Positions 1 through 64,000 of a DNA stretch of 64,000 bases are shown one piece after another. The notes below the pieces were generated by a model. It searched no databases. It worked only from the letters and a program-made list of their open reading frames with translations, and was not told the origin of the DNA. Position 1 is the first letter of the stretch, and every line of letters starts with the position of its first letter. Source of the stretch: Fimbriimonadaceae bacterium (GTDB lineage: Bacteria > Armatimonadota > Fimbriimonadia > Fimbriimonadales > Fimbriimonadaceae). The translations under genes were made by a program, and so were the position numbers. The stretch covers positions 62,001 to 126,000 of the forward strand of contig JALHNM010000006.1 in assembly GCA_022843485.1 (NCBI GenBank), written 5' to 3'.

Positions 1-2973
1 CGGGTTGGTGCCGACCACGAGGTCAACGGTCTGGTAGCCGGTGGTGAGGGCGTCGGTCCGCGTCGCGGTCGCGCTCCACTGGTTGAGCGAGTAGTCGAAC
101 AGGTCGAGGCTCTGGCCGAACAGGCCGTTGAGCGTCGCCCGGGACGTCGACCGGAACGTGAGCTCGCTGAGCGTGTTGCCCGGCGCAGTCGAGGTGACCT
201 CGACGTTCACCGGGTCGACCTGCTGGTTCGGAACCACGAACCGGCAGACCCGCAGAGCGTCCCCGTCCACGGTCGTCAGGCTGGCGAGGTTGCCCGCATC
301 GCGCCGCCCGAGCGCGACCTGGAAGCCGGTCGGCGGCACGAGCGTCTGCGGCGGCTGCATGCGGAGCCGCCACATCCCACGGCCCCAGGTCGAGGCCGTC
401 ACGTACCCGGTGCCCGGCATCGCGGTCATCCAGTAGACGGGGACCCGCGGTTTGCCCCGGCTCGCCGAGACCTCGCTCCAGCTGCCGCCCGCGTCCCTGG
501 TCATGTAGACACCGACGTCGGTGCCCACGTACCAGGTGGTCTCAGGCGAGGTCGTGTCGCGGACGATGCAGTTCGCGCCCACGGCAGGAAGGGCGTTCGC
601 ACCAGACCCGCTGACGGGCACCCACTGGGGCGTCGCGGCCGTGACGTCGAAGCACCGGTACGCCTTGGGCCCGCTCGTCCCGCTCATGACGACGACGACA
701 TCGTTCTTGTTGGAGGGGCTGAGCGAGGCGCCGGTGACGGCGCGGTTCGGAAGTCCGCCCTGCTGGCCCTGGCGGTCGATCCGGGTGAAGGTCGCGCCGA
801 AGTCGCTCGAGAGCTGGACCCGGCCGTCGCCTGTGCCGACGACGATGCGGTTGCTGTCCCCTCGGGCGGCGTCGTAAGTAAGCACGATGTTGCCGAGCGG
901 CTGGCCGCCCAGCCGGAGCGACCACTGCCCCGTCTGAACGTCGTAGCGGTTCAGGAAGTTCGTGTTCGCGTACATGTACCGCGACGTGTTCGGGTCGAAC
1001 CAGAGGTAGCCGATGAACGGCACGCTGTGGCCACTCCAGTTCGGGGTGACGCTGCGCTGGCTCCCGTAGGCGTTGTCCGTCCGCGAGATGTTCTGGCCCT
1101 GGTAACTGTTGAACTGGAGGTTCGGGTTCTCCGGGCTGATGAGACAACCGGCACCGTCGCCCGCACCGGGGTTCCGCCAGTTCTGGAGGTCGCCGAACGA
1201 GTGGGGAGTCGCGTTGTCCTGCGTCCCGCCCTTCAGGATGTCCGGGTTGGTGGGGTGGGCGGCCATCGTGTAGAACTGGGTGACGCCCAGGTTCTTGTTT
1301 AGGATGTCCCAACTCACGGTGTCGTTCGCACCGTTGTAGCGGCCGAGGTAGACGCCACCGTCCCCTGCCGAGATCCACGTGCTCGGATCGATCGGGCTCA
1401 CTCGGACGCCGTGCTGGTCATTGTGAACGATCGCCGCGCCGTTATAGGTGGCGGTGTAGTTCTCGCCGCCGGTGTTCCTCCAGCTCTGGCCGCCGTTCAC
1501 CGAGACCGCGATGTCGATCAGGCCGACGAGGACCATGTCTTGCGGCTGTCCGCCCACCGTCGCCACGCCCACGTCGATCGCGTAGTCGTACCAGGCTTGG
1601 CTCCAGTTGTAGCCGCCCGGGAAGTTGTTCGTCACGTCGGACCAGGTGCCGCCGCCGTTCGTCGTCTTGACGATTCGCTGCGACCCGCCCGCCAGGACGT
1701 AGAGCGTGTCCGGGAAGACCTTCGAGGCCGCGATGTCCGTCGTGCCGTTGTAGCCCGAGAGCCCTGTGATCGTGACGACCTGCCACGTGGCCCCCTTGTC
1801 GTCCGTGCGCAGGAGCGTCGGCGGGTTGCCGCGACCGATGGCGTAGACCGAGCGCACGCCGTTCTTCGGCACCGTCACGGCCAGACCCTGCCAGTTGTCG
1901 AACCAAGGCCAGGCCTCGGCCCAGGTCTCGCCGCCGTCCGTCGAGCGGAACACCTGGTTCCGGGAGCCGCCGAAGCCGCACACCGTGGCGAACACGACGT
2001 TCGAGTCGTCCGGGTGGACGAGAATGTCGCTGATGAGCCCTGGCCCGAAGGTGGAGAAGCCTTTGGCGGCCCACGTCTGGCCGCCGTCGGTGCTCTTCAT
2101 GATCCCGATGCCGCCGAAGGTCGAGTAGTGGAAGTCACCCGTGCCGGCGAAGACCACGTTCGGGTTGTTCGGGTCGACCTCGACGCACCCGACCTCAAGC
2201 GTCGGCCACCCGTCGCTGAGCGGGGTCCAGTTCACGCCGCGGTCGGTGGTCTTCCAAACCCCGCCGTCCCCGCCCGAGTAGAAGGTGTTCGGGTCGGTCG
2301 GGTGGAAGGCGATGCCGGTCATACGCCCGTTGTTCGGTCGCTGCCCGTAGTAGATCCGGTAGGGGATGTCGAGGTTAGTCGGCCCGACGAACTCCCATTG
2401 GGGCCCGCTCTGCACACTGACCTGGCCGTCCGTCTGGAGCCGCTCGGCGAAGACCTTCCGGTACTCGCTCAGGTCGATCGTGTCCTCGGGGTAGGCCCGG
2501 ATGCGAAGCCAGTGGAGGTAACCGCGAAGGGCCCCGACCCGGGGCTTGTCGACGATCGCGTCCGGCCCCGTCGCGGCCACGTAGTCCTCGTGGGCGGTCT
2601 CGAGTTCCTTGACCACCCGCTCGATGGTCGAGACGGAGCCGGCCTGGCGGAAGTCGTTCGGGAGGATCGGGAGCACGGCCGTAGCCTCGGCGACGCTCGA
2701 CCGACCCTTGAGGCGGTCCAGGGCCTTGGAGAACGTGACCGTGCCGTCGAGCCGGATTTCGAACCGACGGTCGCCGGAGAACCGCTCGACACGGCCGATG
2801 CCCTGGGCAAGGCGGGCGGCGGTCTCGACCCGGTCAAGGCCCGGCTTCAGGACGACCTCGACCCGTCGCTGGACGGTGGGATGGGGAGTCTGGGAGACCG
2901 CCGGTGCGGCGATCGCCGCAAAGGCAGCGAGGAGGAGCCACGGCCCCGAGAAGAAGGAGGGTGTTCGACGCAT
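1..2973 (-). CDS. Secreted sortilin/BNR-repeat beta-propeller protein, 3' end outside window
   Basis: Reading from ATG at 2973, 991 codons stay open to base 1, so the C-terminus is missing. A signal peptide (about residues 1-27) precedes an N-terminal part with a VVLKPG stretch resembling inhibitor-I9-type pro-regions. The main body (about 190-850) repeats the Asp-box pattern of VPS10/BNR propellers, for example KTTDRGVNWT, KSTDGGQTWA and RSTDGGETWA. The last roughly 115 residues (DAGNLASL, ALRVCRFVVPNQQ, LDLFDYS) match the C-terminus of the next gene, at 3129-5564. Likely exported and used in binding or surface carbohydrate work; no catalytic residues were identified. A terminator-like hairpin separates it from that gene, so the two are probably transcribed separately. 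Confidence 0.85.
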   Translation of the reverse strand, partial: MRRTPSFFSGPWLLLAAFAAIAAPAVSQTPHPTVQRRVEVVLKPGLDRVETAARLAQGIGRVERFSGDRRFEIRLDGTVTFSKALDRLKGRSSVAEATAVLPILPNDFRQAGSVSTIERVVKELETAHEDYVAATGPDAIVDKPRVGALRGYLHWLRIRAYPEDTIDLSEYRKVFAERLQTDGQVSVQSGPQWEFVGPTNLDIPYRIYYGQRPNNGRMTGIAFHPTDPNTFYSGGDGGVWKTTDRGVNWTPLSDGWPTLEVGCVEVDPNNPNVVFAGTGDFHYSTFGGIGIMKSTDGGQTWAAKGFSTFGPGLISDILVHPDDSNVVFATVCGFGGSRNQVFRSTDGGETWAEAWPWFDNWQGLAVTVPKNGVRSVYAIGRGNPPTLLRTDDKGATWQVVTITGLSGYNGTTDIAASKVFPDTLYVLAGGSQRIVKTTNGGGTWSDVTNNFPGGYNWSQAWYDYAIDVGVATVGGQPQDMVLVGLIDIAVSVNGGQSWRNTGGENYTATYNGAAIVHNDQHGVRVSPIDPSTWISAGDGGVYLGRYNGANDTVSWDILNKNLGVTQFYTMAAHPTNPDILKGGTQDNATPHSFGDLQNWRNPGAGDGAGCLISPENPNLQFNSYQGQNISRTDNAYGSQRSVTPNWSGHSVPFIGYLWFDPNTSRYMYANTNFLNRYDVQTGQWSLRLGGQPLGNIVLTYDAARGDSNRIVVGTGDGRVQLSSDFGATFTRIDRQGQQGGLPNRAVTGASLSPSNKNDVVVVMSGTSGPKAYRCFDVTAATPQWVPVSGSGANALPAVGANCIVRDTTSPETTWYVGTDVGVYMTRDAGGSWSEVSASRGKPRVPVYWMTAMPGTGYVTASTWGRGMWRLRMQPPQTLVPPTGFQVALGRRDAGNLASLTTVDGDALRVCRFVVPNQQVDPVNVEVTSTAPGNTLSELTFRSTSRATLNGLFGQSLDLFDYSLNQWSATATRTDALTTGYQTVDLVVGTNP

Positions 2974-3071
2974 GGGTTACCGACTTCGGGGAATCCCCGA
3001 CCGCCGACTAGTCTATTCCGTTTGCCACGGACTTAACCTCCGAGACCCGGGATTCTTGGGGCCCAAAGCGC

Positions 3072-3109
3072 AAAAAAGCCGCCCCCCGGTCGAGGCCAGG
3101 AGGCGGCTT
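3072..3109 (-). terminator. Rho-independent terminator after the 3129-5564 gene
   Basis: Read on the minus strand, AAGCCGCC (3102-3109) pairs with GGCGGCTT (3076-3083), followed by a run of six T (3072-3077). It lies about 20 bases past the stop codon of the minus-strand gene. Confidence 0.8.
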
Positions 3110-3128
3110 CGGCTCAATGCCGGTCAGT

Positions 3129-5564
3129 TTACGGGGTCACGTTCCAGACGAACTGGTCGTGCTCCGAGCACCAGGACGGGCTCGCGGCCGGGCCGGTCTG
3201 GCGGATGCGGTACCGGGCCACGAGGGCGTTGCCGGCCCCGATGTAGCGGCTGACGTTGCCGGTCGCGTTCAGCGACCGGGTCTGGTACGTGGTGTTGATG
3301 CTGTCCGTCCGGAAATCGACCGGGCTGAACCCGGCGATCGACCAGTCGAACAGGTCGAGGGTCTGGCTGAACAGACCGTTGACCGTCATGCGGCTCAGCG
3401 ACACGACCTCGAGGGCCGACGCCGTGCTGGACGGGGCCGTGCCGTTCACCTCGACGGTGACGGGAGCGACCTGCTGGTTCGGGATGATGAAGCGGCAGAC
3501 GCGAAGGGCGTTACCGTCCACGTTCGCCAGGCTCGCGGCGTTCCCGGCGTCGAGCCGGCCGAGCCGGACGGCGACGCTGTCGGGGTTCACCCGAGCCGCG
3601 CCGCCGGTCTGGATCGAGACGGCGCCGTTGGCCGTGGTCGCCTGCCGGTCCGGGTTGGTGATCGTCAGGTTGCGCGGGCCCGCCGCGGCGTTGCCGGCCA
3701 CGGTGACGTTGAGCACGATCTGCGTCGGGTTCGAGTGGCTGAACGTGATGCTGTTGACCGTGATGTCACCGTTGAAGATGGCCTCAAGGCGCTGCGGGTA
3801 GGTCGAGTCGGTGTCGTAGTACTCCTCGCCGTTGGGCTGGTTGCCGGTCACCGTGATGTTCGTAGTCTGGCCAGGCGAGAGGACGTTCGGCGAAACGCTC
3901 GCGACCGGGCACGGCCCGGGGGCAAGGAGCTCGACGGCGCGAGTCACCCAGCGGCCGGTGCTCCCGGCGTACATCTGGAGCGTCCACATCGTCTGGTCGT
4001 CGGTCGGGTCCACGTACGTGCCCGAGTAGTCTCCCCATCGCTGCGGGTTCGTACCGAAGTCGTTGTAGCCGACCGTGGCCGTCCGCTCGACGAGGTTGGA
4101 TCGAAGCGAGCCCAGCGGGTCGCCCGCGAGGCGGCCGCTCGTCGAGACCTGGGTGAAGGTCGTGGCGTTCGTGCTGCTATAGCCGAGCGCCATGTGGCCC
4201 TGGCCCGACATCGCCATGCTGCCCATCCAGAAGAAGAGCGGGCCGGTGAGGGCCGGGTCCACGGCCGTACCCGACTGACGGAGCGTGGGAGCGCTGTCGA
4301 GGTTCTCGAGTTCGTACCACCGCATCGAGTTGCGCGAGTCGCCGAGGCCGCTCTGGGCGCTGCCGTCGGCGAACGTCACGATGTTGTGCGCGGCGGTGAG
4401 GGTGCGCACGCCGGTCTTGCGGTTCCGCCAGATCTGGGCGTGGAAGATGCGGTCGCTCACCGGCGAGAGGCGCCGGGTGCTGCCCTGCGTCGGGACCGTG
4501 AGCGGGTTCGTCGTAGCGGGGACGTTGACGAAGATGTTCCCCGAGATCGACGGGACACCGCCGTTCCAGGAGATCTGCCGAAGGGTCAAGCGGCCGAAGA
4601 ACTGGAGGTCGACGCCGACGATGTAGCCGAACGGGGGGTTCGGGTCGTCGTTGTCGACGCCGCGGGGCGAGTCGACGCCCACACCGCTCGAACCGCCCGT
4701 GTTGAAGCGGAAGCCCGCGATCGAGCCGCCGCCGCCGCCGATGACCTGGGCCTTCGGGATGACGGTCACGTTCGTCCCGAGGAACGCCGAGAGCGCCGTG
4801 TTGAACGTGTTCTCGCCGATGTAGACGCCGTTGGCGTCGACGCCCAGCGACGGGTAGTCGGCGAAGGCGTTCGTGACCTGGACGAAGTAGAACGTGAAGT
4901 TCGACTGGGCCGTGATGGTCGAGGTGTTCGAAACGGCCAGGAGGAGACGGTTCGGGGCGTTGAACGTGAACGCCGCGATGAACCAGCGACCGGTGAGCCG
5001 GTCGTAAGTGGCTCGCGGGTCGCCGCCGCCGCCGCCGACCGAGCCGAAGAACGTCCCGGCGTTGATCGTCAGCTGGTTGGTCCCGTTCTTGTCGCGCCAG
5101 TTATAGCGGTCGTTCGTGACGGTGAGCACCTGCGTCGGACCGATCGAGCCGAACGTGTCCGGCGGGACCGAGCTCTGAAAACCGATCGTGTCGAACGCCC
5201 GACCGACCCGCTGGGGGGCCGCCGGGTTCAGGGTGAGCTTCTTGCCCTCCTGGCCCGGGACGTAGGGGTATTGGCCACCGGGGAGGGCGTCCGGGTTCGC
5301 CACCTTGCGGTGGCTCATCGCGTCGCCTTCGGCACCGAAGTTCCGGATGGTTCGGACCATCTCCTGGAGGAACGTGTAGGCCTTGTCTTGGCGAAGGAGC
5401 TCTTCCACGCTGACAGTGATGCCTCCCTCAACCTGGACGCGCTCGCCGAGGGTGAATCCGGGAGGGGCGGCCTGGGCAGAGGCCGTGAGCGGGCTCGCCA
5501 AAGCGACCCCGAGAGAAAGTAGCGCCAATCCGGCGCGGGACGAAGTGAAGGGTGATCTGCGCAT
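3129..5564 (-). CDS. Secreted beta-propeller surface protein with shared C-terminal domain
   Basis: The start is ATG at 5564 (MRRSPFTSS); an in-frame TTG lies two codons upstream. Signal peptide to about residue 31 (ASAQA). The central part (about 100-560) looks like a propeller with DRLTGRWFIAAF and WGDYSGTYVDPTDDQTMWT; the latter is echoed in the protein at 29548-30876. An Ig-like stretch follows (PNVLSPGQTTNITVTG, about 565-650). The final 150 residues form the domain also seen in the 1-2973 gene, with LRVCRFIIPNQQ, LDLFDWS and a closing DQFVWNVTP. Function unknown; export and surface display are inferred from the leader. It has its own terminator and faces nuoG divergently. Confidence 0.85.
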   Translation of the reverse strand: MRRSPFTSSRAGLALLSLGVALASPLTASAQAAPPGFTLGERVQVEGGITVSVEELLRQDKAYTFLQEMVRTIRNFGAEGDAMSHRKVANPDALPGGQYPYVPGQEGKKLTLNPAAPQRVGRAFDTIGFQSSVPPDTFGSIGPTQVLTVTNDRYNWRDKNGTNQLTINAGTFFGSVGGGGGDPRATYDRLTGRWFIAAFTFNAPNRLLLAVSNTSTITAQSNFTFYFVQVTNAFADYPSLGVDANGVYIGENTFNTALSAFLGTNVTVIPKAQVIGGGGGSIAGFRFNTGGSSGVGVDSPRGVDNDDPNPPFGYIVGVDLQFFGRLTLRQISWNGGVPSISGNIFVNVPATTNPLTVPTQGSTRRLSPVSDRIFHAQIWRNRKTGVRTLTAAHNIVTFADGSAQSGLGDSRNSMRWYELENLDSAPTLRQSGTAVDPALTGPLFFWMGSMAMSGQGHMALGYSSTNATTFTQVSTSGRLAGDPLGSLRSNLVERTATVGYNDFGTNPQRWGDYSGTYVDPTDDQTMWTLQMYAGSTGRWVTRAVELLAPGPCPVASVSPNVLSPGQTTNITVTGNQPNGEEYYDTDSTYPQRLEAIFNGDITVNSITFSHSNPTQIVLNVTVAGNAAAGPRNLTITNPDRQATTANGAVSIQTGGAARVNPDSVAVRLGRLDAGNAASLANVDGNALRVCRFIIPNQQVAPVTVEVNGTAPSSTASALEVVSLSRMTVNGLFSQTLDLFDWSIAGFSPVDFRTDSINTTYQTRSLNATGNVSRYIGAGNALVARYRIRQTGPAASPSWCSEHDQFVWNVTP

Positions 5565-5837
5565 GGTCAAAAGGCACCGTCCTCGGTGGCCGGCTTTACG
5601 TCAAAGTTCGGCCGCACCGACCGTGTACGTGAGACCCGAACGGTCCCGAATTGGGTTCGGAACCCGATTAATCTCACTGATAGGATATCTCCCAGTCCGT
5701 CAAGAGGGGGTTAAGATCAATGGATTCTTATCGGAAACCAGGTAGCGTGGCCCAGTGCGGCGTGGGCCGTCCTGGGTGGTCGCGGAGGCGCGCCGCCCGC
5801 CCGACGTAGACCGATTCGGCTAGACTTGAAGGTGCTC

Positions 5838-7919
5838 ATGGCGGCGGTCGCGAACGTTCCACTCGTCAAGGTCTCGATCAACGACGTCGAGATCGAGGTC
5901 CCGAAGGGCGAGCTCATCGTCGAGTCCGTCAAGCGGCTCGGCCTCGAGATCCCGATCTTCTGCTACCACCCGCGCATGAAGCCGGTCGGGATGTGCCGGA
6001 TGTGCCTGGTCGAGGTCGGCTTCAAGCAGCAAGACGGCTCGGTGCGCAAGATGCCTAAGCCCCAGGCCGGCTGTACGCTCCCCGCGAGCGAGGGCATGGT
6101 CGTCTACACCGACACCGAGCCGATCCACGCCGACCGCCGGGGCGTGCTCGAGTTCCTCCTGATCAACCACCCCCTCGACTGCCCCATCTGCGACCGCGGT
6201 GGCGAGTGCCCCCTCCAGAACAACACGATGGCCTACGGGCCCTCGACCTCCCGGTTCATCGAGCTCAAGCGCCACCTGCCCAAGGCCTTCCCCCTCAGCA
6301 CGTACGTCACGCTCGACCTGGAGCGGTGTATCCAGTGCGGCAGGTGCGTCCGGTTCACCGAGGAGATCAGCGGCGACCACGACCTGGCCTTCCGGTTCCG
6401 CGGGGCCGACATGCAGCCCTCGACCTTCCAGCTCACGGACTTCGAGAGCAAGTTCAGCGGGAACGTGATCGAGATCTGCCCCGTCGGGGCGCTCACGTCG
6501 GCCAAGTACCGGTTCCGGGCCCGCCCGTGGGACCTCGAGACGACCCCGAGCGTGTGCACGGTGTGCTCGAACGGCTGCAACGTCTGGTTCGACCACCGGG
6601 CCGGCAAGTTCGTCCGCATCAACGGCCGCGCCAACGAAGCCGTCAACGAAGAGTGGACGTGCGATAAGGGCAAGTTCGGCCACGAGCACTACAACGCCGC
6701 CGACCGTCCCACCCAGCCTCTCGTGCGCCAGGGCGACGGCTTCGCCCCGACGTCCTGGTCCGGCGCGTACGACCCGGTCCTCGCCGCCTTCGCCGAAGGG
6801 GGCGATCGGGTCGCCGCCCTCGTCGGGCCGAGGGTGTCGAACGAGGCGCTCTTCCTGCTCCGTCGGCTGTTCGAACGTGCGTTCAAGAGTGCTCGCGTGT
6901 CCTCGAACTGGCGGCGCACTCCAGGGTCGGGGAGCGTCCAGGGCACAATCGCGGACGTTGAGTCCGGGGGCCCCGTCCTCGTTTTCGGCACGTCGCTCGC
7001 CGACGACCTGCCGATCGTCCACCTTCGTCTGCGCAAGGGAGCGACGAACGCCGGGGCCCGGGTGGTCAACGCCTTCTCCCGGCCGACCGAGGTCGACCGG
7101 TTCGCCGCCGTGAGCCTCCACTACCGGCCCGGCTCCGAACTCGCCCTGGCCCGCGGCCTTCATGGGCTCCTGGCGGGCACCGGCGCGACGGCCGAGGCGG
7201 TGGAGGCCGAGACCGGCGTCCCTGCCGACCGGCTACGAGAGGCAGTCGAGGTGCTGAAGGAGGGCGGGACGGCACTCTCGAGCCAGGGCCTCTACGATCT
7301 CTCCGACGGGCCCCAGATCGTCGAGGCTCTCGCCGGGATCGCCCGCGCCACCGGGGGCCGGTCCGAGTGCTGGGCGACCGGCGCGAACGAGCAAGGGGCC
7401 ATCGAATTGGGCCTCGCCGGAGAGGGCGCGACGGCGACCCTCCAGGCGTGCGCCGAAGGGAGGGTCAAGGCGCTCTGGCTGGTGGCCGCCGACCCCTTCG
7501 CCCTGCACCCGGATCGGGCGCTCGTCGAGCGGGCCCTCGAGACGGTCGAGTTCCTCGTCGTGCAGAGCCCGGTGGGCAGCGAGGCCCTCGCCTACGCGAG
7601 CGTCGTGCTCCCGACCGCCTTACCCGCCGAGCAGGACGGGACGTACACGAACTGCGAGCGCCGGGTGCAACGCGTCCAACCCGCCGTCCCGCCGCCAGGC
7701 GACGGCAAGCCCGACTGGCGCGTCTTCAGCGAGTGCCTCCTCCGCGCCCTGCCCGAAACACCCCTCTTTAACCCACGCGAGGTCATGGAGGCGATCGCGG
7801 CCGAAGTGCCCGCGTTCGCCGGGTGCCGGTACGAGGCCCTCGGGCCCGAGGGAACGGTCCTCGGGGGCAACCTTCTGGATACGCCGGACGAGCCCGCAAT
7901 GGTCGGTGGACAGGCCTGA
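5838..7919 (+). CDS. nuoG: NADH-quinone oxidoreductase subunit G
   Basis: Iron-sulfur subunit of the complex I peripheral arm, carrying electrons from NADH toward quinone. The N-terminal 2Fe-2S domain has Cys42, 53, 56 and 79. A His-Cys3 4Fe-4S site follows at His111, Cys115, 118 and 124. The next cluster is CIQCGRC (164-170) with Cys214. The extra N7-type ligands CTVCSNGC (240-247) with Cys275 are present, a cluster known only in some bacteria. A molybdopterin-oxidoreductase-like fold without cofactor signatures fills the rest. ATG 5838 is preferred; an in-frame TTG lies four codons upstream (5826). First gene of the nuo run, 21 bases ahead of nuoH. Confidence 0.93.
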   Translation: MAAVANVPLVKVSINDVEIEVPKGELIVESVKRLGLEIPIFCYHPRMKPVGMCRMCLVEVGFKQQDGSVRKMPKPQAGCTLPASEGMVVYTDTEPIHADRRGVLEFLLINHPLDCPICDRGGECPLQNNTMAYGPSTSRFIELKRHLPKAFPLSTYVTLDLERCIQCGRCVRFTEEISGDHDLAFRFRGADMQPSTFQLTDFESKFSGNVIEICPVGALTSAKYRFRARPWDLETTPSVCTVCSNGCNVWFDHRAGKFVRINGRANEAVNEEWTCDKGKFGHEHYNAADRPTQPLVRQGDGFAPTSWSGAYDPVLAAFAEGGDRVAALVGPRVSNEALFLLRRLFERAFKSARVSSNWRRTPGSGSVQGTIADVESGGPVLVFGTSLADDLPIVHLRLRKGATNAGARVVNAFSRPTEVDRFAAVSLHYRPGSELALARGLHGLLAGTGATAEAVEAETGVPADRLREAVEVLKEGGTALSSQGLYDLSDGPQIVEALAGIARATGGRSECWATGANEQGAIELGLAGEGATATLQACAEGRVKALWLVAADPFALHPDRALVERALETVEFLVVQSPVGSEALAYASVVLPTALPAEQDGTYTNCERRVQRVQPAVPPPGDGKPDWRVFSECLLRALPETPLFNPREVMEAIAAEVPAFAGCRYEALGPEGTVLGGNLLDTPDEPAMVGGQA

Positions 7920-7940
7920 CGGCCGGGTAAAGTCGCGGCG

Positions 7941-9371
7941 GTGAACGTCCAGGCGATTGTAGAGGGCTGGGCTGCGGGCGGAGCCGGGCCCCTCGGGATC
8001 CCGGGCCCCCTGGTGCTCGCGGTCACGAAGGTCATGCTCGTCGTGGGCGCCGTCCTCACCCTCGTACCCGGACTCATCTGGTGGGAGCGCCGCCTCCTCA
8101 GCTGGATGCAGGACCGCATCGGGCCGAACCGCACGGGCACCATCACGTTCGGGACGAAGATCGCCTTCCGGTTCTTCGAGATCCCCCTCCCCAAGTTCCT
8201 CCACAACCGGAAGATCCGCACGTTCGGGCTCCTCCAGCCGATCGCGGACGGGGTCAAGCTCTTCTTCAAGGAAGACATCACCCCGGCGACCATCGACCGG
8301 AAGGTCTACTTCATCGCCCCCGCGCTCGCCCTCTTCCCCGCGTTCGCGCTGGGCGGCACGCTGCCCTGGGGCGCGAGCCACGTGCCCTTCAGCGAGATCG
8401 CTGGGGGGCTCTACCACATCCTGACCCCGATCGCGGACGTCGAGATCGGCATCCTCTACGTGCTCGCGATCTCGAGCCTCGGGGCGTACGGGGTGATCCT
8501 CGCCGGCTGGGCCAGCAACAACAAGTACTCGCTCATGGGCGGGCTCCGCGCCTCCGCGCAGGTCATTAGCTACGAGCTCGGGATGGGCGTCTCGCTCGCG
8601 TGCGTCGCGCTCGCCGTCGGGTCGCTCAAGATGACGGAGATGGTGCGGGCCCAGGAGCAACCGCTCTGGGGGGGCCTGCCCGCCGTCCAAAACTGGTTCC
8701 TGTTCACGCCGTTCGGCTTCGTGGCGGCGGTGATCTTCCTCATCTGTATCATCGCCGAGACGAACCGCGCCCCGTTCGACCTCCCCGAAGCCGAGAACGA
8801 ACTCATCGCCGGCTACCACACGGAGTACTCGAGCATGAAGTTCGCCGTGTTCTTCATGGGCGAGTACGCGGCGATGTTCGTGCTGTCCGGTGTGTTCGCG
8901 ACGGTCTTCCTTGGTGGCCCGAACCTGATGCCGGTCAACTGGGCCTACCTGGCCGACGCCTACCCGGCCGCGCGGGGGGCTTTCGAGGGGATGGCGTGGG
9001 TCAACTACTGGCTCGGACCGCTCGCCTTCCTGGCCAAGTGCGCGGCTGGCATCACGTTCTTCATCTGGCTCCGGGCGACGCTCCCCCGGCTCCGTTACGA
9101 CCAGCTCATGACCCTCGGCTGGAAGGTCCTGCTGCCGGCGGCGGTGGCCAACTTCATCGTCGTGGGCCTCTGGATCGTCGCGACGGAGGTCTACGGGCCG
9201 CTCGGCGGATGGGCGGCCATGCTCGGGGCGTTCGCGGTCCTCGGCGTGCTCTACATGAACTTCGCCGCCGCGACGAAGGCGTCCGTCCTCGCGACCGGGA
9301 GGCGCGGGGTCACGATGGTCGACCCCTCCCCCAGGCGCAGCGTCAAGATGGTGGACCCGAACAAGGCATGA
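7941..9371 (+). CDS. nuoH: NADH-quinone oxidoreductase subunit H
   Basis: Membrane subunit that forms much of the quinone chamber. Starts at GTG 7941. Diagnostic stretches are WWERRLLSWMQDRIGPNR, LLQPIADGVKLFFKED and AETNRAPFDLPEAENELIAGYH. At 476 residues it is far longer than the roughly 325 of Escherichia coli. The extra length comes from an insert after the RIGPNR motif (about 65-95, including FFEIPLPKFLHNRKIR), added membrane segments, and a polar tail with the near-repeat VTMVDP/VKMVDP. The stop overlaps the nuoJ start as ATGA. nuoI usually follows nuoH but is absent here. Confidence 0.93.
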   Translation: MNVQAIVEGWAAGGAGPLGIPGPLVLAVTKVMLVVGAVLTLVPGLIWWERRLLSWMQDRIGPNRTGTITFGTKIAFRFFEIPLPKFLHNRKIRTFGLLQPIADGVKLFFKEDITPATIDRKVYFIAPALALFPAFALGGTLPWGASHVPFSEIAGGLYHILTPIADVEIGILYVLAISSLGAYGVILAGWASNNKYSLMGGLRASAQVISYELGMGVSLACVALAVGSLKMTEMVRAQEQPLWGGLPAVQNWFLFTPFGFVAAVIFLICIIAETNRAPFDLPEAENELIAGYHTEYSSMKFAVFFMGEYAAMFVLSGVFATVFLGGPNLMPVNWAYLADAYPAARGAFEGMAWVNYWLGPLAFLAKCAAGITFFIWLRATLPRLRYDQLMTLGWKVLLPAAVANFIVVGLWIVATEVYGPLGGWAAMLGAFAVLGVLYMNFAAATKASVLATGRRGVTMVDPSPRRSVKMVDPNKA

Positions 9372-9874
9372 GCGGCAACCAGATCGTCTTCATCGTCCTC
9401 GCGGCCATCGCCTGTATCGGCGCGGCCGGGGTGGTCGTGTTCGGCGACAACCCGGTGCGATCCGCCCTCTTCCTGGTGCTGAACTTCTTCGTGCTCGGGT
9501 TCCTGTACTTCACGCTCGGCGCCCAGCTGCTCGGCATCAGCCAGATCCTCGTCTATGCCGGGGCGATCATGGTCCTCTTCCTGTTCGTGATCATGATGCT
9601 CCAGCAGCAGAGCGCCTTCCTGCGCTCCACCGAGTCGGACGGCCGCGGGCCGATCGCCTGGCTCCTCGGGGCCACCATGTTCATGACCGTCGGCGCCGCC
9701 GTCCTCGCCCCGCTCGGGGGCGTGACGGGCTCACCGATCCTCGATACGTTCGGCACCCCGCAATCCATCGGCAAGGTGCTCTTCACCGGCTATGCCTGGC
9801 CGTTCCTGATCTCGAGCGTCCTGCTCCTGGTCGGGATCGTCGGCTCGATCCTCCTCGCGAAAAGGAAGTTCTGA
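9368..9874 (+). CDS. nuoJ: NADH-quinone oxidoreductase subunit J
   Basis: A 168-residue protein with five predicted membrane helices, part of the membrane arm beside NuoK. The signature ISQILVYAGAIMVLFLFVIM includes the pi-bulge helix typical of NuoJ. It starts at an ATGA overlap with nuoH, showing translational coupling, and ends six bases before nuoK. The length is usual for the family. Confidence 0.93.
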   Translation: MSGNQIVFIVLAAIACIGAAGVVVFGDNPVRSALFLVLNFFVLGFLYFTLGAQLLGISQILVYAGAIMVLFLFVIMMLQQQSAFLRSTESDGRGPIAWLLGATMFMTVGAAVLAPLGGVTGSPILDTFGTPQSIGKVLFTGYAWPFLISSVLLLVGIVGSILLAKRKF

Positions 9875-9880
9875 CACGAG

Positions 9881-10228
9881 ATGGGCACCGATATCCCGCT
9901 GGTCTGGTACCTCGTCACCGCCCTGTTCATGTTCGTCATGGGCGGGATCGGCGTCGTGGTCCGGCGTAACCCCGTCGTCGTGTTCATGTGCATCGAACTG
10001 ATGCTCAACGCGACGAACCTGACGTTTTTAGCCTTCGCCCGCTACCAGATCGCGAGCGCCCAGACCCCCGAAGCGGCCCTGCAAGCCGCCATGAGCGGCC
10101 AGATGATGGTCATCTTCGTCATGGCCGTCGCCGCCGCCGAAGTCGCGGTCGGGCTCGGCATTATCATGGCGATCTTCCGACTCAAGAACGAAGCCGGCCT
10201 GGACGATATGAGCACGATGCGAGGATGA
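9881..10228 (+). CDS. nuoK: NADH-quinone oxidoreductase subunit K
   Basis: A 115-residue, three-helix antiporter-like subunit of complex I. The conserved Glu in MCIELMLNATNLTFLAF (Glu39) and the second membrane Glu (Glu87, AAAEVAVGLGI) needed for proton transfer are both present. The N-terminus is slightly longer than in Escherichia coli. A 97-base gap with two palindromes separates it from nuoL. Confidence 0.93.
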   Translation: MGTDIPLVWYLVTALFMFVMGGIGVVVRRNPVVVFMCIELMLNATNLTFLAFARYQIASAQTPEAALQAAMSGQMMVIFVMAVAAAEVAVGLGIIMAIFRLKNEAGLDDMSTMRG

Positions 10229-10325
10229 GGGGATTGCGGATTGCGGATTGCGGAGCGCGCCGGAACGCGGGCTGTCGAGCCCGCACCCCGGTCCGCGGCC
10301 TTCTAGGCCGCAGGGGTGAAGGGCG
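10229..10325. repeat. Intergenic palindromic element, nuoK-nuoL gap
   Basis: Three tandem GGATTGC units open the gap. Two hairpins follow: GCGGGCT-GTCG-AGCCCGC (10267-10284) and GCGGCC-TTCTA-GGCCGC (10295-10311). The TTCTA loop recurs, as TTCTA/TTCCA or the complement, in other gaps of the window. The hairpins sit inside an otherwise continuous operon and lack a T-run, so they are unlikely to be full terminators. Confidence 0.7.
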
Positions 10326-12524
10326 ATGACCGGCCCCTTCGCCAACGTCTGGCTCATCGTCGCCCTGCCTCTGATCGGGTTCCTCGTCCAGGCCTTGCTG
10401 GGCGGGAAGGTCGTCCAGACGCTCGGGCCCCGGTTCGGCCGGCCCGCGATGGGGGCGCTCGCCGTGCTCCCGATCGCCGCCGCGTTCGCGGTCGGGCTCG
10501 ACCTCACGATCAAGCTCGCCCAACTCCCACCCGAGTCGCGCACGGCCGTCGTCACGCTCTTCGACTGGATCACCCTCCAGAGCGTCAACGTCCCCTTTGA
10601 GCTCCGCGTCGACACGCTGTCGATGACGATGGTGCTCATCATCACCGGGATCGGCGCCCTCATCCACCTGTACGCCACCGGCTATATGGCCGAGGAGCGT
10701 GACTACACCCGGTTCTTCACCTACCTCAACCTGTTCGTGGCGGCGATGCTCGTGCTCGTCCTCGGGAACAACCTGGTGCTCACCTTCATCGGGTGGGAGG
10801 GGGTCGGGCTCTGCTCCTACCTGCTCATCGGCTTTTGGTACAAGGACGTCGCCAACTCGAAGGCGGCGAACAAGGCGTTCATCGTCAACCGCATCGGCGA
10901 CTGGGGCTTCACCCTCGGCATCTTCGGCATCGTGGTCCTCATGGCCGCGAACAAGGACTCCTTGGGGATCACCGACGCCCGGTGGATGAGCTTCGACGTC
11001 ATACTGCCCTACGCTAAAGACCTGCTCGCGATGTACCCGGGCTGGGCGACGGCCGTGGCCGTCCTCCTGTTCATAGGGGCGATGGGCAAGTCCGCCCAGT
11101 ACCCGCTCGCGATCTGGCTGCCGGACGCCATGGCCGGCCCCACGCCCGTCTCGGCCCTCATCCACGCCGCGACGATGGTCACGTCCGGCATCTACCTCCT
11201 CACCCGGATGAGCGAGTGGTTCCTCGCCTCGCCCGTCGCGATGGCGATCGTGGCCGGGGTCGGGGCGCTCACCGCTCTCATCGGCGCCGCCACCGCCTTC
11301 GGCCAGACGGACATCAAGAAGGTGCTCGCCTTCTCGACCGTGTCCCAGCTCGGATACATGTTCATCGGCTGCGGGGTCGGGGCCTTCTACGCGGGCATGT
11401 TCCACGTGCTGACCCACGCGTTCTTCAAGGCTCTCCTCTTCCTCGGCTCGGGCGCCGTTATCCACGCCATGGCCCACAACCAGGACATGCGCAACTACGG
11501 GAACCTCCAGCGCTACCTGCCGATCACCTTTGCCACCATGGGGATCGGCTGGGCCGCCATCGCGGGTATCCCGTTCCTGTTCGCGGGCTTCTGGTCGAAG
11601 GAGGCCATCCTCGGCCCCGCCGTCAACCAGACCGAGGCGGTCATGCTCGGTCCGCTCAGCGTCGGCCAGTGGGCGGGCTGGGTCGGGTTCCTCGTCGCCG
11701 CCATGACGGCCTGCTACATGACCCGCATGATGGCCCTCACCTTCGGCAGCGGGCCCGAACGGTGGCGCCTCCTCCCCGCCCACTCGGGTCATGACGACCA
11801 CCACGGCCACGACGCGCACGGTCACGACCACGGCCACGACCACCACGAGGCCCACGCCGACGAGCACGGCTACTTCATGACCGACGCCGAGCTCGAGGCC
11901 GCCCACGCCGCCGAGCCCCACGAGCACCACCACGAGCTGGACGCCCACCACAAGCCGCACGAGGTGCCCGTCACGATGTGGCTGCCGCTCGCCGTGCTCG
12001 CCGTCTTCTCGCTCGGCTGGGTCGGGGCGCTGCTCTACGAGAACTCCGCGTGGAAGCTCAAGTACTGGCTCTTCCCCGCCGCCAAGAAGGCGGCGGAACA
12101 CGCCCACGATGGCCCGGTGGCGACTTGGATGCTCATCGCCCTCTCGTTCGCCACGTCCCTCGGCGGGATCGCCCTCGGGCTCTGGCTCTACTGGAGGCGC
12201 CTCCCCGATTGGGAGGGCTGGGACCTCTCGAAGTGGAACCCCCTGCAGAAGGCCAGCCAGCGCCAGTTCGGTATCGACGAGGTGCTGGGCGACGGCTCGG
12301 TGAAGGCGGGCGCGGCGGTGGGGAGCGTGACCTGGGCGTTCGACCGCTGGGTCGTCGACGGTCTCGTCAACCTCGTCGGGGGGCTCGGGCGGCTGTTCGG
12401 CGGGGTCGTGCGCAAGGCCCAGTCCGGCTATGTCCGTGGCTACGCCCTGCTCATGGAGATCGGCGTCGTCGCCATCGTGGGCTACCTGCTCTATCAGATC
12501 GTGAGCGCGGGGGGTGCCCGGTGA
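10326..12524 (+). CDS. nuoL: NADH-quinone oxidoreductase subunit L with His-rich loop
   Basis: Largest antiporter-like proton-pumping subunit, 732 residues against about 613 in Escherichia coli. The key Glu lies in FIGWEGVGLCSYLLIGFWY (Glu158), and KSAQYPLAIWLPDAMAGPTP and FSTVSQLGYM are typical. Residues 486-545 are an insert between membrane helices with 21 His in 60 residues, rich in HGHD and HDHH units. That recalls metal-binding loops of cation transporters and is not a standard NuoL feature as far as I know. A C-terminal lateral helix follows (RQFGIDEVLGDG region). Confidence 0.93.
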   Translation: MTGPFANVWLIVALPLIGFLVQALLGGKVVQTLGPRFGRPAMGALAVLPIAAAFAVGLDLTIKLAQLPPESRTAVVTLFDWITLQSVNVPFELRVDTLSMTMVLIITGIGALIHLYATGYMAEERDYTRFFTYLNLFVAAMLVLVLGNNLVLTFIGWEGVGLCSYLLIGFWYKDVANSKAANKAFIVNRIGDWGFTLGIFGIVVLMAANKDSLGITDARWMSFDVILPYAKDLLAMYPGWATAVAVLLFIGAMGKSAQYPLAIWLPDAMAGPTPVSALIHAATMVTSGIYLLTRMSEWFLASPVAMAIVAGVGALTALIGAATAFGQTDIKKVLAFSTVSQLGYMFIGCGVGAFYAGMFHVLTHAFFKALLFLGSGAVIHAMAHNQDMRNYGNLQRYLPITFATMGIGWAAIAGIPFLFAGFWSKEAILGPAVNQTEAVMLGPLSVGQWAGWVGFLVAAMTACYMTRMMALTFGSGPERWRLLPAHSGHDDHHGHDAHGHDHGHDHHEAHADEHGYFMTDAELEAAHAAEPHEHHHELDAHHKPHEVPVTMWLPLAVLAVFSLGWVGALLYENSAWKLKYWLFPAAKKAAEHAHDGPVATWMLIALSFATSLGGIALGLWLYWRRLPDWEGWDLSKWNPLQKASQRQFGIDEVLGDGSVKAGAAVGSVTWAFDRWVVDGLVNLVGGLGRLFGGVVRKAQSGYVRGYALLMEIGVVAIVGYLLYQIVSAGGAR

Positions 12525-12600
12525 CGTGGCACCGCCTTCCAGGCTTCCAGCCTGGGGTCCGACCGCACGGCCAGAACACCCCTGAGGAGGCCCCCACCCG
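12525..12600. repeat. Intergenic palindromic element, nuoL-nuoM gap
   Basis: The hairpin CCAGGC-TTCCA-GCCTGG (12539-12555) has the same loop class as the element in the nuoK-nuoL gap. A strong ribosome binding site, GAGGAGG (about 12584-12590), then serves nuoM. Confidence 0.65.
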
Positions 12601-14355
12601 ATGAACATCGAACCCACCGGCTTCGGGATCCTGACGCTCCTGCTCGCCGTGCCCCTCCTCGGGGCGGTGATGCTCGCCCTGATCCCGAACCAGTTCGAGA
12701 AGGCCATCAAGGGCGGGGCGATGATCGTGAGCCTCCTCACGTTCGGAGTGAGCCTGGCCGTGCTCGGCCGGTTCGACGGCGGCACCTACCATATGCAGAT
12801 GGTCGAGGCCATGCCGTGGATCAACCAGTTCGGAATCCACTACCGCCTCGGGATCGACGGCGTCAGCCTCTGGCTCGTCCTCCTCACGACGTTCCTCAAC
12901 GTCATCGCCGTCTGGTTCAGCTTCACCGTCACGAAACGGGTCAAGACCTACTTCGTGATGACCCTCATCCTGCTCTCGGCGATGCTCGGGGTGTTCCTGA
13001 GCCTCGACCTGATCCTCTTCTACACGTTCTTCGAGGCCAGCCTCATCCCGATGGCGGTCATGATCTGGGTCTGGGGGGGCGAGAACCGCAACTACGCCGC
13101 GGTCAAGTTCTTCGTCTACACCTTCCTCGCCTCGATCTTCATGCTCGTCGGCATGGTGGCCCTGGCCCAGCAACACGCGGCCGTGACGGGCACGCTCACG
13201 TTCGACCTCGTCGCCCTCCAAGCCGCCTCCGCAAACGGCAGCCTCTGGGCGGGGGCGATGCAACTCCAGACCCTCCTCTTCTGGGCGTTCGCTTTGGCCT
13301 TCATGGTCAAGTGCCCGATGTTCCCGTTCCACACGTGGCTGCCCGACGCCCACACTGAGGCGCCGACCGCGGGCTCGGTCATCCTAGCGGGCGTCCTGCT
13401 CAAGATGGGCACGTTCGGGTTCCTGCGCCTCTGCCTCCCCCTCTTCCCCGAAGCCACCCAGGCCGCCGTGCCCTGGATCATGGGTCTGGCCGTGGCGGGG
13501 ATCATTTACGGGGCCGTGGTGGCCGCCGTACAGCCGGACGTCAAGAAGCTCGTGGCCTACTCCTCGGTGGCGCACATGGGGTTCGTCATGCTCGGGATCT
13601 TCTCGCTCAACCAGACCGGGATGATGGGCGGGGCGTACCAGCAGCTGAACCACGGCATCTCGACCGGCGCGCTGTTCCTCATGATCGGGCTGCTCTACGA
13701 GCGCACCCACACCCGCATGTTCAAGGACATGGGCGGCCTCAAGGCGAGGATGCCGGTCTACTCGACCTTGTTCCTCATCACGATGCTCTCCTCCGTCGGG
13801 CTTCCCGGGCTCAACGGGTTCGTAGGCGAGTTCCTCGCCCTTATGGGCGCGTTCGAGGCGGCCGCCACTGGACAGTTCGGGCTCACGCTCGCCTTCCCGT
13901 TCATCGCCGCCGTCGGCGTGATCCTCGCCGCCGTCTACCTGCTCTGGATGTTCCAGAAGATGTTCTACGGCCCGGTCACGAACCCGATGCTCGAGCGGAT
14001 CAAGGACATCAAGCCCGCCGAGGTCGCCATGGTCCTGGCCCTCGTCGCGTTCATGTTCTGGGGCGGGCTCTACCCGAACACGTTCCTGCACCCGATGGAG
14101 AAGGCGGTCGGGGCCGTGCGGATGATGGCGGTCAACCCGCCCGGCGAACGCCCGACCTGGCAGGACACGTCGCTCGAGATCGACCGCGACGGCTCGCTCG
14201 TGCGGGTCGCCCCGCGCCCGTTCGGGACCGCGACGGGCGAGTACACCGTGCTCGGCCAAGTCGCCCCGCCCCGGTTCCATAACCCGCTGCCGCCGCAGTC
14301 GACGCCGAGGCCAGCCGAGGCGAGCCTGGCGCCGACCCCGCTCGCCTCTCGATGA
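12601..14355 (+). CDS. nuoM: NADH-quinone oxidoreductase subunit M
   Basis: Second antiporter-like subunit of the membrane arm, 584 residues. Conserved parts are FYTFFEASLIPMAVMIWVWG with the proton-path Glu145, FPFHTWLPDAHTEAPTAGS, and the KKLVAYSSVAHMGFV helix. The C-terminal 75 residues after the last helix are soluble and Pro/Arg-rich, longer than usual. nuoN would normally follow, but an unrelated gene does, so the complex must be completed from elsewhere in the genome. Confidence 0.93.
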   Translation: MNIEPTGFGILTLLLAVPLLGAVMLALIPNQFEKAIKGGAMIVSLLTFGVSLAVLGRFDGGTYHMQMVEAMPWINQFGIHYRLGIDGVSLWLVLLTTFLNVIAVWFSFTVTKRVKTYFVMTLILLSAMLGVFLSLDLILFYTFFEASLIPMAVMIWVWGGENRNYAAVKFFVYTFLASIFMLVGMVALAQQHAAVTGTLTFDLVALQAASANGSLWAGAMQLQTLLFWAFALAFMVKCPMFPFHTWLPDAHTEAPTAGSVILAGVLLKMGTFGFLRLCLPLFPEATQAAVPWIMGLAVAGIIYGAVVAAVQPDVKKLVAYSSVAHMGFVMLGIFSLNQTGMMGGAYQQLNHGISTGALFLMIGLLYERTHTRMFKDMGGLKARMPVYSTLFLITMLSSVGLPGLNGFVGEFLALMGAFEAAATGQFGLTLAFPFIAAVGVILAAVYLLWMFQKMFYGPVTNPMLERIKDIKPAEVAMVLALVAFMFWGGLYPNTFLHPMEKAVGAVRMMAVNPPGERPTWQDTSLEIDRDGSLVRVAPRPFGTATGEYTVLGQVAPPRFHNPLPPQSTPRPAEASLAPTPLASR

Positions 14356-14373
14356 CCACGCACTTTCCCCCCC

Positions 14374-14419
14374 GGAGCGCGACTGCTAGCAGTCGCTCTG
14401 GATTAGGCTGCTTGCAGCC
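14374..14419. repeat. Intergenic palindromic element after nuoM
   Basis: GCGACTGCTAGCAGTCGC (14379-14396) is a perfect palindrome. The spacer TCTGGATTA follows, then GGCTGC-TT-GCAGCC (14406-14419). The reverse complement of 28457-28497 has the same plan: palindrome, TCTGGATT, then a CTGCTTGCAG stem. Confidence 0.7.
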
Positions 14420-14443
14420 AAGACCCAAGGAGCCCAGCCCGAG

Positions 14444-15052
14444 ATGAAGGGCCGCGAGGCCCTCGTGGCCATCGCGCGGGGCGGCCAAGCCCCGCGGCAA
14501 CCAGTGATCGCCTTCGGCCCCCACCCGGACGCCGACGGCGTGGTCGTGCCCCTCGCCCAGCTCGCCGAAGCCCTCGCCGAGCACGAGGGGGCCGCCGTGC
14601 TCGTGCGCGTCGATTCCCCCCTCACCCGCGCCCTGGGCCGGGAGCTCGGCCTCACCCAGACCCTCCACGACGACCCCCCTACCGGCGAGGCCCAGCTCAG
14701 TGCCCTCGTCGAAGAGGCCCGCGAGGAGGCCCAGGCGGCCCTCGACCGTGGCGCGGACGGGATCGCCTACTGGCTCGACGGCGCCTACCCCGCCGCTACG
14801 ACGCCGATGGAGTACGGCGGCCACTACCTGGAGCTGGACCGGGGACTCCTTGACGCCTTCGCCGAGGCCCGGTTCAACCTGGTCTTCGTCGAGGGGCTGG
14901 TCGAGCCGTACCTCGACTTCGTGAGCGACCTCCCCGCCCACGCCTTCGGGTGGCGGGCCGAAGCCGCACCCCCCGCCGCCGTCCGCCCCCTCCGCCCCGG
15001 CCCCCTCGCCACCACCGGCGACGGGGCCGACATACTCCTGGTCGGGCTCTAG
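14444..15052 (+). CDS. Uroporphyrinogen decarboxylase-like protein, short form
   Basis: 202 residues. The opening (GREALVAIARGGQAPRQPV) and the stretch DGIAYWLDGAYPA..PMEYGGHYLELD resemble the UroD/methyltransferase superfamily, in which such a segment lines the active site. True UroD enzymes have about 340 residues, so much of the barrel is missing. It could be a divergent family member or a shrunken relic. It starts 88 bases after nuoM, with AAGGAG upstream, so it may be co-transcribed. The function is not assigned. Confidence 0.6.
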   Translation: MKGREALVAIARGGQAPRQPVIAFGPHPDADGVVVPLAQLAEALAEHEGAAVLVRVDSPLTRALGRELGLTQTLHDDPPTGEAQLSALVEEAREEAQAALDRGADGIAYWLDGAYPAATTPMEYGGHYLELDRGLLDAFAEARFNLVFVEGLVEPYLDFVSDLPAHAFGWRAEAAPPAAVRPLRPGPLATTGDGADILLVGL

Positions 15053-15061
15053 CCCCCGACC

Positions 15062-16546
15062 CTACGGCGAGACGTACTCGAAGTGCGTCCCCTCGAGCGT
15101 CACCGAGTAGCCCCCCGGTAGCGGCGAGGCGGGCCAGACGTGGAGGCGGGCCTGCACCGAGCCGTCGAGGCCGAGGAACCGCGCCACCCGGCCCCGCGCC
15201 ACCGACTCCACCGTGCGGGCCTTCGGGCCGAGCTCGAGGAGGCGGGCCGGGCGCTCGTCCCAGGTGCCGGTCGTGGGGTCGAACAGCTCCACCCGCACCC
15301 AGTACCGGCCCGGCCGGTCCGTGGTCACCCGGGCTTCGGCCCAGAGGTTCGTCGGCACCGGACCCACCGACCCGCCGAACGCGAGCGACACGGAGCCCGA
15401 CGCCCCCGGCGAGGCCACCACCGAAGCCCCCTCCCGAGCGGCCCGCCCAGAGTCGGCCCGCACCCAAGCCATCGGTGACGAGCCTGTATACGGGGTGAGC
15501 AGGATCGCCCGCCACACTCCGTCCGGGCCCGGGGCCGCCCCCACAAGCTCGCCCTTGTTGTTGATCGCTTTGAGGACTTCGATCTTCCAGCCCCGTGCGG
15601 ACTCGTCCAGAAGGTCTCGAAGGAGCACCGTCCCCGTGGGCTCCGACCACAACGCGGTCCCGACGAAGGGACCGTTGACCCCGAGGAGGGCCTGGCCGAC
15701 GTCGTTGACCGCGTTGGAGCCGAACGAGGTCACGCCGGGCGGCATCCCCAAGAAGAAGAGGCCCCGGTCCCGCGTCCACCCGACCGCCTCGTCGTTCCGG
15801 GCACGACGGAGGTGGCCCACCACGAGGCCGTCGTCGTTCACGTCGATGAAGGCGAGAACGTCCCACCCCGCCAGAGGGAGCACGTCTGTGAACCCCTGCC
15901 CCCGGGTCCAGACGAACGAGTACCAGCGAGGGGGAGCCCCGGAAGAGCGCGTGACCTGTCCCACGATGTCCCCACGTCGGTTGACCCCGAAGCCCTGGGA
16001 GGAGTACGGCTCGTAATGCCCATCGAAGAACGTGTACCCTCGGTCGGGCTCGTACAGGATCACCCCTGAGAGGTGGCGATCAAAAGTCTCAACCGTCCGC
16101 AGCCCAGTGATGCGGCCGTCACCCGAAGCCGAGTTCCCGAAGCACCGGTGTCGTTCGAACCGCAAGAGGAACCGGGTTCCCTCTGGCTCAATCCATCGGT
16201 ACAGACGGTCGAAGGCCCCGTTGAACGGGCGGGCGTTCCCGAGCACGGCCCCGTCGTCCGTGACGGCGATCGGTCGAGCGCTATGGATCACGCTCTGACC
16301 GCCAAACGGGATCGAGCGGGATCCCAGATCGGCGTCCCAGACCCAAGGGCGCCCCCCAGTTCCCCGGTGCCCAGCGACTCTGGTCGAATCGTTCAACGCG
16401 GTACCGACCGTCTGGCTCTGGGTCGGCGGCTCTGGCCCGACGACTACGAGGCGGTACCGCACGGCCTCCGCTGGCGCGAGGGCGAGGAGGACGACCGCGA
16501 GGGCCGTGGAACTCCTTCCGAGCGAGGGCCGCCCGCTCACTGTCAT
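15062..16546 (-). CDS. Secreted HAF-type repeat protein (downstream gene of cassette 1)
   Basis: 494 residues from ATG 16546, which overlaps the stop of the upstream gene (ATGA). Signal peptide to about residue 29 (LALAPAEA). HAF-like repeats of the type (A/V)NxxGxxVG recur: ALNDSTRVAG, GVNRRGDIVG, DVNDDGLVVG, AVNDVGQALL and AINNKGELVG. The last 110 residues (PTNLWAEARVTTDRPGRYW, VELFDPTTGTW, VARFLGLDGSVQAR) are the recurring C-terminal domain. The roughly 310 bases at the 3' end are almost identical to those of the paralogue at 22921-24401. Extracellular, role unknown. Confidence 0.8.
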   Translation of the reverse strand: MTVSGRPSLGRSSTALAVVLLALAPAEAVRYRLVVVGPEPPTQSQTVGTALNDSTRVAGHRGTGGRPWVWDADLGSRSIPFGGQSVIHSARPIAVTDDGAVLGNARPFNGAFDRLYRWIEPEGTRFLLRFERHRCFGNSASGDGRITGLRTVETFDRHLSGVILYEPDRGYTFFDGHYEPYSSQGFGVNRRGDIVGQVTRSSGAPPRWYSFVWTRGQGFTDVLPLAGWDVLAFIDVNDDGLVVGHLRRARNDEAVGWTRDRGLFFLGMPPGVTSFGSNAVNDVGQALLGVNGPFVGTALWSEPTGTVLLRDLLDESARGWKIEVLKAINNKGELVGAAPGPDGVWRAILLTPYTGSSPMAWVRADSGRAAREGASVVASPGASGSVSLAFGGSVGPVPTNLWAEARVTTDRPGRYWVRVELFDPTTGTWDERPARLLELGPKARTVESVARGRVARFLGLDGSVQARLHVWPASPLPGGYSVTLEGTHFEYVSP

Positions 16547-18136
16547 TTCTTCACCCAGGACGCCTGGTCGATCGCCACAGCCCACGACGCGTTCGGGTCG
16601 GTGAGGATGAGCGACCTCACTACGACCCGAGCGCGGACGGTCCCCGAGTTCACGTACTGCGAGACGGGCACCCCGTTCGGCGTGCGGCGGTCGTGGGTGC
16701 GGAAGTCGGTGGTGAGGGCAAACTCGGCTGGAGCCCCTGTGCCGTCCACCACCCCATTGTCCCAGGTCGAGGTCTGGAAATTGAAGAGTTCGATGTCGCC
16801 CCGGAACGCCCCTCCGGACGGGGTCCGGACCGTCGCCCGCACCCACAGCTCCGTAGGGACAGCCCCTACAGTCCCGTCGATCTGCACCCGGACGGGGTAT
16901 AGCTGAGTGACCGGGCCGGACTGCCTGGTCACCGTCATCCAATCCGCGTCCGGGTACCGGATCTGGATCTCGTTGCCGATCGGGCTCTCGCCGGTCACGA
17001 CGGTGGCCGAGTCCGGAGCGATTCGGCTGTACTGTTCGCTCACGTCGGTGCTGAACACGAGCCAGCCGTTCGCGCCCGCTCCTGCGAACTGCGGCGGGGT
17101 CTCTTCGAAAAGGTTCGCGTTCGCGATGCCCGAGAGCGTCGCGAACGACAGGTCGGTTCGCGGCTCGACAAGCGCGGCGAAGTCGATTGCGGCCCCACTC
17201 CCCGGCTGGCTCGTGTTCAGCCACAGGTACGGGAACGTTGCGTTACCCGCCACGACGTCACCGCCCGTGTCGAAGTCTGCGACACCCATCTCGACGGTCG
17301 GACCGAAACTGCTGGGGAGGAACACGGGAGTTGACCAGCCGGATCGGTACACGAACACATCAGCCGGGCTCGTCGTGCTAGCTTCCCTGACCCCTGTCAT
17401 CCCGTTCCTGGTGATTCCGGTGACGAACCCGGTCCGGCCCGCCTCCCACCCGGGCAGCACGTTCAGGGTGTACCCAGTGCCTCCCGGCTGCCAGTACGCG
17501 GGGAGCTTGCCCGCCGACCCGTTGACGTAGCCGCCGATCCAGGGATCGAAAGCCGAGTCGCCCGGGGACAACCTCTCAGAGACGCAGAGCGCACGGCCGC
17601 CAAGATCCAGGTCGCCGAGAAGGTTAAAGGAATCAAGTTCTTGAAGCCAGAACGGCTCGTCCCGCCCGTCTTGCCGAATCCACCCCACGATCCGTCCGGG
17701 GTCGCTGATCGCGCGCGCCTCACCGAGCAGGTCCTGATCCGAGCTCAGGAACTGGTAGGAGCCCAGCGGGAACCATTGGGCCGGGGAGAGGACGGTCCGG
17801 CCGTCGCCGTTCGAAAATCCCACCGACACGCCCGCCGCGTTCACGTCGAGAGCCCCGCCGTTGTTCCACCCCGGGGGCATCGGTTCGTTCGCGTTGCTGT
17901 CGAGCTGGTACCTCCCGGCCGCGGAGCGCGGCACGTCGATGGAGTTGAGCAGCCGCAACGCGACGATGGAGGTGTTGCCCATCCGGTACGGAGCAACGCT
18001 GACGTAAGGCTGTGGAACGTTGCTTGCACCCCTAATCTTATAGATGGTTCTCGATTGGGCGAGTACGGGAGCGACGAGGGCGACCACAACGATCGCACAG
18101 AGGATCAGCCTCGGGGGGGGGGGTGATACGGGTCAT
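16543..18136 (-). CDS. Secreted HAF-type protein; signal peptide frame broken at a G11 tract
   Basis: The uninterrupted frame begins at GTG 18087 and covers 514 residues. In-frame codons upstream give a hydrophobic run (LILCAIVVVALVAPVLAQ) that needs a start. ATG 18136 would supply one (MTRITPPP) if the C-tract between had 10 or 13 bases; it has 11. The body has HAF-like units (DVNAAGVSVG, AISDPGRIVG). The C-terminus (VPTELWVRATV, IELFNFQTSTW, DPNASWAVAIDQASWVKK) is the recurring domain. The stop overlaps the start of the next gene as ATGA. The off-by-one tract may be phase variation, a mutation or a sequencing slip. Confidence 0.75.
18113..18123. repeat. Homopolymer tract of 11 G (C on coding strand)
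   Basis: Lies between ATG 18136 and the hydrophobic core of the signal peptide of the minus-strand gene at 16543. Its length sets the reading frame: 10 or 13 would be in frame, and 11 is not. Confidence 0.9.
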
Positions 18137-18358
18137 TGTTGCATTAACTACCTGGACTCCAGGCACTTCTAGTATACGACACGTTTTGTCCTCGCGAGCA
18201 CGATCGACAGCACTTTATCCTCCACTTTGCCTTACCCTCGTCCCCTGACCTTAAGATCCCCCTTCAAGCCTGCCTGGTTTCGAAGGAGCGCCGATCAGGC
18301 GTCGCCCTTATCCTCCCGAATGTCTCAGATCGAGTTAGACCTTGCCCGAATGACAGGG
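18137..18358. other. Gap between dehydrogenase 3' end and HAF gene promoter
   Basis: 222 bases without a gene. On the minus strand, TATACT (18171-18176) could be a -10 box for the HAF pair, but no good -35 was found. CCTGGA-C-TCCAGG (18152-18164) is a small inverted repeat between that box and the start. Nothing else is recognisable. Confidence 0.4.
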
Positions 18359-19300
18359 CTAGTATCCGAGCTCCGGATCGACCGGGCGGGGCGGGTGGCC
18401 GCCAAGCAAGGCGGTGAGTAGGGTGGCAAGGGCGGCGAAGCGGAGGGTTTCGGCCTCGTCGACGTGGCCGCCCCCGTGGGGGGACATCACGACCGTCTCG
18501 AGCTCGTGGAACGGCCAGGCCGAGGGGTGGACCGGCCCGCCGTCCGGCCCCGGGTAGACGTACCAGGCGTCGATCCCGGCGGCGGTGACGGTGCCGTCGA
18601 GGAGGGCGAGGTACAGAGCTTCTTCGTCGATGACCGGCCCCCGGGCCACGTTCACGATGAGCCGGGGCGGCCGGAGGGCTGCGATCTCCGCCGCCCCGAC
18701 GAGCCCCCGGGTCTCAGGCGTGAGCGGGCAGCAAACGACCAGCGCGTGCGCCCCCTCCAGGGCTCCCGCGAGTCCGTCCGCGCCTACCGCCCCCTGACTG
18801 GCCCGCCTCCGCACGCCCACAACCTCCATACCCAGCCCCCGCAGCGCGGCCCCGACCCGTTCGCCCACCGCCCCGAGCCCCACCACGACCGCCCGCTTGC
18901 CGCCGAGCTGCACCGACGGGGGCGCGCCCTCGCCGCGGCCGAACCAGCGCCCCTCCCGCAGGGCCCGGTCGGCCTGCGGGACCGCCCGCGCCGCCGCCAG
19001 CAGCAACCCCACCGCCAGTTCCGCCGTCGCCTGGGCGTTGTGGTGGAGGTTGTAGACCGGCACGCCCCGGGCCCGCGCCTGGGCGAGCGTCCGCTCCCCG
19101 ACCCCGGCCCACGGCACGATGAGCCCGCGCAGCCCGTGCAGCGCTTCGAGGTCACCCGGGCGCCCGTCGACCAGCCACGTCGTGACGGCCGGGGGCGGGG
19201 CCCCGAAGCTCAGCCCACACCGCCCTGCTAGCGTCCGCTCGAGGACCGCCCGCGCTTCCGCATCGGTCTCCCCGCTCACATGGACGTGCTCGCCCGCCAT
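18359..19300 (-). CDS. D-2-hydroxyacid dehydrogenase family protein
   Basis: 313 residues from ATG 19300. NAD-dependent 2-hydroxyacid dehydrogenases interconvert hydroxy and keto acids; the substrate is not predictable here. The nucleotide site is GLGAVGERVGAALRGLGMEVVG, consistent with GxGxxG. NVARGPVIDEEAL carries the catalytic Arg, and SPHGGGH supplies the His. The Glu-bearing loop usually ending in DVxxxEP reads GIDAWYVYPG, so it is divergent. Not obviously linked to its neighbours. Confidence 0.8.
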   Translation of the reverse strand: MAGEHVHVSGETDAEARAVLERTLAGRCGLSFGAPPPAVTTWLVDGRPGDLEALHGLRGLIVPWAGVGERTLAQARARGVPVYNLHHNAQATAELAVGLLLAAARAVPQADRALREGRWFGRGEGAPPSVQLGGKRAVVVGLGAVGERVGAALRGLGMEVVGVRRRASQGAVGADGLAGALEGAHALVVCCPLTPETRGLVGAAEIAALRPPRLIVNVARGPVIDEEALYLALLDGTVTAAGIDAWYVYPGPDGGPVHPSAWPFHELETVVMSPHGGGHVDEAETLRFAALATLLTALLGGHPPRPVDPELGY

Positions 19301-19440
19301 GCCCCATTCTCGCCCCCGACCCGTCCCCCTCCCGGGTTCTTCGGGCCAGACGGCCCCCACACCGACTCAACTCGCCCCCAAAAGGCACCGGAGTTTCGAG
19401 CACAGGCGGCCAGTGGGCGTTCGGTCTTCAGACCTGGACA

Positions 19441-19463
19441 TTAACGTAATGTTAACACTCGCC
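19441..19463 (+). promoter_or_regulatory. Putative Pho box upstream of PhoA-family phosphatase
   Basis: TTAACG (19441-19446) and TTAACA (19452-19457) are direct repeats with an 11-base period, immediately followed by CTCGCC. The same arrangement precedes the phosphoesterase at 31541. Repeats with this period are the form of PhoP/PhoB boxes. CAGAAT (19468-19473) could be the -10 element. Regulator identity is inferred. Confidence 0.55.
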
Positions 19464-19506
19464 CCGTCAGAATAGCCGGTAGCCCGCCGGGCCCTGACCT
19501 GACGTT

Positions 19507-21000
19507 ATGCGACGAACGCTCCCGACCCTCGCCCTCCTCCTCGCCCTCGCGCCGGCCTCCATCGCCCAAGACCGGCTCCCGACGGGCAACGTCGTGTTCT
19601 TCCACCCGGACGGCACCGGGGCAAACCATTGGGCCGCGGCCCGGATGTACTGGTACGGGCCCGACGCAGTCATGAACTGGGACCGACTCCCGCACATGGC
19701 CCTGTACCGCGGGCACATGGGAGACCAGATCGTCGGCACCTCGAACGGCGGCGCGACGGTCCACGCGTTCGGCTACAAGGTCGCGGGGCCGGGCAGCTTC
19801 GGCAAGGACGGGGACGGTCTCCTGAACCCCCCGACCGACCGCTCGATCCAGTCGCTGAGCGGCTATTCCGGCAGCCTCCTGCGCGAGGCGGCCGCCAAGG
19901 GCCACCCGATCGGCGTGGTGAACGACGGCCACATCGGCGAGCCGGGCACTGGCGCGTTCCTGGCCGAGGTCGGCAGCCGCCGGGACTGGGAGGGCATCAC
20001 GAAGCAGATCCTGCTCGGCCGCCCCGGGGCAGAGGACCGGCGACCGGAGGTCATCATGGGCGGCGGCGAGGAGACCATGCTGCCGGAGGGCGTGGCCGGA
20101 GTCCACGGTCCAGGCAAGCGCAAGGACGGGCTCAACCTCATTGAAACGGTGCGAGCGGACGGCTACGAGGTCGTGCGCACCCGGGCCGAGCTCGCAGCGC
20201 TCAAGGCACGGCTCGATGCTGAACCGGACTTCACGCCCCGGGTGCTCGGGGTCTTCGCCCGGTTCCACACGTTCAACGACGAGAGCGAGGAGAAGCTCAT
20301 CGCGGACGGCTTCGTCAACCCTGCCGTCCCGCGTGACGACCGCCGTTCGAACCTCGTGCTCTTCGGTTCGCCGAACCCGTCCTCGCCCAGCTTCGACCCG
20401 CCGACGGTGGCCGAGATGACCGAGGTCGCCCTCACCGTGCTCCAGCGCCACGCTGCCAAGGCCAGCCGCCCGTTCGCCCTGGTCGTCGAGCCGGAGAGCA
20501 CGGACAACTTCGGGAACAACAACAACGCGATCGGCTCGCTCACCGCGATGGCCCGGGCGGATCAGGCGATCGGCGCGATCCTCGAGTTCATCGAGGCCAA
20601 CCCCAAGACCCTGGTGCTCACCGCGGCGGACAGCGACGCGAGCGGCCTGCAGCTCGACGACCAGGAGGAGGGCAAGCCGGTCGGGGCGGCGAGCACGAAC
20701 GAGTCTGCCGGGCTCCCGAACGTCGAGAACCCGCTAGACGGGGTGTACGGTCGGGGGACGGTCGCGTTCTCGTCCATGCCGGACCAGTTCGGCCAGACCC
20801 ACGGGTTCGGCGTGTTCTGGTCGAGTGGGTCGGACGTGGCTGGGGGGGTCCTGAGCCGTGCGGCGGGGCTGAACGCCGAGCTTCTGACCACTCGCTTCTC
20901 GGCCCGGTTCGACAGCACGGACGTGTACCGGGTGCTTTTCGGGACCCTGTTCGGACGCTTGCCGGAGGCCCAGCCGGGCCGCCGGGCGCCCGGACGCTGA
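19507..21000 (+). CDS. Exported alkaline phosphatase family protein with altered metal ligands
   Basis: 497 residues. Signal peptide to about residue 20 (APASIA). The PhoA fold is indicated by FFHPDGTGANH (metal Asp35) and GTSNGGATVHAFGYK, where Ser79 aligns with the phosphorylated Ser102 of Escherichia coli PhoA and Thr78 replaces the preceding Asp. Glu328 and Asp333 fit Glu322/Asp327, but the zinc ligand His331 aligns with Asn337. In TAADSDASG, Asp375 is kept and His370 becomes Ser376. His432 fits His412. Two usual zinc ligands are therefore replaced, and activity or metal use may differ. The Pho-box-like site upstream supports a role in phosphate scavenging. Confidence 0.82.
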   Translation: MRRTLPTLALLLALAPASIAQDRLPTGNVVFFHPDGTGANHWAAARMYWYGPDAVMNWDRLPHMALYRGHMGDQIVGTSNGGATVHAFGYKVAGPGSFGKDGDGLLNPPTDRSIQSLSGYSGSLLREAAAKGHPIGVVNDGHIGEPGTGAFLAEVGSRRDWEGITKQILLGRPGAEDRRPEVIMGGGEETMLPEGVAGVHGPGKRKDGLNLIETVRADGYEVVRTRAELAALKARLDAEPDFTPRVLGVFARFHTFNDESEEKLIADGFVNPAVPRDDRRSNLVLFGSPNPSSPSFDPPTVAEMTEVALTVLQRHAAKASRPFALVVEPESTDNFGNNNNAIGSLTAMARADQAIGAILEFIEANPKTLVLTAADSDASGLQLDDQEEGKPVGAASTNESAGLPNVENPLDGVYGRGTVAFSSMPDQFGQTHGFGVFWSSGSDVAGGVLSRAAGLNAELLTTRFSARFDSTDVYRVLFGTLFGRLPEAQPGRRAPGR

Positions 21001-21045
21001 GGCGAGCGGGCACCGGCCCCACGGTCCGGCTAGAATGGGCCACCG

Positions 21046-21408
21046 ATGGAGACGGTGCTGCTGGTCGTGATCGTGGTGCTGCTCGCAGGGCTCGCCCTGG
21101 GGGCGGCGCTCGTCGGGCAGACCGTGAAGGCCCTCCGCCAGTCGGTGCGGGACCTCGACACCCGGATCGTGCGCCTACAAAAGGAACTCGACCGGCAGCA
21201 AGCGGCGCTCGACGGCCTGAGGGCCCGACTCGCCGAGCGGCCGGAGGATCCGTTCATCGGTGTCTTAGACGCCGTCCAGCGGGTCCGCAACCGGGGATGG
21301 CTCGCCACCGTCGCATTCATCGGCAGCCGCCTGATTCGGTCATACTGGAGCGGGAAGGCGAACCGTAAGGCGCTCCCCGCGCCTTCCAGTCGGGAGAAGA
21401 CACGATGA
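21046..21408 (+). CDS. Small membrane-anchored coiled-coil protein
   Basis: 120 residues: an N-terminal membrane helix (about 3-25), then a heptad-rich helix (about 27-70: RQSVRDLDTRIVRLQKELDR), then a weakly hydrophobic stretch (WLATVAFIGSRLI) and a basic tail. This resembles DUF948-type envelope proteins often found beside YtxH proteins, as here. The end overlaps the next gene by four bases (ATGA). Probable inner-membrane structural or stress role; inferred only. Confidence 0.7.
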   Translation: METVLLVVIVVLLAGLALGAALVGQTVKALRQSVRDLDTRIVRLQKELDRQQAALDGLRARLAERPEDPFIGVLDAVQRVRNRGWLATVAFIGSRLIRSYWSGKANRKALPAPSSREKTR

Positions 21409-21635
21409 ACAATTCGGAAGACAAGAACGCTTTGGTGTACCTGCTCGCTGGGTTCGGGCTCGGCGCGCTGATCGGGGCCCTGGCCGGGCTGCTGTTCGCC
21501 CCCAAGACCGGCACGGAGACTCGCGAAGAGATCGCCGACCGGGTGAAGGAGCTCAAGGGCAAGACCGAGGAGTGGATCGCCGAGCAACGGGCGAAGCGGC
21601 TGACCGTCAAGGACCCCGAAGAGATCGGGGCCTGA
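21405..21635 (+). CDS. YtxH domain-containing protein
   Basis: 76 residues. One glycine-rich membrane helix (LLAGFGLGALIGALAGLLFAP) is followed by the KTGTETREEIADRVKELK segment, the hallmark order of the YtxH family. A charged helical tail completes it. Family members are linked to general stress in Bacillus, without a known mechanism. Coupled to the preceding coiled-coil gene. Confidence 0.8.
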   Translation: MNNSEDKNALVYLLAGFGLGALIGALAGLLFAPKTGTETREEIADRVKELKGKTEEWIAEQRAKRLTVKDPEEIGA

Positions 21636-21745
21636 CCCTCCCCCTCTCCAAGCGGCGTTCGGGGGCCCGGCCGTGCGGCCCGGGCCCCCGTCGCTCTCTC
21701 GTGTACGGGCTCACGTTCGCACCGAGAACCTGGTAACGTCATCGC

Positions 21746-22906
21746 GTGTCCTGGTGGCGGATCTCTCTGTGGGTCGGGCTCGTCGCCCTCGTCGTCGCCT
21801 TCCTCTGGGCCGTCCGGGGGGTCCTTCTCCCGTTCGTGCTCGCCTTCGTGGTCGCGATCGTGCTCGAGCCGATCGTGACGAGGATGCGCCGGGTCGGGGT
21901 GCCCCGTCCCCTCACCGCGGTCGTCTTCACGGTCGGGGCGTTCGGGGTGCTCGGCGGCATCATCGCCCTCACCTCGCCGTTCGTGGCCGCGCAGGCTGGC
22001 GGCCTGGCGGCGCGGGTCGAGATGACTTACGCCGAGCTCACGACCCACGGGCCGGAAGGGCCGTTCGCCCAGGTCGATCGGCTGATCGCCCAGAACGCGG
22101 GGCTCCTAGAGCAGTTCAACCTCCCCACCACCCGGCAAGGGCTGGTCGATAAGTACGTCACCCCGAACCAGGAACAGATCACGGCCACGGCCCAGCGGTT
22201 CTTGACGGGCGGCGTCGTGGGGCTGCTCTCGGCTGGTTCCCAGGTGTTCCTGCTCGTCCTCACTCCCCTGTTCGTGTTCTATCTCTTGATGGACATGGAC
22301 CTGTTCCGAGAGCGCATCGCCACGTGGATCCCGCCCTCGATCCGGGCGGGGACGCTCGACACGATCGCCGAGATCAGCGGCATCTTCAAGAGCTACCTGC
22401 GCGGGCTCGTGACGACGATCCTCATCTACGGCTCGCTGATGACGCTCGTCATGTACCTCCTGGGCGTGAAGGCCTTCGCCGTGCTCGGGACGGTGATGGG
22501 GCTCTTCTATCTCATCCCCGTTCTGGGGGGTCTTTTTAGTTCGGCGATCGTCTTCCTCGTGCTGCTGCTGAGCCAGCAGACCGGGAGCGTGGCGGGGTTC
22601 GCGCTGAGCGAGCCCTGGATGTACGCCGCCGCCGTGGTCGGGGTGCTCTTCGTGGTCGGCTTCGCCTACGACGCCGTGATCAACCCGAAGATCGTCGGGA
22701 GCGCGGTGGCGCTCCACCCGCTGGTGGCGGTGTTCGTCGTGTTCTCGGCGAGCGCCCTCTTCGGCCTCCCGGGCATGCTCGTGGCCTACCCGATCGCGGG
22801 GGCCATCAAGGTCACCCTGGAAAAGCTCCTGCGGGTGAGCACCTCAGACGAAGGCAGCGTCCGCCTCCCCGCCGTCCCCCTCCGCCACCGGGCCGCCGAG
22901 GCCTGA
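21746..22906 (+). CDS. AI-2E family transporter (PerM/YhhT-like)
   Basis: 386 residues from GTG 21746. Multi-spanning membrane protein with early paired helices, a central soluble segment (about 75-150) and later helices containing GLFYLIPVLGGLFSSAIVF and INPKIVGSAVALHPL, the conserved tail motifs of the family. Members export varied small molecules or act in sodium/proton exchange; the autoinducer-2 name comes from one member and is not evidence of function here. It ends 14 bases before a convergent gene. Confidence 0.85.
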   Translation: MSWWRISLWVGLVALVVAFLWAVRGVLLPFVLAFVVAIVLEPIVTRMRRVGVPRPLTAVVFTVGAFGVLGGIIALTSPFVAAQAGGLAARVEMTYAELTTHGPEGPFAQVDRLIAQNAGLLEQFNLPTTRQGLVDKYVTPNQEQITATAQRFLTGGVVGLLSAGSQVFLLVLTPLFVFYLLMDMDLFRERIATWIPPSIRAGTLDTIAEISGIFKSYLRGLVTTILIYGSLMTLVMYLLGVKAFAVLGTVMGLFYLIPVLGGLFSSAIVFLVLLLSQQTGSVAGFALSEPWMYAAAVVGVLFVVGFAYDAVINPKIVGSAVALHPLVAVFVVFSASALFGLPGMLVAYPIAGAIKVTLEKLLRVSTSDEGSVRLPAVPLRHRAAEA

Positions 22907-22920
22907 CCCGGCGGCCGGGC

Positions 22921-24401
22921 TCAGGGCGAGACGTACTCGAAGTGCGTTCCCTCGAGCGTCACCGAGTAGCCCCCCGGTAGCGGCGAGGCGGGCCAGACGT
23001 GGAGGCGGGCCTGCACCGAGCCGTCGAGGCCGAGGAACCGCGCCACGCGTCCCCGCGCCACCGACTCCACCGTGCGGGCCTTCGGGCCGAGCTCGAGGAG
23101 GCGGGCCGGGCGCTCGTCCCAGGTGCCGGTGGTGGGGTCGAACAGCTCCACCCGCACCCAGTACCGGCCCGGCCGGTCCGTGGTCACCCGGGCTTCGGCC
23201 CAGAGGTTCGTCGGCACCGGGCCCACCGACCCGCCGAAGGAGAGGGACACGGAGCCGGAAGCCCCCGGCGTGGCCCGCACCGACCCCTCGCGGCGCTCGG
23301 CCTGGCCCGAATCGGCCCGGACCCAGGCCATCGGCGACGAGCCGGTGTAGGGAGTGAGCAGGATCGCCCGCCATGCCCCGTCCGGCCCTGGGCCAGCACC
23401 GACGAGTTCGCCCTTGTTGTTGATCGCCTGAAGACCCGCGACCTTCCACCCGCGGGCGGACTCGTCGAGCATGGGATTGAGGGGGAGAGTGCCCGTGGCC
23501 TCCGACCAAAGGGCGGGCTGGCCCGACTGGGGGTTGCCGACCGAGAGCAGGGCCTGCCCGACGTCGTTGACCGCGATCGAACCCGAGGTCGTGAAGCCTG
23601 TCGGGAGCCCGAGGTAGAAGAGGCCCCGCTCCCTCGTCCATCCGACCGCTTCGTCGTTGGAGAAGCGGCGGAGGTGGCCGACAACGAGGCCGTCGTCGTT
23701 GACGTCATGGAACGCGAGAACGTCCCACCCCGCCAGAGGGAGCACGTCGGTGAACCCCCGATCCCTGGTCCAAACGAAGGAGTACGTCCGGGGGAACCCG
23801 GTCTCGCGGGTCGTCAGGCCGACGACGTCACCGCGACGGTTCACCCCGTGCCCGATCGAAGAGATCGGCTCATAGTGCGAGCCGAGAATCGTGTAGCCTC
23901 GATCCGGTTCGAAGAGCATCGCCCGCGAAAGGTGGCGGCCGTTCACGACGACCGTCCGGATCCCCGTGACCCGACCGTCCCCGGACGCCCCGTTCCCGAA
24001 GTACCGGTACCGCTCGAGCCGAAGGAGGAACTGTGCGCCACCTGCTTCAGTCCAGCGAAAAAGTCGATCGACCGCCCCGCTGAAGGGACGGCAGTTGCCC
24101 AGCACCGACCCATCATCGGTGACGACGAGGGGCTGCACACTATGGATGATGCTCTGGCCGCCTAAGGGATGTACCGCGGACCCAGATCCGCGTCCCAGAC
24201 CCAAGCGCGGGTGCTGCCAAGGTTCCCGGCGACCCGGGACGAGTCGTTCAGGCCGAGGGCACTGCTCCCATACCGTGGCGGGGGTTCCGGTCCGATCTCT
24301 TGCAGCCGGTAGCGGACGGCCCCGGCCGGGGCCAGGGCGAGGAGGCCGGTCGCCAACGCGAGCCAAGGGCCGCTCGTCCGGGGCCGTCCGCTAGAGCTCA
24401 C
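22921..24401 (-). pseudogene. HAF-type secreted protein, paralogue of 15062-16546, with -1 frameshift
   Basis: GTG 24401 overlaps the stop of the upstream fragment (GTGA), repeating the arrangement of cassette 1. The leader (LALATGLLALAPAGAVRYRL) and the start of the body read in one frame to about 24165, reaching VWDADLGPRYIP. The homology then continues in another frame at LGGQSIIHS. Cassette 1 has ATCCCGTTTGGC where this copy has ATCCCTTAGGC, one base fewer. From there about 415 codons are intact, with HAF-like units and the full C-terminal domain. It may be a decayed gene, a sequencing error or, less likely, a frameshifting site. Confidence 0.7.
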
Positions 24402-24553
24402 TTCTTCACCCAAGCCGCCTGGTCGATCGCCACGTCCCAAGACGCGTTCGGGTCGCGAAGTGTGGCACGAGGAATCGGGGAGTCCTGCGTGCGAAGTTCG
24501 AGGGTCGTCAATGTCGTCGCTCCCGGCCTACCAAGGACTCGGCCGACGATAGT
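24398..24553 (-). pseudogene. 3' remnant of the upstream cassette gene (paralogue of 16543-18136)
   Basis: The frame ending at 24398 reads ...LRDPNASWDVAIDQAAWVKK, against LTDPNASWAVAIDQASWVKK at the end of the intact gene. The frame is closed upstream by a TAA at 24554-24556, so at most about 51 codons survive. The first part (GRVLGRPGATTLTTLELRT) could be older family sequence. The 5' body is gone, which makes this a truncated relic of a duplicated two-gene cassette. Confidence 0.7.
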
Positions 24554-24675
24554 TTACTGCAGAGTCCTCGAACAAGAACTCGCTTTGCTCGCACCGTTCT
24601 CCCGACTTGAGTCCGGGCCACCCCCGAAGACCCGTACTTTTCTGTGGCCTGACCTGGCGGCCGGGTCGGAGGGTC

Positions 24676-25650
24676 TCAGTAGACCCAGGGTTCGATGCGG
24701 TAGCGGAACGACTGCCCGGCCCGCTCCACGCGGCCGAAGCCTGGGAACGGCGTGTGGGTCCCGAAGAGGCGGAGGCCGTCGGCCACGGCCATGTCGAGCA
24801 CGAACTTCCGGGTGGCCACCGCGGCGACCGGGTCGGCGTCGAACGTATAGCACCAGTCGGGACGCTCCGTCATGAGGAAGGCATGGTGCAGCGTGTCGGC
24901 CACGTGCAGGACCTGCTCGCCGTTGGACTCCGCCCGGACGAGGCAGTGCCCGGGGGTGTGACCGAACGCGCCCTCGAAGACGAACCCCGGTCGCACGACC
25001 TTGCCCGGTTCGACGACGCGAACCCGCTCGCCGAGGGCCTTGAGAGTCCGTTGGACGTCGCGGGCTCGGACACGCCGGTCGCTCTCGGCCTCGTCAGCGA
25101 CGTTGGTCTCGGAAGGCTGCGTGCTCCAGAACCGGTGCTCCGGTTCAGGGAAGAAGACCTCGGCCTCAGGGAAGGCGGGCGTGCCGTCTAACTTGAGGAG
25201 CCCACCGATATGGTCCGGGTGGGCGTGGGTGACGAGGACGGCCTTGACGTCCTTAGTGTCGATCCCAGCGGCGGCGAGCGCGGGGACGGCCTGGGCGCCG
25301 GCTTGGGGGCCAAGCCCCGCATCGATCAACGTCACCTCCGTCCCCTTGCGAAAGGCAAGCACGTTGATCTCCAGGCCGACCGACCCCGTCCGTAGCCCCT
25401 GCGCCGCCAGGGCACGGGAGACCTCCTCGCGGTCGACGGAAGGGACGAAGGGCGCCTGGTCCACCGGGAGGACGATCGTGAGGTCTTGAAGGCTGAAGAC
25501 TTCGAAGTCACCGATCGCCGTGCGTCTGAAGACCGGGCGAGGGGCACTTGCGTCGTCCTGGGGTTCGTCCGGGGAGAGTCGAGCGAGGGTGGGCGAGGCA
25601 CCAAGGGCCAGGGCTCCGAAGAGCAGTTCGCGACGGGACACGGTGGTCAT
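24676..25650 (-). CDS. Exported MBL-fold metallo-hydrolase
   Basis: 324 residues. The N-terminus has SRRELLFGALALGASPT, an RR leader that suggests the Tat route. The metallo-beta-lactamase fold is shown by LIDAGLG, THAHPDHIGG (metal site HxHxDH), TPGHCLVRAE, HVADTLHH, and the last metal His in FGTHTPFPGFGRV. Substrate unknown; such periplasmic enzymes include lactonases and phosphodiesterases. Divergent from the riboswitch operon. Confidence 0.82.
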   Translation of the reverse strand: MTTVSRRELLFGALALGASPTLARLSPDEPQDDASAPRPVFRRTAIGDFEVFSLQDLTIVLPVDQAPFVPSVDREEVSRALAAQGLRTGSVGLEINVLAFRKGTEVTLIDAGLGPQAGAQAVPALAAAGIDTKDVKAVLVTHAHPDHIGGLLKLDGTPAFPEAEVFFPEPEHRFWSTQPSETNVADEAESDRRVRARDVQRTLKALGERVRVVEPGKVVRPGFVFEGAFGHTPGHCLVRAESNGEQVLHVADTLHHAFLMTERPDWCYTFDADPVAAVATRKFVLDMAVADGLRLFGTHTPFPGFGRVERAGQSFRYRIEPWVY

Positions 25651-25959
25651 CGTACTTTTTCGATACGGCCAAGGGAGCGAACGGGTCCCCGCAGGGCGCG
25701 ATTCGGTTCAGATTTGAAGGCCCGGGCGGGTGCAAAGGATTAGCGTTCGGCTAAGTCTCGGGGAACTGCCCTTATCGGGGTCGTTCAAGGAGAGGCCGCT
25801 CGTGGTTCTACTTGGCCGTATGGCGGCCCGCCAGGATCGGGGTTCGGAGTTCGGAGTTCGGCCCAGGGCTCACGGCGGTCTGGCTGGCCGCCGGCCGGTG
25901 ACCGATGACCAGCGACTGGGCCGTTTCTAAGGGAATCGGCCTGGTGCGGCCGATGCCTC

Positions 25960-25988
25960 TTGACATCCCGATGGCCCGGGGGTACCTT
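25960..25988 (+). promoter_or_regulatory. Housekeeping-type promoter of the riboswitch operon
   Basis: TTGACA (25960-25965) is a perfect -35 element. A 17-base spacer leads to TACCTT (25983-25988), an acceptable -10. The predicted transcript would begin around 25995, just before the P1 stem of the riboswitch. Confidence 0.7.
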
Positions 25989-25996
25989 CATGGCGT

Positions 25997-26130
25997 CCGA
26001 GGCTCGGTGGTCTTCACCGAGCAGAACGGGGGAAGTCCGGTGAGAATCCGGCGCTGTGCCGCAACGGTGTGACCTGCAAGGGTCGAGCCCGAATGCCCGC
26101 TCGGTCGACGATGGCGAGTCGCCTCCGAGC
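25997..26130 (+). promoter_or_regulatory. Cobalamin (B12) riboswitch with anti-P1 hairpin
   Basis: The conserved core GGGGGAAGTCCGGTGAGAAT, then CCGGCGCTG and CCGCAACGGTGTG, matches the cobalamin aptamer. P1 pairs CCGAG (25997-26001) with CTCGG (26100-26104). A hairpin with stem CTCGGTG/CACCGAG precedes the core. An alternative stem GCTCGG (26099-26104) with CCGAGC (26125-26130), enclosing GGCGA/TCGCC, uses the 3' strand of P1 and is a plausible expression platform. No T-run follows, so control may be translational or Rho-linked. It lies about 80 bases before a prepilin-like gene. The aptamer call is strong; the switching mechanism is inferred. Confidence 0.88.
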
Positions 26131-26207
26131 AGGGGCGGGCAAAGACGGGCGATGGCCTGTCCGCGGCCGACCCCACTCACGAGTCCCTCGTCGTCACGAG
26201 CACGACG

Positions 26208-26978
26208 ATGGGGACGCTTAGCTGGATCATGGGTTCGGTTCGCGGGGCGAAGGCTGACGGCCTCCGGCCCGGACGCGAATCGACTACCCTTGCCCCGAGT
26301 GGTTTCACGTTGGTCGAGCTGCTCGTGGTCGTGGCGATCCTCGCCGTCCTCGCCGCGGTGCTTATGCCCGTGTTCGCTTCGGCCCGAGGGGCCGCTCGAG
26401 GGGCGGCCTGCCTGAGCAACCTCCGCCAGCTCGGGCTCGCCTGGACGCTCTACGCGACCGACGCGGACGACACGGCGGCACCCAGCTACCGCTACGACCC
26501 GACCTTCCGGTACGAGACCGCCTGGGATTTCGCGTTCGACTGGGCGGAGCGGAGGGTGACGGGGCTGGGGTTCGTCGGTGCCTACGTCCGGTCGGGCGAG
26601 GTGCAGTCCTGCCCGGACTTCCGAGGAGAGGCCTGGGGACGGCCTTACAGCGGCTACGCCTACAACGCCACCTACATCGGGGGCGAAGACTTAACCGGGG
26701 TGCCGCCTGCGTCTGTCGGCCAGATCGCCGACCCGTCGGGCACCGCGCTCTTCGCCGACGCCGGTTACGGGGCCCCGATACGCGGGCACAACTTCCTCCG
26801 GGCCCCGAGCGACCCGCTCTTCGTGGCGGGCACCGTCCACTTCCGCCACTCCGGCGGCGCGAACGTCGTCTGGGCCGATGGCCACTCGAGCCGCGCCCGG
26901 CGGGCCTTCCACGCCGCCACCGACCGCCCCGGCACCGGGGCCTTGTCCGCCGACGATTCCGCCTATGACCTCGATTAG
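26208..26978 (+). CDS. Prepilin-like protein with H-X9-DG ending, B12-riboswitch controlled
   Basis: 256 residues. A charged leader (about 32 residues) ends in the prepilin peptidase site G/FTLVELL, followed by the pilin helix [20 protein letters not shown]. The globular part has [20 protein letters not shown], typical of DUF1559-type pseudopilins, and the closing motif [12 protein letters not shown] (H-X9-DG). ATG 26208 is used; ATG 26229 is an alternative. First gene after the riboswitch. Its last 14 bases overlap the next gene, so all three genes should be co-expressed when cobalamin is scarce. Confidence 0.85.
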
Positions 26979-27801
26979 ACCCCTGCTCGCCCTTGCTGTC
27001 GCCTCGATCTCTGCGCTTGGGTTCGCCACCCCCGACTCCCGGTTCGCGGTCCGCGTGGTCGAGGCGGTGGGTCTGGGCTCTGGGGTGTACGGGAATCCGG
27101 CCGCCGCGGTCGGCAAGCCCACGACATGGGTCCGAGACACCGTGAACGGGGGGCCAGACGAGCGCGTGGCCGCCTCGATCGGGTACCCGGCCTGGAACGT
27201 GGGGCCGGACGGATCCCCGCTGCTGGTCACGGTGCGCCCGGGTGGGTGGCTGACCGTCGAGTTCGACCCCCCGCTGCGCCGCGACCCCGAGAACTGGCAC
27301 GGCCAAGACTTCATCGTGTTCGGCAACCCGCTCGTCGCGACAGACACGACGTTCCGCTGGGACACCAACCCCAGCCTGGCCCGGGTGCTCGCGACCGGGG
27401 ACTTCCTCGAGCCCTCGGCGGTGAGCGTCAGTCCGGACGGGCTCCGGTGGTACACGTACCCAGTCGGTCCGTACTCGGCCGCGGACGGGTACTGGCCGAC
27501 CCAAGCCTTCCGGTGGGACGCCGCGCGCAGGGGCTGGGGGGCCGAATCTGACTGGACTCGCCCGGTGCCCCCCGACCTCCGGCGCGAGCGCTTGGCCGGG
27601 CTCACGGTGGCCGAAGCGGTCGACCTCTTCCGCGGCTCGGCAGGGGGGACCGCCTTCTCCCTCGCGGGCACCGGGTTCCCCTCTGTCCGCTACGTCCGGG
27701 TCTCCGGGGCGTGGGGTGAGGTCGACGGGTTCGCCCGCGTGTCTCGTCGCACCGCCCCCGCTCGGGCCCTGACCGTCCCCGTCTCGCCGTTACTGCCATG
27801 A
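26965..27801 (+). CDS. Secreted surface protein of the B12-riboswitch operon
   Basis: 278 residues from ATG 26965, overlapping the prepilin gene by 14 bases. Signal peptide to about residue 20. A beta-rich body contains [29 protein letters not shown] and [12 protein letters not shown], then [13 protein letters not shown]. From memory, proteins with this GG.LTVEFD...DFIVFGN pattern are annotated as cell surface proteins and tend to occur near cobalamin riboswitches and B12 uptake genes; this was not checked. A corrinoid-binding or capture role is inferred from regulation only. The stop overlaps the next start (ATGA). Confidence 0.75.
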
Positions 27802-28445
27802 CCCGCACACTCACCACACTCGCCCTCGCCATCGCCTGCTCCGCCGCACAGGCGTTCTCGTTCTCAGACCTGACCTTCTGGACTGGGACAGGCGCGAACC
27901 GCGCCGCCCTCGTGATCGATTGGAACGACGGCGCCGAGCCGAAGTCACTCGCATGGGGGTTCCGATGGGACGGGGTCGCGACGGGCGAGGACATGTTCAG
28001 GGCCGTCGTGACCTCGGACCCGCTGCTCTTCAGCAAGGCCCTCTCGTTCTCGTTCGGGATCGCGGTGAACGGCATCGGCTACGACACTGACGGGGACGGG
28101 CTGCCGCTCAGCGACGGCACCGCGTGGCCTCCGAACGGGTTGCTCTTCCCGGGCTCCCCTTCGGACGGGGCGACCGCGCTCGATGCAGGTGACCGCTACG
28201 TGGAGGGTTGGAACACAGGGTTCTGGGGGTACTGGCTCGCGTCCGGCTCGACGCTGGGGACGTGGAGCGAGGCCCAGGTCGGGCTGTCCGGACGTCAATT
28301 GGTGGACGGGTCGTGGGACGGGCTCAGCTTCGCGCAGGGGTTCGTCGGTTCGGCCCCAGACGACCCGGTGGCCGCGCCGGAGCCGGCGACGCTACTCGCA
28401 CTGCTCGCTGTGCCGGTGTTGTTGCGGCGGCGGCGGCGACGGTAG
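27798..28445 (+). CDS. PEP-CTERM protein of the B12-riboswitch operon
   Basis: 215 residues. Signal peptide to about residue 19 (SAAQAFS). The body begins FSDLTFWTGTGANRAALVID, then WNDGAEPKSLAWGFRWDG and GIGYDTDGDG, suggesting a compact ligand-binding beta fold. The C-terminus is a PEP-CTERM sorting signal: PEPATLLALLAVPVLL plus six arginines, normally cut by an exosortase, which is not in the window. The WNDG/AWGFRWDG pattern resembles surface proteins I recall from cobalamin-linked loci; unverified. Third and last gene of the operon. Confidence 0.82.
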   Translation: MTRTLTTLALAIACSAAQAFSFSDLTFWTGTGANRAALVIDWNDGAEPKSLAWGFRWDGVATGEDMFRAVVTSDPLLFSKALSFSFGIAVNGIGYDTDGDGLPLSDGTAWPPNGLLFPGSPSDGATALDAGDRYVEGWNTGFWGYWLASGSTLGTWSEAQVGLSGRQLVDGSWDGLSFAQGFVGSAPDDPVAAPEPATLLALLAVPVLLRRRRRR

Positions 28446-28549
28446 GGGGAGGTCTCGTCTGCAAGCAGACGAATCCAGAGCGAGAGCGAGCTCTCGCAGT
28501 CCCCTTGGTCGGTCGAATCCATAGCGAGAGCACGCTCTCGCGGTCCGGG
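28446..28549. repeat. Tandem intergenic palindromic elements
   Basis: Three hairpins: CGTCTGC-AA-GCAGACG (28457-28472), GCGAGAGC-GA-GCTCTCGC (28480-28497) and GCGAGAGC-AC-GCTCTCGC (28524-28541). The two larger stems are each preceded by GAATCCA. Read in reverse, the first pair matches the element after nuoM in layout. It lies between convergent genes and may also serve as a terminator. Confidence 0.7.
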
Positions 28550-28960
28550 TCAGGGGCCGGTCCAGAGGCTTGCTAGATAGAGGCCGAGCAGGGCGACGCC
28601 GAAGTAGGACGCGAGGACGGCGGCCCCGGCGTAGTCCTTGGCCACCCGCTGGCCGGTGAACAGCATGAGGAGCACGACACAGCTGCCGACCATGCCAAGA
28701 ATGGGGGCCAACCTCCCAGCGCCCGTGAACGCCTCGTAGACCCCGAGCGCGCACACGGCCCCCACGATAAGCTCAAGCACCAGGACTACAGCCAGGAGCA
28801 AAGGCACGACCGGGGCGAGGAACGTCTTGGCGAAGTGCCCTTTGAGCCACTCGAGGTTGCCGTTCCAGTCGGTCGCCTTGTCGATGCCGGACTGGAGGAA
28901 GGCGACGGCGAAGAGGCCACAAGCGAGCCCGACCGCCCACTGAAGGCCGTTGACCACCAT
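28550..28960 (-). CDS. DoxX-like membrane protein
   Basis: 136 residues with four hydrophobic helices. The first carries AVAFLQSGIDKATDW, and the second is preceded by WLKGHFAKTFLAP, the usual DoxX-like arrangement of a short first loop with SGxxK and a later acidic helix (LELIVGAVCALG). Family members are small inner-membrane proteins linked to redox or sulfur metabolism, with no firm function. Convergent with the riboswitch operon. Confidence 0.7.
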   Translation of the reverse strand: MVVNGLQWAVGLACGLFAVAFLQSGIDKATDWNGNLEWLKGHFAKTFLAPVVPLLLAVVLVLELIVGAVCALGVYEAFTGAGRLAPILGMVGSCVVLLMLFTGQRVAKDYAGAAVLASYFGVALLGLYLASLWTGP

Positions 28961-28993
28961 ATCACGGTGATACCCGCGATCCTCGGGGGGACG

Positions 28994-29488
28994 TCACGCC
29001 CCGTCCGAGACGAGCCCGGCGGGGAGGGCCCCGAAATCGCGCTCGCCGCACCAGACCACCGACTGGAGCCACCAGCGCGCGCCGTCCGACATGAGTTGTA
29101 TCGAGTTAACTCCGCGGTCGAACAGCTTCCCCCCGACCTTGCCTTCGTACGCGCTGAAGGCATGGACCACCGCCCCGTACCGTTCTTCCCGGCGACCGAT
29201 CTCAACCTCCTCGAACCCTTCGCGCTCGAGGAAGGGGCCGCTCCTGGCCTCGTAGTCCTTCGGCGTCATCGCGACCATCACGACCTTCTCACCCTGCTTG
29301 ACCGCGGCGACCATGCGGGCCCCGGGGGCGAACAGCTTGTGGAACCGCGCCCAGTCGCGCTTCTGTCCGGCTGGGCCGGAGATCACCGCGTAGAGGGCCT
29401 TGATCGTGGCGTCCGGGGAGACGGTGTCCGGGTCGGGGGTCGATTGGAGGGCAAGGGCGAGTCCGAGGGCGAGGCACGAGAAGGCCAT
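28994..29488 (-). CDS. Secreted NTF2-like (SnoaL-type) protein
   Basis: 164 residues from ATG 29488. Short signal peptide (MAFSCLALGLALALQ). The rest resembles the NTF2 fold: ATIKALYAVISGPAGQKRDW, FHKLFAPGARMVAAV, and a closing GVNSIQLMSDGARWWLQSVVW. No catalytic function is suggested. It lies 59 bases after the minus-strand gene at 29548-30876, so co-transcription is possible. Confidence 0.65.
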   Translation of the reverse strand: MAFSCLALGLALALQSTPDPDTVSPDATIKALYAVISGPAGQKRDWARFHKLFAPGARMVAAVKQGEKVVMVAMTPKDYEARSGPFLEREGFEEVEIGRREERYGAVVHAFSAYEGKVGGKLFDRGVNSIQLMSDGARWWLQSVVWCGERDFGALPAGLVSDGA

Positions 29489-29547
29489 AGCGTGTTGTAC
29501 ACGCCGGGGAGGGCCCGAAGTTTCCTCCCCCGGTGCGGGGGCCGGCC

Positions 29548-30876
29548 TCAACCTCCGGCCCGGAGTCGAGTTCGATTCGTAGGGGCCGGGAAGCGGGCGA
29601 TGACGGTGCCTCCGCGGCCGGCGGCGGTCGCGACGCTTTGGACGGTCCAGAGCGAGAGCCCGTCATCCCCGTCCATGGCGCTCCCGCTGTAATCGCCCCA
29701 CGGCCCGCCCTCGGTGGCCGCTTTCCCCTCGGCGAGGGCGACCGTCGGACGGAGTGTCCCCGGCGGGTCGCTCGCCCGGCGGACCGCGGCCCGCCCGGAG
29801 ACGAACGTGCCCGGGCCGACCTCCTGGAACCCGACGAGGACGTCGCCCCGACGGTTAACGGCGAGGGTGGTCTGGACAAAGCTGTTCGTGGGATGGGCGA
29901 GAAGGCCGCTCTGGACGAACGTACCGTCCGTGCGAACCTGGTGCCACTGCACCCCGGCCCGCCCGTCGACGTTCACGGTGTGGGAAAACCAGACGTGCCC
30001 GCCTTGCAGGACGAGGTTCTTCGGGTTCCGGTCGCCGGGCGCGACGGTCTTGTCCGTGCCGGGTTGGGGCGCGGCGGGGGGCCAAGCGAAGTGCGCGAAC
30101 CGGTGCGGGGCCCGTACGACGCTCAGCACCGCGGGCCCACCTTGCCCGTCGTCCCCGAGGCGAGTGATCACGATCTCCTTGTCGGTGAGGGCGACGAACA
30201 GCAGGTCGTCGGTCGCGTCTTGGGAGAGGACGGGGTGACCGAGGCTGCCGGCGAAGTGCCAGACCGTCGCGGGGCGGCCGGCCTTCAGCTCGGCGGTCCG
30301 CATGACGAACGTTCGCTCGTCGCCGCCGGGGAAGCTATAGCCGACCCACTTTCGGCTCGCCCCGATGGCTCCACCGTCCACCCCGGCCGGGGCCGCGACG
30401 GGATACGTGTTCCACGCCCCACGGGGGTCGGCGGTCTCCGAAACGGAGACGTTGACCGGCTTGCGCTTCTCGTCGTCCCAGTACGTCCACAGGTTGAACA
30501 CGAACGTGCGTGAGTTCGGCTCGAAGACGAGTTTGGGGTCGATCCCCCCGTTGAACTCGCTTTGGGGGACGCCGTCGACGTACTGGCCCTTCTTGTCGTA
30601 GATGGTGAGCCCGAGGTTCGTGGCGTGGAGGACGTAGCCGCCCCCGACCGCGACCTGGGGGTCCACCTGGCGATCTCCGTCTTGCGCCCCCTCGAACAGG
30701 AGCACGCCCCCGACCGTGCGCGGGTTCCCGCCCTGAACCCGCTTCTTCGCCTTCCCGCCCTTGTCGAACGAGGCGTTGCGTATGGGCTGCACCTGCTCGG
30801 TGCGAACCGGCAGGACGAGCGGGTCTGGCCGCCCCTGTTGGGCGAGAAGAGCGATAGCGATCGGCGCGACCAACAT
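29548..30876 (-). CDS. Secreted beta-propeller-like protein
   Basis: 442 residues, with a signal peptide of about 13 residues (ending LLAQQ). It shares with the protein at 3129-5564 the elements DPQVAVGGGYVLHATN (compare GPTQVLTVTNDRYNW) and GPWGDYSGSAMDGDDG (compare WGDYSGTYVDPTDDQTM), both followed by WT.Q. It is therefore a shorter member of the same propeller group, lacking the C-terminal domain. No enzyme motif is recognised. Confidence 0.75.
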   Translation of the reverse strand: MLVAPIAIALLAQQGRPDPLVLPVRTEQVQPIRNASFDKGGKAKKRVQGGNPRTVGGVLLFEGAQDGDRQVDPQVAVGGGYVLHATNLGLTIYDKKGQYVDGVPQSEFNGGIDPKLVFEPNSRTFVFNLWTYWDDEKRKPVNVSVSETADPRGAWNTYPVAAPAGVDGGAIGASRKWVGYSFPGGDERTFVMRTAELKAGRPATVWHFAGSLGHPVLSQDATDDLLFVALTDKEIVITRLGDDGQGGPAVLSVVRAPHRFAHFAWPPAAPQPGTDKTVAPGDRNPKNLVLQGGHVWFSHTVNVDGRAGVQWHQVRTDGTFVQSGLLAHPTNSFVQTTLAVNRRGDVLVGFQEVGPGTFVSGRAAVRRASDPPGTLRPTVALAEGKAATEGGPWGDYSGSAMDGDDGLSLWTVQSVATAAGRGGTVIARFPAPTNRTRLRAGG

Positions 30877-30898
30877 GGCTGGAAGCAGTCTACTGCGT

Positions 30899-31351
30899 TC
30901 AGAAGTCCATCGCGGTGTCGCCGTGGATCATCTGGATGTAGGCGAGTTGGCCGACGTGGTACATCGGGTTCCAGTAGGCGTAGCTGATAAAGTCGCGCCA
31001 GGCGAAGGTGCCCCAGGGGGTCTCGATCTTCTCCTCGAGCTTCTCGGCGGGGAAGTTGCGGATCGCGTCGAAGAGGTCGGCCTTGCTGGACTCGTAGGCC
31101 GCCCTCGCTTGTTCGAGCGTCATGCCGCCGCTCGCGTGGGGCTCGTCGCCGTCCATCGGGGCGACGGCCATGTCGCGAATGGTCTTGGCCAGGAACGGCG
31201 GCACGGTAGCGCACTCGACCACCATCTCCATGGGTGTGCGGTTGCTCTCGGCCGCCTTATAGTCGAGCTTGTCCTTGAGCCGCTCCGCGTTCTTGAAGAG
31301 GTCCTCGTAGGCGGACTCGATGAGGGGCACGAGCGCTTCCTGGTAGGTCAT
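30899..31351 (-). CDS. DinB family protein
   Basis: 150 residues from ATG 31351. Four-helix bundle pattern of DinB/YfiT-type putative metalloenzymes, with conserved His in the second half: WRDFISYAYWNPMYHVGQLAY (His near residue 134). The TPMEMVVECATV segment suits the helix where an HxxxH-type metal ligand normally occurs, but that first His is not evident. Many relatives are bacillithiol- or mycothiol-dependent transferases; substrate unknown here. Confidence 0.7.
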   Translation of the reverse strand: MTYQEALVPLIESAYEDLFKNAERLKDKLDYKAAESNRTPMEMVVECATVPPFLAKTIRDMAVAPMDGDEPHASGGMTLEQARAAYESSKADLFDAIRNFPAEKLEEKIETPWGTFAWRDFISYAYWNPMYHVGQLAYIQMIHGDTAMDF

Positions 31352-31385
31352 GGCGGCCCGAATCTTACCGCTCCCGCTCGGAACG

Positions 31386-31401
31386 CGGAGCTTCGGCTCC
31401 G
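31386..31401. repeat. Intergenic palindrome CGGAGC-TTCG-GCTCCG
   Basis: Six-base stem with a TTCG tetraloop in the gap between divergent genes. The stem sequence matches the GGAGC...GCTCC theme of elements at 42953 and 58680. Confidence 0.55.
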
Positions 31402-31502
31402 AACTCGACTTTCGGGGATGCCGACAGTGAGACTCGACGCGACCACTAGGCCGCGCGCGGTAGCCCGCCGCCACAGCCCGTGCCTCAGAGGCCCTGCCGC
31501 AG

Positions 31503-31525
31503 TTAACCTTGCGTTAACCCTCGCC
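31503..31525 (+). promoter_or_regulatory. Putative Pho box upstream of the phosphoesterase
   Basis: TTAACC (31503-31508) and TTAACC (31514-31519) repeat with an 11-base period and run straight into CTCGCC, exactly as at 19441-19463. TATCAT (31526-31531) or CATATT (31529-31534) may be the -10. The start codon lies only 15 bases beyond the motif, so the leader would be very short. Confidence 0.55.
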
Positions 31526-31540
31526 TATCATATTCGTCCC

Positions 31541-33133
31541 ATGCTCAGGCTTGGCCCTTGCCTCTTGCTCGCGTTGTCGCCGGTACTCGCCCTTGCCCAG
31601 CCTCGGGATCCGGGGCCGGACGTCGGCACGGCGAGGGGGGTGGTATTCGAGGATCGGAACAAGAACGGGGCGCGCGACCGTGGCGAGAAGGGGATCGCGG
31701 GGGTGTGGGTCAGCAACCAGCGGGACTTCGCGAAGACCGACCGCGAGGGGCGCTGGGAACTGCCCCATTGGGACGACACGGTGTTCTACGTCGTCAAGCC
31801 CCGGGACTGGATGACGCCGGTCGACCACCACAACAAGCCGGTGTTCTTCTACATCCACAAGCCCGCCGGATCGCCGCCCGATATGCGCTTCGCCGGGGTA
31901 CGGCCGACCGGGCCGCTGCCGGCGTCCATCGACTTCCCGCTCCACCGGAGGAAGGAGTCCGACACGTTCCGGGCCCTCTTCTTCGGCGATACCCAGCCGC
32001 GCGACGTGCGGGAGGTCGACTACATCTCCCGGGACATCGTTGAGCCGCTGGTGCAAAGCAAGGAGAAGTTCGACTTCGGCGTCACCCTGGGCGACATCGT
32101 GTTCGACGACCTCCGGGTTTTCGAGCCCTTGACCCAGACGATCGGCCTGATCGGGATCCCGTGGTACTACGTCCTAGGGAACCACGACATCAACTTCGAC
32201 GCGAAGGACGACGCGGACTCGGACGAGACCTGGCACGCCCACTTCGGGCCGAACTACTACTCGTTCCAGCACGGCCCGACCCACTTCGTAGTCCTCGACG
32301 ACGTCGTCTGGACCGGCGCCGAGAACGCGAAGGCGGCGGATCCGAACCGTCAAGGGGGGTTCTACCGGGCGGGTCTCGGGAAGACCCAGCTTGAGTGGCT
32401 GCGCCGCGACCTCGAGAAGACCCGGCCAGACCAGCTGGTCGTCTTGCTCATGCACATCCCGATCACCGAGATCGCGGAGAAGGCCGAGCTCTTCGCGATC
32501 CTCGCCCAGAGGCCGTACGCCCTGAGTGTGAGCGCGCACACGCACATGCAGGAGCACAGGTTCCTCACGGACAAGGACGGCTGGCCGAAGGCGGAGCCCC
32601 ACCACCACGTGATCAACGTGACGGCGTGCGGCTCTTGGTGGACGGGCGCGCCGGACTCTCGCGGTGTGCCCCACTCGACGATGCGAGACGGGGCCCCCCA
32701 CGGGTATAGCGTCTTCACCTTCGACGGGAACCAGTACTCGATCGAGTTCCGGGCGGCCCGCCGGCCGGCCGACTACCAGATGAACGTCATCGCCCCAGAC
32801 GTGGTGCAGGCGGACGCTCCGCTCGACGTGCGGTTCCACGCCAACGTCTTCGGGGGGAGCGAACGCAGCAAGGTGGAGTTCAGCTTCGCCGGGTCGGAGT
32901 GGACGCCGATGATTCGAACGGTGGACCGAGACCCGCTCTTCGTGCAGATGTGGGAGCGGGATCGCGAGCTCAAGGCCCCGTTCCGACCGCTCAGTTCCCC
33001 GGGGAACTCGACCCACCTGTGGCGCGGGCAGTTGACGGGGACGCTGAAGACGGGCACCTACCCGCTCCACGTCCGCACGACCGACATGTTCGGGCAGACC
33101 TACACCGCCACCCGCGCCATCCGGGTCCAGTAA
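31541..33133 (+). CDS. Secreted calcineurin-like metallophosphoesterase
   Basis: 530 residues from ATG 31541. Signal peptide to about residue 20 (VLALAQ). An N-terminal Cna/SdrD-like domain (RGVVFEDRNKNGARDRGEKG, 32-130) matches the MetallophosN type. The catalytic domain has FFGDTQ (Asp150), LGDIV (Asp185), GNHD (213-216), MHIP and SAHTHM, the full dimetal set. The last roughly 130 residues form a C-terminal beta domain. It should hydrolyse phosphate esters outside the cytoplasm. The Pho-box-like site supports phosphate-starvation control. Confidence 0.87.
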   Translation: MLRLGPCLLLALSPVLALAQPRDPGPDVGTARGVVFEDRNKNGARDRGEKGIAGVWVSNQRDFAKTDREGRWELPHWDDTVFYVVKPRDWMTPVDHHNKPVFFYIHKPAGSPPDMRFAGVRPTGPLPASIDFPLHRRKESDTFRALFFGDTQPRDVREVDYISRDIVEPLVQSKEKFDFGVTLGDIVFDDLRVFEPLTQTIGLIGIPWYYVLGNHDINFDAKDDADSDETWHAHFGPNYYSFQHGPTHFVVLDDVVWTGAENAKAADPNRQGGFYRAGLGKTQLEWLRRDLEKTRPDQLVVLLMHIPITEIAEKAELFAILAQRPYALSVSAHTHMQEHRFLTDKDGWPKAEPHHHVINVTACGSWWTGAPDSRGVPHSTMRDGAPHGYSVFTFDGNQYSIEFRAARRPADYQMNVIAPDVVQADAPLDVRFHANVFGGSERSKVEFSFAGSEWTPMIRTVDRDPLFVQMWERDRELKAPFRPLSSPGNSTHLWRGQLTGTLKTGTYPLHVRTTDMFGQTYTATRAIRVQ

Positions 33134-33152
33134 CCGCTGGCCGTTCTCGTTG

Positions 33153-33182
33153 GCGCAGGGAGTCGCAAAGCGGCCCCTGCGC
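33153..33182. terminator. Bidirectional hairpin between convergent genes
   Basis: GCGCAGGG (33153-33160) pairs with CCCTGCGC (33175-33182). It sits between the stop codons of the phosphoesterase and the convergent minus-strand gene. There is no T-run, so termination is likely but not certain. Confidence 0.5.
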
Positions 33183-33193
33183 AGACGAACACG

Positions 33194-33925
33194 TTAAGTC
33201 CGTGCCCGGTCGAGCCGGAGGAGGAGCTTTTCGCCGCGCCACAGCATGAGCTGGCCCTCTTCGATGGTGAGCCGGTTGACGAGCGAGAGGAGCCGGACGA
33301 GGTCGTTCTCCACCTTCATCCGCTCCGGCGGGCCGGCCATGAGGGTCATAGGGCCGGGGTCGATCTGCGCCCCCGGTCGGCTCCACGCGTAGGCGGCGCT
33401 GAACCGGTTGACCCCGCCGAACCCGTTGATCCGGCCCTCCCCGGCGTCGAACTCGAGCGTGGGCGGACTGTCCTTGAACGGCAAGGGCTGGCCCTCGATC
33501 TCGATCACTCGCCATTCGACCCCTTCGAGCGGCCACAGGTCACCGTGCTGCGCCCGGACGAGCCCGAGCGTGGCGCGGCCCTTCCCGTCCAGCTTGACCA
33601 CCGAGTGCTTTGGGGACTCGAAGAGCAGCTTGCCGCCCACCTCGATGCGGGCCCGGAGGCCGTAGGTGGCCCCCGGCTCGGGGTCGCCGAGGAAGTAGGG
33701 CAGGCTGAACGCGAAGGGCACCTGGCGGCCGTTCGACCAGAAGGTGACTTCGGAGAGGTTCTTCTGGCCGCCGTTCGGGCTGAAGGCGTCCAGCGAGACG
33801 ACGATCCGGGCGTCCGAAGGGAGCGCCATCCGCTCCCGGTAGGTCACCGTGCCAGAGACAGTGCCCTGGGCAAAGGCGACTGCGGGGAGCGCGGCAAGGG
33901 CGAGCAACCAGTGGCGACGGGCCAT
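33194..33925 (-). CDS. Secreted YbaY-like plus META domain protein
   Basis: 243 residues. Signal peptide to about residue 19 (PAVAFAQ). The first domain (20-125: GTVSGTVTYRERMALPSDAR and GLRARIEVGGKLLFES) fits the type III secretion lipoprotein-like YbaY family. The second (130-243: PLEGVEWRVIEIEGQPL, INGFGGVNRFSAAY, MAGPPERMKVE) fits the META/HslJ family, whose members aid resistance to membrane stress. Envelope-stress role inferred. Confidence 0.78.
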   Translation of the reverse strand: MARRHWLLALAALPAVAFAQGTVSGTVTYRERMALPSDARIVVSLDAFSPNGGQKNLSEVTFWSNGRQVPFAFSLPYFLGDPEPGATYGLRARIEVGGKLLFESPKHSVVKLDGKGRATLGLVRAQHGDLWPLEGVEWRVIEIEGQPLPFKDSPPTLEFDAGEGRINGFGGVNRFSAAYAWSRPGAQIDPGPMTLMAGPPERMKVENDLVRLLSLVNRLTIEEGQLMLWRGEKLLLRLDRART

Positions 33926-33987
33926 GTGACCCTAGACGACCGAGCCTGGCCCGGCGTTCCTGCCGGGGCCCTGCATTGGGTAGGCCG

Positions 33988-34806
33988 TCAGTCGAGCCGA
34001 AGCCGCGCGACGACCGGAAAGTGGTCGCTGGGCGGGCGGCCTTCGGGGGTGAGCGTCCGGTCGATCTTTGCCTCGACGAGGCTCCAACCCGAGCAGTGGA
34101 GGACGAGGTCGATCATGTCCCCGCCGGTCCGAGTGGGGTCGAAGCCGTTGAACGTACCGAGGGGGCCGGATGGGGGCGTGGCGACGGTGAACCGATCGCC
34201 TTGCGTCAGGACCTGGACGGGCGGGGCGTCGGGTGGGCAGTTGAAGTCGCCGAGGACGAGGGCGGGGCGGCCGGGCCGGGCATCGGCCCAGGCGCGCATC
34301 GCCCGACCGCCGAGGAGGCGGGCGTCGGCGGACTGGTGGTCGAGGTGGGCGTTCATGACGAGCACCCGGCGCCCGCTATCCGTGAAGAACTCGCCCCAGA
34401 CGAAGACGCGTGGGATCCGGGCCCCTGGCCCTAGCGAGCCCGGCCGGTCGGGGGTCTCGCTGACCCACCGGGTGCCGCCTTCCCGCAGCCCCAGGCGGGA
34501 CCGCCGGGTGAAGACGGCGCTGAACTCACCCTTCCGAAGACCGTCGTCCCGGCCCACACCGAGCACGTCGTGGCCCGGGAGGGCGGCGGCAATCTCCTCG
34601 ACCTGGCTCGCTAGGGCCTCTTGGACGCCCAGGACGTCCGGGTCGTGCCTACGGACGAGGTCCAGCAGCGCCTCCTTCCGGTTCGGCCAGGAGTTCTCGC
34701 CGTCGGGGGCGGTGGCGAACCGGATGTTATAGGTCATGACCGTCCACTCCGAATCGACCGGCCGTTGGCCGGCGGGCATAGCGAGGGCGAGCAGCACAGG
34801 CACCAC
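33988..34806 (-). CDS. Endonuclease/exonuclease/phosphatase family protein
   Basis: 272 residues from GTG 34806, with a short hydrophobic leader. The EEP fold is shown by TVMTYNIRF (Asn), DVLGVQEAL (metal Glu), MNAHLDHQS (His), VLGDFNCPP (Asp-Asn) and PPSDHFPVVA (Asp-His). The catalytic set is complete. Such exported enzymes act on phosphodiesters, nucleic acid or inositol phosphates; the substrate cannot be told. No Pho-box repeat was found upstream. Confidence 0.83.
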   Translation of the reverse strand: MVPVLLALAMPAGQRPVDSEWTVMTYNIRFATAPDGENSWPNRKEALLDLVRRHDPDVLGVQEALASQVEEIAAALPGHDVLGVGRDDGLRKGEFSAVFTRRSRLGLREGGTRWVSETPDRPGSLGPGARIPRVFVWGEFFTDSGRRVLVMNAHLDHQSADARLLGGRAMRAWADARPGRPALVLGDFNCPPDAPPVQVLTQGDRFTVATPPSGPLGTFNGFDPTRTGGDMIDLVLHCSGWSLVEAKIDRTLTPEGRPPSDHFPVVARLRLD

Positions 34807-35125
34807 GCCGAGAGGTTACCGGACGGAGGGGCCGAACAACGTTGGGACGCTAATGGGGCTCCGGGAAGGAACGTTCGGGGAACACTAAGGTTCAAACGGG
34901 CGGGTATAAGGAGGCTGTGTGCGATTGCTACCGACCCGTCAAGGAGTTTCTTTTCCAGCAGGTCTCACCCAGCCTAGTAGCTAGGAGTCGTGAACTCGCT
35001 TTCGATGCCGATTACTCTGAGAGGATCCATGATCGGGCCCAAAGATGGGCGCCACCGGCGGCGGCAGGCCAGGTGCCCAGGCGCCCGTTTCTATCGCTGT
35101 CAGGGGGCGGTAAGGGAGCGCCCAA
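34807..35125. other. Intergenic gap, no gene recognised
   Basis: 319 bases between divergent genes. No tRNA cloverleaf, convincing promoter pair or long hairpin was found. Base composition is slightly more AT-rich than the flanking genes. Confidence 0.5.
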
Positions 35126-35908
35126 GTGATCGTCTGCTTCGTCGCGCTCGTGCTTACCGGGGCATCGATCGAGCAAGCAGAGCCTTGGTGTTCACAGCCC
35201 TGGACGGGTGACGATGGACCGTATCGCACGATGCGTCGAGAGATCGAGCGAGTGATCGGGGACAAAGCCTGGTACGGGTCGGATCAAGAGGTCGTCGACC
35301 GGGCCGAAGCAGCCAAGAAGCGGTGGCAAGCCGACAAGTCGAGCGTCCTTAAGCTCTACGGGTGCACCTATTGGTTCCTCGTCGCGCGGCGCTACAACTT
35401 GGGATACCGCGCAGGGGACGAAGCGGCCGAGCTTGTTGCAGCTTGGAAGGGGATCAAGTACGAGCCGAGCTATGAGGTCGATCGAGTGCGTTTCTGGTTC
35501 ATGGCCGCTCGCAACCAGCCGGGAAAGACCCTGATGCCGATGGGTGACCGTCTCCTTCGCGTCGATGAGGACGACTGGGACATTTTCGCGGCGATCGACC
35601 AGGTCTCCTTCTGGCACGGGGCCAGCCGCGAGAAACGAGAATGGATCGTCGAACTCCTCTTGCGGGGGAAGAAGGAGGGCCCGAAGTGGCCCCGCTGGGA
35701 CGGCGACATCTCAAGCGCGTACTTTAGCCTCTTCGCGACCACGCAGGATCTCCAGTATGTCCGGAAGGCTATCGATTACTGGAAGGCGTACATGGTGGTC
35801 TTCAAGGAAGGTTCGGAGCTCCGGCTTGGTGCGCAGAAGCACTTGAGGCACCTGGAGGGCGTTCTGCGAAACCCGCCGAAGCTCGACCGTGCGTCAAGAA
35901 GGCTCTGA
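35126..35908 (+). CDS. Hypothetical protein
   Basis: 260 residues from GTG 35126. A short N-terminal hydrophobic run (FVALVLTGASIEQAE) may be a signal peptide. The rest is helical and rich in Trp, Tyr and charged residues (RRYNLGYRAGDEAAELVAAW, DDWDIFAAIDQVSFWHG), with pairs of helices suggesting a TPR-like solenoid. No family recognised. Codon use is less GC-biased than its neighbours, so it may be a newcomer. Confidence 0.6.
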   Translation: MIVCFVALVLTGASIEQAEPWCSQPWTGDDGPYRTMRREIERVIGDKAWYGSDQEVVDRAEAAKKRWQADKSSVLKLYGCTYWFLVARRYNLGYRAGDEAAELVAAWKGIKYEPSYEVDRVRFWFMAARNQPGKTLMPMGDRLLRVDEDDWDIFAAIDQVSFWHGASREKREWIVELLLRGKKEGPKWPRWDGDISSAYFSLFATTQDLQYVRKAIDYWKAYMVVFKEGSELRLGAQKHLRHLEGVLRNPPKLDRASRRL

Positions 35909-35941
35909 GCCGCCCAGGCCCGGCGGAGCCGCGCCGTTCCC

Positions 35942-36742
35942 GTGTCACGTCCCGCATTTCGCGAGTCCACTATCGAAACCGACCAGAATCTGTCAGAGTT
36001 GGCGATGCCTCGCGGTGATCGATTGGAGGAGTTGTGGGCTTCGCCGCCGTCTGCGGTGGCCCCTGGCGGCGCGGTCTCGTTGGAGGGGCTGCCCGAGCCT
36101 GCCCGCCGGTATCTGTCTCACGCGCTGCCTTCGGGTACTACTCCGGCGAGCGCGGTACGGCTGACCATGACGGGCCGCATCAAGCTGAAGGCTTGGTCCG
36201 ACTTCGTCGCCGAGGAGGTGATGGAATGGCCGCGCGGCTTTGTGTGGGCGGCGAAGACTCGGGTGGGCGGCTTGCCGGTCGCCGGGTACGACCGATACCT
36301 TAACGCCGAGGGCGAGATGTGCTGGCGGCTTCTCGGGTTGCTGCCCATGATGACGGCCCGAGGGCCGGACGTCTCGCGGTCTGCGGCGGGCCGGTTCGCG
36401 GGAGAGCTCTGCTGGCTACCCGGCGCCCTGCTGAGCCCGGACGTCACTTGGGGCGAGCCGGAGGGGGACTGGCAGCCGCTCGTGGTGAAGACGGCCGTCG
36501 AATCCGTTCCGCTTAGGTTTCGGATCGACCAGTCGGGTGCGCTGGGCTTTTGCCAGATTGAGCGGTGGGGCAATCCGGATGGCCGGGCGTTCGGCCACTA
36601 CCCGTTCGGGGTCGCCACCGAAGAGGGCGAGTTCGACGGGATCAGCGTGCCGCGGCGCGTCGTCGCGGGTTGGGGCTATGACGGCTCCGACCACGAACGC
36701 GCCATGTTCGAGGCCGAGGTCACCGCCCTGCGCTTCCGGTGA
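35942..36742 (+). CDS. DUF6544-like protein
   Basis: GTG 35942 gives 266 residues; ATG 36005 gives 245 and is an equally good start. The pattern LEGLPEPARRYLSHAL, then VRLTMTGRIKLKAWSDF, FVWAAKTRVGG and LCWLPGALLSPDVTW, matches the DUF6544/DUF6920 family as I remember it. Cytoplasmic, with no signal peptide. Function of the family unknown. It ends a few bases into a spurious extension of the next gene. Confidence 0.68.
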   Translation: MSRPAFRESTIETDQNLSELAMPRGDRLEELWASPPSAVAPGGAVSLEGLPEPARRYLSHALPSGTTPASAVRLTMTGRIKLKAWSDFVAEEVMEWPRGFVWAAKTRVGGLPVAGYDRYLNAEGEMCWRLLGLLPMMTARGPDVSRSAAGRFAGELCWLPGALLSPDVTWGEPEGDWQPLVVKTAVESVPLRFRIDQSGALGFCQIERWGNPDGRAFGHYPFGVATEEGEFDGISVPRRVVAGWGYDGSDHERAMFEAEVTALRFR

Positions 36743-36945
36743 CCCCGACCGGTCGGTCTCGGCAAGCTGGGCAAGTGCCGATCTGCCCCGGCTACTGCGT
36801 CCCCCAAGTCGACTTCCTCTGCGTAGGGCCGCGAGACCGGCCGTGGCGGATCTCCGGACCACCGGTGCTTCCTGGCCCAGTACAACGCACGGGCCGCACT
36901 CTGGACTCGAAACGCAGACGCCGGTGCGACGTCCTTTACGGGACG

Positions 36946-37491
36946 ATGCTCGCCACGCTCACCCTCCTCGCCCTCTCTGTCCAGTCCAAGCCCCTGGTCA
37001 GCAACCTTGTCGAGAACGGGAGCTTCGAGTTCGGGGACAACCCCCGGCCCCACGATCGTGCGGTCCGCCTTGGCGAGGGGTTCACGAACGTGGACTCGTG
37101 GCGGGTGGTCTCCGGGAACATCGATTGGAACGGCGGCTACTACCGGGCCTACGACGGCAGCCGGAGCCTCGACCTCAGCGGGGACCAGCCCGGCGCGGTG
37201 GCCCAGACTATCTCGACGGTGCCCGGCCGTGAGTACCTGCTCACCTTCTGGCTCTCGGGCAACCCGGACGGGCCGCCGCTCAAGACCATGGAGGTCCGCG
37301 TCGGCAAGACCACCCGCCGGTTCTCGTTCGACACCTCCAAGTTCGGCGCGATCCCGACCGACCTGAAGTGGCAACGCCACAGCTTCACGTTCAAAGCCGA
37401 CTCCGAGGACACCCGCATCACCCTCGCCTCGACCACGGCCGGGCACTACGGCCCGTTCGTCGACCAGGTCGAGGTCAGCCGGCAACCCTAG
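36946..37491 (+). CDS. Secreted DUF642/choice-of-anchor C-like protein
   Basis: ATG 36946 gives 181 residues starting with a signal peptide (MLATLTLLALSVQS). The frame is open further upstream, but that part lacks protein character. LVENGSFEFGDNP, VDSWRVVSGNIDWNGGYY, SLDLSGDQPGAVAQTIST and YLLTFWLSGNPDGPP are the galactose-binding-like DUF642 pattern. No C-terminal anchor follows, so it may be released. Carbohydrate binding is a family-level guess. Confidence 0.78.
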   Translation: MLATLTLLALSVQSKPLVSNLVENGSFEFGDNPRPHDRAVRLGEGFTNVDSWRVVSGNIDWNGGYYRAYDGSRSLDLSGDQPGAVAQTISTVPGREYLLTFWLSGNPDGPPLKTMEVRVGKTTRRFSFDTSKFGAIPTDLKWQRHSFTFKADSEDTRITLASTTAGHYGPFVDQVEVSRQP

Positions 37492-37531
37492 GCGGTAGCC
37501 GAGCCAGGACAGTGGCGAGGGCGAGTTCAGG

Positions 37532-38314
37532 TCATCGTCCGTCAGTCCTCCAGCAGCCGTTCGCAAGGTCGATCCCATGGTGGTCGGCGCGCTGCTCAAG
37601 GTAGATCCGTAGGCCGTCATCGACCCAGAGACTAGCGACGTCCGCATCGACCCCGGTCCAAACATCGTCCCAAAGAGTCCTCGCGAACGGGCCAAAGTTG
37701 AGCTCGGCAGCTTCCGCCTGAAGATCGACGACGCTCACGGATTCACAGTCGATAAGAAGGTAGACGGTGTTCCATCTTCTCGAGGAGGTGGGCTCACGCC
37801 TCCAAATGTGGGCAACCCATTGGAGTCGGTCGTCCTCGGTGAAGAAGTAGTCGTCGAGCAGCTCGTCGCCCTTCTCAGGATCCAAAGAGCTCGGGCCCGG
37901 CCACCGCCCGTAGACTAAGTCGCGGTTGAGATACCCCTCCTTCGTCGTGCAGTAGTGCACTCCAGAGAACTGAAGGTCGATCCGGTACAGGTGCTCCGGG
38001 GGGCCTGTCCGGAGGTGGTCGACCCGTTGGATCGCTCGTAACGTCCAGTCGAACTGGTCCCCGTAAACCGAGTGCAGGCTTAATGTCGCGGAGTCGCCCT
38101 TGCGGTCGAATCCGATCGTCGAGCTGTCGTGGAGGTAAGACCCGAAGTAGCGTCGGAGGTCTTCAGAAACTGGCAGGTGTCGGCCGAGTTGGCGCCAGCG
38201 TCTCTCATACCGCTCTTCGCAAATCAAGTCATGCTTCTTGCGGTAGCTCAAAGTGTCGAGAGACGCCCCGATGTCGTGGAGTGTCCTCGCCTTCTCTAGC
38301 CAACTCTTTACCAT
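37532..38314 (-). CDS. Hypothetical protein
   Basis: ATG 38314 gives 260 residues; an upstream in-frame ATG at 38374 would place the start inside the loop of a 25-base hairpin and is unlikely. No leader or membrane segment. Acidic, Trp/Tyr-rich (DDYFFTEDDRLQWVAHIW, LWDDVWTGVDADVASLWV). No family recognised. Its base composition is more AT-rich than that of atpD next door. Confidence 0.55.
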   Translation of the reverse strand: MVKSWLEKARTLHDIGASLDTLSYRKKHDLICEERYERRWRQLGRHLPVSEDLRRYFGSYLHDSSTIGFDRKGDSATLSLHSVYGDQFDWTLRAIQRVDHLRTGPPEHLYRIDLQFSGVHYCTTKEGYLNRDLVYGRWPGPSSLDPEKGDELLDDYFFTEDDRLQWVAHIWRREPTSSRRWNTVYLLIDCESVSVVDLQAEAAELNFGPFARTLWDDVWTGVDADVASLWVDDGLRIYLEQRADHHGIDLANGCWRTDGR

Positions 38315-38339
38315 CTCGAAGCGAACTCGATCCTCCCCC

Positions 38340-38399
38340 GAGCCCCCTCCTCGGTTTCGAAGGGCACGAAGCATCCCTTCAAAACCGAGGAGGGGGCTC
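38340..38399. terminator. 25-base stem hairpin downstream of atpD
   Basis: 38340-38364 (GAGCCCCCTCCTCGG...) and 38375-38399 are inverted repeats with one mismatch and a 10-base loop. It begins seven bases past the atpD stop on the minus strand. No T-run follows, so it may end transcription through other factors, or protect the atpD mRNA 3' end. Confidence 0.6.
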
Positions 38400-38405
38400 C
38401 GGAGG

Positions 38406-40743
<2,338 letters not shown>

Positions 40744-40747
40744 CCAA

Positions 40748-40785
40748 GGGCCCCGGCCTGCGAGAGGGATCCCGCAGGGCCGGGG
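40748..40785. terminator. Bidirectional terminator between convergent genes
   Basis: CCCCGGCCTGCG pairs with CGCAGGGCCGGGG across a 10-base loop, with one bulged G. It separates the stop codons at 40743 and 40799. T-runs are absent on both strands. Confidence 0.6.
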
Positions 40786-40798
40786 GGTCGGGCGTCGC

Positions 40799-41413
40799 TT
40801 AGGACCGGCGCCGGCGGGAGGCGAGGGCGGCGAGGCCTGCCCCGAGGGCGAGCATCGTCGCGGGCTCGGGGACGGGGGCGTACGTCTCGACCGTGCCCAC
40901 CGACCCGTTGATCACGTTCGCCGTGCTCGTCGTGAACTGGGTCGCGTTGGAGAGCGCCCAGAACACCGTCGAGTTCGTCCCCGGAGCGAGCTTGCTGGGG
41001 CTCGTCTTCGAGAAGTTGAAGCCGAGGGTGCCCTCGACCGTCCGGTCAGCGGTCGTCGCGGAGACGCCGGGGTTGTTGAGGAGCGACTGGGTCGAGTGCT
41101 GGGCCACCGTCGCCTGCCAGCCCGTCCAGCCGTTCGCGGTGACCCGGCCGACGTTGCCGGTCGAGTCGGCCTTGTTCACCAAGACCCACGCGAAGATGAG
41201 GTTGTCGCCGAAGGCCGCCGTCTTGGCGACGACCGAGATGAGCGTGCCGCTGAGCGTCGAGGTCGTGAAGTCTCGCGACTGCAGGGCCACGATGTCGAGC
41301 GGCGGCTCGCCGATCGTCGGGAGGGCGACCTCCGTGTCGGTGATGAGGCTGACCTGGGCAAAGGCCGCCGGAGCCGCGCACAGCGCAGCGACGAGGAGAA
41401 GAGTCTTCTTCAT
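40799..41413 (-). CDS. PEP-CTERM surface protein
   Basis: 204 residues from ATG 41413, with GAGAGG about 10 bases upstream. Signal peptide to about residue 19 (AAPAAFAQ). The Thr/Ser/Asn-rich beta body (GTLISVVAKTAAFGDNLIFA) suggests an extracellular protein. The C-terminus PVPEPATMLALGAGLAALAS followed by RRRRS is a PEP-CTERM exosortase signal. Function unknown. The exosortase must be encoded elsewhere. Confidence 0.83.
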   Translation of the reverse strand: MKKTLLLVAALCAAPAAFAQVSLITDTEVALPTIGEPPLDIVALQSRDFTTSTLSGTLISVVAKTAAFGDNLIFAWVLVNKADSTGNVGRVTANGWTGWQATVAQHSTQSLLNNPGVSATTADRTVEGTLGFNFSKTSPSKLAPGTNSTVFWALSNATQFTTSTANVINGSVGTVETYAPVPEPATMLALGAGLAALASRRRRS

Positions 41414-41532
41414 TTTGTAAGTACCTCTCAAGGAGTGCGGAGCGTCTAGTGATCACTCCACCCTGATAGATGCCGCCCATCACCCGGGGGTTACAGGACG
41501 GGCGCAGGCGCGTATCGGTCAGAATCGGGGGC

Positions 41533-42891
41533 GTGGACGCGAGCGGACGGTTGACGAGGCGCGAGGTGGTGGCGGCGGGCATGGCGGCGACGGTGGGGGC
41601 GACGGTCGGGCTGCCCCAACAGGCAGCGGCTGCCGCACGCCCTGAGACCCCCCCAAGGCAGGGGGAGACGATGGCCGACGTTCCCTTCGAGCGGCACGAG
41701 CGCGTGCGGATCGGGCTCATCGGGTGCGGCGGGCGGGGCGGATCGCTGCTGGGCGACCTGCTCAACGTCCCCGGGGTCGAGGTACGTGCCGTGTGCGACG
41801 TGCGCCCGGAGCGCGCCGCCCGGGCCGCCGAAACCGTCGCCAAGCGAGGGGGCAAGGCGGAGGCCTACGACCGCGGCCCCGAGGACTACGCCCGGCTCAC
41901 CGCCCGCGACGACCTCGACCTCGTCTACATCGCCACCCCCTGGGAGTGGCACGTCCCCATGGCCGTGCGGGCCATGCGCGACGGCAAGCACGCCGGGGTC
42001 GAGGTGCCCGCCGCCACCACCCTCGAAGAATGCTGGGCCCTCGTCGACGCGAGCGAGGCCACCCGCCGCCACTGCGTCATCCTCGAGAACTGCTGCTACG
42101 GCTACTCCGAGCTCGCCGTGCTGCGGATGGCCCGGGCCGGGCTCTTCGGCACCCTCACCCACGCCGAGGCCGCCTACATCCACGACCTCCGCGAGATCCT
42201 CACCGTGGGCGAGGGCGAGGCCCTCTGGCGCCGCGCCCCCCACACGTCCCGCGACGCCAACCTCTACCCGACCCACGGCCTCGGGCCCGTCGCGAACTAT
42301 CTCGACGCCAACCGCGGCGACCGGTTCGCGACCCTCGTCTCCCTGAGCTCGCGCGAGGCCGCCCTCAGCGAGTGGGTCGCTCAGAGGTTCGAGGAGGGCG
42401 ACCCGAAGCGGGCCGAGCGCTACGTGTGCGGGGACATGAACACCTCGATCCTGCGCACCACCCGGGGGCGCACGGTGCTGCTCCAGCACGACGTCGTCAC
42501 CCCGCGGCCCTATTCGCGGCTGAACCTGCTCCAAGGGACGAAGGGGACGTTCGCCGACTACCCGGCGCGCGTCTTCCTGGACGGCCAAGAGGGGCACGAT
42601 TGGCGCCCGCTCGGCGATTTCAAGGCCGAGTGGGAGCACCCGCTCTGGACCAAGGAGGGCGAGACCGCCCGCAAGCTCGGGGGCCACGGGGGCATGGACT
42701 ACATCATGAGCTTCCGCCTCGTCGAGTGCATGAAGGAGGGGAAGGCGCCGGACATGGACGTCTACGACGCGGCCGCCTGGAGCGCCCCGACCCCGCTCAG
42801 CGAAGCCTCGAACGCCGCCGGCGGCGCCCCCCAACTCTTCCCCGACTTCACCCGCGGCGCCTGGGAGTCCCGCCCCCCCGTCGACCTCTGA
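41533..42891 (+). CDS. Gfo/Idh/MocA oxidoreductase, GH109-like
   Basis: GTG 41533 gives 452 residues with a Tat-type leader (RLTRREVVAAGMAATVG). The frame stays open to ATG 41470, so the start is uncertain. The NAD site IGLIGCGGRGGSLLGDLL is followed by the GH109 markers ENCCYGYSE, AYIHDLREI, PTHGLGPVANYLDANRGDR and LQHDVVTPRPYSRLN. GH109 enzymes cleave alpha-N-acetylgalactosamine by an NAD-dependent redox mechanism. The motifs fit that family better than plain dehydrogenases, but the substrate is inferred. Confidence 0.8.
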   Translation: MDASGRLTRREVVAAGMAATVGATVGLPQQAAAAARPETPPRQGETMADVPFERHERVRIGLIGCGGRGGSLLGDLLNVPGVEVRAVCDVRPERAARAAETVAKRGGKAEAYDRGPEDYARLTARDDLDLVYIATPWEWHVPMAVRAMRDGKHAGVEVPAATTLEECWALVDASEATRRHCVILENCCYGYSELAVLRMARAGLFGTLTHAEAAYIHDLREILTVGEGEALWRRAPHTSRDANLYPTHGLGPVANYLDANRGDRFATLVSLSSREAALSEWVAQRFEEGDPKRAERYVCGDMNTSILRTTRGRTVLLQHDVVTPRPYSRLNLLQGTKGTFADYPARVFLDGQEGHDWRPLGDFKAEWEHPLWTKEGETARKLGGHGGMDYIMSFRLVECMKEGKAPDMDVYDAAAWSAPTPLSEASNAAGGAPQLFPDFTRGAWESRPPVDL

Positions 42892-43369
42892 ACCGATCCC
42901 ACCCGGAGGCCGACGCTCGGCGGCCGCCCCCTGTGCGCGAGCCCCCCGGAGCGCGGAGCTCCCGCTCCGCCCCTCGGTCCTCGGAGCTCCGGCTCCGCAC
43001 GACCGACCCGGACCACACCCCCAAAACCAGCAGACACACCCCAACCGGTCACTCGAGGTTTTTGAACCTAAGACGTGCCATCCGTGGTGACAGCGTGGTG
43101 ACAGCGTGGTACATCGGTGGTAACACCCCGCTGCGAGGGCCGAAAACACCTTCACTCTGTGTCTGTCAAGTCTACCTACTTCTCCGGCCCACCCCCACGC
43201 CGCCCCGCCGCCACGCCAAACAGCCGCCCAACTCGGTAGGTCCCGGCCCCTCGCCGACCCGGGCGGTGGGGCTGACCTCCAGTCCCCGCCGCCACCTGCC
43301 GAAGCATGCACCAGGCCGGACCGCACAGGTTCCGAGCCGACAAGACTAGGAACACAACAGGAGACCCTT
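42892..43369. other. 478-base gap with palindromes and a short tandem repeat
   Basis: Holds GCGGAGC-TCCC-GCTCCGC (42953-42970) and a following GGAGCTCCGGCTCC palindrome, part of the intergenic element family. Around 43081-43130, GTGGTGACAGC occurs twice in tandem, followed by the related GTGGTACATC and GTGGTAACACC. No gene, tRNA or clear promoter was found. It directly precedes the 43370 gene. Confidence 0.55.
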
Positions 43370-44071
43370 ATGGCTAAAGTCACTCCCTCTGTCATGCTGG
43401 ATGAGATGTCCGGCAAGGCCGGCTCCGTCGTCTACGTCAAGACGAAACAGGGCACGATCGTCCGGCCGCGCCGCACGCCGGCCAACCCCAACACCCCGGC
43501 CCAAGAGGCCGTCCGCGACAACCTTCGCCGAGCCGCCCGCGGCTACGAGGCCCTGACCCCCGCCCAAGCCCAAACCTGGGAGGACTATGGCCAGACCATT
43601 ACCAAGACCCAGCCCATCACCGGCGAGACCTACAACCCGACCGGCATCGCGATCTACGTCGCCCTCGTGAGTAAGCTGCTCCAGGTGACGCCGACCGCCG
43701 CCCTCCCCACCGCCCCGCCGACCAGCGACTTCGTCGGGGACCGGCTCACGATCACCGTGACACCCTCCGCAGGGAGGCTGACCTTCAGCGCCAGCTCCCC
43801 GAACAGCCTTGGGACCCGTACCGAGCTGCTCGTGCAACGCCTCCGCAGCCGCAACCGCACGCCGCAGGCCAAGAAGTACCTGAGCCGGGGCTTCGCCACC
43901 TTCGCCACCGGGTCCCTCTCCGCCGAAGTCACCGTGACGCCGGGCGTCTACGCCTGCGCCATCCGGTACGTCAACGCCAACACCGGCCAACAGACCGAGA
44001 TCGTCCCACTCACCGTCCAAACCGTCTCGCTCGCCCTCGAGAAGACGGGCACGGCGAAGAAGGCCGCCTGA
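43370..44071 (+). CDS. Hypothetical beta-rich protein
   Basis: 233 residues. The opening (SVMLDEMSGKAGSVVYVKTK, IVRPRRTPANPNTPAQ) resembles phage-like or DUF6266-type structural proteins, in which a G.vG..vy...k...vR....p.NP.T..Q pattern is common. The remainder has two Ig/fibronectin-like segments. A clear ribosome site is followed by ATG 43370, and a terminator follows. No other phage gene is nearby. Function unknown. Confidence 0.65.
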   Translation: MAKVTPSVMLDEMSGKAGSVVYVKTKQGTIVRPRRTPANPNTPAQEAVRDNLRRAARGYEALTPAQAQTWEDYGQTITKTQPITGETYNPTGIAIYVALVSKLLQVTPTAALPTAPPTSDFVGDRLTITVTPSAGRLTFSASSPNSLGTRTELLVQRLRSRNRTPQAKKYLSRGFATFATGSLSAEVTVTPGVYACAIRYVNANTGQQTEIVPLTVQTVSLALEKTGTAKKAA

Positions 44072-44145
44072 CCCCCAACCCTGCCCCTCAGGCTCGAAAG
44101 ACCTGGGGGGCTTGCCCTGGGACTTAAGGCCCAAGAGGCCTGTGA

Positions 44146-44196
44146 GGCACCAGTGACTTCGGAGTCGTCCAGCGTTGCGCTCCTGGTGCCCCTTTT
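44146..44196 (+). terminator. Rho-independent terminator
   Basis: GGCACCAG (44146-44153) pairs with CTGGTGCC (44183-44190), followed by CCTTTT. A smaller GACTTCGGAGTC hairpin lies in the loop. It ends the 43370 transcript and isolates the Rhs operon. Confidence 0.7.
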
Positions 44197-44276
44197 CGCT
44201 AGGTCAGCAGAACCTTAACCGAGCCATAACCATCTCCGTTGATTTTTGTGATACGTTGAGATGGAGGCATAGAGCG

Positions 44277-45623
44277 ATGAAACTCTCTCTCAGGCTGCTG
44301 GCAACACTCGTAACGGCGCTCGCGCTGTTGCCCTCGACCGGGCTGGCGTCGTGGTACGTCAAGAGTGTCGAAGAGGTCGGGAAACTGGTCGAAGACGAAA
44401 ACTACAGCTATCAGGTGCCAACCGGGACGGGACAGAGCGCACCCGCTTCCGGCCGTGTCCTCCGAGTGCGGTGCGCGTGGGGAGCCTCCACCCTGAAGAA
44501 CGACCCCGAGTGTCAGGGGGAACTGTACGCCCCAGCCTCCTACAGCGTGCTCTTCGCCGACGGGATCGGGGTCGAGAACGGTACGCCAAGCCAGCACTTC
44601 GCATTGTACGGCACGATGCCGGTGATCGCTTTTTCCTCCGGCGGGCCGTTGGAGTTCGTCGTCCTGGTTCCGATCCCAGCGATTGGACAGCCCCGCGTGT
44701 TCAAGACGGTGACGGTGTCTCAGCGCTACCGGCGCGAGGGCACGCAGTGCGTGCTGGAGGTCGGCAACAACCAGCGCCTCCTGAACGTCGCGGCGTACCC
44801 GGTCTCCGGGGCTTCGATCGACACCCGCCGGAGCTACGGGAACCCGAACGCCGCCGGAAGCGTCGTCCCCGACGCGAACTGGACGCTCCAAAGCCTCAAC
44901 TTCTCGACCTGGACGTTCAACGGCGGCCTGTTCGTCGGGAACATGCCCTACACCTCTCCCGGCGACGGCCGTTCCCCCGATCGGAGCGGCACGGCCCGAA
45001 TGCAGTTCTACGTCTCGGGCGTCGCCCCGCCGAACGACGACACCCTCTTCGCGGCGTTGCGCGTTCTAGACCTCGGGGCCAAACCTTACGCCCTCAACGG
45101 GGAGGAGCCGGTCATGCCGGGCAGCCCCGTGCTAGGCAGCTACGTTGCCGGAGAGAGCACCCAGAACCTCTCGGTGCCCATGAACACGTTCACCTGGGCG
45201 ACTCGATGGGGGATCGATCCCTCGAGCACAATGGTGGACCCCGAGAATTACTTGAACTGGCACCCGAACCAGGCCACGAGCTCGACGACGCTTACGGCTG
45301 TGACTGCTTCCCAATCGGCTTTCGGAGAACTCCGCACTCTCCCGCTCACCCGCACGACGACCCCCGAGGGCTTCATGCGTCGCTTCACGCCGAGTTACAC
45401 CCGAGGCATCCTCGTGGCGATCTTTGGCGAGGCGGACGCGATCGGCCTCCGTTACAACGACGCGGCGACCGGCGAGAACCAGAACCCGGGAGGGACGACG
45501 ACGGGTCTCTCGTGGCGGTACTTCGCCAGCGAGCGCTACACGAATCCGCAGGGGTTCCCATTCCCACACACGGACGCGGCGCCCCGACTCTATGTGCTCT
45601 CGTTCGGGGGGCCTTGGCAATGA
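44277..45623 (+). CDS. Secreted protein, first gene of the Rhs operon
   Basis: 448 residues from ATG 44277. Signal peptide to about residue 25 (LLPSTGLAS). No domain recognised; the mature part is beta-rich with many aromatic and Asn/Gly turns (AYPVSGASIDTRRSYGNPN, YTRGILVAIFGEADAIGLRY). TTAACC-GAGCC-ATAACC (44215-44231) upstream loosely resembles the Pho-box motif. The stop overlaps the next start (ATGA), tying it to the C39-like lipoprotein and Rhs genes. It could be an adaptor or carrier for the Rhs protein; that is inference. Confidence 0.72.
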   Translation: MKLSLRLLATLVTALALLPSTGLASWYVKSVEEVGKLVEDENYSYQVPTGTGQSAPASGRVLRVRCAWGASTLKNDPECQGELYAPASYSVLFADGIGVENGTPSQHFALYGTMPVIAFSSGGPLEFVVLVPIPAIGQPRVFKTVTVSQRYRREGTQCVLEVGNNQRLLNVAAYPVSGASIDTRRSYGNPNAAGSVVPDANWTLQSLNFSTWTFNGGLFVGNMPYTSPGDGRSPDRSGTARMQFYVSGVAPPNDDTLFAALRVLDLGAKPYALNGEEPVMPGSPVLGSYVAGESTQNLSVPMNTFTWATRWGIDPSSTMVDPENYLNWHPNQATSSTTLTAVTASQSAFGELRTLPLTRTTTPEGFMRRFTPSYTRGILVAIFGEADAIGLRYNDAATGENQNPGGTTTGLSWRYFASERYTNPQGFPFPHTDAAPRLYVLSFGGPWQ

Positions 45624-46591
45624 GACTTAAGGCTCCTGCACTCTGGTGCTTAGCCGCACTCTCCGTCGTGGCGGCCCTCTCCTGTAGCCCGCACCCCCGA
45701 TACGACAGCCGCTCCACGACCCTGACGCTGGACTGGCTCCGAAAGGATCCCTCCCCCGCCGCCGCCAACGAGGCCCTGAACCGGGCCGAAGCGCTCGAGG
45801 CACGGGGAGCGAGCACCGAAGCCGCCGCATTGCGCACCGCGCTCGCTTACCGAGCGGCCGACGAGCGCGACTTCCCGCGCGCCCGGGCCCACTTCGAGCG
45901 CGTCACTCTCCAGGCTCCCGCCACCCCCGAGGACGACCGGGCCCTTTGGGACTACGCCGACCGCGCCCGCTACCAAGCCGCCGTCTGCCTGCAGGCCGAG
46001 GGCGACAAGGCGGGGGCCCTCTCCGCCTATCGGGCCTACCTCGCCGAGGCCGTTCCGGGGCGCTACGTCCACGCCGTCGCCCGGCGCCTGTCGAAGCTGG
46101 ACCCGGGGTCGGCCGAGCCCGACGGCCGCCTGGTGCAGCGGGCCCTGGACGCTCGCTCAGAGCACGCGAAGCAGGCGAAGTCCGCCTGCGGGCCGCTGGT
46201 CGTACGAGAGGCGCTGCGACGCCTCCACCGGCCGGCCCCATCGGTCGAGACGGTACGCCAGTGGTGCGGCACCGGCGGCGAAGGGACGACGATGGCAGGG
46301 ATGGCCGCCGCCTTCGCCCGTGCCGGGGTCGCCGCCCAGGGGCACCGACTCAACCGAGCCGACTTCGCGCGCCTCTCCCCTCCCGCCGTGTGGCTTCGAG
46401 GCGACCACTTCGTCCTGATCCTCGGGGTGGACGGCGACCGGGCACGGGTCTACGACCCGAACGCGGGCGGCGAGTCCACCGTTGGCCTTCCCCCCTACTC
46501 GGACGGACGGTTCACCGCCGACGTCCTCGTCTTGCGGGTCGACCGACCCGCCTCCCACGCTTCCCACTCACGCTTAGGAGTCCATCCGTGA
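45620..46591 (+). CDS. C39-peptidase-like lipoprotein with TPR region
   Basis: 323 residues. The lipobox VAALSC places the lipidated Cys at residue 22. Residues 45-160 form helical TPR-like repeats (AALRTALAYRAADERDFPRA). Residues 185-310 look like a C39 papain-fold domain: KSACGPLVV with Cys190, GDHFVLILGVDGDRARVYDP with His263 and Asp279, in the Cys-His-Asp order of bacteriocin-leader peptidases. It overlaps both neighbours (ATGA in front, GTGA behind). A likely job is processing or releasing the Rhs protein encoded next; this is inferred from position. Confidence 0.78.
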   Translation: MRLKAPALWCLAALSVVAALSCSPHPRYDSRSTTLTLDWLRKDPSPAAANEALNRAEALEARGASTEAAALRTALAYRAADERDFPRARAHFERVTLQAPATPEDDRALWDYADRARYQAAVCLQAEGDKAGALSAYRAYLAEAVPGRYVHAVARRLSKLDPGSAEPDGRLVQRALDARSEHAKQAKSACGPLVVREALRRLHRPAPSVETVRQWCGTGGEGTTMAGMAAAFARAGVAAQGHRLNRADFARLSPPAVWLRGDHFVLILGVDGDRARVYDPNAGGESTVGLPPYSDGRFTADVLVLRVDRPASHASHSRLGVHP

Positions 46592-49500
46592 ACGCACACC
46601 TCTCGAACACGTCCCACCGTTGGGTCCGACCCGTGGCCCGGCTGATGGCCTTCCTCTTGGCGAACATGTACGTGCCGTACTACGCCTTTGCGCTTCCGGG
46701 GCAGGTCGAGGCGGCGCCTGTCGCGCCGGACGCCCAGTCACGCCCGCTTACCAGGGCGGAGCTGTCCGAGCTTCGCGGCCAGCGCATCACGGACGCCTAT
46801 GGCAACCCCTACAACTCGGGCCAGGCCAAGTACGACGTCGTCTACAAGGGCGTCAACACGCGTACGGGGGACTTCGGGATGAGCGCGACCGACATCAGCT
46901 TCGAGGGCGGGTTCGGGATCCCCGTCTCGGTCACCCGCTCCTATAGCTCGAACTCGCTCGAGGTCGGCCCCCTCGGCCCGGGCTGGACGTTCGGCCTCGA
47001 CCTCCGGTCGTCGGCGGGGGGCTTGCTCAAGAGCCCGGGCGCTCCGGTGCGCTCGACCCCCGTGCGTATGAAGCGAAGGCCGGTGAACCAAGCCACCGTC
47101 GAGCCGATCGCTGGGCAAGAGCCGGTGGACGCCTTCCTCGCCCAGGACGCGGGCGGGACGGAAGAGACCGTCGAGCGCGACGTGGACGGCATCCTCACGC
47201 CTCCCGGCTGGGACGCCAACGTCTACGAGGGCGCGAACTGGGTCTTCGCGCACGGCCAATGGGATCTGCAGGGCGTGACCGTCATCACCCCCGAAGGCAC
47301 CCGCAACCGGTACGAGACGCGGGGAGAGTACGTGGGTGGGACCCAAGACTGGCGGACGGGCATCGCCCTACCAAACTCGAGGTCCTCCGTGCTCAAGCTC
47401 GTGGAGTCTAAGGACCGCCACGGAAACGTCGTGGAGTACCACTACGACGAACAAGAAGGGCAGTTCGAGACCGCGAACGGGCTGGAGACGAGCCGGCTGC
47501 TCTCGTGGGTCAAGTCGGCCGAGGGCCGGTACTTGAAGCTCTTCTGGGCGCAGAAGGACGCAGGTGACCCGCAGAGCTGGCGGGTCACCAAGATCGACGT
47601 GCTCGGCGCCGACCCCGGCACAAGCCCTCCGCCGATGGCGACGGTCCAGTACGGCTACTCCGCCCAAGCCCCGTACCGGCTCACGTCGGTCACGACCCCG
47701 GGTGGGAAGACCACGACGTACGGTTACGGGCAGGCACTGGTCAGCACCGATGAGGACACGTACGTTCCTGGAGGGGCGCCTACGCTCCTAACGAGTGTCA
47801 CGGATCCACGGGGACTGACGACCACCATCGAGTACGTCGCTTACGGCTCCTGGCTCGAGGTTCCGAACACGCCCTCCCAGTTCGTCCGGGCCGTAGTCGT
47901 TGCGAACCTCGTCGCCCCTGGGGGGCAGAAGACCAGCTTCAGCACGAACGTCGTCGGCTACCCTAACTGGACAGAGCCTGCGGGCTCGCTCTTCTCACCG
48001 AACCAAGGGGCGTGGTTCTTCGACCTCAGCGGCCGAACGTGCCTCGAGTCGACTTCGGGCCTTCCTGCAGACATCTACGCGCAACGGTCCGTTCAGTACC
48101 TCCAAGGGTCGCCCGCAGGTACCGTGAACACGGTGGTGCACGCCTATAATCGAGCCACCGTCGGTCAACCGAACAAGCCGCAGGACACGGTGACCTCCCG
48201 CACCTACGATGCCACCAGCCTTGCCCTGATCAACGAGGTCACGACTGTGAACGAAAAGGCGTTCGTCCTCCGCTCCGAGAGCGCCAAAACGTACAACTTC
48301 CTCGGCGCCCCCCTCTCCGAAGTCACCTTCGAAGGCCCTCTCGGGGCTCCGGTCCGTCGGACTGAGACCGAGTACGCCTACTGGGGCCAGGACAAGTACT
48401 TCCAGCAGCGGGCAGTCCGGACGAGGTTCTTCGGCCCGGGCGCGCTCGGGAACGGGACGCCGTGGCGGTACTCCCACACCGACTACTACACCTCCTCGGA
48501 GACCGGGAACGGGGCAGCGCGAGGGATGACGAAGGAAGTCCGGGACGCCAAGTACGGACAGATCACCGCCGACCCCGGGGCCGAATGGCGCTCGAGCGTC
48601 GCCCTCGGGAGCGGGAGCCTCGAGTCGGCGAGGTTCAAGTACGACTCCCAAGGACGGCCCGTCGAGGTCGAGAAACTCATCGCCAACGGCCCCCCGGCGA
48701 CGTACTCGAAGACCACGACGACCTACCAGGGCCACGGCGCCCCCGCCTTCGGTGCGGCAAGCTCCGTGACCGAAGCCGCCGGTACCGCGATCGCCCGTAC
48801 CACCTCCACCCTCGCCTGGCACTGGTCAGGGAAAGCAACGACCACCGTGGATGCCATGGGGCGAAAGTTCGTCTCCAATTACGATCTTGACGGTCAGGTG
48901 ACTTCTGTCCAGAAGGAAGTCGCACCCGGCAACCTCACCACGCTCCTCAGCTACACCTACGGGACGTTGGGCGTCGAGAACGGGCAGCTTCTCCAGGTCG
49001 ATGACACGGTGGGCGGGGTGCGCCAAACGTTCGGCTACGTCCCGCAGGGCCAACCCGCGGTGCCAGCCACCGGGCAGGTCGCTTGGACGGCCGAGGCCCC
49101 CATAGGCGGGCCCTCGACGACGAACCGCAACTATCGGGTCGATTACGAGTACGACCCCCTGACCGGGGACAAGACGTCGGACACGGTCCGCGTGACGGCG
49201 GACACCGTTCGCCGGTACCGCACGGACTACCGCGACTACACCACGGTCGGCGGTCCGGACGGGCCGGTGCGCGTCTTCCGGACGATGGACTACCGGCTGG
49301 CCGTGGACGGCACGACGGACTTCGTCGAGACGGGCGACCGGTACTGGTACCACTACGCGCCGTCCGGCCGGTTGCTGGACGTCGATTTCGCGGCGCAGCC
49401 CCGAAGCGGCCAGGCCTACCTCCCCGGCTGGGACGACTCCGGTCAGGCCGGCCCGTTCGGTGCGGAGCGGGCGAAGGCCCTGTCGTTCGTCCACGCGGAC

Positions 49501-51003
49501 TACACGTACGACTCGGGCGGGCGGCCGACGCGGATCGAGTACGCGAGGTACAGCACCCAGGACAACGGGCAGACCTACGCCAAGGCAAACCTGCGGGCCT
49601 ACGGCGCGGCCTACACCCTGCCGTGGGGCCTGAAGTCGGCGGTGGACGTGGAGGCCGGGAACGGCCAGGCGTGGGCGCCGACGGCCCGGGGGCAGGCGTT
49701 CGCCTACGAGGCCGAGCGGGACTTCTTGACCGGGGTCACCTACGAGTCGGGGTCGGGTTGGGGGTCTGGGGCCACGTGGTCGTACGGGCCGACGGGGAAC
49801 CGCAGCGACGCGACGTGCGACGCGCTCGACCGGATGACGGCGAGCGCGGGCGGGTTCGTGTACGAGAACGACGCGCTGGGCAACCGGCTGTGGCGGGACC
49901 GCACGAACAACCGCCCGGCGACGGCGCAGAAGATGACCTGGGACGACCTCGGGCGGGCGGCCTCGGTGCAGGGGACGCAGGCGGGGGCACGGTACCGCTA
50001 CCGGGCGGACGGGATGCGGGCGGTGAAGGTGACGGGGCTCACCTTGGGGTACGACGTGACGGAGGAGGGGCAGGTGTCGGGGTACTACGACGCCTTATCG
50101 ACCGACATGCCGACCACTCGGTTCTACTATAATGGTCAGATGCCTGCGGACGAGGACCTCACGTACCGGCCCGCGCCGGGCGCCCCGCTGCGCCTGGAGG
50201 ACACCGCTTACGCCGTAGGGGCGCGGGGGGTCGAGCGGACCTTGGTGCGCGACAAGGCGCTCGTCGGCGGGTCGTGGGCGACGGTCGACGACGGCTACAC
50301 CCTCTACGACACCCACGGCAACGGGGTCGGCAAAGTGCGTCGGTCCGACTTCACCCCGCCCGGCGGCCAGACCGTGCCCGCCTATACGCCCGTAGGCGAA
50401 CGGGACTTCGACCCCTGGGGCGTGCCCTTAGCCGGTAGCCAACCCGGCCCCCAACAAGGATACTGCGCGAACCTAGGCCATAGACAAGACCCCGAGAGCG
50501 GCCTCGTCTACATGCGGGCGAGGTACTACGAACCGGGTACGGGGAGGTTCGTAAGCGAGGATCCGGCTCGCGACGGGGGGAACTGGTTCGTCTACGCAGG
50601 CAACAACCCCAGTAATCTCGCGGATCCTGATGGGAGACGGGCCAGCTTCTCTTGGGTGTCTCTCCTGCTGTCCAACGGTATCGACGGCTTCATCAGGTGG
50701 GTCGAGACATTCACGGCCTACGACGTAAACGACTCCCTCGAGCTAGTAGTCAAGATCAAGCAGGCGTACGACAACCTGCGAGGCCTAAACGAAGCCCGAA
50801 AACTTGCCCTCATGGCTTCTGGAGTCGCCTACGGTTCCGCCGGGGCCGCTGCAACGGGAGGGCAGCTTGGCTTGAGCGCGGCATTCTTGACGGCGGGGGC
50901 CGCATTAAGGGTCGGAAGCATCATGGCGAAGATCGCGATGTTCATGGTGATCTCGAACCTGATCCTTGACGTCTTCCTCTATTCGATAGGGGAGGAACTG
51001 TAG
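46588..51003 (+). CDS. Rhs/YD-repeat polymorphic toxin-type protein
   Basis: 1471 residues from GTG 46588, with AGGAG seven bases upstream and a 4-base overlap with the C39-like gene. An N-terminal hydrophobic segment (about 15-35: LMAFLLANMYVPYYAFALPG) is followed by a DUF6531-like entry domain (GVNTRTGDFGMSATDISF, VTRSYSSNS, GPGWTFG). YD repeats then run to the hallmark core GLVYMRARYYEPGTGRFVSE, DPARDGGNWFVYAGNNP and the DPDGR junction near residue 1350. The last 120 residues are unrelated to the core and hydrophobic (VAYGSAGAAATGGQLGLSAA), so a membrane-acting toxin tip is possible. A candidate immunity gene follows after two bases. Confidence 0.9.
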   Translation: MNAHLSNTSHRWVRPVARLMAFLLANMYVPYYAFALPGQVEAAPVAPDAQSRPLTRAELSELRGQRITDAYGNPYNSGQAKYDVVYKGVNTRTGDFGMSATDISFEGGFGIPVSVTRSYSSNSLEVGPLGPGWTFGLDLRSSAGGLLKSPGAPVRSTPVRMKRRPVNQATVEPIAGQEPVDAFLAQDAGGTEETVERDVDGILTPPGWDANVYEGANWVFAHGQWDLQGVTVITPEGTRNRYETRGEYVGGTQDWRTGIALPNSRSSVLKLVESKDRHGNVVEYHYDEQEGQFETANGLETSRLLSWVKSAEGRYLKLFWAQKDAGDPQSWRVTKIDVLGADPGTSPPPMATVQYGYSAQAPYRLTSVTTPGGKTTTYGYGQALVSTDEDTYVPGGAPTLLTSVTDPRGLTTTIEYVAYGSWLEVPNTPSQFVRAVVVANLVAPGGQKTSFSTNVVGYPNWTEPAGSLFSPNQGAWFFDLSGRTCLESTSGLPADIYAQRSVQYLQGSPAGTVNTVVHAYNRATVGQPNKPQDTVTSRTYDATSLALINEVTTVNEKAFVLRSESAKTYNFLGAPLSEVTFEGPLGAPVRRTETEYAYWGQDKYFQQRAVRTRFFGPGALGNGTPWRYSHTDYYTSSETGNGAARGMTKEVRDAKYGQITADPGAEWRSSVALGSGSLESARFKYDSQGRPVEVEKLIANGPPATYSKTTTTYQGHGAPAFGAASSVTEAAGTAIARTTSTLAWHWSGKATTTVDAMGRKFVSNYDLDGQVTSVQKEVAPGNLTTLLSYTYGTLGVENGQLLQVDDTVGGVRQTFGYVPQGQPAVPATGQVAWTAEAPIGGPSTTNRNYRVDYEYDPLTGDKTSDTVRVTADTVRRYRTDYRDYTTVGGPDGPVRVFRTMDYRLAVDGTTDFVETGDRYWYHYAPSGRLLDVDFAAQPRSGQAYLPGWDDSGQAGPFGAERAKALSFVHADYTYDSGGRPTRIEYARYSTQDNGQTYAKANLRAYGAAYTLPWGLKSAVDVEAGNGQAWAPTARGQAFAYEAERDFLTGVTYESGSGWGSGATWSYGPTGNRSDATCDALDRMTASAGGFVYENDALGNRLWRDRTNNRPATAQKMTWDDLGRAASVQGTQAGARYRYRADGMRAVKVTGLTLGYDVTEEGQVSGYYDALSTDMPTTRFYYNGQMPADEDLTYRPAPGAPLRLEDTAYAVGARGVERTLVRDKALVGGSWATVDDGYTLYDTHGNGVGKVRRSDFTPPGGQTVPAYTPVGERDFDPWGVPLAGSQPGPQQGYCANLGHRQDPESGLVYMRARYYEPGTGRFVSEDPARDGGNWFVYAGNNPSNLADPDGRRASFSWVSLLLSNGIDGFIRWVETFTAYDVNDSLELVVKIKQAYDNLRGLNEARKLALMASGVAYGSAGAAATGGQLGLSAAFLTAGAALRVGSIMAKIAMFMVISNLILDVFLYSIGEEL
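50008..50516 (+). repeat. Rhs core segment duplicated at 52858-53365
   Basis: About 508 bases of the intact rhs core, from the ADGMRAVKV codons to the VYM codons, recur with only scattered mismatches 2850 bases downstream. This is a ready substrate for homologous recombination between the expressed tip and the displaced module. Confidence 0.88.
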
Positions 51004-51005
51004 CC

Positions 51006-51299
51006 GTGCCGGTCTGGCTGGTTCTCCTGGCATGGGTGTTGCCTTCAACCGTTGCGTTCGCCTTGGTTCTGCTCCACGTCGTTGGGGTTCGAACACAAGC
51101 GAGGCCGACGATCACGGTCGCGTTCGTGATGTTCCTCGTCCAGGCTTCGCTCTCGACGATCTTTGCGCTGCAGAGTTACGCGACCACTGGTGCCTTGTAT
51201 CTGATCGCGCTCAGTTGTATGTGGTTCTTCCCGCACATGAGGGCCCTACCTGGCGCGATGAAAGAGATTACGGACAAGTTCAACCGCAAGGACTCCTAG
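51006..51299 (+). CDS. Small membrane protein, candidate Rhs immunity protein
   Basis: 97 residues from GTG 51006, two bases after the rhs stop. Three membrane helices (VWLVLLAWVLPSTVAFALVL, ITVAFVMFLVQASL, ALYLIALSCMWFF) and a polar tail. The position directly after the variable toxin tip is where immunity genes lie in Rhs systems. The next base begins another Rhs core module. Immunity is inferred. Confidence 0.65.
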   Translation: MPVWLVLLAWVLPSTVAFALVLLHVVGVRTQARPTITVAFVMFLVQASLSTIFALQSYATTGALYLIALSCMWFFPHMRALPGAMKEITDKFNRKDS

Positions 51300-51386
51300 C
51301 GGCGGGCCGGGTGGACGGGGCAGTCGTGGCAGTACGGCCCGACCGGGAACCGCACTGACGGGACGTACGACGCGCTCGACCGGGTC

Positions 51387-52511
51387 GTGACCCAGGGGGC
51401 GCGGCGCTTCCGGCACGACGTCCTCGGCAACCGGACCGAGACGGACTGGCAGAACGGCGGCCTGTTCCGGCTCCACACCTGGGACGTGCTCGGCCGGATG
51501 CGCTCGGTGCAGGGGCAGCAGGACGGGTTCGTTTACCGGTACCGCGCGGACGGGATGCGGGTGTCGAAGGTGGGCACGAACCCCATCGGGGTGAACGTGA
51601 CCGAGGAAGGGACGGTGAGCGGGTGGTACGACGTCTTCGACGCCACGAACAAGCCCACGGAGCGGTACTATTACGACGGGCAGATGCCGGTGAGCGAGGA
51701 CTTCCGCATACGTCAGTCGACCAACCCGGTCGTTGACCGGGTCGAGGAGACAATGTACGTGGTCGGGGCGCGGGGGATCGAACGGACGCGAGTGCAGGAG
51801 CAGTTCACGGGCGGGACGCTGACTGAGGTCGACGACGGCTATACCTTGTACGACTGCCACGGCAACAACGTCGCCAAAGTCCGCGTCGACGGCACCCTCG
51901 CCGGCGAACGCGACTTCGACCCCTGGGGCGTGCCGTTAGCCGGTAGCCAAACCTCGACGCCGCAAGGGTATTGTTCGTCCTTAGGCCACAGGGCGGACTC
52001 CGAGAGCGGCCCCGTCTACATGCGGGCGAGGTACTACGAGCCGACTACGGGGCGGTTCATAAGTGTGGATCCTGCGCGGGACGGAGGGAACTGGTACGTC
52101 TACTCCACCAACAGCCCAACAACGAAGTCGGATTTCTCGGGGAAGATAGATGCGCCCGCCTGGATCGGCTTGCTCGCAGGCTTCTTCGTTAGCATGAGTC
52201 GTGCACTTGAGGACGGGCAGCTATCCTTCACGGAGATCCGATGGGCAGTAGCAGAGTCGGTAGCAGGGACGGTCCTGGCCAGTGCGATGCATGCGGTTTG
52301 GCAGAAAGCGGGCAACAAGCTGAGTTTTTCCGCTGTCTTCAAGACTGGACTGACAGGCGTCGCTGGCGCTGCCGCCTTCTACTTAGGAATGCGCGCTGGC
52401 GAAGTCCTCTGGGAGTTGGCGGCCATGGAACTCGAGGGGTTCCGTGAGAACGTCGATCTTAGCCCGTTTAGGCAGTGCTGGCCAGGAACGGAAGGGTGCG
52501 GAAGACTCTAA
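51387..52511 (+). CDS. Displaced Rhs core plus second C-terminal module
   Basis: Rhs homology begins at 51300, right after the preceding stop (AGWTGQSWQYGPTGNRTDG), with no start codon of its own; GTG 51387 is the first possible start. The core is diverged from the intact rhs (GPVYMRARYYEPTTGRFISV, DPARDGGNWYVYSTN) and ends near residue 250. It is followed by a different tip of about 125 residues with hydrophobic helices (GLTGVAGAAAFYLGMRAGEV). This is the classic form of an orphan Rhs C-terminus kept as a silent alternative. Confidence 0.78.
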   Translation: MTQGARRFRHDVLGNRTETDWQNGGLFRLHTWDVLGRMRSVQGQQDGFVYRYRADGMRVSKVGTNPIGVNVTEEGTVSGWYDVFDATNKPTERYYYDGQMPVSEDFRIRQSTNPVVDRVEETMYVVGARGIERTRVQEQFTGGTLTEVDDGYTLYDCHGNNVAKVRVDGTLAGERDFDPWGVPLAGSQTSTPQGYCSSLGHRADSESGPVYMRARYYEPTTGRFISVDPARDGGNWYVYSTNSPTTKSDFSGKIDAPAWIGLLAGFFVSMSRALEDGQLSFTEIRWAVAESVAGTVLASAMHAVWQKAGNKLSFSAVFKTGLTGVAGAAAFYLGMRAGEVLWELAAMELEGFRENVDLSPFRQCWPGTEGCGRL

Positions 52512-52522
52512 CGGGTGCTGAA

Positions 52523-52714
52523 ATGGCTAAGCAATCCCTGAACTTCACTGCCGGACTCGTATTCGCTGGGCTCGTTGTCCTCGCCATCGCGCTTGTTCGG
52601 CTACTTCCTCAGGTACAGCCATTACAGTCCATAGCAACCGTTTTCATGGCGGCGACCATCGGCCTCGTCGTCTATCTGGTGGCGAAAAATGAGCGATCAA
52701 GACAACGGCCCTAG
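52523..52714 (+). CDS. Small membrane protein, candidate immunity for second module
   Basis: 63 residues from ATG 52523, 11 bases after the second Rhs module. Two membrane helices (FTAGLVFAGLVVLAIALVRL and SIATVFMAATIGLVVYLV) and a basic tail. No family recognised. Paired with its module by position only. Confidence 0.55.
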   Translation: MAKQSLNFTAGLVFAGLVVLAIALVRLLPQVQPLQSIATVFMAATIGLVVYLVAKNERSRQRP

Positions 52715-52857
52715 CCCCATCACCAAACTTGGTCGGCGCGATAGATGAGCCAGTAGCCGCCAAAGACTCATGATCGGTGACCGTTTCCGCACACATCTCC
52801 GGCGCTCATTTCTCGGTCGATTGCTCCGCGCCAAGACTGGACTGGCCCGAGCGTCGT

Positions 52858-53486
52858 ACGGGATGCGGGCGGTGAAGGTGACGGGGCTCACCTTGGGGTA
52901 CGACGTGACGGAGGAGGGGCAGGTGTCGGGGTACTACGACGCCTTATCGACCGACATGCCGACCACGCGGTTCTACTATAATGGTCAGATGCCCGCGGAC
53001 GAGGACCTCACCTACCGCCCCGCGCCGGGCGCCCCGCTGCGCCTGGAGGACACCGCTTACGCCATAGGGGCGCGGGGGGTCGAGCGGACCTTGGTGCGCG
53101 ACAAGGCGCTCGTCGGCGGGTCGTGGGCGACGGTCGACGACGGCTACACCCTCTACGACACCCACGGCAACGGGGTCGGCAAAGTGCGTCGGTTCGACTT
53201 CACGCCCCCCGGCGGCCAGACCGTGCCCGCCTACACGCCCGTAGGCGAACGGGACTTCGACCCCTGGGGCGTGCCCCTAGCCGGTAGCCAACCCGGCCCG
53301 CAACAAGGATACTGCGCAAACCTAGGCCATAGACAAGACCCCGAGAGCGGCCTCGTCTACATGCGACGGGTGGCCTGGTTATGGCCCCGCCTTTGTCCGG
53401 CTGACTCGGCTGCACCCAGGGCCATAGCCAGGTGCCCGGGCACAGGCGACCTCGACGGTTCGAGGGCCCCCTTGGAACTTGGCTGA
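52858..53486 (+). pseudogene. Third displaced Rhs core module, truncated
   Basis: 52858-53365 is a near-copy of 50008-50516. It keeps DPWGVPLAGSQPGPQQG and ends at GLVYMR, where the usual RARYYEPGTGRF is replaced by unrelated sequence running to a stop at 53486. The 5' junction is equally abrupt and no credible start codon serves it. It looks like a recombination by-product or silent core fragment that has lost its own tip. Confidence 0.8.
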
Positions 53487-53613
53487 GCGGGCACGACCCA
53501 TCCCGCGCAACCCGGCCACCCTCCGGACGGATCGATAGCCAGAGTGGCGGAGGGCTCCATCCGCAACACTCTTGTGTTATAATCTTGGCCGGGGTTGGAG
53601 AGTTCGATAGCAG

Positions 53614-53757
53614 ATGCCAGTTCGGAAGCCAGACGGAAAGCTCTCGTTCCTAGGGGAGATCATCGATGCGCTCATCGGCGAAGGGATTGGGTGCCTCGTC
53701 ATGCTCTTCGTAGGGATCGCCTGTGGGGTGCTCCTTTGGGTTCTTGGTAAACGGTAG
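53614..53757 (+). CDS. Small membrane peptide resembling an Rhs tail
   Basis: 47 residues from ATG 53614. The start (MPVRKPDGKLSFLGEIID) recalls the PDGK junction that ends Rhs cores, and one membrane helix follows (GCLVMLFVGIACGVLLWVLG). It could be a stub of a former toxin tip or a small immunity-type protein. Short, so only tentative. Confidence 0.4.
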   Translation: MPVRKPDGKLSFLGEIIDALIGEGIGCLVMLFVGIACGVLLWVLGKR

Positions 53758-53860
53758 TCAGATCGTCTCGATCTTCAGTCGTCAGGTCGGACGTGACCTC
53801 TCACCAAGACCTCAGTGATGCGAACGAAAAACGGGGCGACGTGAAGGAGGACACGGCATA

Positions 53861-54085
53861 GTGAAACGACGCAAGCTTGCGCTGAAGGCCAGAGCGATCT
53901 TGTCCGACTGTTGGGTCGAGATCACAGGGATGGCCATCATCGTCCTGCTCGGGCCCCTCGGATTCTTTTACAGCGACCACTTAGGGTTCTTCGTAATAGG
54001 GATAGGGGGAGGCTGGGGCTTAGGCGGCATCGTCGCTGGTGCGGTAGCGGCTCGTTCCTCCCTCGAGTGGAGGCAGGCCGAGTAG
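53861..54085 (+). CDS. Small membrane protein at the end of the Rhs array
   Basis: 74 residues from GTG 53861, with AAGGAGG 10 bases upstream. Basic N-terminus, then two helices (GMAIIVLLGPLGFFY and GFFVIGIGGGWGLGGIVAGAV). No family recognised. By position the last candidate immunity gene of the array. Confidence 0.55.
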   Translation: MKRRKLALKARAILSDCWVEITGMAIIVLLGPLGFFYSDHLGFFVIGIGGGWGLGGIVAGAVAARSSLEWRQAE

Positions 54086-54282
54086 GGTGCTCGTAGAGCA
54101 GACGACCTCGGTGATCGAGAAAAGTAGCTTCGAATCCCCAACAGCGGCTAGTCCGTACACCCGGTGCCCAGCGAGGCGTTCGCGTCCGACTCCCACCCCA
54201 AGCCACTCGCGCGGGCCGATCCGACGGCCGACCGTGCGGCAAGGCGGCGGCAACGCACGATGTCCCTCGCCTGAACCCCGTG

Positions 54283-55914
54283 TCAGCTCGAGCGGATCAT
54301 TTCGCCCAGCCTCTCGCCGACTAGGGTCTCCTCGTCGACCACGGCGTCGGCGCCGCTCGCGCGGATCGTCGAGGCCATGAGGTGGTACCGGGCGCGGGCG
54401 ACGACCCGGACGTGGGGGCAGACCGTCTTGGCGAGCCCCACGATGTGAGCGCAGGCCCAGGGTTCGGGGACGGTGACGATGAGGCAGGCCGCGTCCGGCA
54501 GCCCCAGGCCGGTGAGGATCGTGTCCTGCCCGGCGTCGCCGATCATGGCCTCGAACCCGTCCGCCTCCGCATCGCGGACCGCGGCGGGCGAGACGTCGAC
54601 CACGAGTACGTCCGTCCCGGCACCCAGGACCGTCGCCGCGGCCCGGCTCCCGGCCATGCCGTAGCCCACCACGATGACGTGCCCCTCCCGGGCGGGCCGG
54701 ATCGCCCGCTCCTCCGCCGCCACCTCACGCGCCGGGAACAGCCGGAGCGCGGCCCACTTCGCCCACGGGACGGCCCGCGGCACCACGTAGGGAGTCGCCA
54801 CCAGGGTCAAGAACGTCACCGACACGACGAGCTGGAAGAGGAAGTCGGTGAGCAGCCCCCCGTCGCGGGCCACTTTGGCGAGCACGAACGAGAACTCCCC
54901 GACCTGCGAGAGCACGAGCCCGGTCGCCAAGCTCGTCACGAACGACGGCAAGAACGCCCGCACCGAGACCGCAGTGAGCAGGGCCTTCAGCACCATGACC
55001 GGCACGAGCACCCCGAGCACGAGCGGGAGGTTCGCCAGCAAGAATCGAGCGTCCAGCACCATGCCGATGGAGGCGAAGAAGAGCGTTACGAACAGGGTCT
55101 TGAACGGGTGGACGTCCGCGCGCATCTGGTGGGCGAAGGGCGATTCGGCGAGAAGGATCCCGGCCAAGAACGCCCCGAGAGCCGGCGACAGCCCGGCCGC
55201 GTGGGCCCCCCAAGTCGCGGCGGCGCACGTGCCGACCGCCAGCAGGATCGAGAACTCCCGGTTCCGGCCGAACGTGGCGGTGTCGAGCAGCCGCGGCAGG
55301 ATGAGCGTCACCAAGAAGAAGAGGGCGGCGATGAGGAGCCCGGTGTTCAGCAGGAGCTGCCCCGGGGCGACGGCCCCCTTCCCCACCGCCGCCGTGCCGG
55401 AAAGCAGCGTCATGAGCATGACGAGAGGCACCACGGCCACGTCCTGCAGCAAGAGCACGCCGACGGAGGACTTGCCGTGCATGCCGTCGATCGCCTGGTG
55501 CTCGGTGAGCAAGCGGATCACGACGGCGGTCGAGGCCAGGCTCGCCACCGCGCCGAGCGCCACCGCCCCCCGCCACTCGACCCCGAAGCCGAGCGCGACC
55601 AAGGCCGTCACCCCCATCACCGAGGCGATCTGGAGCGTCCCCCCCACGAGCGCGACCCGGCCGAGCGACACGAGGCGCCGGAGCGAGAACTCGAGCCCGA
55701 TCGTGAACAGGAGCAGGGCCACGCCGAGCTCGGCGATCACGCTCACCGACCGGGGTTCCTGCACCCACGCCGTCACGCTCGGGCCCACGACGACCCCGGC
55801 GATCATGTAGCCGATGACCGCGCTCTGGCGCACCCTCTCCGCGAGCACGCCCAGGACAAGGGCCGCCGTCAAGGTCACGATCAAGTCGAACAGCAGGGCC
55901 CACCCGTTGCCCAT
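54283..55914 (-). CDS. CPA2 cation:proton antiporter with TrkA-N domain
   Basis: 543 residues from ATG 55914. About 12 membrane helices of the Kef/CPA2 type; VVGPSVTAWVQE, FTIGLEFSLRRL, ALGAFLAGILLAESPF and VLSQVGEFSFVLAKVARDGG are conserved transport motifs. The C-terminal TrkA-N domain (about 400-540) has GHVIVVGYGMAGSRAAATVL, a GxGxxG nucleotide site. It should exchange K+ or Na+ for protons under nucleotide control. It ends before the Rhs array in convergent orientation. Confidence 0.88.
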   Translation of the reverse strand: MGNGWALLFDLIVTLTAALVLGVLAERVRQSAVIGYMIAGVVVGPSVTAWVQEPRSVSVIAELGVALLLFTIGLEFSLRRLVSLGRVALVGGTLQIASVMGVTALVALGFGVEWRGAVALGAVASLASTAVVIRLLTEHQAIDGMHGKSSVGVLLLQDVAVVPLVMLMTLLSGTAAVGKGAVAPGQLLLNTGLLIAALFFLVTLILPRLLDTATFGRNREFSILLAVGTCAAATWGAHAAGLSPALGAFLAGILLAESPFAHQMRADVHPFKTLFVTLFFASIGMVLDARFLLANLPLVLGVLVPVMVLKALLTAVSVRAFLPSFVTSLATGLVLSQVGEFSFVLAKVARDGGLLTDFLFQLVVSVTFLTLVATPYVVPRAVPWAKWAALRLFPAREVAAEERAIRPAREGHVIVVGYGMAGSRAAATVLGAGTDVLVVDVSPAAVRDAEADGFEAMIGDAGQDTILTGLGLPDAACLIVTVPEPWACAHIVGLAKTVCPHVRVVARARYHLMASTIRASGADAVVDEETLVGERLGEMIRSS

Positions 55915-56005
55915 AGCGCCCCGCCGTTGTACCTGCCCGGGCCGGTGTCGCCGCCCGCGCACGGACACGCTCGCCGACGGGCGGGCCACGGTTATACTGG
56001 AGCCC

Positions 56006-58660
56006 ATGCCGAAGAGGAAGACTCCGGACGCCGAGACCCCCACCGAAGCCCCCGCCACGGGTCGGACCCTGACCGCCGACGACCTCAAGCGCCTCCCGTG
56101 GCGGTGCGTGGGCCCCGCCATCATGGGCGGCCGGGTGAGCGACGTCTGCTTCGAGCCGGGCAACCCGAAGGCGTTCTACGTCGGCTATGCCAGCGGCGGG
56201 CTCTGGGTCACCAAGAATCGGGGCACCACGTTCGAGCCGGTGTTCGACAAGGTGCTGGAAACCTCCTCGATCGGCTCGGTAGCGGTCGTCCGACTCGCCG
56301 CGAACCCGGCGGGCGAGTCGAAGGAAGCGGCGTTCCGGATCTGGGTGGGCACCGGCGAAGGGAACGGCCGGAACTCGAGCAGTTGGGGCCACGGGATCTA
56401 CCGCAGCGACGACGGCGGTAAGTCATGGACCCACTGCGGGCTGGAGGACAGCCACGACGTCCCGCGCCTCGCCGTCGACCCGCGGGACCCGGACGTCTGT
56501 TACGTCGCGGCTCTCGGCCACCTCTGGGGCGCGAACGAGACCCGTGGCGTCTACAAGACCACCGACGCAGGCAAGACCTGGACCCCCGTGCTCCAGATCG
56601 ATGCCGACACCGGGTGCTGCGAGATCGCGATCGACCCCAACGACCCCGACACGCTCTACGCGGCGATGTACCACCGACGCCGCACGGCTTGGAGCTACAC
56701 GAGCGGGGGGCCGGAGGGCGGGCTCTACAAGACCTCCGACGGCGGCAACACCTGGCGCAAGCTCGCCGGAGGCCTCCCCGCCCAGACCGGCCGCATCGGC
56801 CTCGACCTCTTCCCCGGCGACCCCAAGGTCATCGTCGCCGTCGTCGAGTCCACGGACGAAGGGGCCAACTCGATCCGGGACGACCGGATGCGCGGTGGCG
56901 GGGTCTTCCGGAGCCAGGACGGGGGCGATTCCTGGGAGCGCCTCAGCGTTCGCAGCCCGCGCGCGTTCTACTTCAGCAAGGTCCGATTCGACCCGAAGGA
57001 CAGCCAGCGCGTCTACATGCTCGGCTGGACCTGCGAGGTGAGCGAGGACGGCGGGCGGACGTTCCGCCAGTTCCAAGCCAATCTGCTCCACGCCGACCAC
57101 CACGCCGTCATCGTCGCCCCCGACGACCCGGATCACATCGTCATCGGCACGGACGGTGGCGTCTACCAGTCCTTCGACCGCGGCGCCACATGGGACTTCC
57201 TCAACACGATGGCGACCGGGCAGTTCTATAACGTCAGCCTCGACATGGGCGACCCGTACCGCATCATTGGCGGGCTCCAGGACAACGGCACCTGGGTCGG
57301 ACCCAGCGCCACCAACCGGGAGGAGCAAGAGGACAAAGCGGCCAAGACCCCCGCCTTCGGGATCACGAACGCGGACTGGAAGTACGTCTTCTGGGGCGAC
57401 GGTTTCCACGCTGAGTTCGACCCAGAGGACCCCGACGTCGTCTATGCCGAGTGGCAGGGCGGCAACATCGCCCGCATCGACCTCGAGTCCGGCGAGCGTC
57501 GCTTCATCGCCCCCGAGGCCCGCGAAGGCCAGCCCCGACACCGGTTCAACTGGAACAGCCCGTTCTTCGTCAGCCCCCACGACCCCAAGGTGCTCTACCA
57601 TGCGGGCAACTTCGTCTTCCGCCTCGACGAGCGCGGCGACAAGTGGGAGCGCGTCAGCCCCGACCTCACCACGGCCGATACCGCCAAGATCGAGACCGTC
57701 GGGAGCAACGCCGAAACCCACTGCACCGTCGTCAGCCTGGACGAGTCGCCCCTCAAGGCGGGCGTGCTCTGGGCGGGCAGCGACGACGGCCTCATCCACG
57801 TCACTCGCGACGGCGGCAAGACGTGGAAGGACGTCACCCCTAAGGCGGTCGGCGGGCGGTACGTCTCGCGGATCGTGGCGAGTGCCCACGCGGCGGGCCG
57901 GGCCTACGTCAGCATCGACGGCCACCGTTCGGACGACATGGACTCCTGTGTCCTCGCGACCGACGATTGGGGCAAGACCTGGACCGACGTGACCGGCAAC
58001 CTACCCAAGGGGCGCTCGGTCAAGGTCGTCCGGGAGGACCTCGGCAGCCCGGACGTGCTCTACTGCGGCACCGAGAACGCGGTCTACGTCTCGATCGACC
58101 GGGGCGGGAGTTGGGTACGCATGAACGGCAAGGCCCTCCCCCCCACCCCGGTCGACGACATCAAGCAACATCCCCGCGAGCGCGACCTGGTGCTCGGGAC
58201 CCACGGGCGCTCGATCTGGATCCTGGACGACGCTTCGTTCTTCGGCCAACTCACCCCCGAGGCTTTGGCCGCCCCGCTCACCGTCTTCGAGGTCGCCCCC
58301 CGACGCCCCCGCCAACGCCTCAGCTACAACGGGGTCTGGACGCACAAGGCCTTCCGCGGGGCGAACCCCACGATGGGGGCCAGGATCGACTACTGGGTCT
58401 CGGCCTACACCGGGGAGGAGGTGAAGGTGAAGGTCGAGGACGCCAAGGGCGTGGTCGTGCGCGAGTTGACCGGCTCTGGCGCACCCGGCTGGAACCGCGT
58501 GGTCTGGGACCTGCAGCCGGAAGAGCACCTGCGCCTCCCGGACGGGGGGGAGGACACGCTCATGAACAAGTTCCACTGCCGACCGGGCGAGTACAAAGTG
58601 ACCGTCTCGATGGGCGACCACAAGGTGACCAAGACCCTCACGATCCTCCCCCAAGACTAG
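56006..58660 (+). CDS. Sortilin/VPS10-like BNR propeller, putative glycosyl hydrolase
   Basis: 884 residues from ATG 56006; TATACT (55993-55998) lies too close for transcription of a long leader. No signal peptide. Asp-box repeats fill residues 30-720: YRSDDGGKSWTHCG, YKTTDAGKTWTPVLQ, YKTSDGGNTWRKLAGG and RVTRDGGKTWKD-like units. A C-terminal domain (about 790-884: YWVSAYTGEEVKVKVEDAKG, GWNRVVWDLQPEEHLRLP) is typical of large VPS10 domain-containing glycosyl hydrolase entries. It is not closely related to the shared C-terminal domain family at 1-5564. Substrate unknown. Confidence 0.85.
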   Translation: MPKRKTPDAETPTEAPATGRTLTADDLKRLPWRCVGPAIMGGRVSDVCFEPGNPKAFYVGYASGGLWVTKNRGTTFEPVFDKVLETSSIGSVAVVRLAANPAGESKEAAFRIWVGTGEGNGRNSSSWGHGIYRSDDGGKSWTHCGLEDSHDVPRLAVDPRDPDVCYVAALGHLWGANETRGVYKTTDAGKTWTPVLQIDADTGCCEIAIDPNDPDTLYAAMYHRRRTAWSYTSGGPEGGLYKTSDGGNTWRKLAGGLPAQTGRIGLDLFPGDPKVIVAVVESTDEGANSIRDDRMRGGGVFRSQDGGDSWERLSVRSPRAFYFSKVRFDPKDSQRVYMLGWTCEVSEDGGRTFRQFQANLLHADHHAVIVAPDDPDHIVIGTDGGVYQSFDRGATWDFLNTMATGQFYNVSLDMGDPYRIIGGLQDNGTWVGPSATNREEQEDKAAKTPAFGITNADWKYVFWGDGFHAEFDPEDPDVVYAEWQGGNIARIDLESGERRFIAPEAREGQPRHRFNWNSPFFVSPHDPKVLYHAGNFVFRLDERGDKWERVSPDLTTADTAKIETVGSNAETHCTVVSLDESPLKAGVLWAGSDDGLIHVTRDGGKTWKDVTPKAVGGRYVSRIVASAHAAGRAYVSIDGHRSDDMDSCVLATDDWGKTWTDVTGNLPKGRSVKVVREDLGSPDVLYCGTENAVYVSIDRGGSWVRMNGKALPPTPVDDIKQHPRERDLVLGTHGRSIWILDDASFFGQLTPEALAAPLTVFEVAPRRPRQRLSYNGVWTHKAFRGANPTMGARIDYWVSAYTGEEVKVKVEDAKGVVVRELTGSGAPGWNRVVWDLQPEEHLRLPDGGEDTLMNKFHCRPGEYKVTVSMGDHKVTKTLTILPQD

Positions 58661-58765
58661 AGTTCGCCCGCAGGCCCCCGGAGCGCGGGTCCGCGACCCG
58701 CTCCCCGGACCCGGGAGCCGTGCTCCCGCTCGCCGAGGAACTCGGCCAGAAGCGGGCGCACGGCC
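58661..58765. repeat. Intergenic palindromic element
   Basis: GCGGGTC-CGC-GACCCGC (58685-58701) inside GGAGC...GCTCC, then GGGAGC-CGT-GCTCCC. Same theme as the elements at 42953 and 59373. It lies between convergent genes. Confidence 0.65.
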
Positions 58766-59335
58766 TCAGTCGAGCGCGAGGCCGTCGTAGAGCGCGCTGA
58801 GGCCGACGTCAAACGCCGTGCCCTCGAGCCGCAACGTCGATTCGAGCCCCACCACCAGGCTCCTCAGCCAACCCTCGGGCCTCCGCTGGCAGACCTCCAC
58901 GAGCGGGGTCTCCACCTCGACGAGCAAAGCCCAGGCGAGCGAGGACACGGCGAAGAAGTCGAAGAGCTTGGTGCCCCGGTCGAAGGCCCGGGTGCTCGGC
59001 GAGAGCACCTCGACCAGCAGCCACGGGTTCAGCAACACGTCCCGCCGCTCGTCCAGGAAGTCCGGTTCCCCGCAGACCACGCTCACGTCTGGGTAGTACA
59101 CCGACCCCGCCTGCCGGACAGCGATCTTAAGGTCCGAAGTCGTCACTCGGCAACCTTGCGTGCCAAGAGCGTCGGCAAGACACCGGGCAAGGTTCGCCGC
59201 GACCAGGCTGTGCTCGTAAGTCCCACCGGCCATGGCGACGACCTCACCGCCTACGAGCTCACTCCGGTCAGACGCCTCCCGCTCCCGGCGAAGGAACTCG
59301 CCGACCGACACCCCTCGAAACCCTGGAGCGCTCAT
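58766..59335 (-). CDS. Uma2 family endonuclease-like protein
   Basis: 189 residues. The PD-(D/E)XK-type fold is suggested by ELVGGEVVAMAG, YYPDVSVVCGEPDF (the catalytic Asp region) and LLVEVLSPSTRAFDRGTK (Glu and Lys). This is the exact motif order of Uma2/DUF820 proteins, which are abundant in cyanobacteria and other large genomes and often mobile. Cellular role unknown. A pair of palindromic gaps flanks it, and no partner gene is adjacent. Confidence 0.85.
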   Translation of the reverse strand: MSAPGFRGVSVGEFLRREREASDRSELVGGEVVAMAGGTYEHSLVAANLARCLADALGTQGCRVTTSDLKIAVRQAGSVYYPDVSVVCGEPDFLDERRDVLLNPWLLVEVLSPSTRAFDRGTKLFDFFAVSSLAWALLVEVETPLVEVCQRRPEGWLRSLVVGLESTLRLEGTAFDVGLSALYDGLALD

Positions 59336-59372
59336 CGCCGAAAGTCTACACCCAAGCTCAAAGGCCCCTCCT

Positions 59373-59443
59373 GGAGCGCGGATCCGCGACCCGCTCCAAG
59401 CGTTCCCAGCCTGGAAGGCTGGGACACCATCGCCTAGAAGGCG
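59373..59443. repeat. Triple intergenic palindromic element
   Basis: GCGGATCCGC within TGGAGC...GCTCCA (59373-59398), CCCAGCC-TGGAA-GGCTGGG (59405-59423), then CGCC-TAGAA-GGCG (59431-59443). The TGGAA and TAGAA loops are complements of the TTCCA and TTCTA loops in the nuo gaps. It overlaps the region just after the ftsZ stop. Confidence 0.7.
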
Positions 59444-59446
59444 GTG

Positions 59447-60571
59447 CTACAGGCCGCTGCGTTGGCGGCGGAGGAACGACGGGATGTCAAGGTCGAGGTC
59501 TTCGACCTCGATCGGGCGGGCGTCCTCGCGTCGGGCACTCGCGTCGTCACGGCGACCGGGGGCCGGGTCGATGGCCTTGAAGACGTCGAGGTCGAGCGGC
59601 CGCGAGGCTTGCTCGGTCATCCCCGCCGCCAGCAGGGTCACGCTCACCGTCTCGCCCATCGTTTCGTCCATCACCTGCCCCATGAAGATGCTCGCGTCCT
59701 CGGCGTCGGTGAGCTGGAGCAGGTACTCCATCGCCTCGTGGGCTTCGTGAAGCCCGAAGTCGGGCCCGGCGGTGATGTTGACGAGCATCCGCTTCGCCCC
59801 CGTGATCGCCGTCTCGAGCAGCGGCGAGTTGGCCGCGGCTTGGGCCGCCATCCGCGCCCGCTGGTCGCCGACCCCAGACCCGATGCCCATCAACGCGACC
59901 CCCGCATCCTTCATGACCGCTCGCACATCGGCGAAGTCAAGGTTGACGAGCCCAGGCCGCAGCACGATGTCGCTCACCCCTTGGACGCCCTGCCGGAGCA
60001 CGTCGTCCGCGATCCGAAAGGCATCGCCCAGCGCCGTGGCCTTGTCCACCACGTTGTGCAGGTTGTCGTTCGGGATCACGACGAGGGTATCGGTGCGCTC
60101 GCGGAGCCGGTCGAGGCCGGTCGCAGCCGCCTTCTTGCGCCGCGGGCCCTCGAAGACGAACGGGCGAGTCACCACGCCGACCGTGAGCGCGTCGAGCCGC
60201 CGGGCGAGGTCAGCCACGATCGGGGCCGCCCCTGTGCCCGTCCCACCGCCCATCCCAGCCGTCACGAACACCATGTCCGCCCCCTCGAGCAGGTCCATGA
60301 CCTCGCGCTCGCTCTCCTTGGCGGCGACAGCGCCCACCTCGGGGTCGCCGCCGGCACCGAGGCCGCGGGTCGCGTTCAAACCGAGCGCAAGCTTGGTCGG
60401 CGCAAGGCTCCGCTCGAGCGCCTGCTGATCCGTGTTCAAGGCCACGAACTGCACGCCCTGCAACCCCGCCTCGATCATCCGATCGACCGCGTTGCACCCG
60501 GCCCCACCGACGCCCACAACTTTGATCACTGCCATAGCCTCGAACAGGTTCTTCCGACTCATCGCCCACAC
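59447..60571 (-). CDS. ftsZ: Cell division protein FtsZ
   Basis: 374 residues from GTG 60571; ATG 60562 is an alternative. Tubulin-like GTPase that forms the division ring. GVGGAGCNAV, NTDQQAL and the tubulin signature GGGTGTG (108-114) are intact, and the T7 loop reads NLDFADVRAVM. The C-terminal anchor peptide DLDIPSFLRRQ, which binds FtsA/ZipA-type partners, is preserved after a linker of about 30 residues. No other division or wall genes adjoin it, unlike the usual dcw cluster. Confidence 0.94.
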   Translation of the reverse strand: MWAMSRKNLFEAMAVIKVVGVGGAGCNAVDRMIEAGLQGVQFVALNTDQQALERSLAPTKLALGLNATRGLGAGGDPEVGAVAAKESEREVMDLLEGADMVFVTAGMGGGTGTGAAPIVADLARRLDALTVGVVTRPFVFEGPRRKKAAATGLDRLRERTDTLVVIPNDNLHNVVDKATALGDAFRIADDVLRQGVQGVSDIVLRPGLVNLDFADVRAVMKDAGVALMGIGSGVGDQRARMAAQAAANSPLLETAITGAKRMLVNITAGPDFGLHEAHEAMEYLLQLTDAEDASIFMGQVMDETMGETVSVTLLAAGMTEQASRPLDLDVFKAIDPAPGRRDDASARREDARPIEVEDLDLDIPSFLRRQRSGL

Positions 60572-60682
60572 CCGCCGCGCCCCCTTCGGGAGAGGCCGGT
60601 CACAGGTCAGGACGCCCCGCCGCCGACCGAAGCCGCACGATCTTTTCCACCGGGACCCCCGCTACCCCGAACCCCGAACCCC

Positions 60683-61486
60683 TCACCGCCGATCCATGCC
60701 CCGTTCTCGGAGGAACGGCAGCAGCCGTTCGCGGCCGGAGAGGTGGTGCTCATCGACCCGGCGGCCGCTGCGCATCGACCAGGTCACGTCGCCCTTCATC
60801 CCCTGGGCCTCGTAGAACGCCGCCATCCTCGCGTCGTAGTCCCCGATCCCCGCGTCCGGGTCGTAACGCTCCCGGTGCCACACGCTCGCCTGGGGGAGCC
60901 GGGGTTTGACGGCGCCGTCGAACCCGTCCGCGGGCCAGCCGAGGCACAGCCCGAACAGCCCGACCACCCCGTCCGGTAGCCCCAAGACCTCGGCGACCCC
61001 GTCCACGTCGTTCCGCAACGCCCCGATGTAACAGACCCCCAGGCCGAGGCCTTCCGCGGCGCAGACCATCCGTTCCGCCGCGAGCGCCGCATCGACCACC
61101 GCCATCGTGTAGAACTCGTTGTAGTCGAGCCCGAGCGCGGTCTCACCGACCTCCGCCGCTGCCCGGCGCAACCGGTGGTGGTCGGCGAGGAAGCAGAGGA
61201 ACCAAGGAGCCTGCCGCACCTGGGCCTGGCCCGCGCAGAGCTCGGCGACGACGGCCCGGCGGGCAGGGTCTTGGACGCTCACGACGGTCCAGAGTTGGAG
61301 GTTGCTGCTCGTCGCCGCGCTCTGGGCCGCTGCGACGAGCCCAGCCACCCACGCCTCGGGAACGTCTCGATCTGAGAAGGACCGAACCGAGCGATGGTTC
61401 AAGGCCCGCCCGAGGTTCGGGAGCCCCTCCGGCGCGGGAACCCCGTACCGAAGCTCCCACGCCTCCGCCGAGGTCTCGTCGAACAC
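60683..61486 (-). CDS. NfsA-like nitroreductase family protein
   Basis: 267 residues from GTG 61486. FMN-binding nitroreductase fold: LNHRSVRSFSDRDVPEAW carries the N-terminal Arg-Ser FMN motif, AAQSAATSSNLQLWTVV the next, and GLGVCYIGALRND and GLCLGWPAD the C-terminal half. This matches oxygen-insensitive NADPH reductases. It reduces flavins, quinones or nitro compounds. It ends seven bases before the convergent end of the dapF-led operon, on the same strand, so read-through is possible. Confidence 0.85.
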   Translation of the reverse strand: MFDETSAEAWELRYGVPAPEGLPNLGRALNHRSVRSFSDRDVPEAWVAGLVAAAQSAATSSNLQLWTVVSVQDPARRAVVAELCAGQAQVRQAPWFLCFLADHHRLRRAAAEVGETALGLDYNEFYTMAVVDAALAAERMVCAAEGLGLGVCYIGALRNDVDGVAEVLGLPDGVVGLFGLCLGWPADGFDGAVKPRLPQASVWHRERYDPDAGIGDYDARMAAFYEAQGMKGDVTWSMRSGRRVDEHHLSGRERLLPFLRERGMDRR

Positions 61487-61492
61487 CGGGCG

Positions 61493-62119
61493 CTACGCCC
61501 CCCGCTTCGCCATGATCTGCGCCAAGCGGGCACGGAACCAGGGCACGTCCTCATAGCCCTTCAGCAGTTCGAACGGCGTCTCGTCGCGGTTCAGGAACAC
61601 GAGCGACGGCACGCTCAGCACCTCGTACTTCTGGGCGAGCACCTTCCCGTCGTTCTTCTCGACGTCCACCGGCACGACCACCGCGTCCTTCAGCCGCTCG
61701 GCGACCTCCTGGTCGCTAAACCCCTCCTTCGTCATGAGCTTACAGAAGGCGCACCACTCGGCCTCGAACTTGAGCACGATCGTCTTCCTTTCCGCTTGGG
61801 CGACCTGTCGGGCCGCGGCGAGGGTCGGCACGATCCGAACGGCGAGCTTCCCACCCGTCGCGGGCTTCCCAGCCTCCTTTGCCCCCTCTTCACCTTTCGC
61901 CTCCTTCTCCGGCTCGGTGGTTCGGCCGTCGCCGGTGGCAGTCTCTCCGACCGGAGCGGGGTCACTTTCCGGGGAGGGGTCAGCGACGGGAGCCGCCTCG
62001 GTCGATGGCACCGAGGGCGTCTGAGCGACCTTCGTCGCGTCGACGGCGGTGGACCCGGTCGGGGCGCACCCGAGGGCGGCAAGGGCGAGAAGGGTGAGGG
62101 CGAGGAAGAGGCGTGTCAT
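61493..62119 (-). CDS. Thioredoxin-fold lipoprotein
   Basis: 208 residues. Lipobox LAALGC (Cys18), then an 80-residue Pro/Glu/Thr-rich linker and a thioredoxin-like domain with FEAEWCAFCKLMTKE (CxxC, WCAFC), VPVDVEKNDG and SVPSLVFLNR (cis-Pro). Resembles DsbD-C or thiol:disulfide interchange proteins acting in the periplasm. Overlaps the preceding gene by four bases (ATGA); last in the dapF operon. Confidence 0.82.
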   Translation of the reverse strand: MTRLFLALTLLALAALGCAPTGSTAVDATKVAQTPSVPSTEAAPVADPSPESDPAPVGETATGDGRTTEPEKEAKGEEGAKEAGKPATGGKLAVRIVPTLAAARQVAQAERKTIVLKFEAEWCAFCKLMTKEGFSDQEVAERLKDAVVVPVDVEKNDGKVLAQKYEVLSVPSLVFLNRDETPFELLKGYEDVPWFRARLAQIMAKRGA

Positions 62120-62745
62120 CGGTCGTCTTTCGGGTCGGTCGGGGGGCGGGTGGGCTTCTTCGAAAGCTCGAGCAAGATCTCGTACGCCAGCGGGTCCATG
62201 AGCACGACCCGCACCCAGGCCCGGAGACGCTCGCGGTCCGAGAGCTTGGCCGGGTCGGCCCCGGGGTTGCCTATGCGGGGGTCGAGGGCGTTCGCCGCGG
62301 CCTTGATCTGCCCTGCGTCGAGGGTCTCTTCGACCGCCGTGAGGACCTTCTCCGTCTGCTCGCCGACCATCACCTGGCGCTTGGCGTCGAGGAGCCGGAA
62401 CGCCTTGATCAACTCGGTGATGACCTCACGGCTCGGCACCTCGCCCTTGTCGCGCGCGGCCTTGAGGGCGTCGGCGATCGTCGGGTCGAGCTTCCGCATC
62501 TCCACGAGTTCGTCGCGCAGGTGCCGCTTCTCGGCTTCCTGGGCGGACTCGACCTGCGCCAAGAGCCGCTTCGCCTGCTCCGGCTTGATGAGCACCGGGA
62601 GGATCTGGTTGTAGAGGTCGAGTCGCCGCAGGTCCACGAGGATGCGGTCAGCTTCGGCAGCGGGCCGGGCCGGTGGCTTGGCCTGTCCGAACGCGAGCGT
62701 CGCGGCGAGGAGGAGGGCGAGGGCGGCAGGCAGGCGAGGGCTCAT
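62116..62745 (-). CDS. Hypothetical secreted helical protein
   Basis: 209 residues from ATG 62745. Signal peptide to about residue 21 (LAATLAFGQ). The rest is highly charged and helical, with AEADRILVDLRRLDLYNQIL and EQAKRLLAQVESAQEAEKRH. No family recognised. Four-base overlaps on both sides couple it to the membrane gene before and the thioredoxin gene after. Confidence 0.7.
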   Translation of the reverse strand: MSPRLPAALALLLAATLAFGQAKPPARPAAEADRILVDLRRLDLYNQILPVLIKPEQAKRLLAQVESAQEAEKRHLRDELVEMRKLDPTIADALKAARDKGEVPSREVITELIKAFRLLDAKRQVMVGEQTEKVLTAVEETLDAGQIKAAANALDPRIGNPGADPAKLSDRERLRAWVRVVLMDPLAYEILLELSKKPTRPPTDPKDDR

Positions 62746-63110
62746 GGGGTACTGGTCTCCGAGGACTGGGACGGCCGGGCCCGCTTGCCCGTTTCGGGAC
62801 GGCTCACCAGCAGCGCCATCGCGAGCGCAGAGGCGGTCTGACAGTGGACGAACGCCACCCCGAGGAGGGTCACGAGAACCATGGCCCATGGGGTCATCGC
62901 CCCGTCCTGAAGTCCCCCCGACCGGCCGATGAGGTAAAGCGCCCCCAGCAGCAGCCCAGCAGGAACGATGAGGCCCCCGGAGGCCAAGAACACCAGCAAC
63001 CCGCGAGGCGCCCCGGACAGGCCTGCCGCCCACCGAGTGGCCCGACGACGCAAGAGAAGCCCGTAGGCGACCCAGACCACGAAACAGACGGCGCCCTGTG
63101 CCCAGATCAC
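62742..63110 (-). CDS. Small integral membrane protein
   Basis: 122 residues from GTG 63110. Three membrane helices (AVCFVVWVAYGLLLRR, GLLVFLASGGLIVPAGLLLG and AMVLVTLLGVAFVHC) and a polar tail. No family recognised. The start overlaps the dapF stop (GTGA) and the stop overlaps the next start (ATGA). Confidence 0.65.
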   Translation of the reverse strand: MIWAQGAVCFVVWVAYGLLLRRRATRWAAGLSGAPRGLLVFLASGGLIVPAGLLLGALYLIGRSGGLQDGAMTPWAMVLVTLLGVAFVHCQTASALAMALLVSRPETGKRARPSQSSETSTP

Positions 63111-63973
63111 GCCGAGACTGTACCTGCGACCGCGTCACCGAGCCGGACGACAGCCCGGGCCCGATCAAAGGCCAAGCGGCCCGAAAAGACCCGGTGGGGC
63201 AACGTCGTCGAGGACACCGGCCCCTCCCACGAGTCGAACGCGACGCGGACGTCCCCCCCAGCCCCGCCCACCTCGAACTCGCCGCTCAATCCAGTCTTCC
63301 GGGCCCAAACGACCGCCGCCGCAACACTCCCTGTGCCACACCCGAGCGTCTCGCCCACCGACCGCTCCCAAATGCGAAGCCGCAACCGCCGGTCACCCTC
63401 GGGACAGGCATAGACGACGCTCGTCTTGGCCGGAAAGTGCGGGTCGTGCTCCACGAGCGGGCTGACCTGGAAGAACGCGTCGTCTCCGGGGAGCGCGTCG
63501 ACGAGCACCACGAAGTGGGTGCTCCCGGTGCTCACCGCCGAGCCCGTCACGCCCTGCACCGGTCGGTCGAGCCAAGGGGCATCGGACCGCACCGGCACGG
63601 CCTCGGGCCGGAAGTCCGCCGGGGGGAGCGTGACCGTCACCTCGCCTTGGGGTCCGACCCGGGCAGGGACGTCCCGGCCCCCGTGAAGGACTGTGAACTC
63701 TGCCCCCACCCACCCCTGCCGGTGCGCGTGGTCGGCGGCGCACCGCAGGCCGTTCCCGCAGAAGTCCTCGGTGCCGTCGGGGTTGAACATCCGAAGCGTG
63801 ACGGCGGCGCCAGCCCGGCCAACGACGAGGAGCCCGTCCGCCCCGACCCCGAAGCGCCGCTCGCAAGCGTGGCGGGCGAACTCAGGGAGGAGCTCGGTCG
63901 GCACTGCCCCCGCCTCCACGAGGACGAAGTCGTTCCCGATCGTCTCGGTCTTCCAGAATTCGACGCTGATCAA
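63107..63973 (-). CDS. dapF: Diaminopimelate epimerase
   Basis: 288 residues. Converts LL- to meso-diaminopimelate for lysine and peptidoglycan. Both catalytic Cys are present: EDFCGNGLRC (Cys72) and GETLGCGTGS (Cys212). The substrate loop usually written GNPH is GSTH (VSTGSTHFVVLVD), a variation. TTG 63973 fits the family N-terminus (VEFWKTETIGNDFV). The frame stays open to the window edge, so an earlier start is possible. It leads a four-gene chain with 4-base overlaps. Confidence 0.92.
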   Translation of the reverse strand: MISVEFWKTETIGNDFVLVEAGAVPTELLPEFARHACERRFGVGADGLLVVGRAGAAVTLRMFNPDGTEDFCGNGLRCAADHAHRQGWVGAEFTVLHGGRDVPARVGPQGEVTVTLPPADFRPEAVPVRSDAPWLDRPVQGVTGSAVSTGSTHFVVLVDALPGDDAFFQVSPLVEHDPHFPAKTSVVYACPEGDRRLRLRIWERSVGETLGCGTGSVAAAVVWARKTGLSGEFEVGGAGGDVRVAFDSWEGPVSSTTLPHRVFSGRLAFDRARAVVRLGDAVAGTVSA

Positions 63974-64000
63974 TCCAAGGGCTCCAATCGGAAGTGGGCG

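Follow-up and report, generated by a model that had tools for sequence, protein, structure and literature searches.

Leader Switches in Other Bacteria and the Locus under Study

Switches formed by repeats in leader sequences are known chiefly from host-adapted pathogens. In Neisseria, Opa is encoded by about 11 gene copies with CTCTT repeats among their leader-peptide codons and a switching rate of ~1e-3 per cell per generation, as described in PMC3745409. In OipA, dinucleotide repeats are located within the signal-peptide codons and produce on and off frames, according to PMC6327388. The capD autotransporters of Campylobacter carry a poly-G tract in the frame of an exported protein, and the account in PMC7168839 mentions a tract position kept across the genus and gene decay in some lineages.

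Here, we focus on a comparable locus from a Fimbriimonadaceae bacterium (phylum Armatimonadota), whose genome amounts to 2.96 Mb in 20 contigs. The window, namely the whole 64,000-nt stretch of DNA that was analysed, corresponds to positions 62001-126000 of contig C6. As in Opa, the exported proteins form a paralogous family with the repeat in their leaders, and the repeat number sets the frame; unlike Opa, with its pentamers and its adhesins of a human pathogen (PMC3745409), the locus involves G/C homopolymers, unrelated proteins and another phylum. With OipA it shares the position of the repeat within signal-peptide codons and the on/off frames, but it differs from the dinucleotide repeats and the unrelated outer-membrane protein described in PMC6327388. 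The resemblance to capD lies in the poly-G within the frame of an exported protein, whereas the autotransporter architecture is different, and the text of PMC7168839 drawn on here does not state that the tract is placed in the signal peptide.

With regard to the comparison with Opa and OipA, the repeat of gene 1 lies inside the signal-peptide codons of an exported protein, the signal peptide being predicted by a heuristic. No homology of gene 1 to either family was found, as judged by the absence of Pfam or NCBIfam matches at E ≤ 0.1 and of PDB matches at E ≤ 1 in a sequence search with a six-row homologue profile. By analogy, gene 1 appears to work like the Opa and OipA leaders, and it is not a member of either family. 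A likeness to HAF-repeat extracellular proteins (TIGR02913) concerns gene 2 and a decayed copy of it, and not gene 1, which is not matched by TIGR02913. No report of phase variation in Armatimonadota or Fimbriimonadaceae was found in the literature searched. The switch would act on a protein family without known function, in a little-studied and mostly uncultured group, and if such switches formed a set across the family in Armatimonadota, they would illustrate that this solution also arises where host immunity plays no part.

The Tract and Its Reading Frames

The features of the locus are collected in Table 1.

Table 1. Features of the gene 1–gene 2 locus (positions in the window).
Feature	Position	Strand	Basis or remark
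C11 homopolymer (G11 on the + strand), putative slipped-strand switch	18113..18123	-	sequence
ATG start of gene 1	18134..18136	-	joins the body frame only when the tract has 10 or 13 nt (mod 3)
Signal-peptide region when in frame, MTRITPPP-RLILCAIVVVALVAPVLA, predicted cleavage before Q	18058..18136	-	crude heuristic, predicted
Mini-ORF ATG CAA CAA TGA (MQQ), stop overlapping the gene 1 ATG	18133..18144	-	sequence read directly
Gene 1, predicted secreted protein, ~530 aa in the ON state, body an intact open frame	16543..18136	-	ORF, codon score
Gene 2, HAF-repeat-like protein of 494 aa, predicted to be secreted	15062..16546	-	TIGR02913, 21.3 bits, below cutoff 22.65

The sequence-only reading had described an 11-nt G run setting the frame of a signal peptide, and this description proved exact: positions 18113-18123 hold exactly 11 G, the frame being open at 10 and 13 and closed at 9, 11 and 12. 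On the gene strand, 10 nt separate the ATG at 18136 from the C tract. When its length is set in silico to 10 or 13 C, a frame of 530 or 531 aa extends from this ATG, with the N-terminus MTRITPPP(P)RLILCAIVVVALVAPVLAQS, a predicted Sec-type signal peptide whose cleavage site was placed by eye after VLA. Lengths of 9, 11 and 12 lead from the same ATG to peptides of 9, 32 and 10 aa, respectively, and no alternative ATG, GTG or TTG in the 100 nt preceding the tract opens into the body at any of these three lengths.

As assembled, with 11 C, gene 1 is OFF. At this length, the body frame runs into a TGA that overlaps the ATG of gene 1 (ATGA), and the three codons between this TGA and the tract include no start codon. 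The first ATG, GTG or TTG remaining in the body frame is the GTG at 18087 and, because this GTG sits within the hydrophobic core, a product initiated there would be devoid of a normal signal peptide.

We consider it probable that gene 1 possesses a slipped-strand phase-variable leader, i.e., a simple-sequence contingency locus of the Opa/OipA kind; as in SSR phase-variable loci, a long simple repeat occupies the frame-setting position. Slipped-strand mispairing in the C tract would result in C residues being gained or lost. At 10 or 13 C, the ATG-proximal codons would be read into the signal peptide and the body (ON), and at 9, 11 or 12 C into a short peptide (OFF). A surface or extracellular protein would be secreted in a stochastic and heritable manner, and the HAF-repeat gene 2, overlapping by ATGA, might be switched along with gene 1. 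The tract presumably changes length within populations, and the product may be displayed at the surface rather than simply secreted.

Gene 1 Protein and Gene 2

Despite the OFF state, the body of gene 1 comprises 514 codons without a stop and has a positive codon score. A uniform out-of-frame length accompanied by other inactivating changes, which the sequence-only reading had named as refuting its proposal, is not what the locus presents, the frame below the tract being stop-free throughout. AlphaFold2, run on gene 1 with a two-row alignment only, returned a mean pLDDT of 28, too low for the model to be of use.

Gene 1 ends with AAA TGA and gene 2 starts with ATG ACA, forming an ATGA overlap at 16546-16543. 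Because of this overlap, gene 2 is possibly translationally coupled to gene 1, and the OFF state may also lower gene 2. A scan for promoters and terminators between 14900 and 18400 found none, and Rfam gave no match between 14900 and 25000.

In other respects, a decayed second copy of gene 2 is present at 22921-24401 of the window (reverse strand) and matches TIGR02913 at 23.7 bits (cutoff 22.65). A 1-nt deletion near 24165, away from long homopolymers, brings a TAG in frame. The final ~300 nt of this copy are nearly identical to gene 2 and the remainder is more divergent, a pattern of similarity that suggests gene conversion. Upstream of it, a gene 1 relative is represented only by its last 22 codons (24401-24466, 77% identity).

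Long G/C Runs in the Window and in the Genome

The G11 tract is the only G/C run longer than 7 in the window, which contains 10 runs of exactly 7 and none of 8-10. Its length within the window was dropped as evidence, since Markov models of the window yield maximum runs of 8-13 (20 simulations per order). Across the genome, exact counts of G/C runs of 8, 9, 10, 11, 12, 13 and 15 nt are 53, 10, 2, 4, 3, 2 and 1, respectively. Runs of at least 11 thus form a second mode, with 10 observed versus 0.47 expected by extrapolation from lengths 8-10. These run counts, together with the enrichment in leaders described below, represent the over-representation characteristic of SSR phase-variable loci. 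Elsewhere in the sampled genes, homopolymeric coding is avoided: GGGx3 was found at 0 of 127 Gly3 sites (7.1 expected by codon use, P 0.0006) and CCCx3 at 0 of 28 Pro3 sites (1.1 expected), the latter figure alone not being significant.

Several other long runs were noticed. A C11 run (L031:3001-3011), which precedes by 20 nt the GTG of a further gene for a predicted secreted protein, might act as a 5'-UTR switch. A C13 run occupies the final codons of a gene whose predicted secreted product has 463 aa (L033:3001-3013), where a change in length would yield different C-terminal tails. A CRISPR-like array with 8 copies of a 28-nt repeat at a 60-61-nt spacing (L036:2439-2892), two neighbouring repeat–spacer units of which are identical, lies ~110 nt before a G11 tract. 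At the end of a contig of genome G001, C31 followed by a run of A (L111:1980-2010) is likely a sequencing or assembly artefact.

Recurrence and State of the Tract in Homologues

A profile built from three homologues (485 positions) was searched against 85 genomes of the family, one per species, and matched at E ≤ 1e-15 in 8 of them; all tract lengths compared are those of the assemblies. Against genome contigs, a three-row alignment retrieved only CP075364.1, identical to a G008 stretch over 4000 bases. Most profile matches span only a C-terminal domain of ~150 residues, common to many proteins in these genomes, whose role might, as a guess, be surface attachment. This C-terminal domain of the gene 1 family is also held by the gene at 3129-5570 of the window (domain at 3144-3662, reverse strand).

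Ten homologues cover at least 300 of the 485 positions, and in 8 of these 10 the leader harbours a homopolymer of 9-12 G or C, a retention of the tract such as is seen in SSR loci. The runs are C11 on contig C6 (the window) and G11 on contig C1 of the same genome, G12, G9 and G9 in G001, which belongs to the genus of the window, and, in further genera, C9 in G008 and G12 twice in G025; the eight homologues therefore represent three genera. No leader run was found in the long homologues of G083 and G081, both from one further genus. The contig C1 and G008 homologues share 34-35% protein identity with the window protein, and the body of the former comprises 482 codons without a stop. A more distant protein encoded on contig C11 of the same genome (22% identity to the window protein) carries a G13 tract.

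The tract consists of C in two homologues (window and G008) and of G in the rest; it lies ahead of the hydrophobic core in the window and just ahead of the cleavage site in the other homologues. Because base and position differ, the tract is not one inherited block in all members, and these differences suggest that what is kept may be the run itself. Both G025 leaders have a common sequence, and the same applies to the pair of 9-G leaders in G001, so that the eight tracts correspond to fewer independent events.

As assembled, the nine tract-bearing members include three in the ON state (the contig C11 protein and both 9-G copies of G001), five that are OFF by length, and one in which the ATG present in its sister is missing. 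Of these nine members, two bear further lesions, namely an internal TAG in the G001 275k copy and a probably inactivated start codon in the G025 99k copy (AAG where the sister has ATG), and some members may thus be decaying. These lesions, the majority of copies being OFF, and the adjacent second copy of gene 2, with its 1-nt deletion and a gene 1 relative reduced to its end, would fit a fixed frameshift in a pseudogene, a single tract expansion having left the gene dead and decaying. We regard this explanation as improbable, since the bodies are stop-free both here and on contig C1, and since decay would strike anywhere, which makes the recurrence of the tract in the leaders of divergent homologues unexpected.

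The assembled lengths also bear on programmed transcriptional or ribosomal slippage, by which a fixed fraction of the product would be full-length while the DNA is unchanged. Runs of at least 8 can serve recoding through transcriptional realignment, but the usual slip sites given in PMC3711429 are runs of A or T. Moreover, a programmed site needs conservation, whereas the assembled length is in frame in some homologues and out of frame in others, and we give such slippage very little credence. A leader switched by changes in tract length remains the reading that we prefer.

Placement of Runs in Leaders

Signal peptides were detected with a crude home-made heuristic and not with SignalP. The strict leader rule, which allowed for three frames and two strands, demanded an ATG start, cleavage by residue 32 and an ORF no shorter than 250 aa. 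It was applied to four clade genomes (that of the window, G001, G008 and G025), chosen because homologues or tracts are present in them. Tracts of at least 11 nt were located in leaders in 3 of 10 cases in the genome of the window, 1 of 6 in G001, 0 of 2 in G008 and 2 of 4 in G025, i.e., 6 of 22 in total. By comparison, the rule was satisfied by 100 of 6000 random sites (1.7%; P 1.3e-6 versus the tracts) and by 9 of 318 runs of 6-9 nt (P 1.2e-4). With a cut-off of 10 in place of 11, the respective fractions are 3/12, 1/11, 0/6 and 2/9. It is unlikely that this placement arose by chance or simple decay.

In a background sample of 464 kb, made up of the window and twenty 20-kb stretches, the heuristic assigned signal peptides to 92 of the 368 genes called, and these signal peptides account for 1.5% of bases. 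Runs of at least 6 were inside signal peptides in 2 of 359 cases, the window tract being scored as outside, given that 18087 is the start of the called gene. A looser signal-peptide detector, with a null rate of 221/3000, was replaced by the strict rule. An earlier count of 4/10 leader placements in the genome of the window was cut to 3/10, since the tract L038 has no clear start codon; L109 and L113, which have no positive n-region, likewise fail the strict rule and are weaker candidates.

Twelve further genomes from the family or order were surveyed, nine of which possess tracts of at least 11; 52 tracts were listed, and the strict rule was satisfied by 1 of the 30 examined, so that the leader pattern is limited to one clade. 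The difference in leader placement between the clade and the other genomes is modest (Fisher P 0.018). The broader proposal of the sequence-only reading, a phase-variable leader of a surface protein, is much strengthened by the leader tracts that 8 of the 10 longest homologues possess and by the enriched placement in signal peptides; the switching of lengths and the surface display that it implies, we infer.

The strongest rival to this proposal is a one-base sequencing or assembly error, the true length being 10 and the gene always on. Long G/C homopolymers are error-prone, and all five length-OFF homologues are one base from ON, but the latter is true of every length and hence uninformative. 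A one-base shift would alter the state that is read; the leader run of ~10 nt remains, and the recurrence, the varied bases and positions, and the enrichment are untouched. We consider such an error unlikely as an explanation of the locus.

Possible Diversification of the Family

More speculatively, and with clear reservations, we can propose an antigenic-variation-like system in environmental, mostly uncultured Armatimonadota. In the leaders of a secreted family, poly-G/poly-C switches would have arisen independently and been selected, recombination would also have transferred leaders and 5' parts to different bodies, and the selective agent would be phage or grazers, not host immunity. The recombination is proposed because of two pairs of paralogues. 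In G001, two tract-bearing paralogues in inverted orientation, ~93 kb apart (L190 and L191 on contig C1, at ~664 kb on the forward strand and 757 kb on the reverse strand), form a mosaic: their first 300 aligned codons differ at ~4 nucleotides and the sequences beyond are divergent. Recombination could exchange C-terminal ends between the two. In G025 (contig C15), L123 and L124 have a common leader and G12 tract, followed by different bodies.

In the 9-G copies of G001, two starts overlap, the length of 9 being open from one ATG and that of 8 from the other, and both starts lead to signal-like leaders. This arrangement is reminiscent of the Haemophilus lic genes, which form strong/weak switches with multiple starts.
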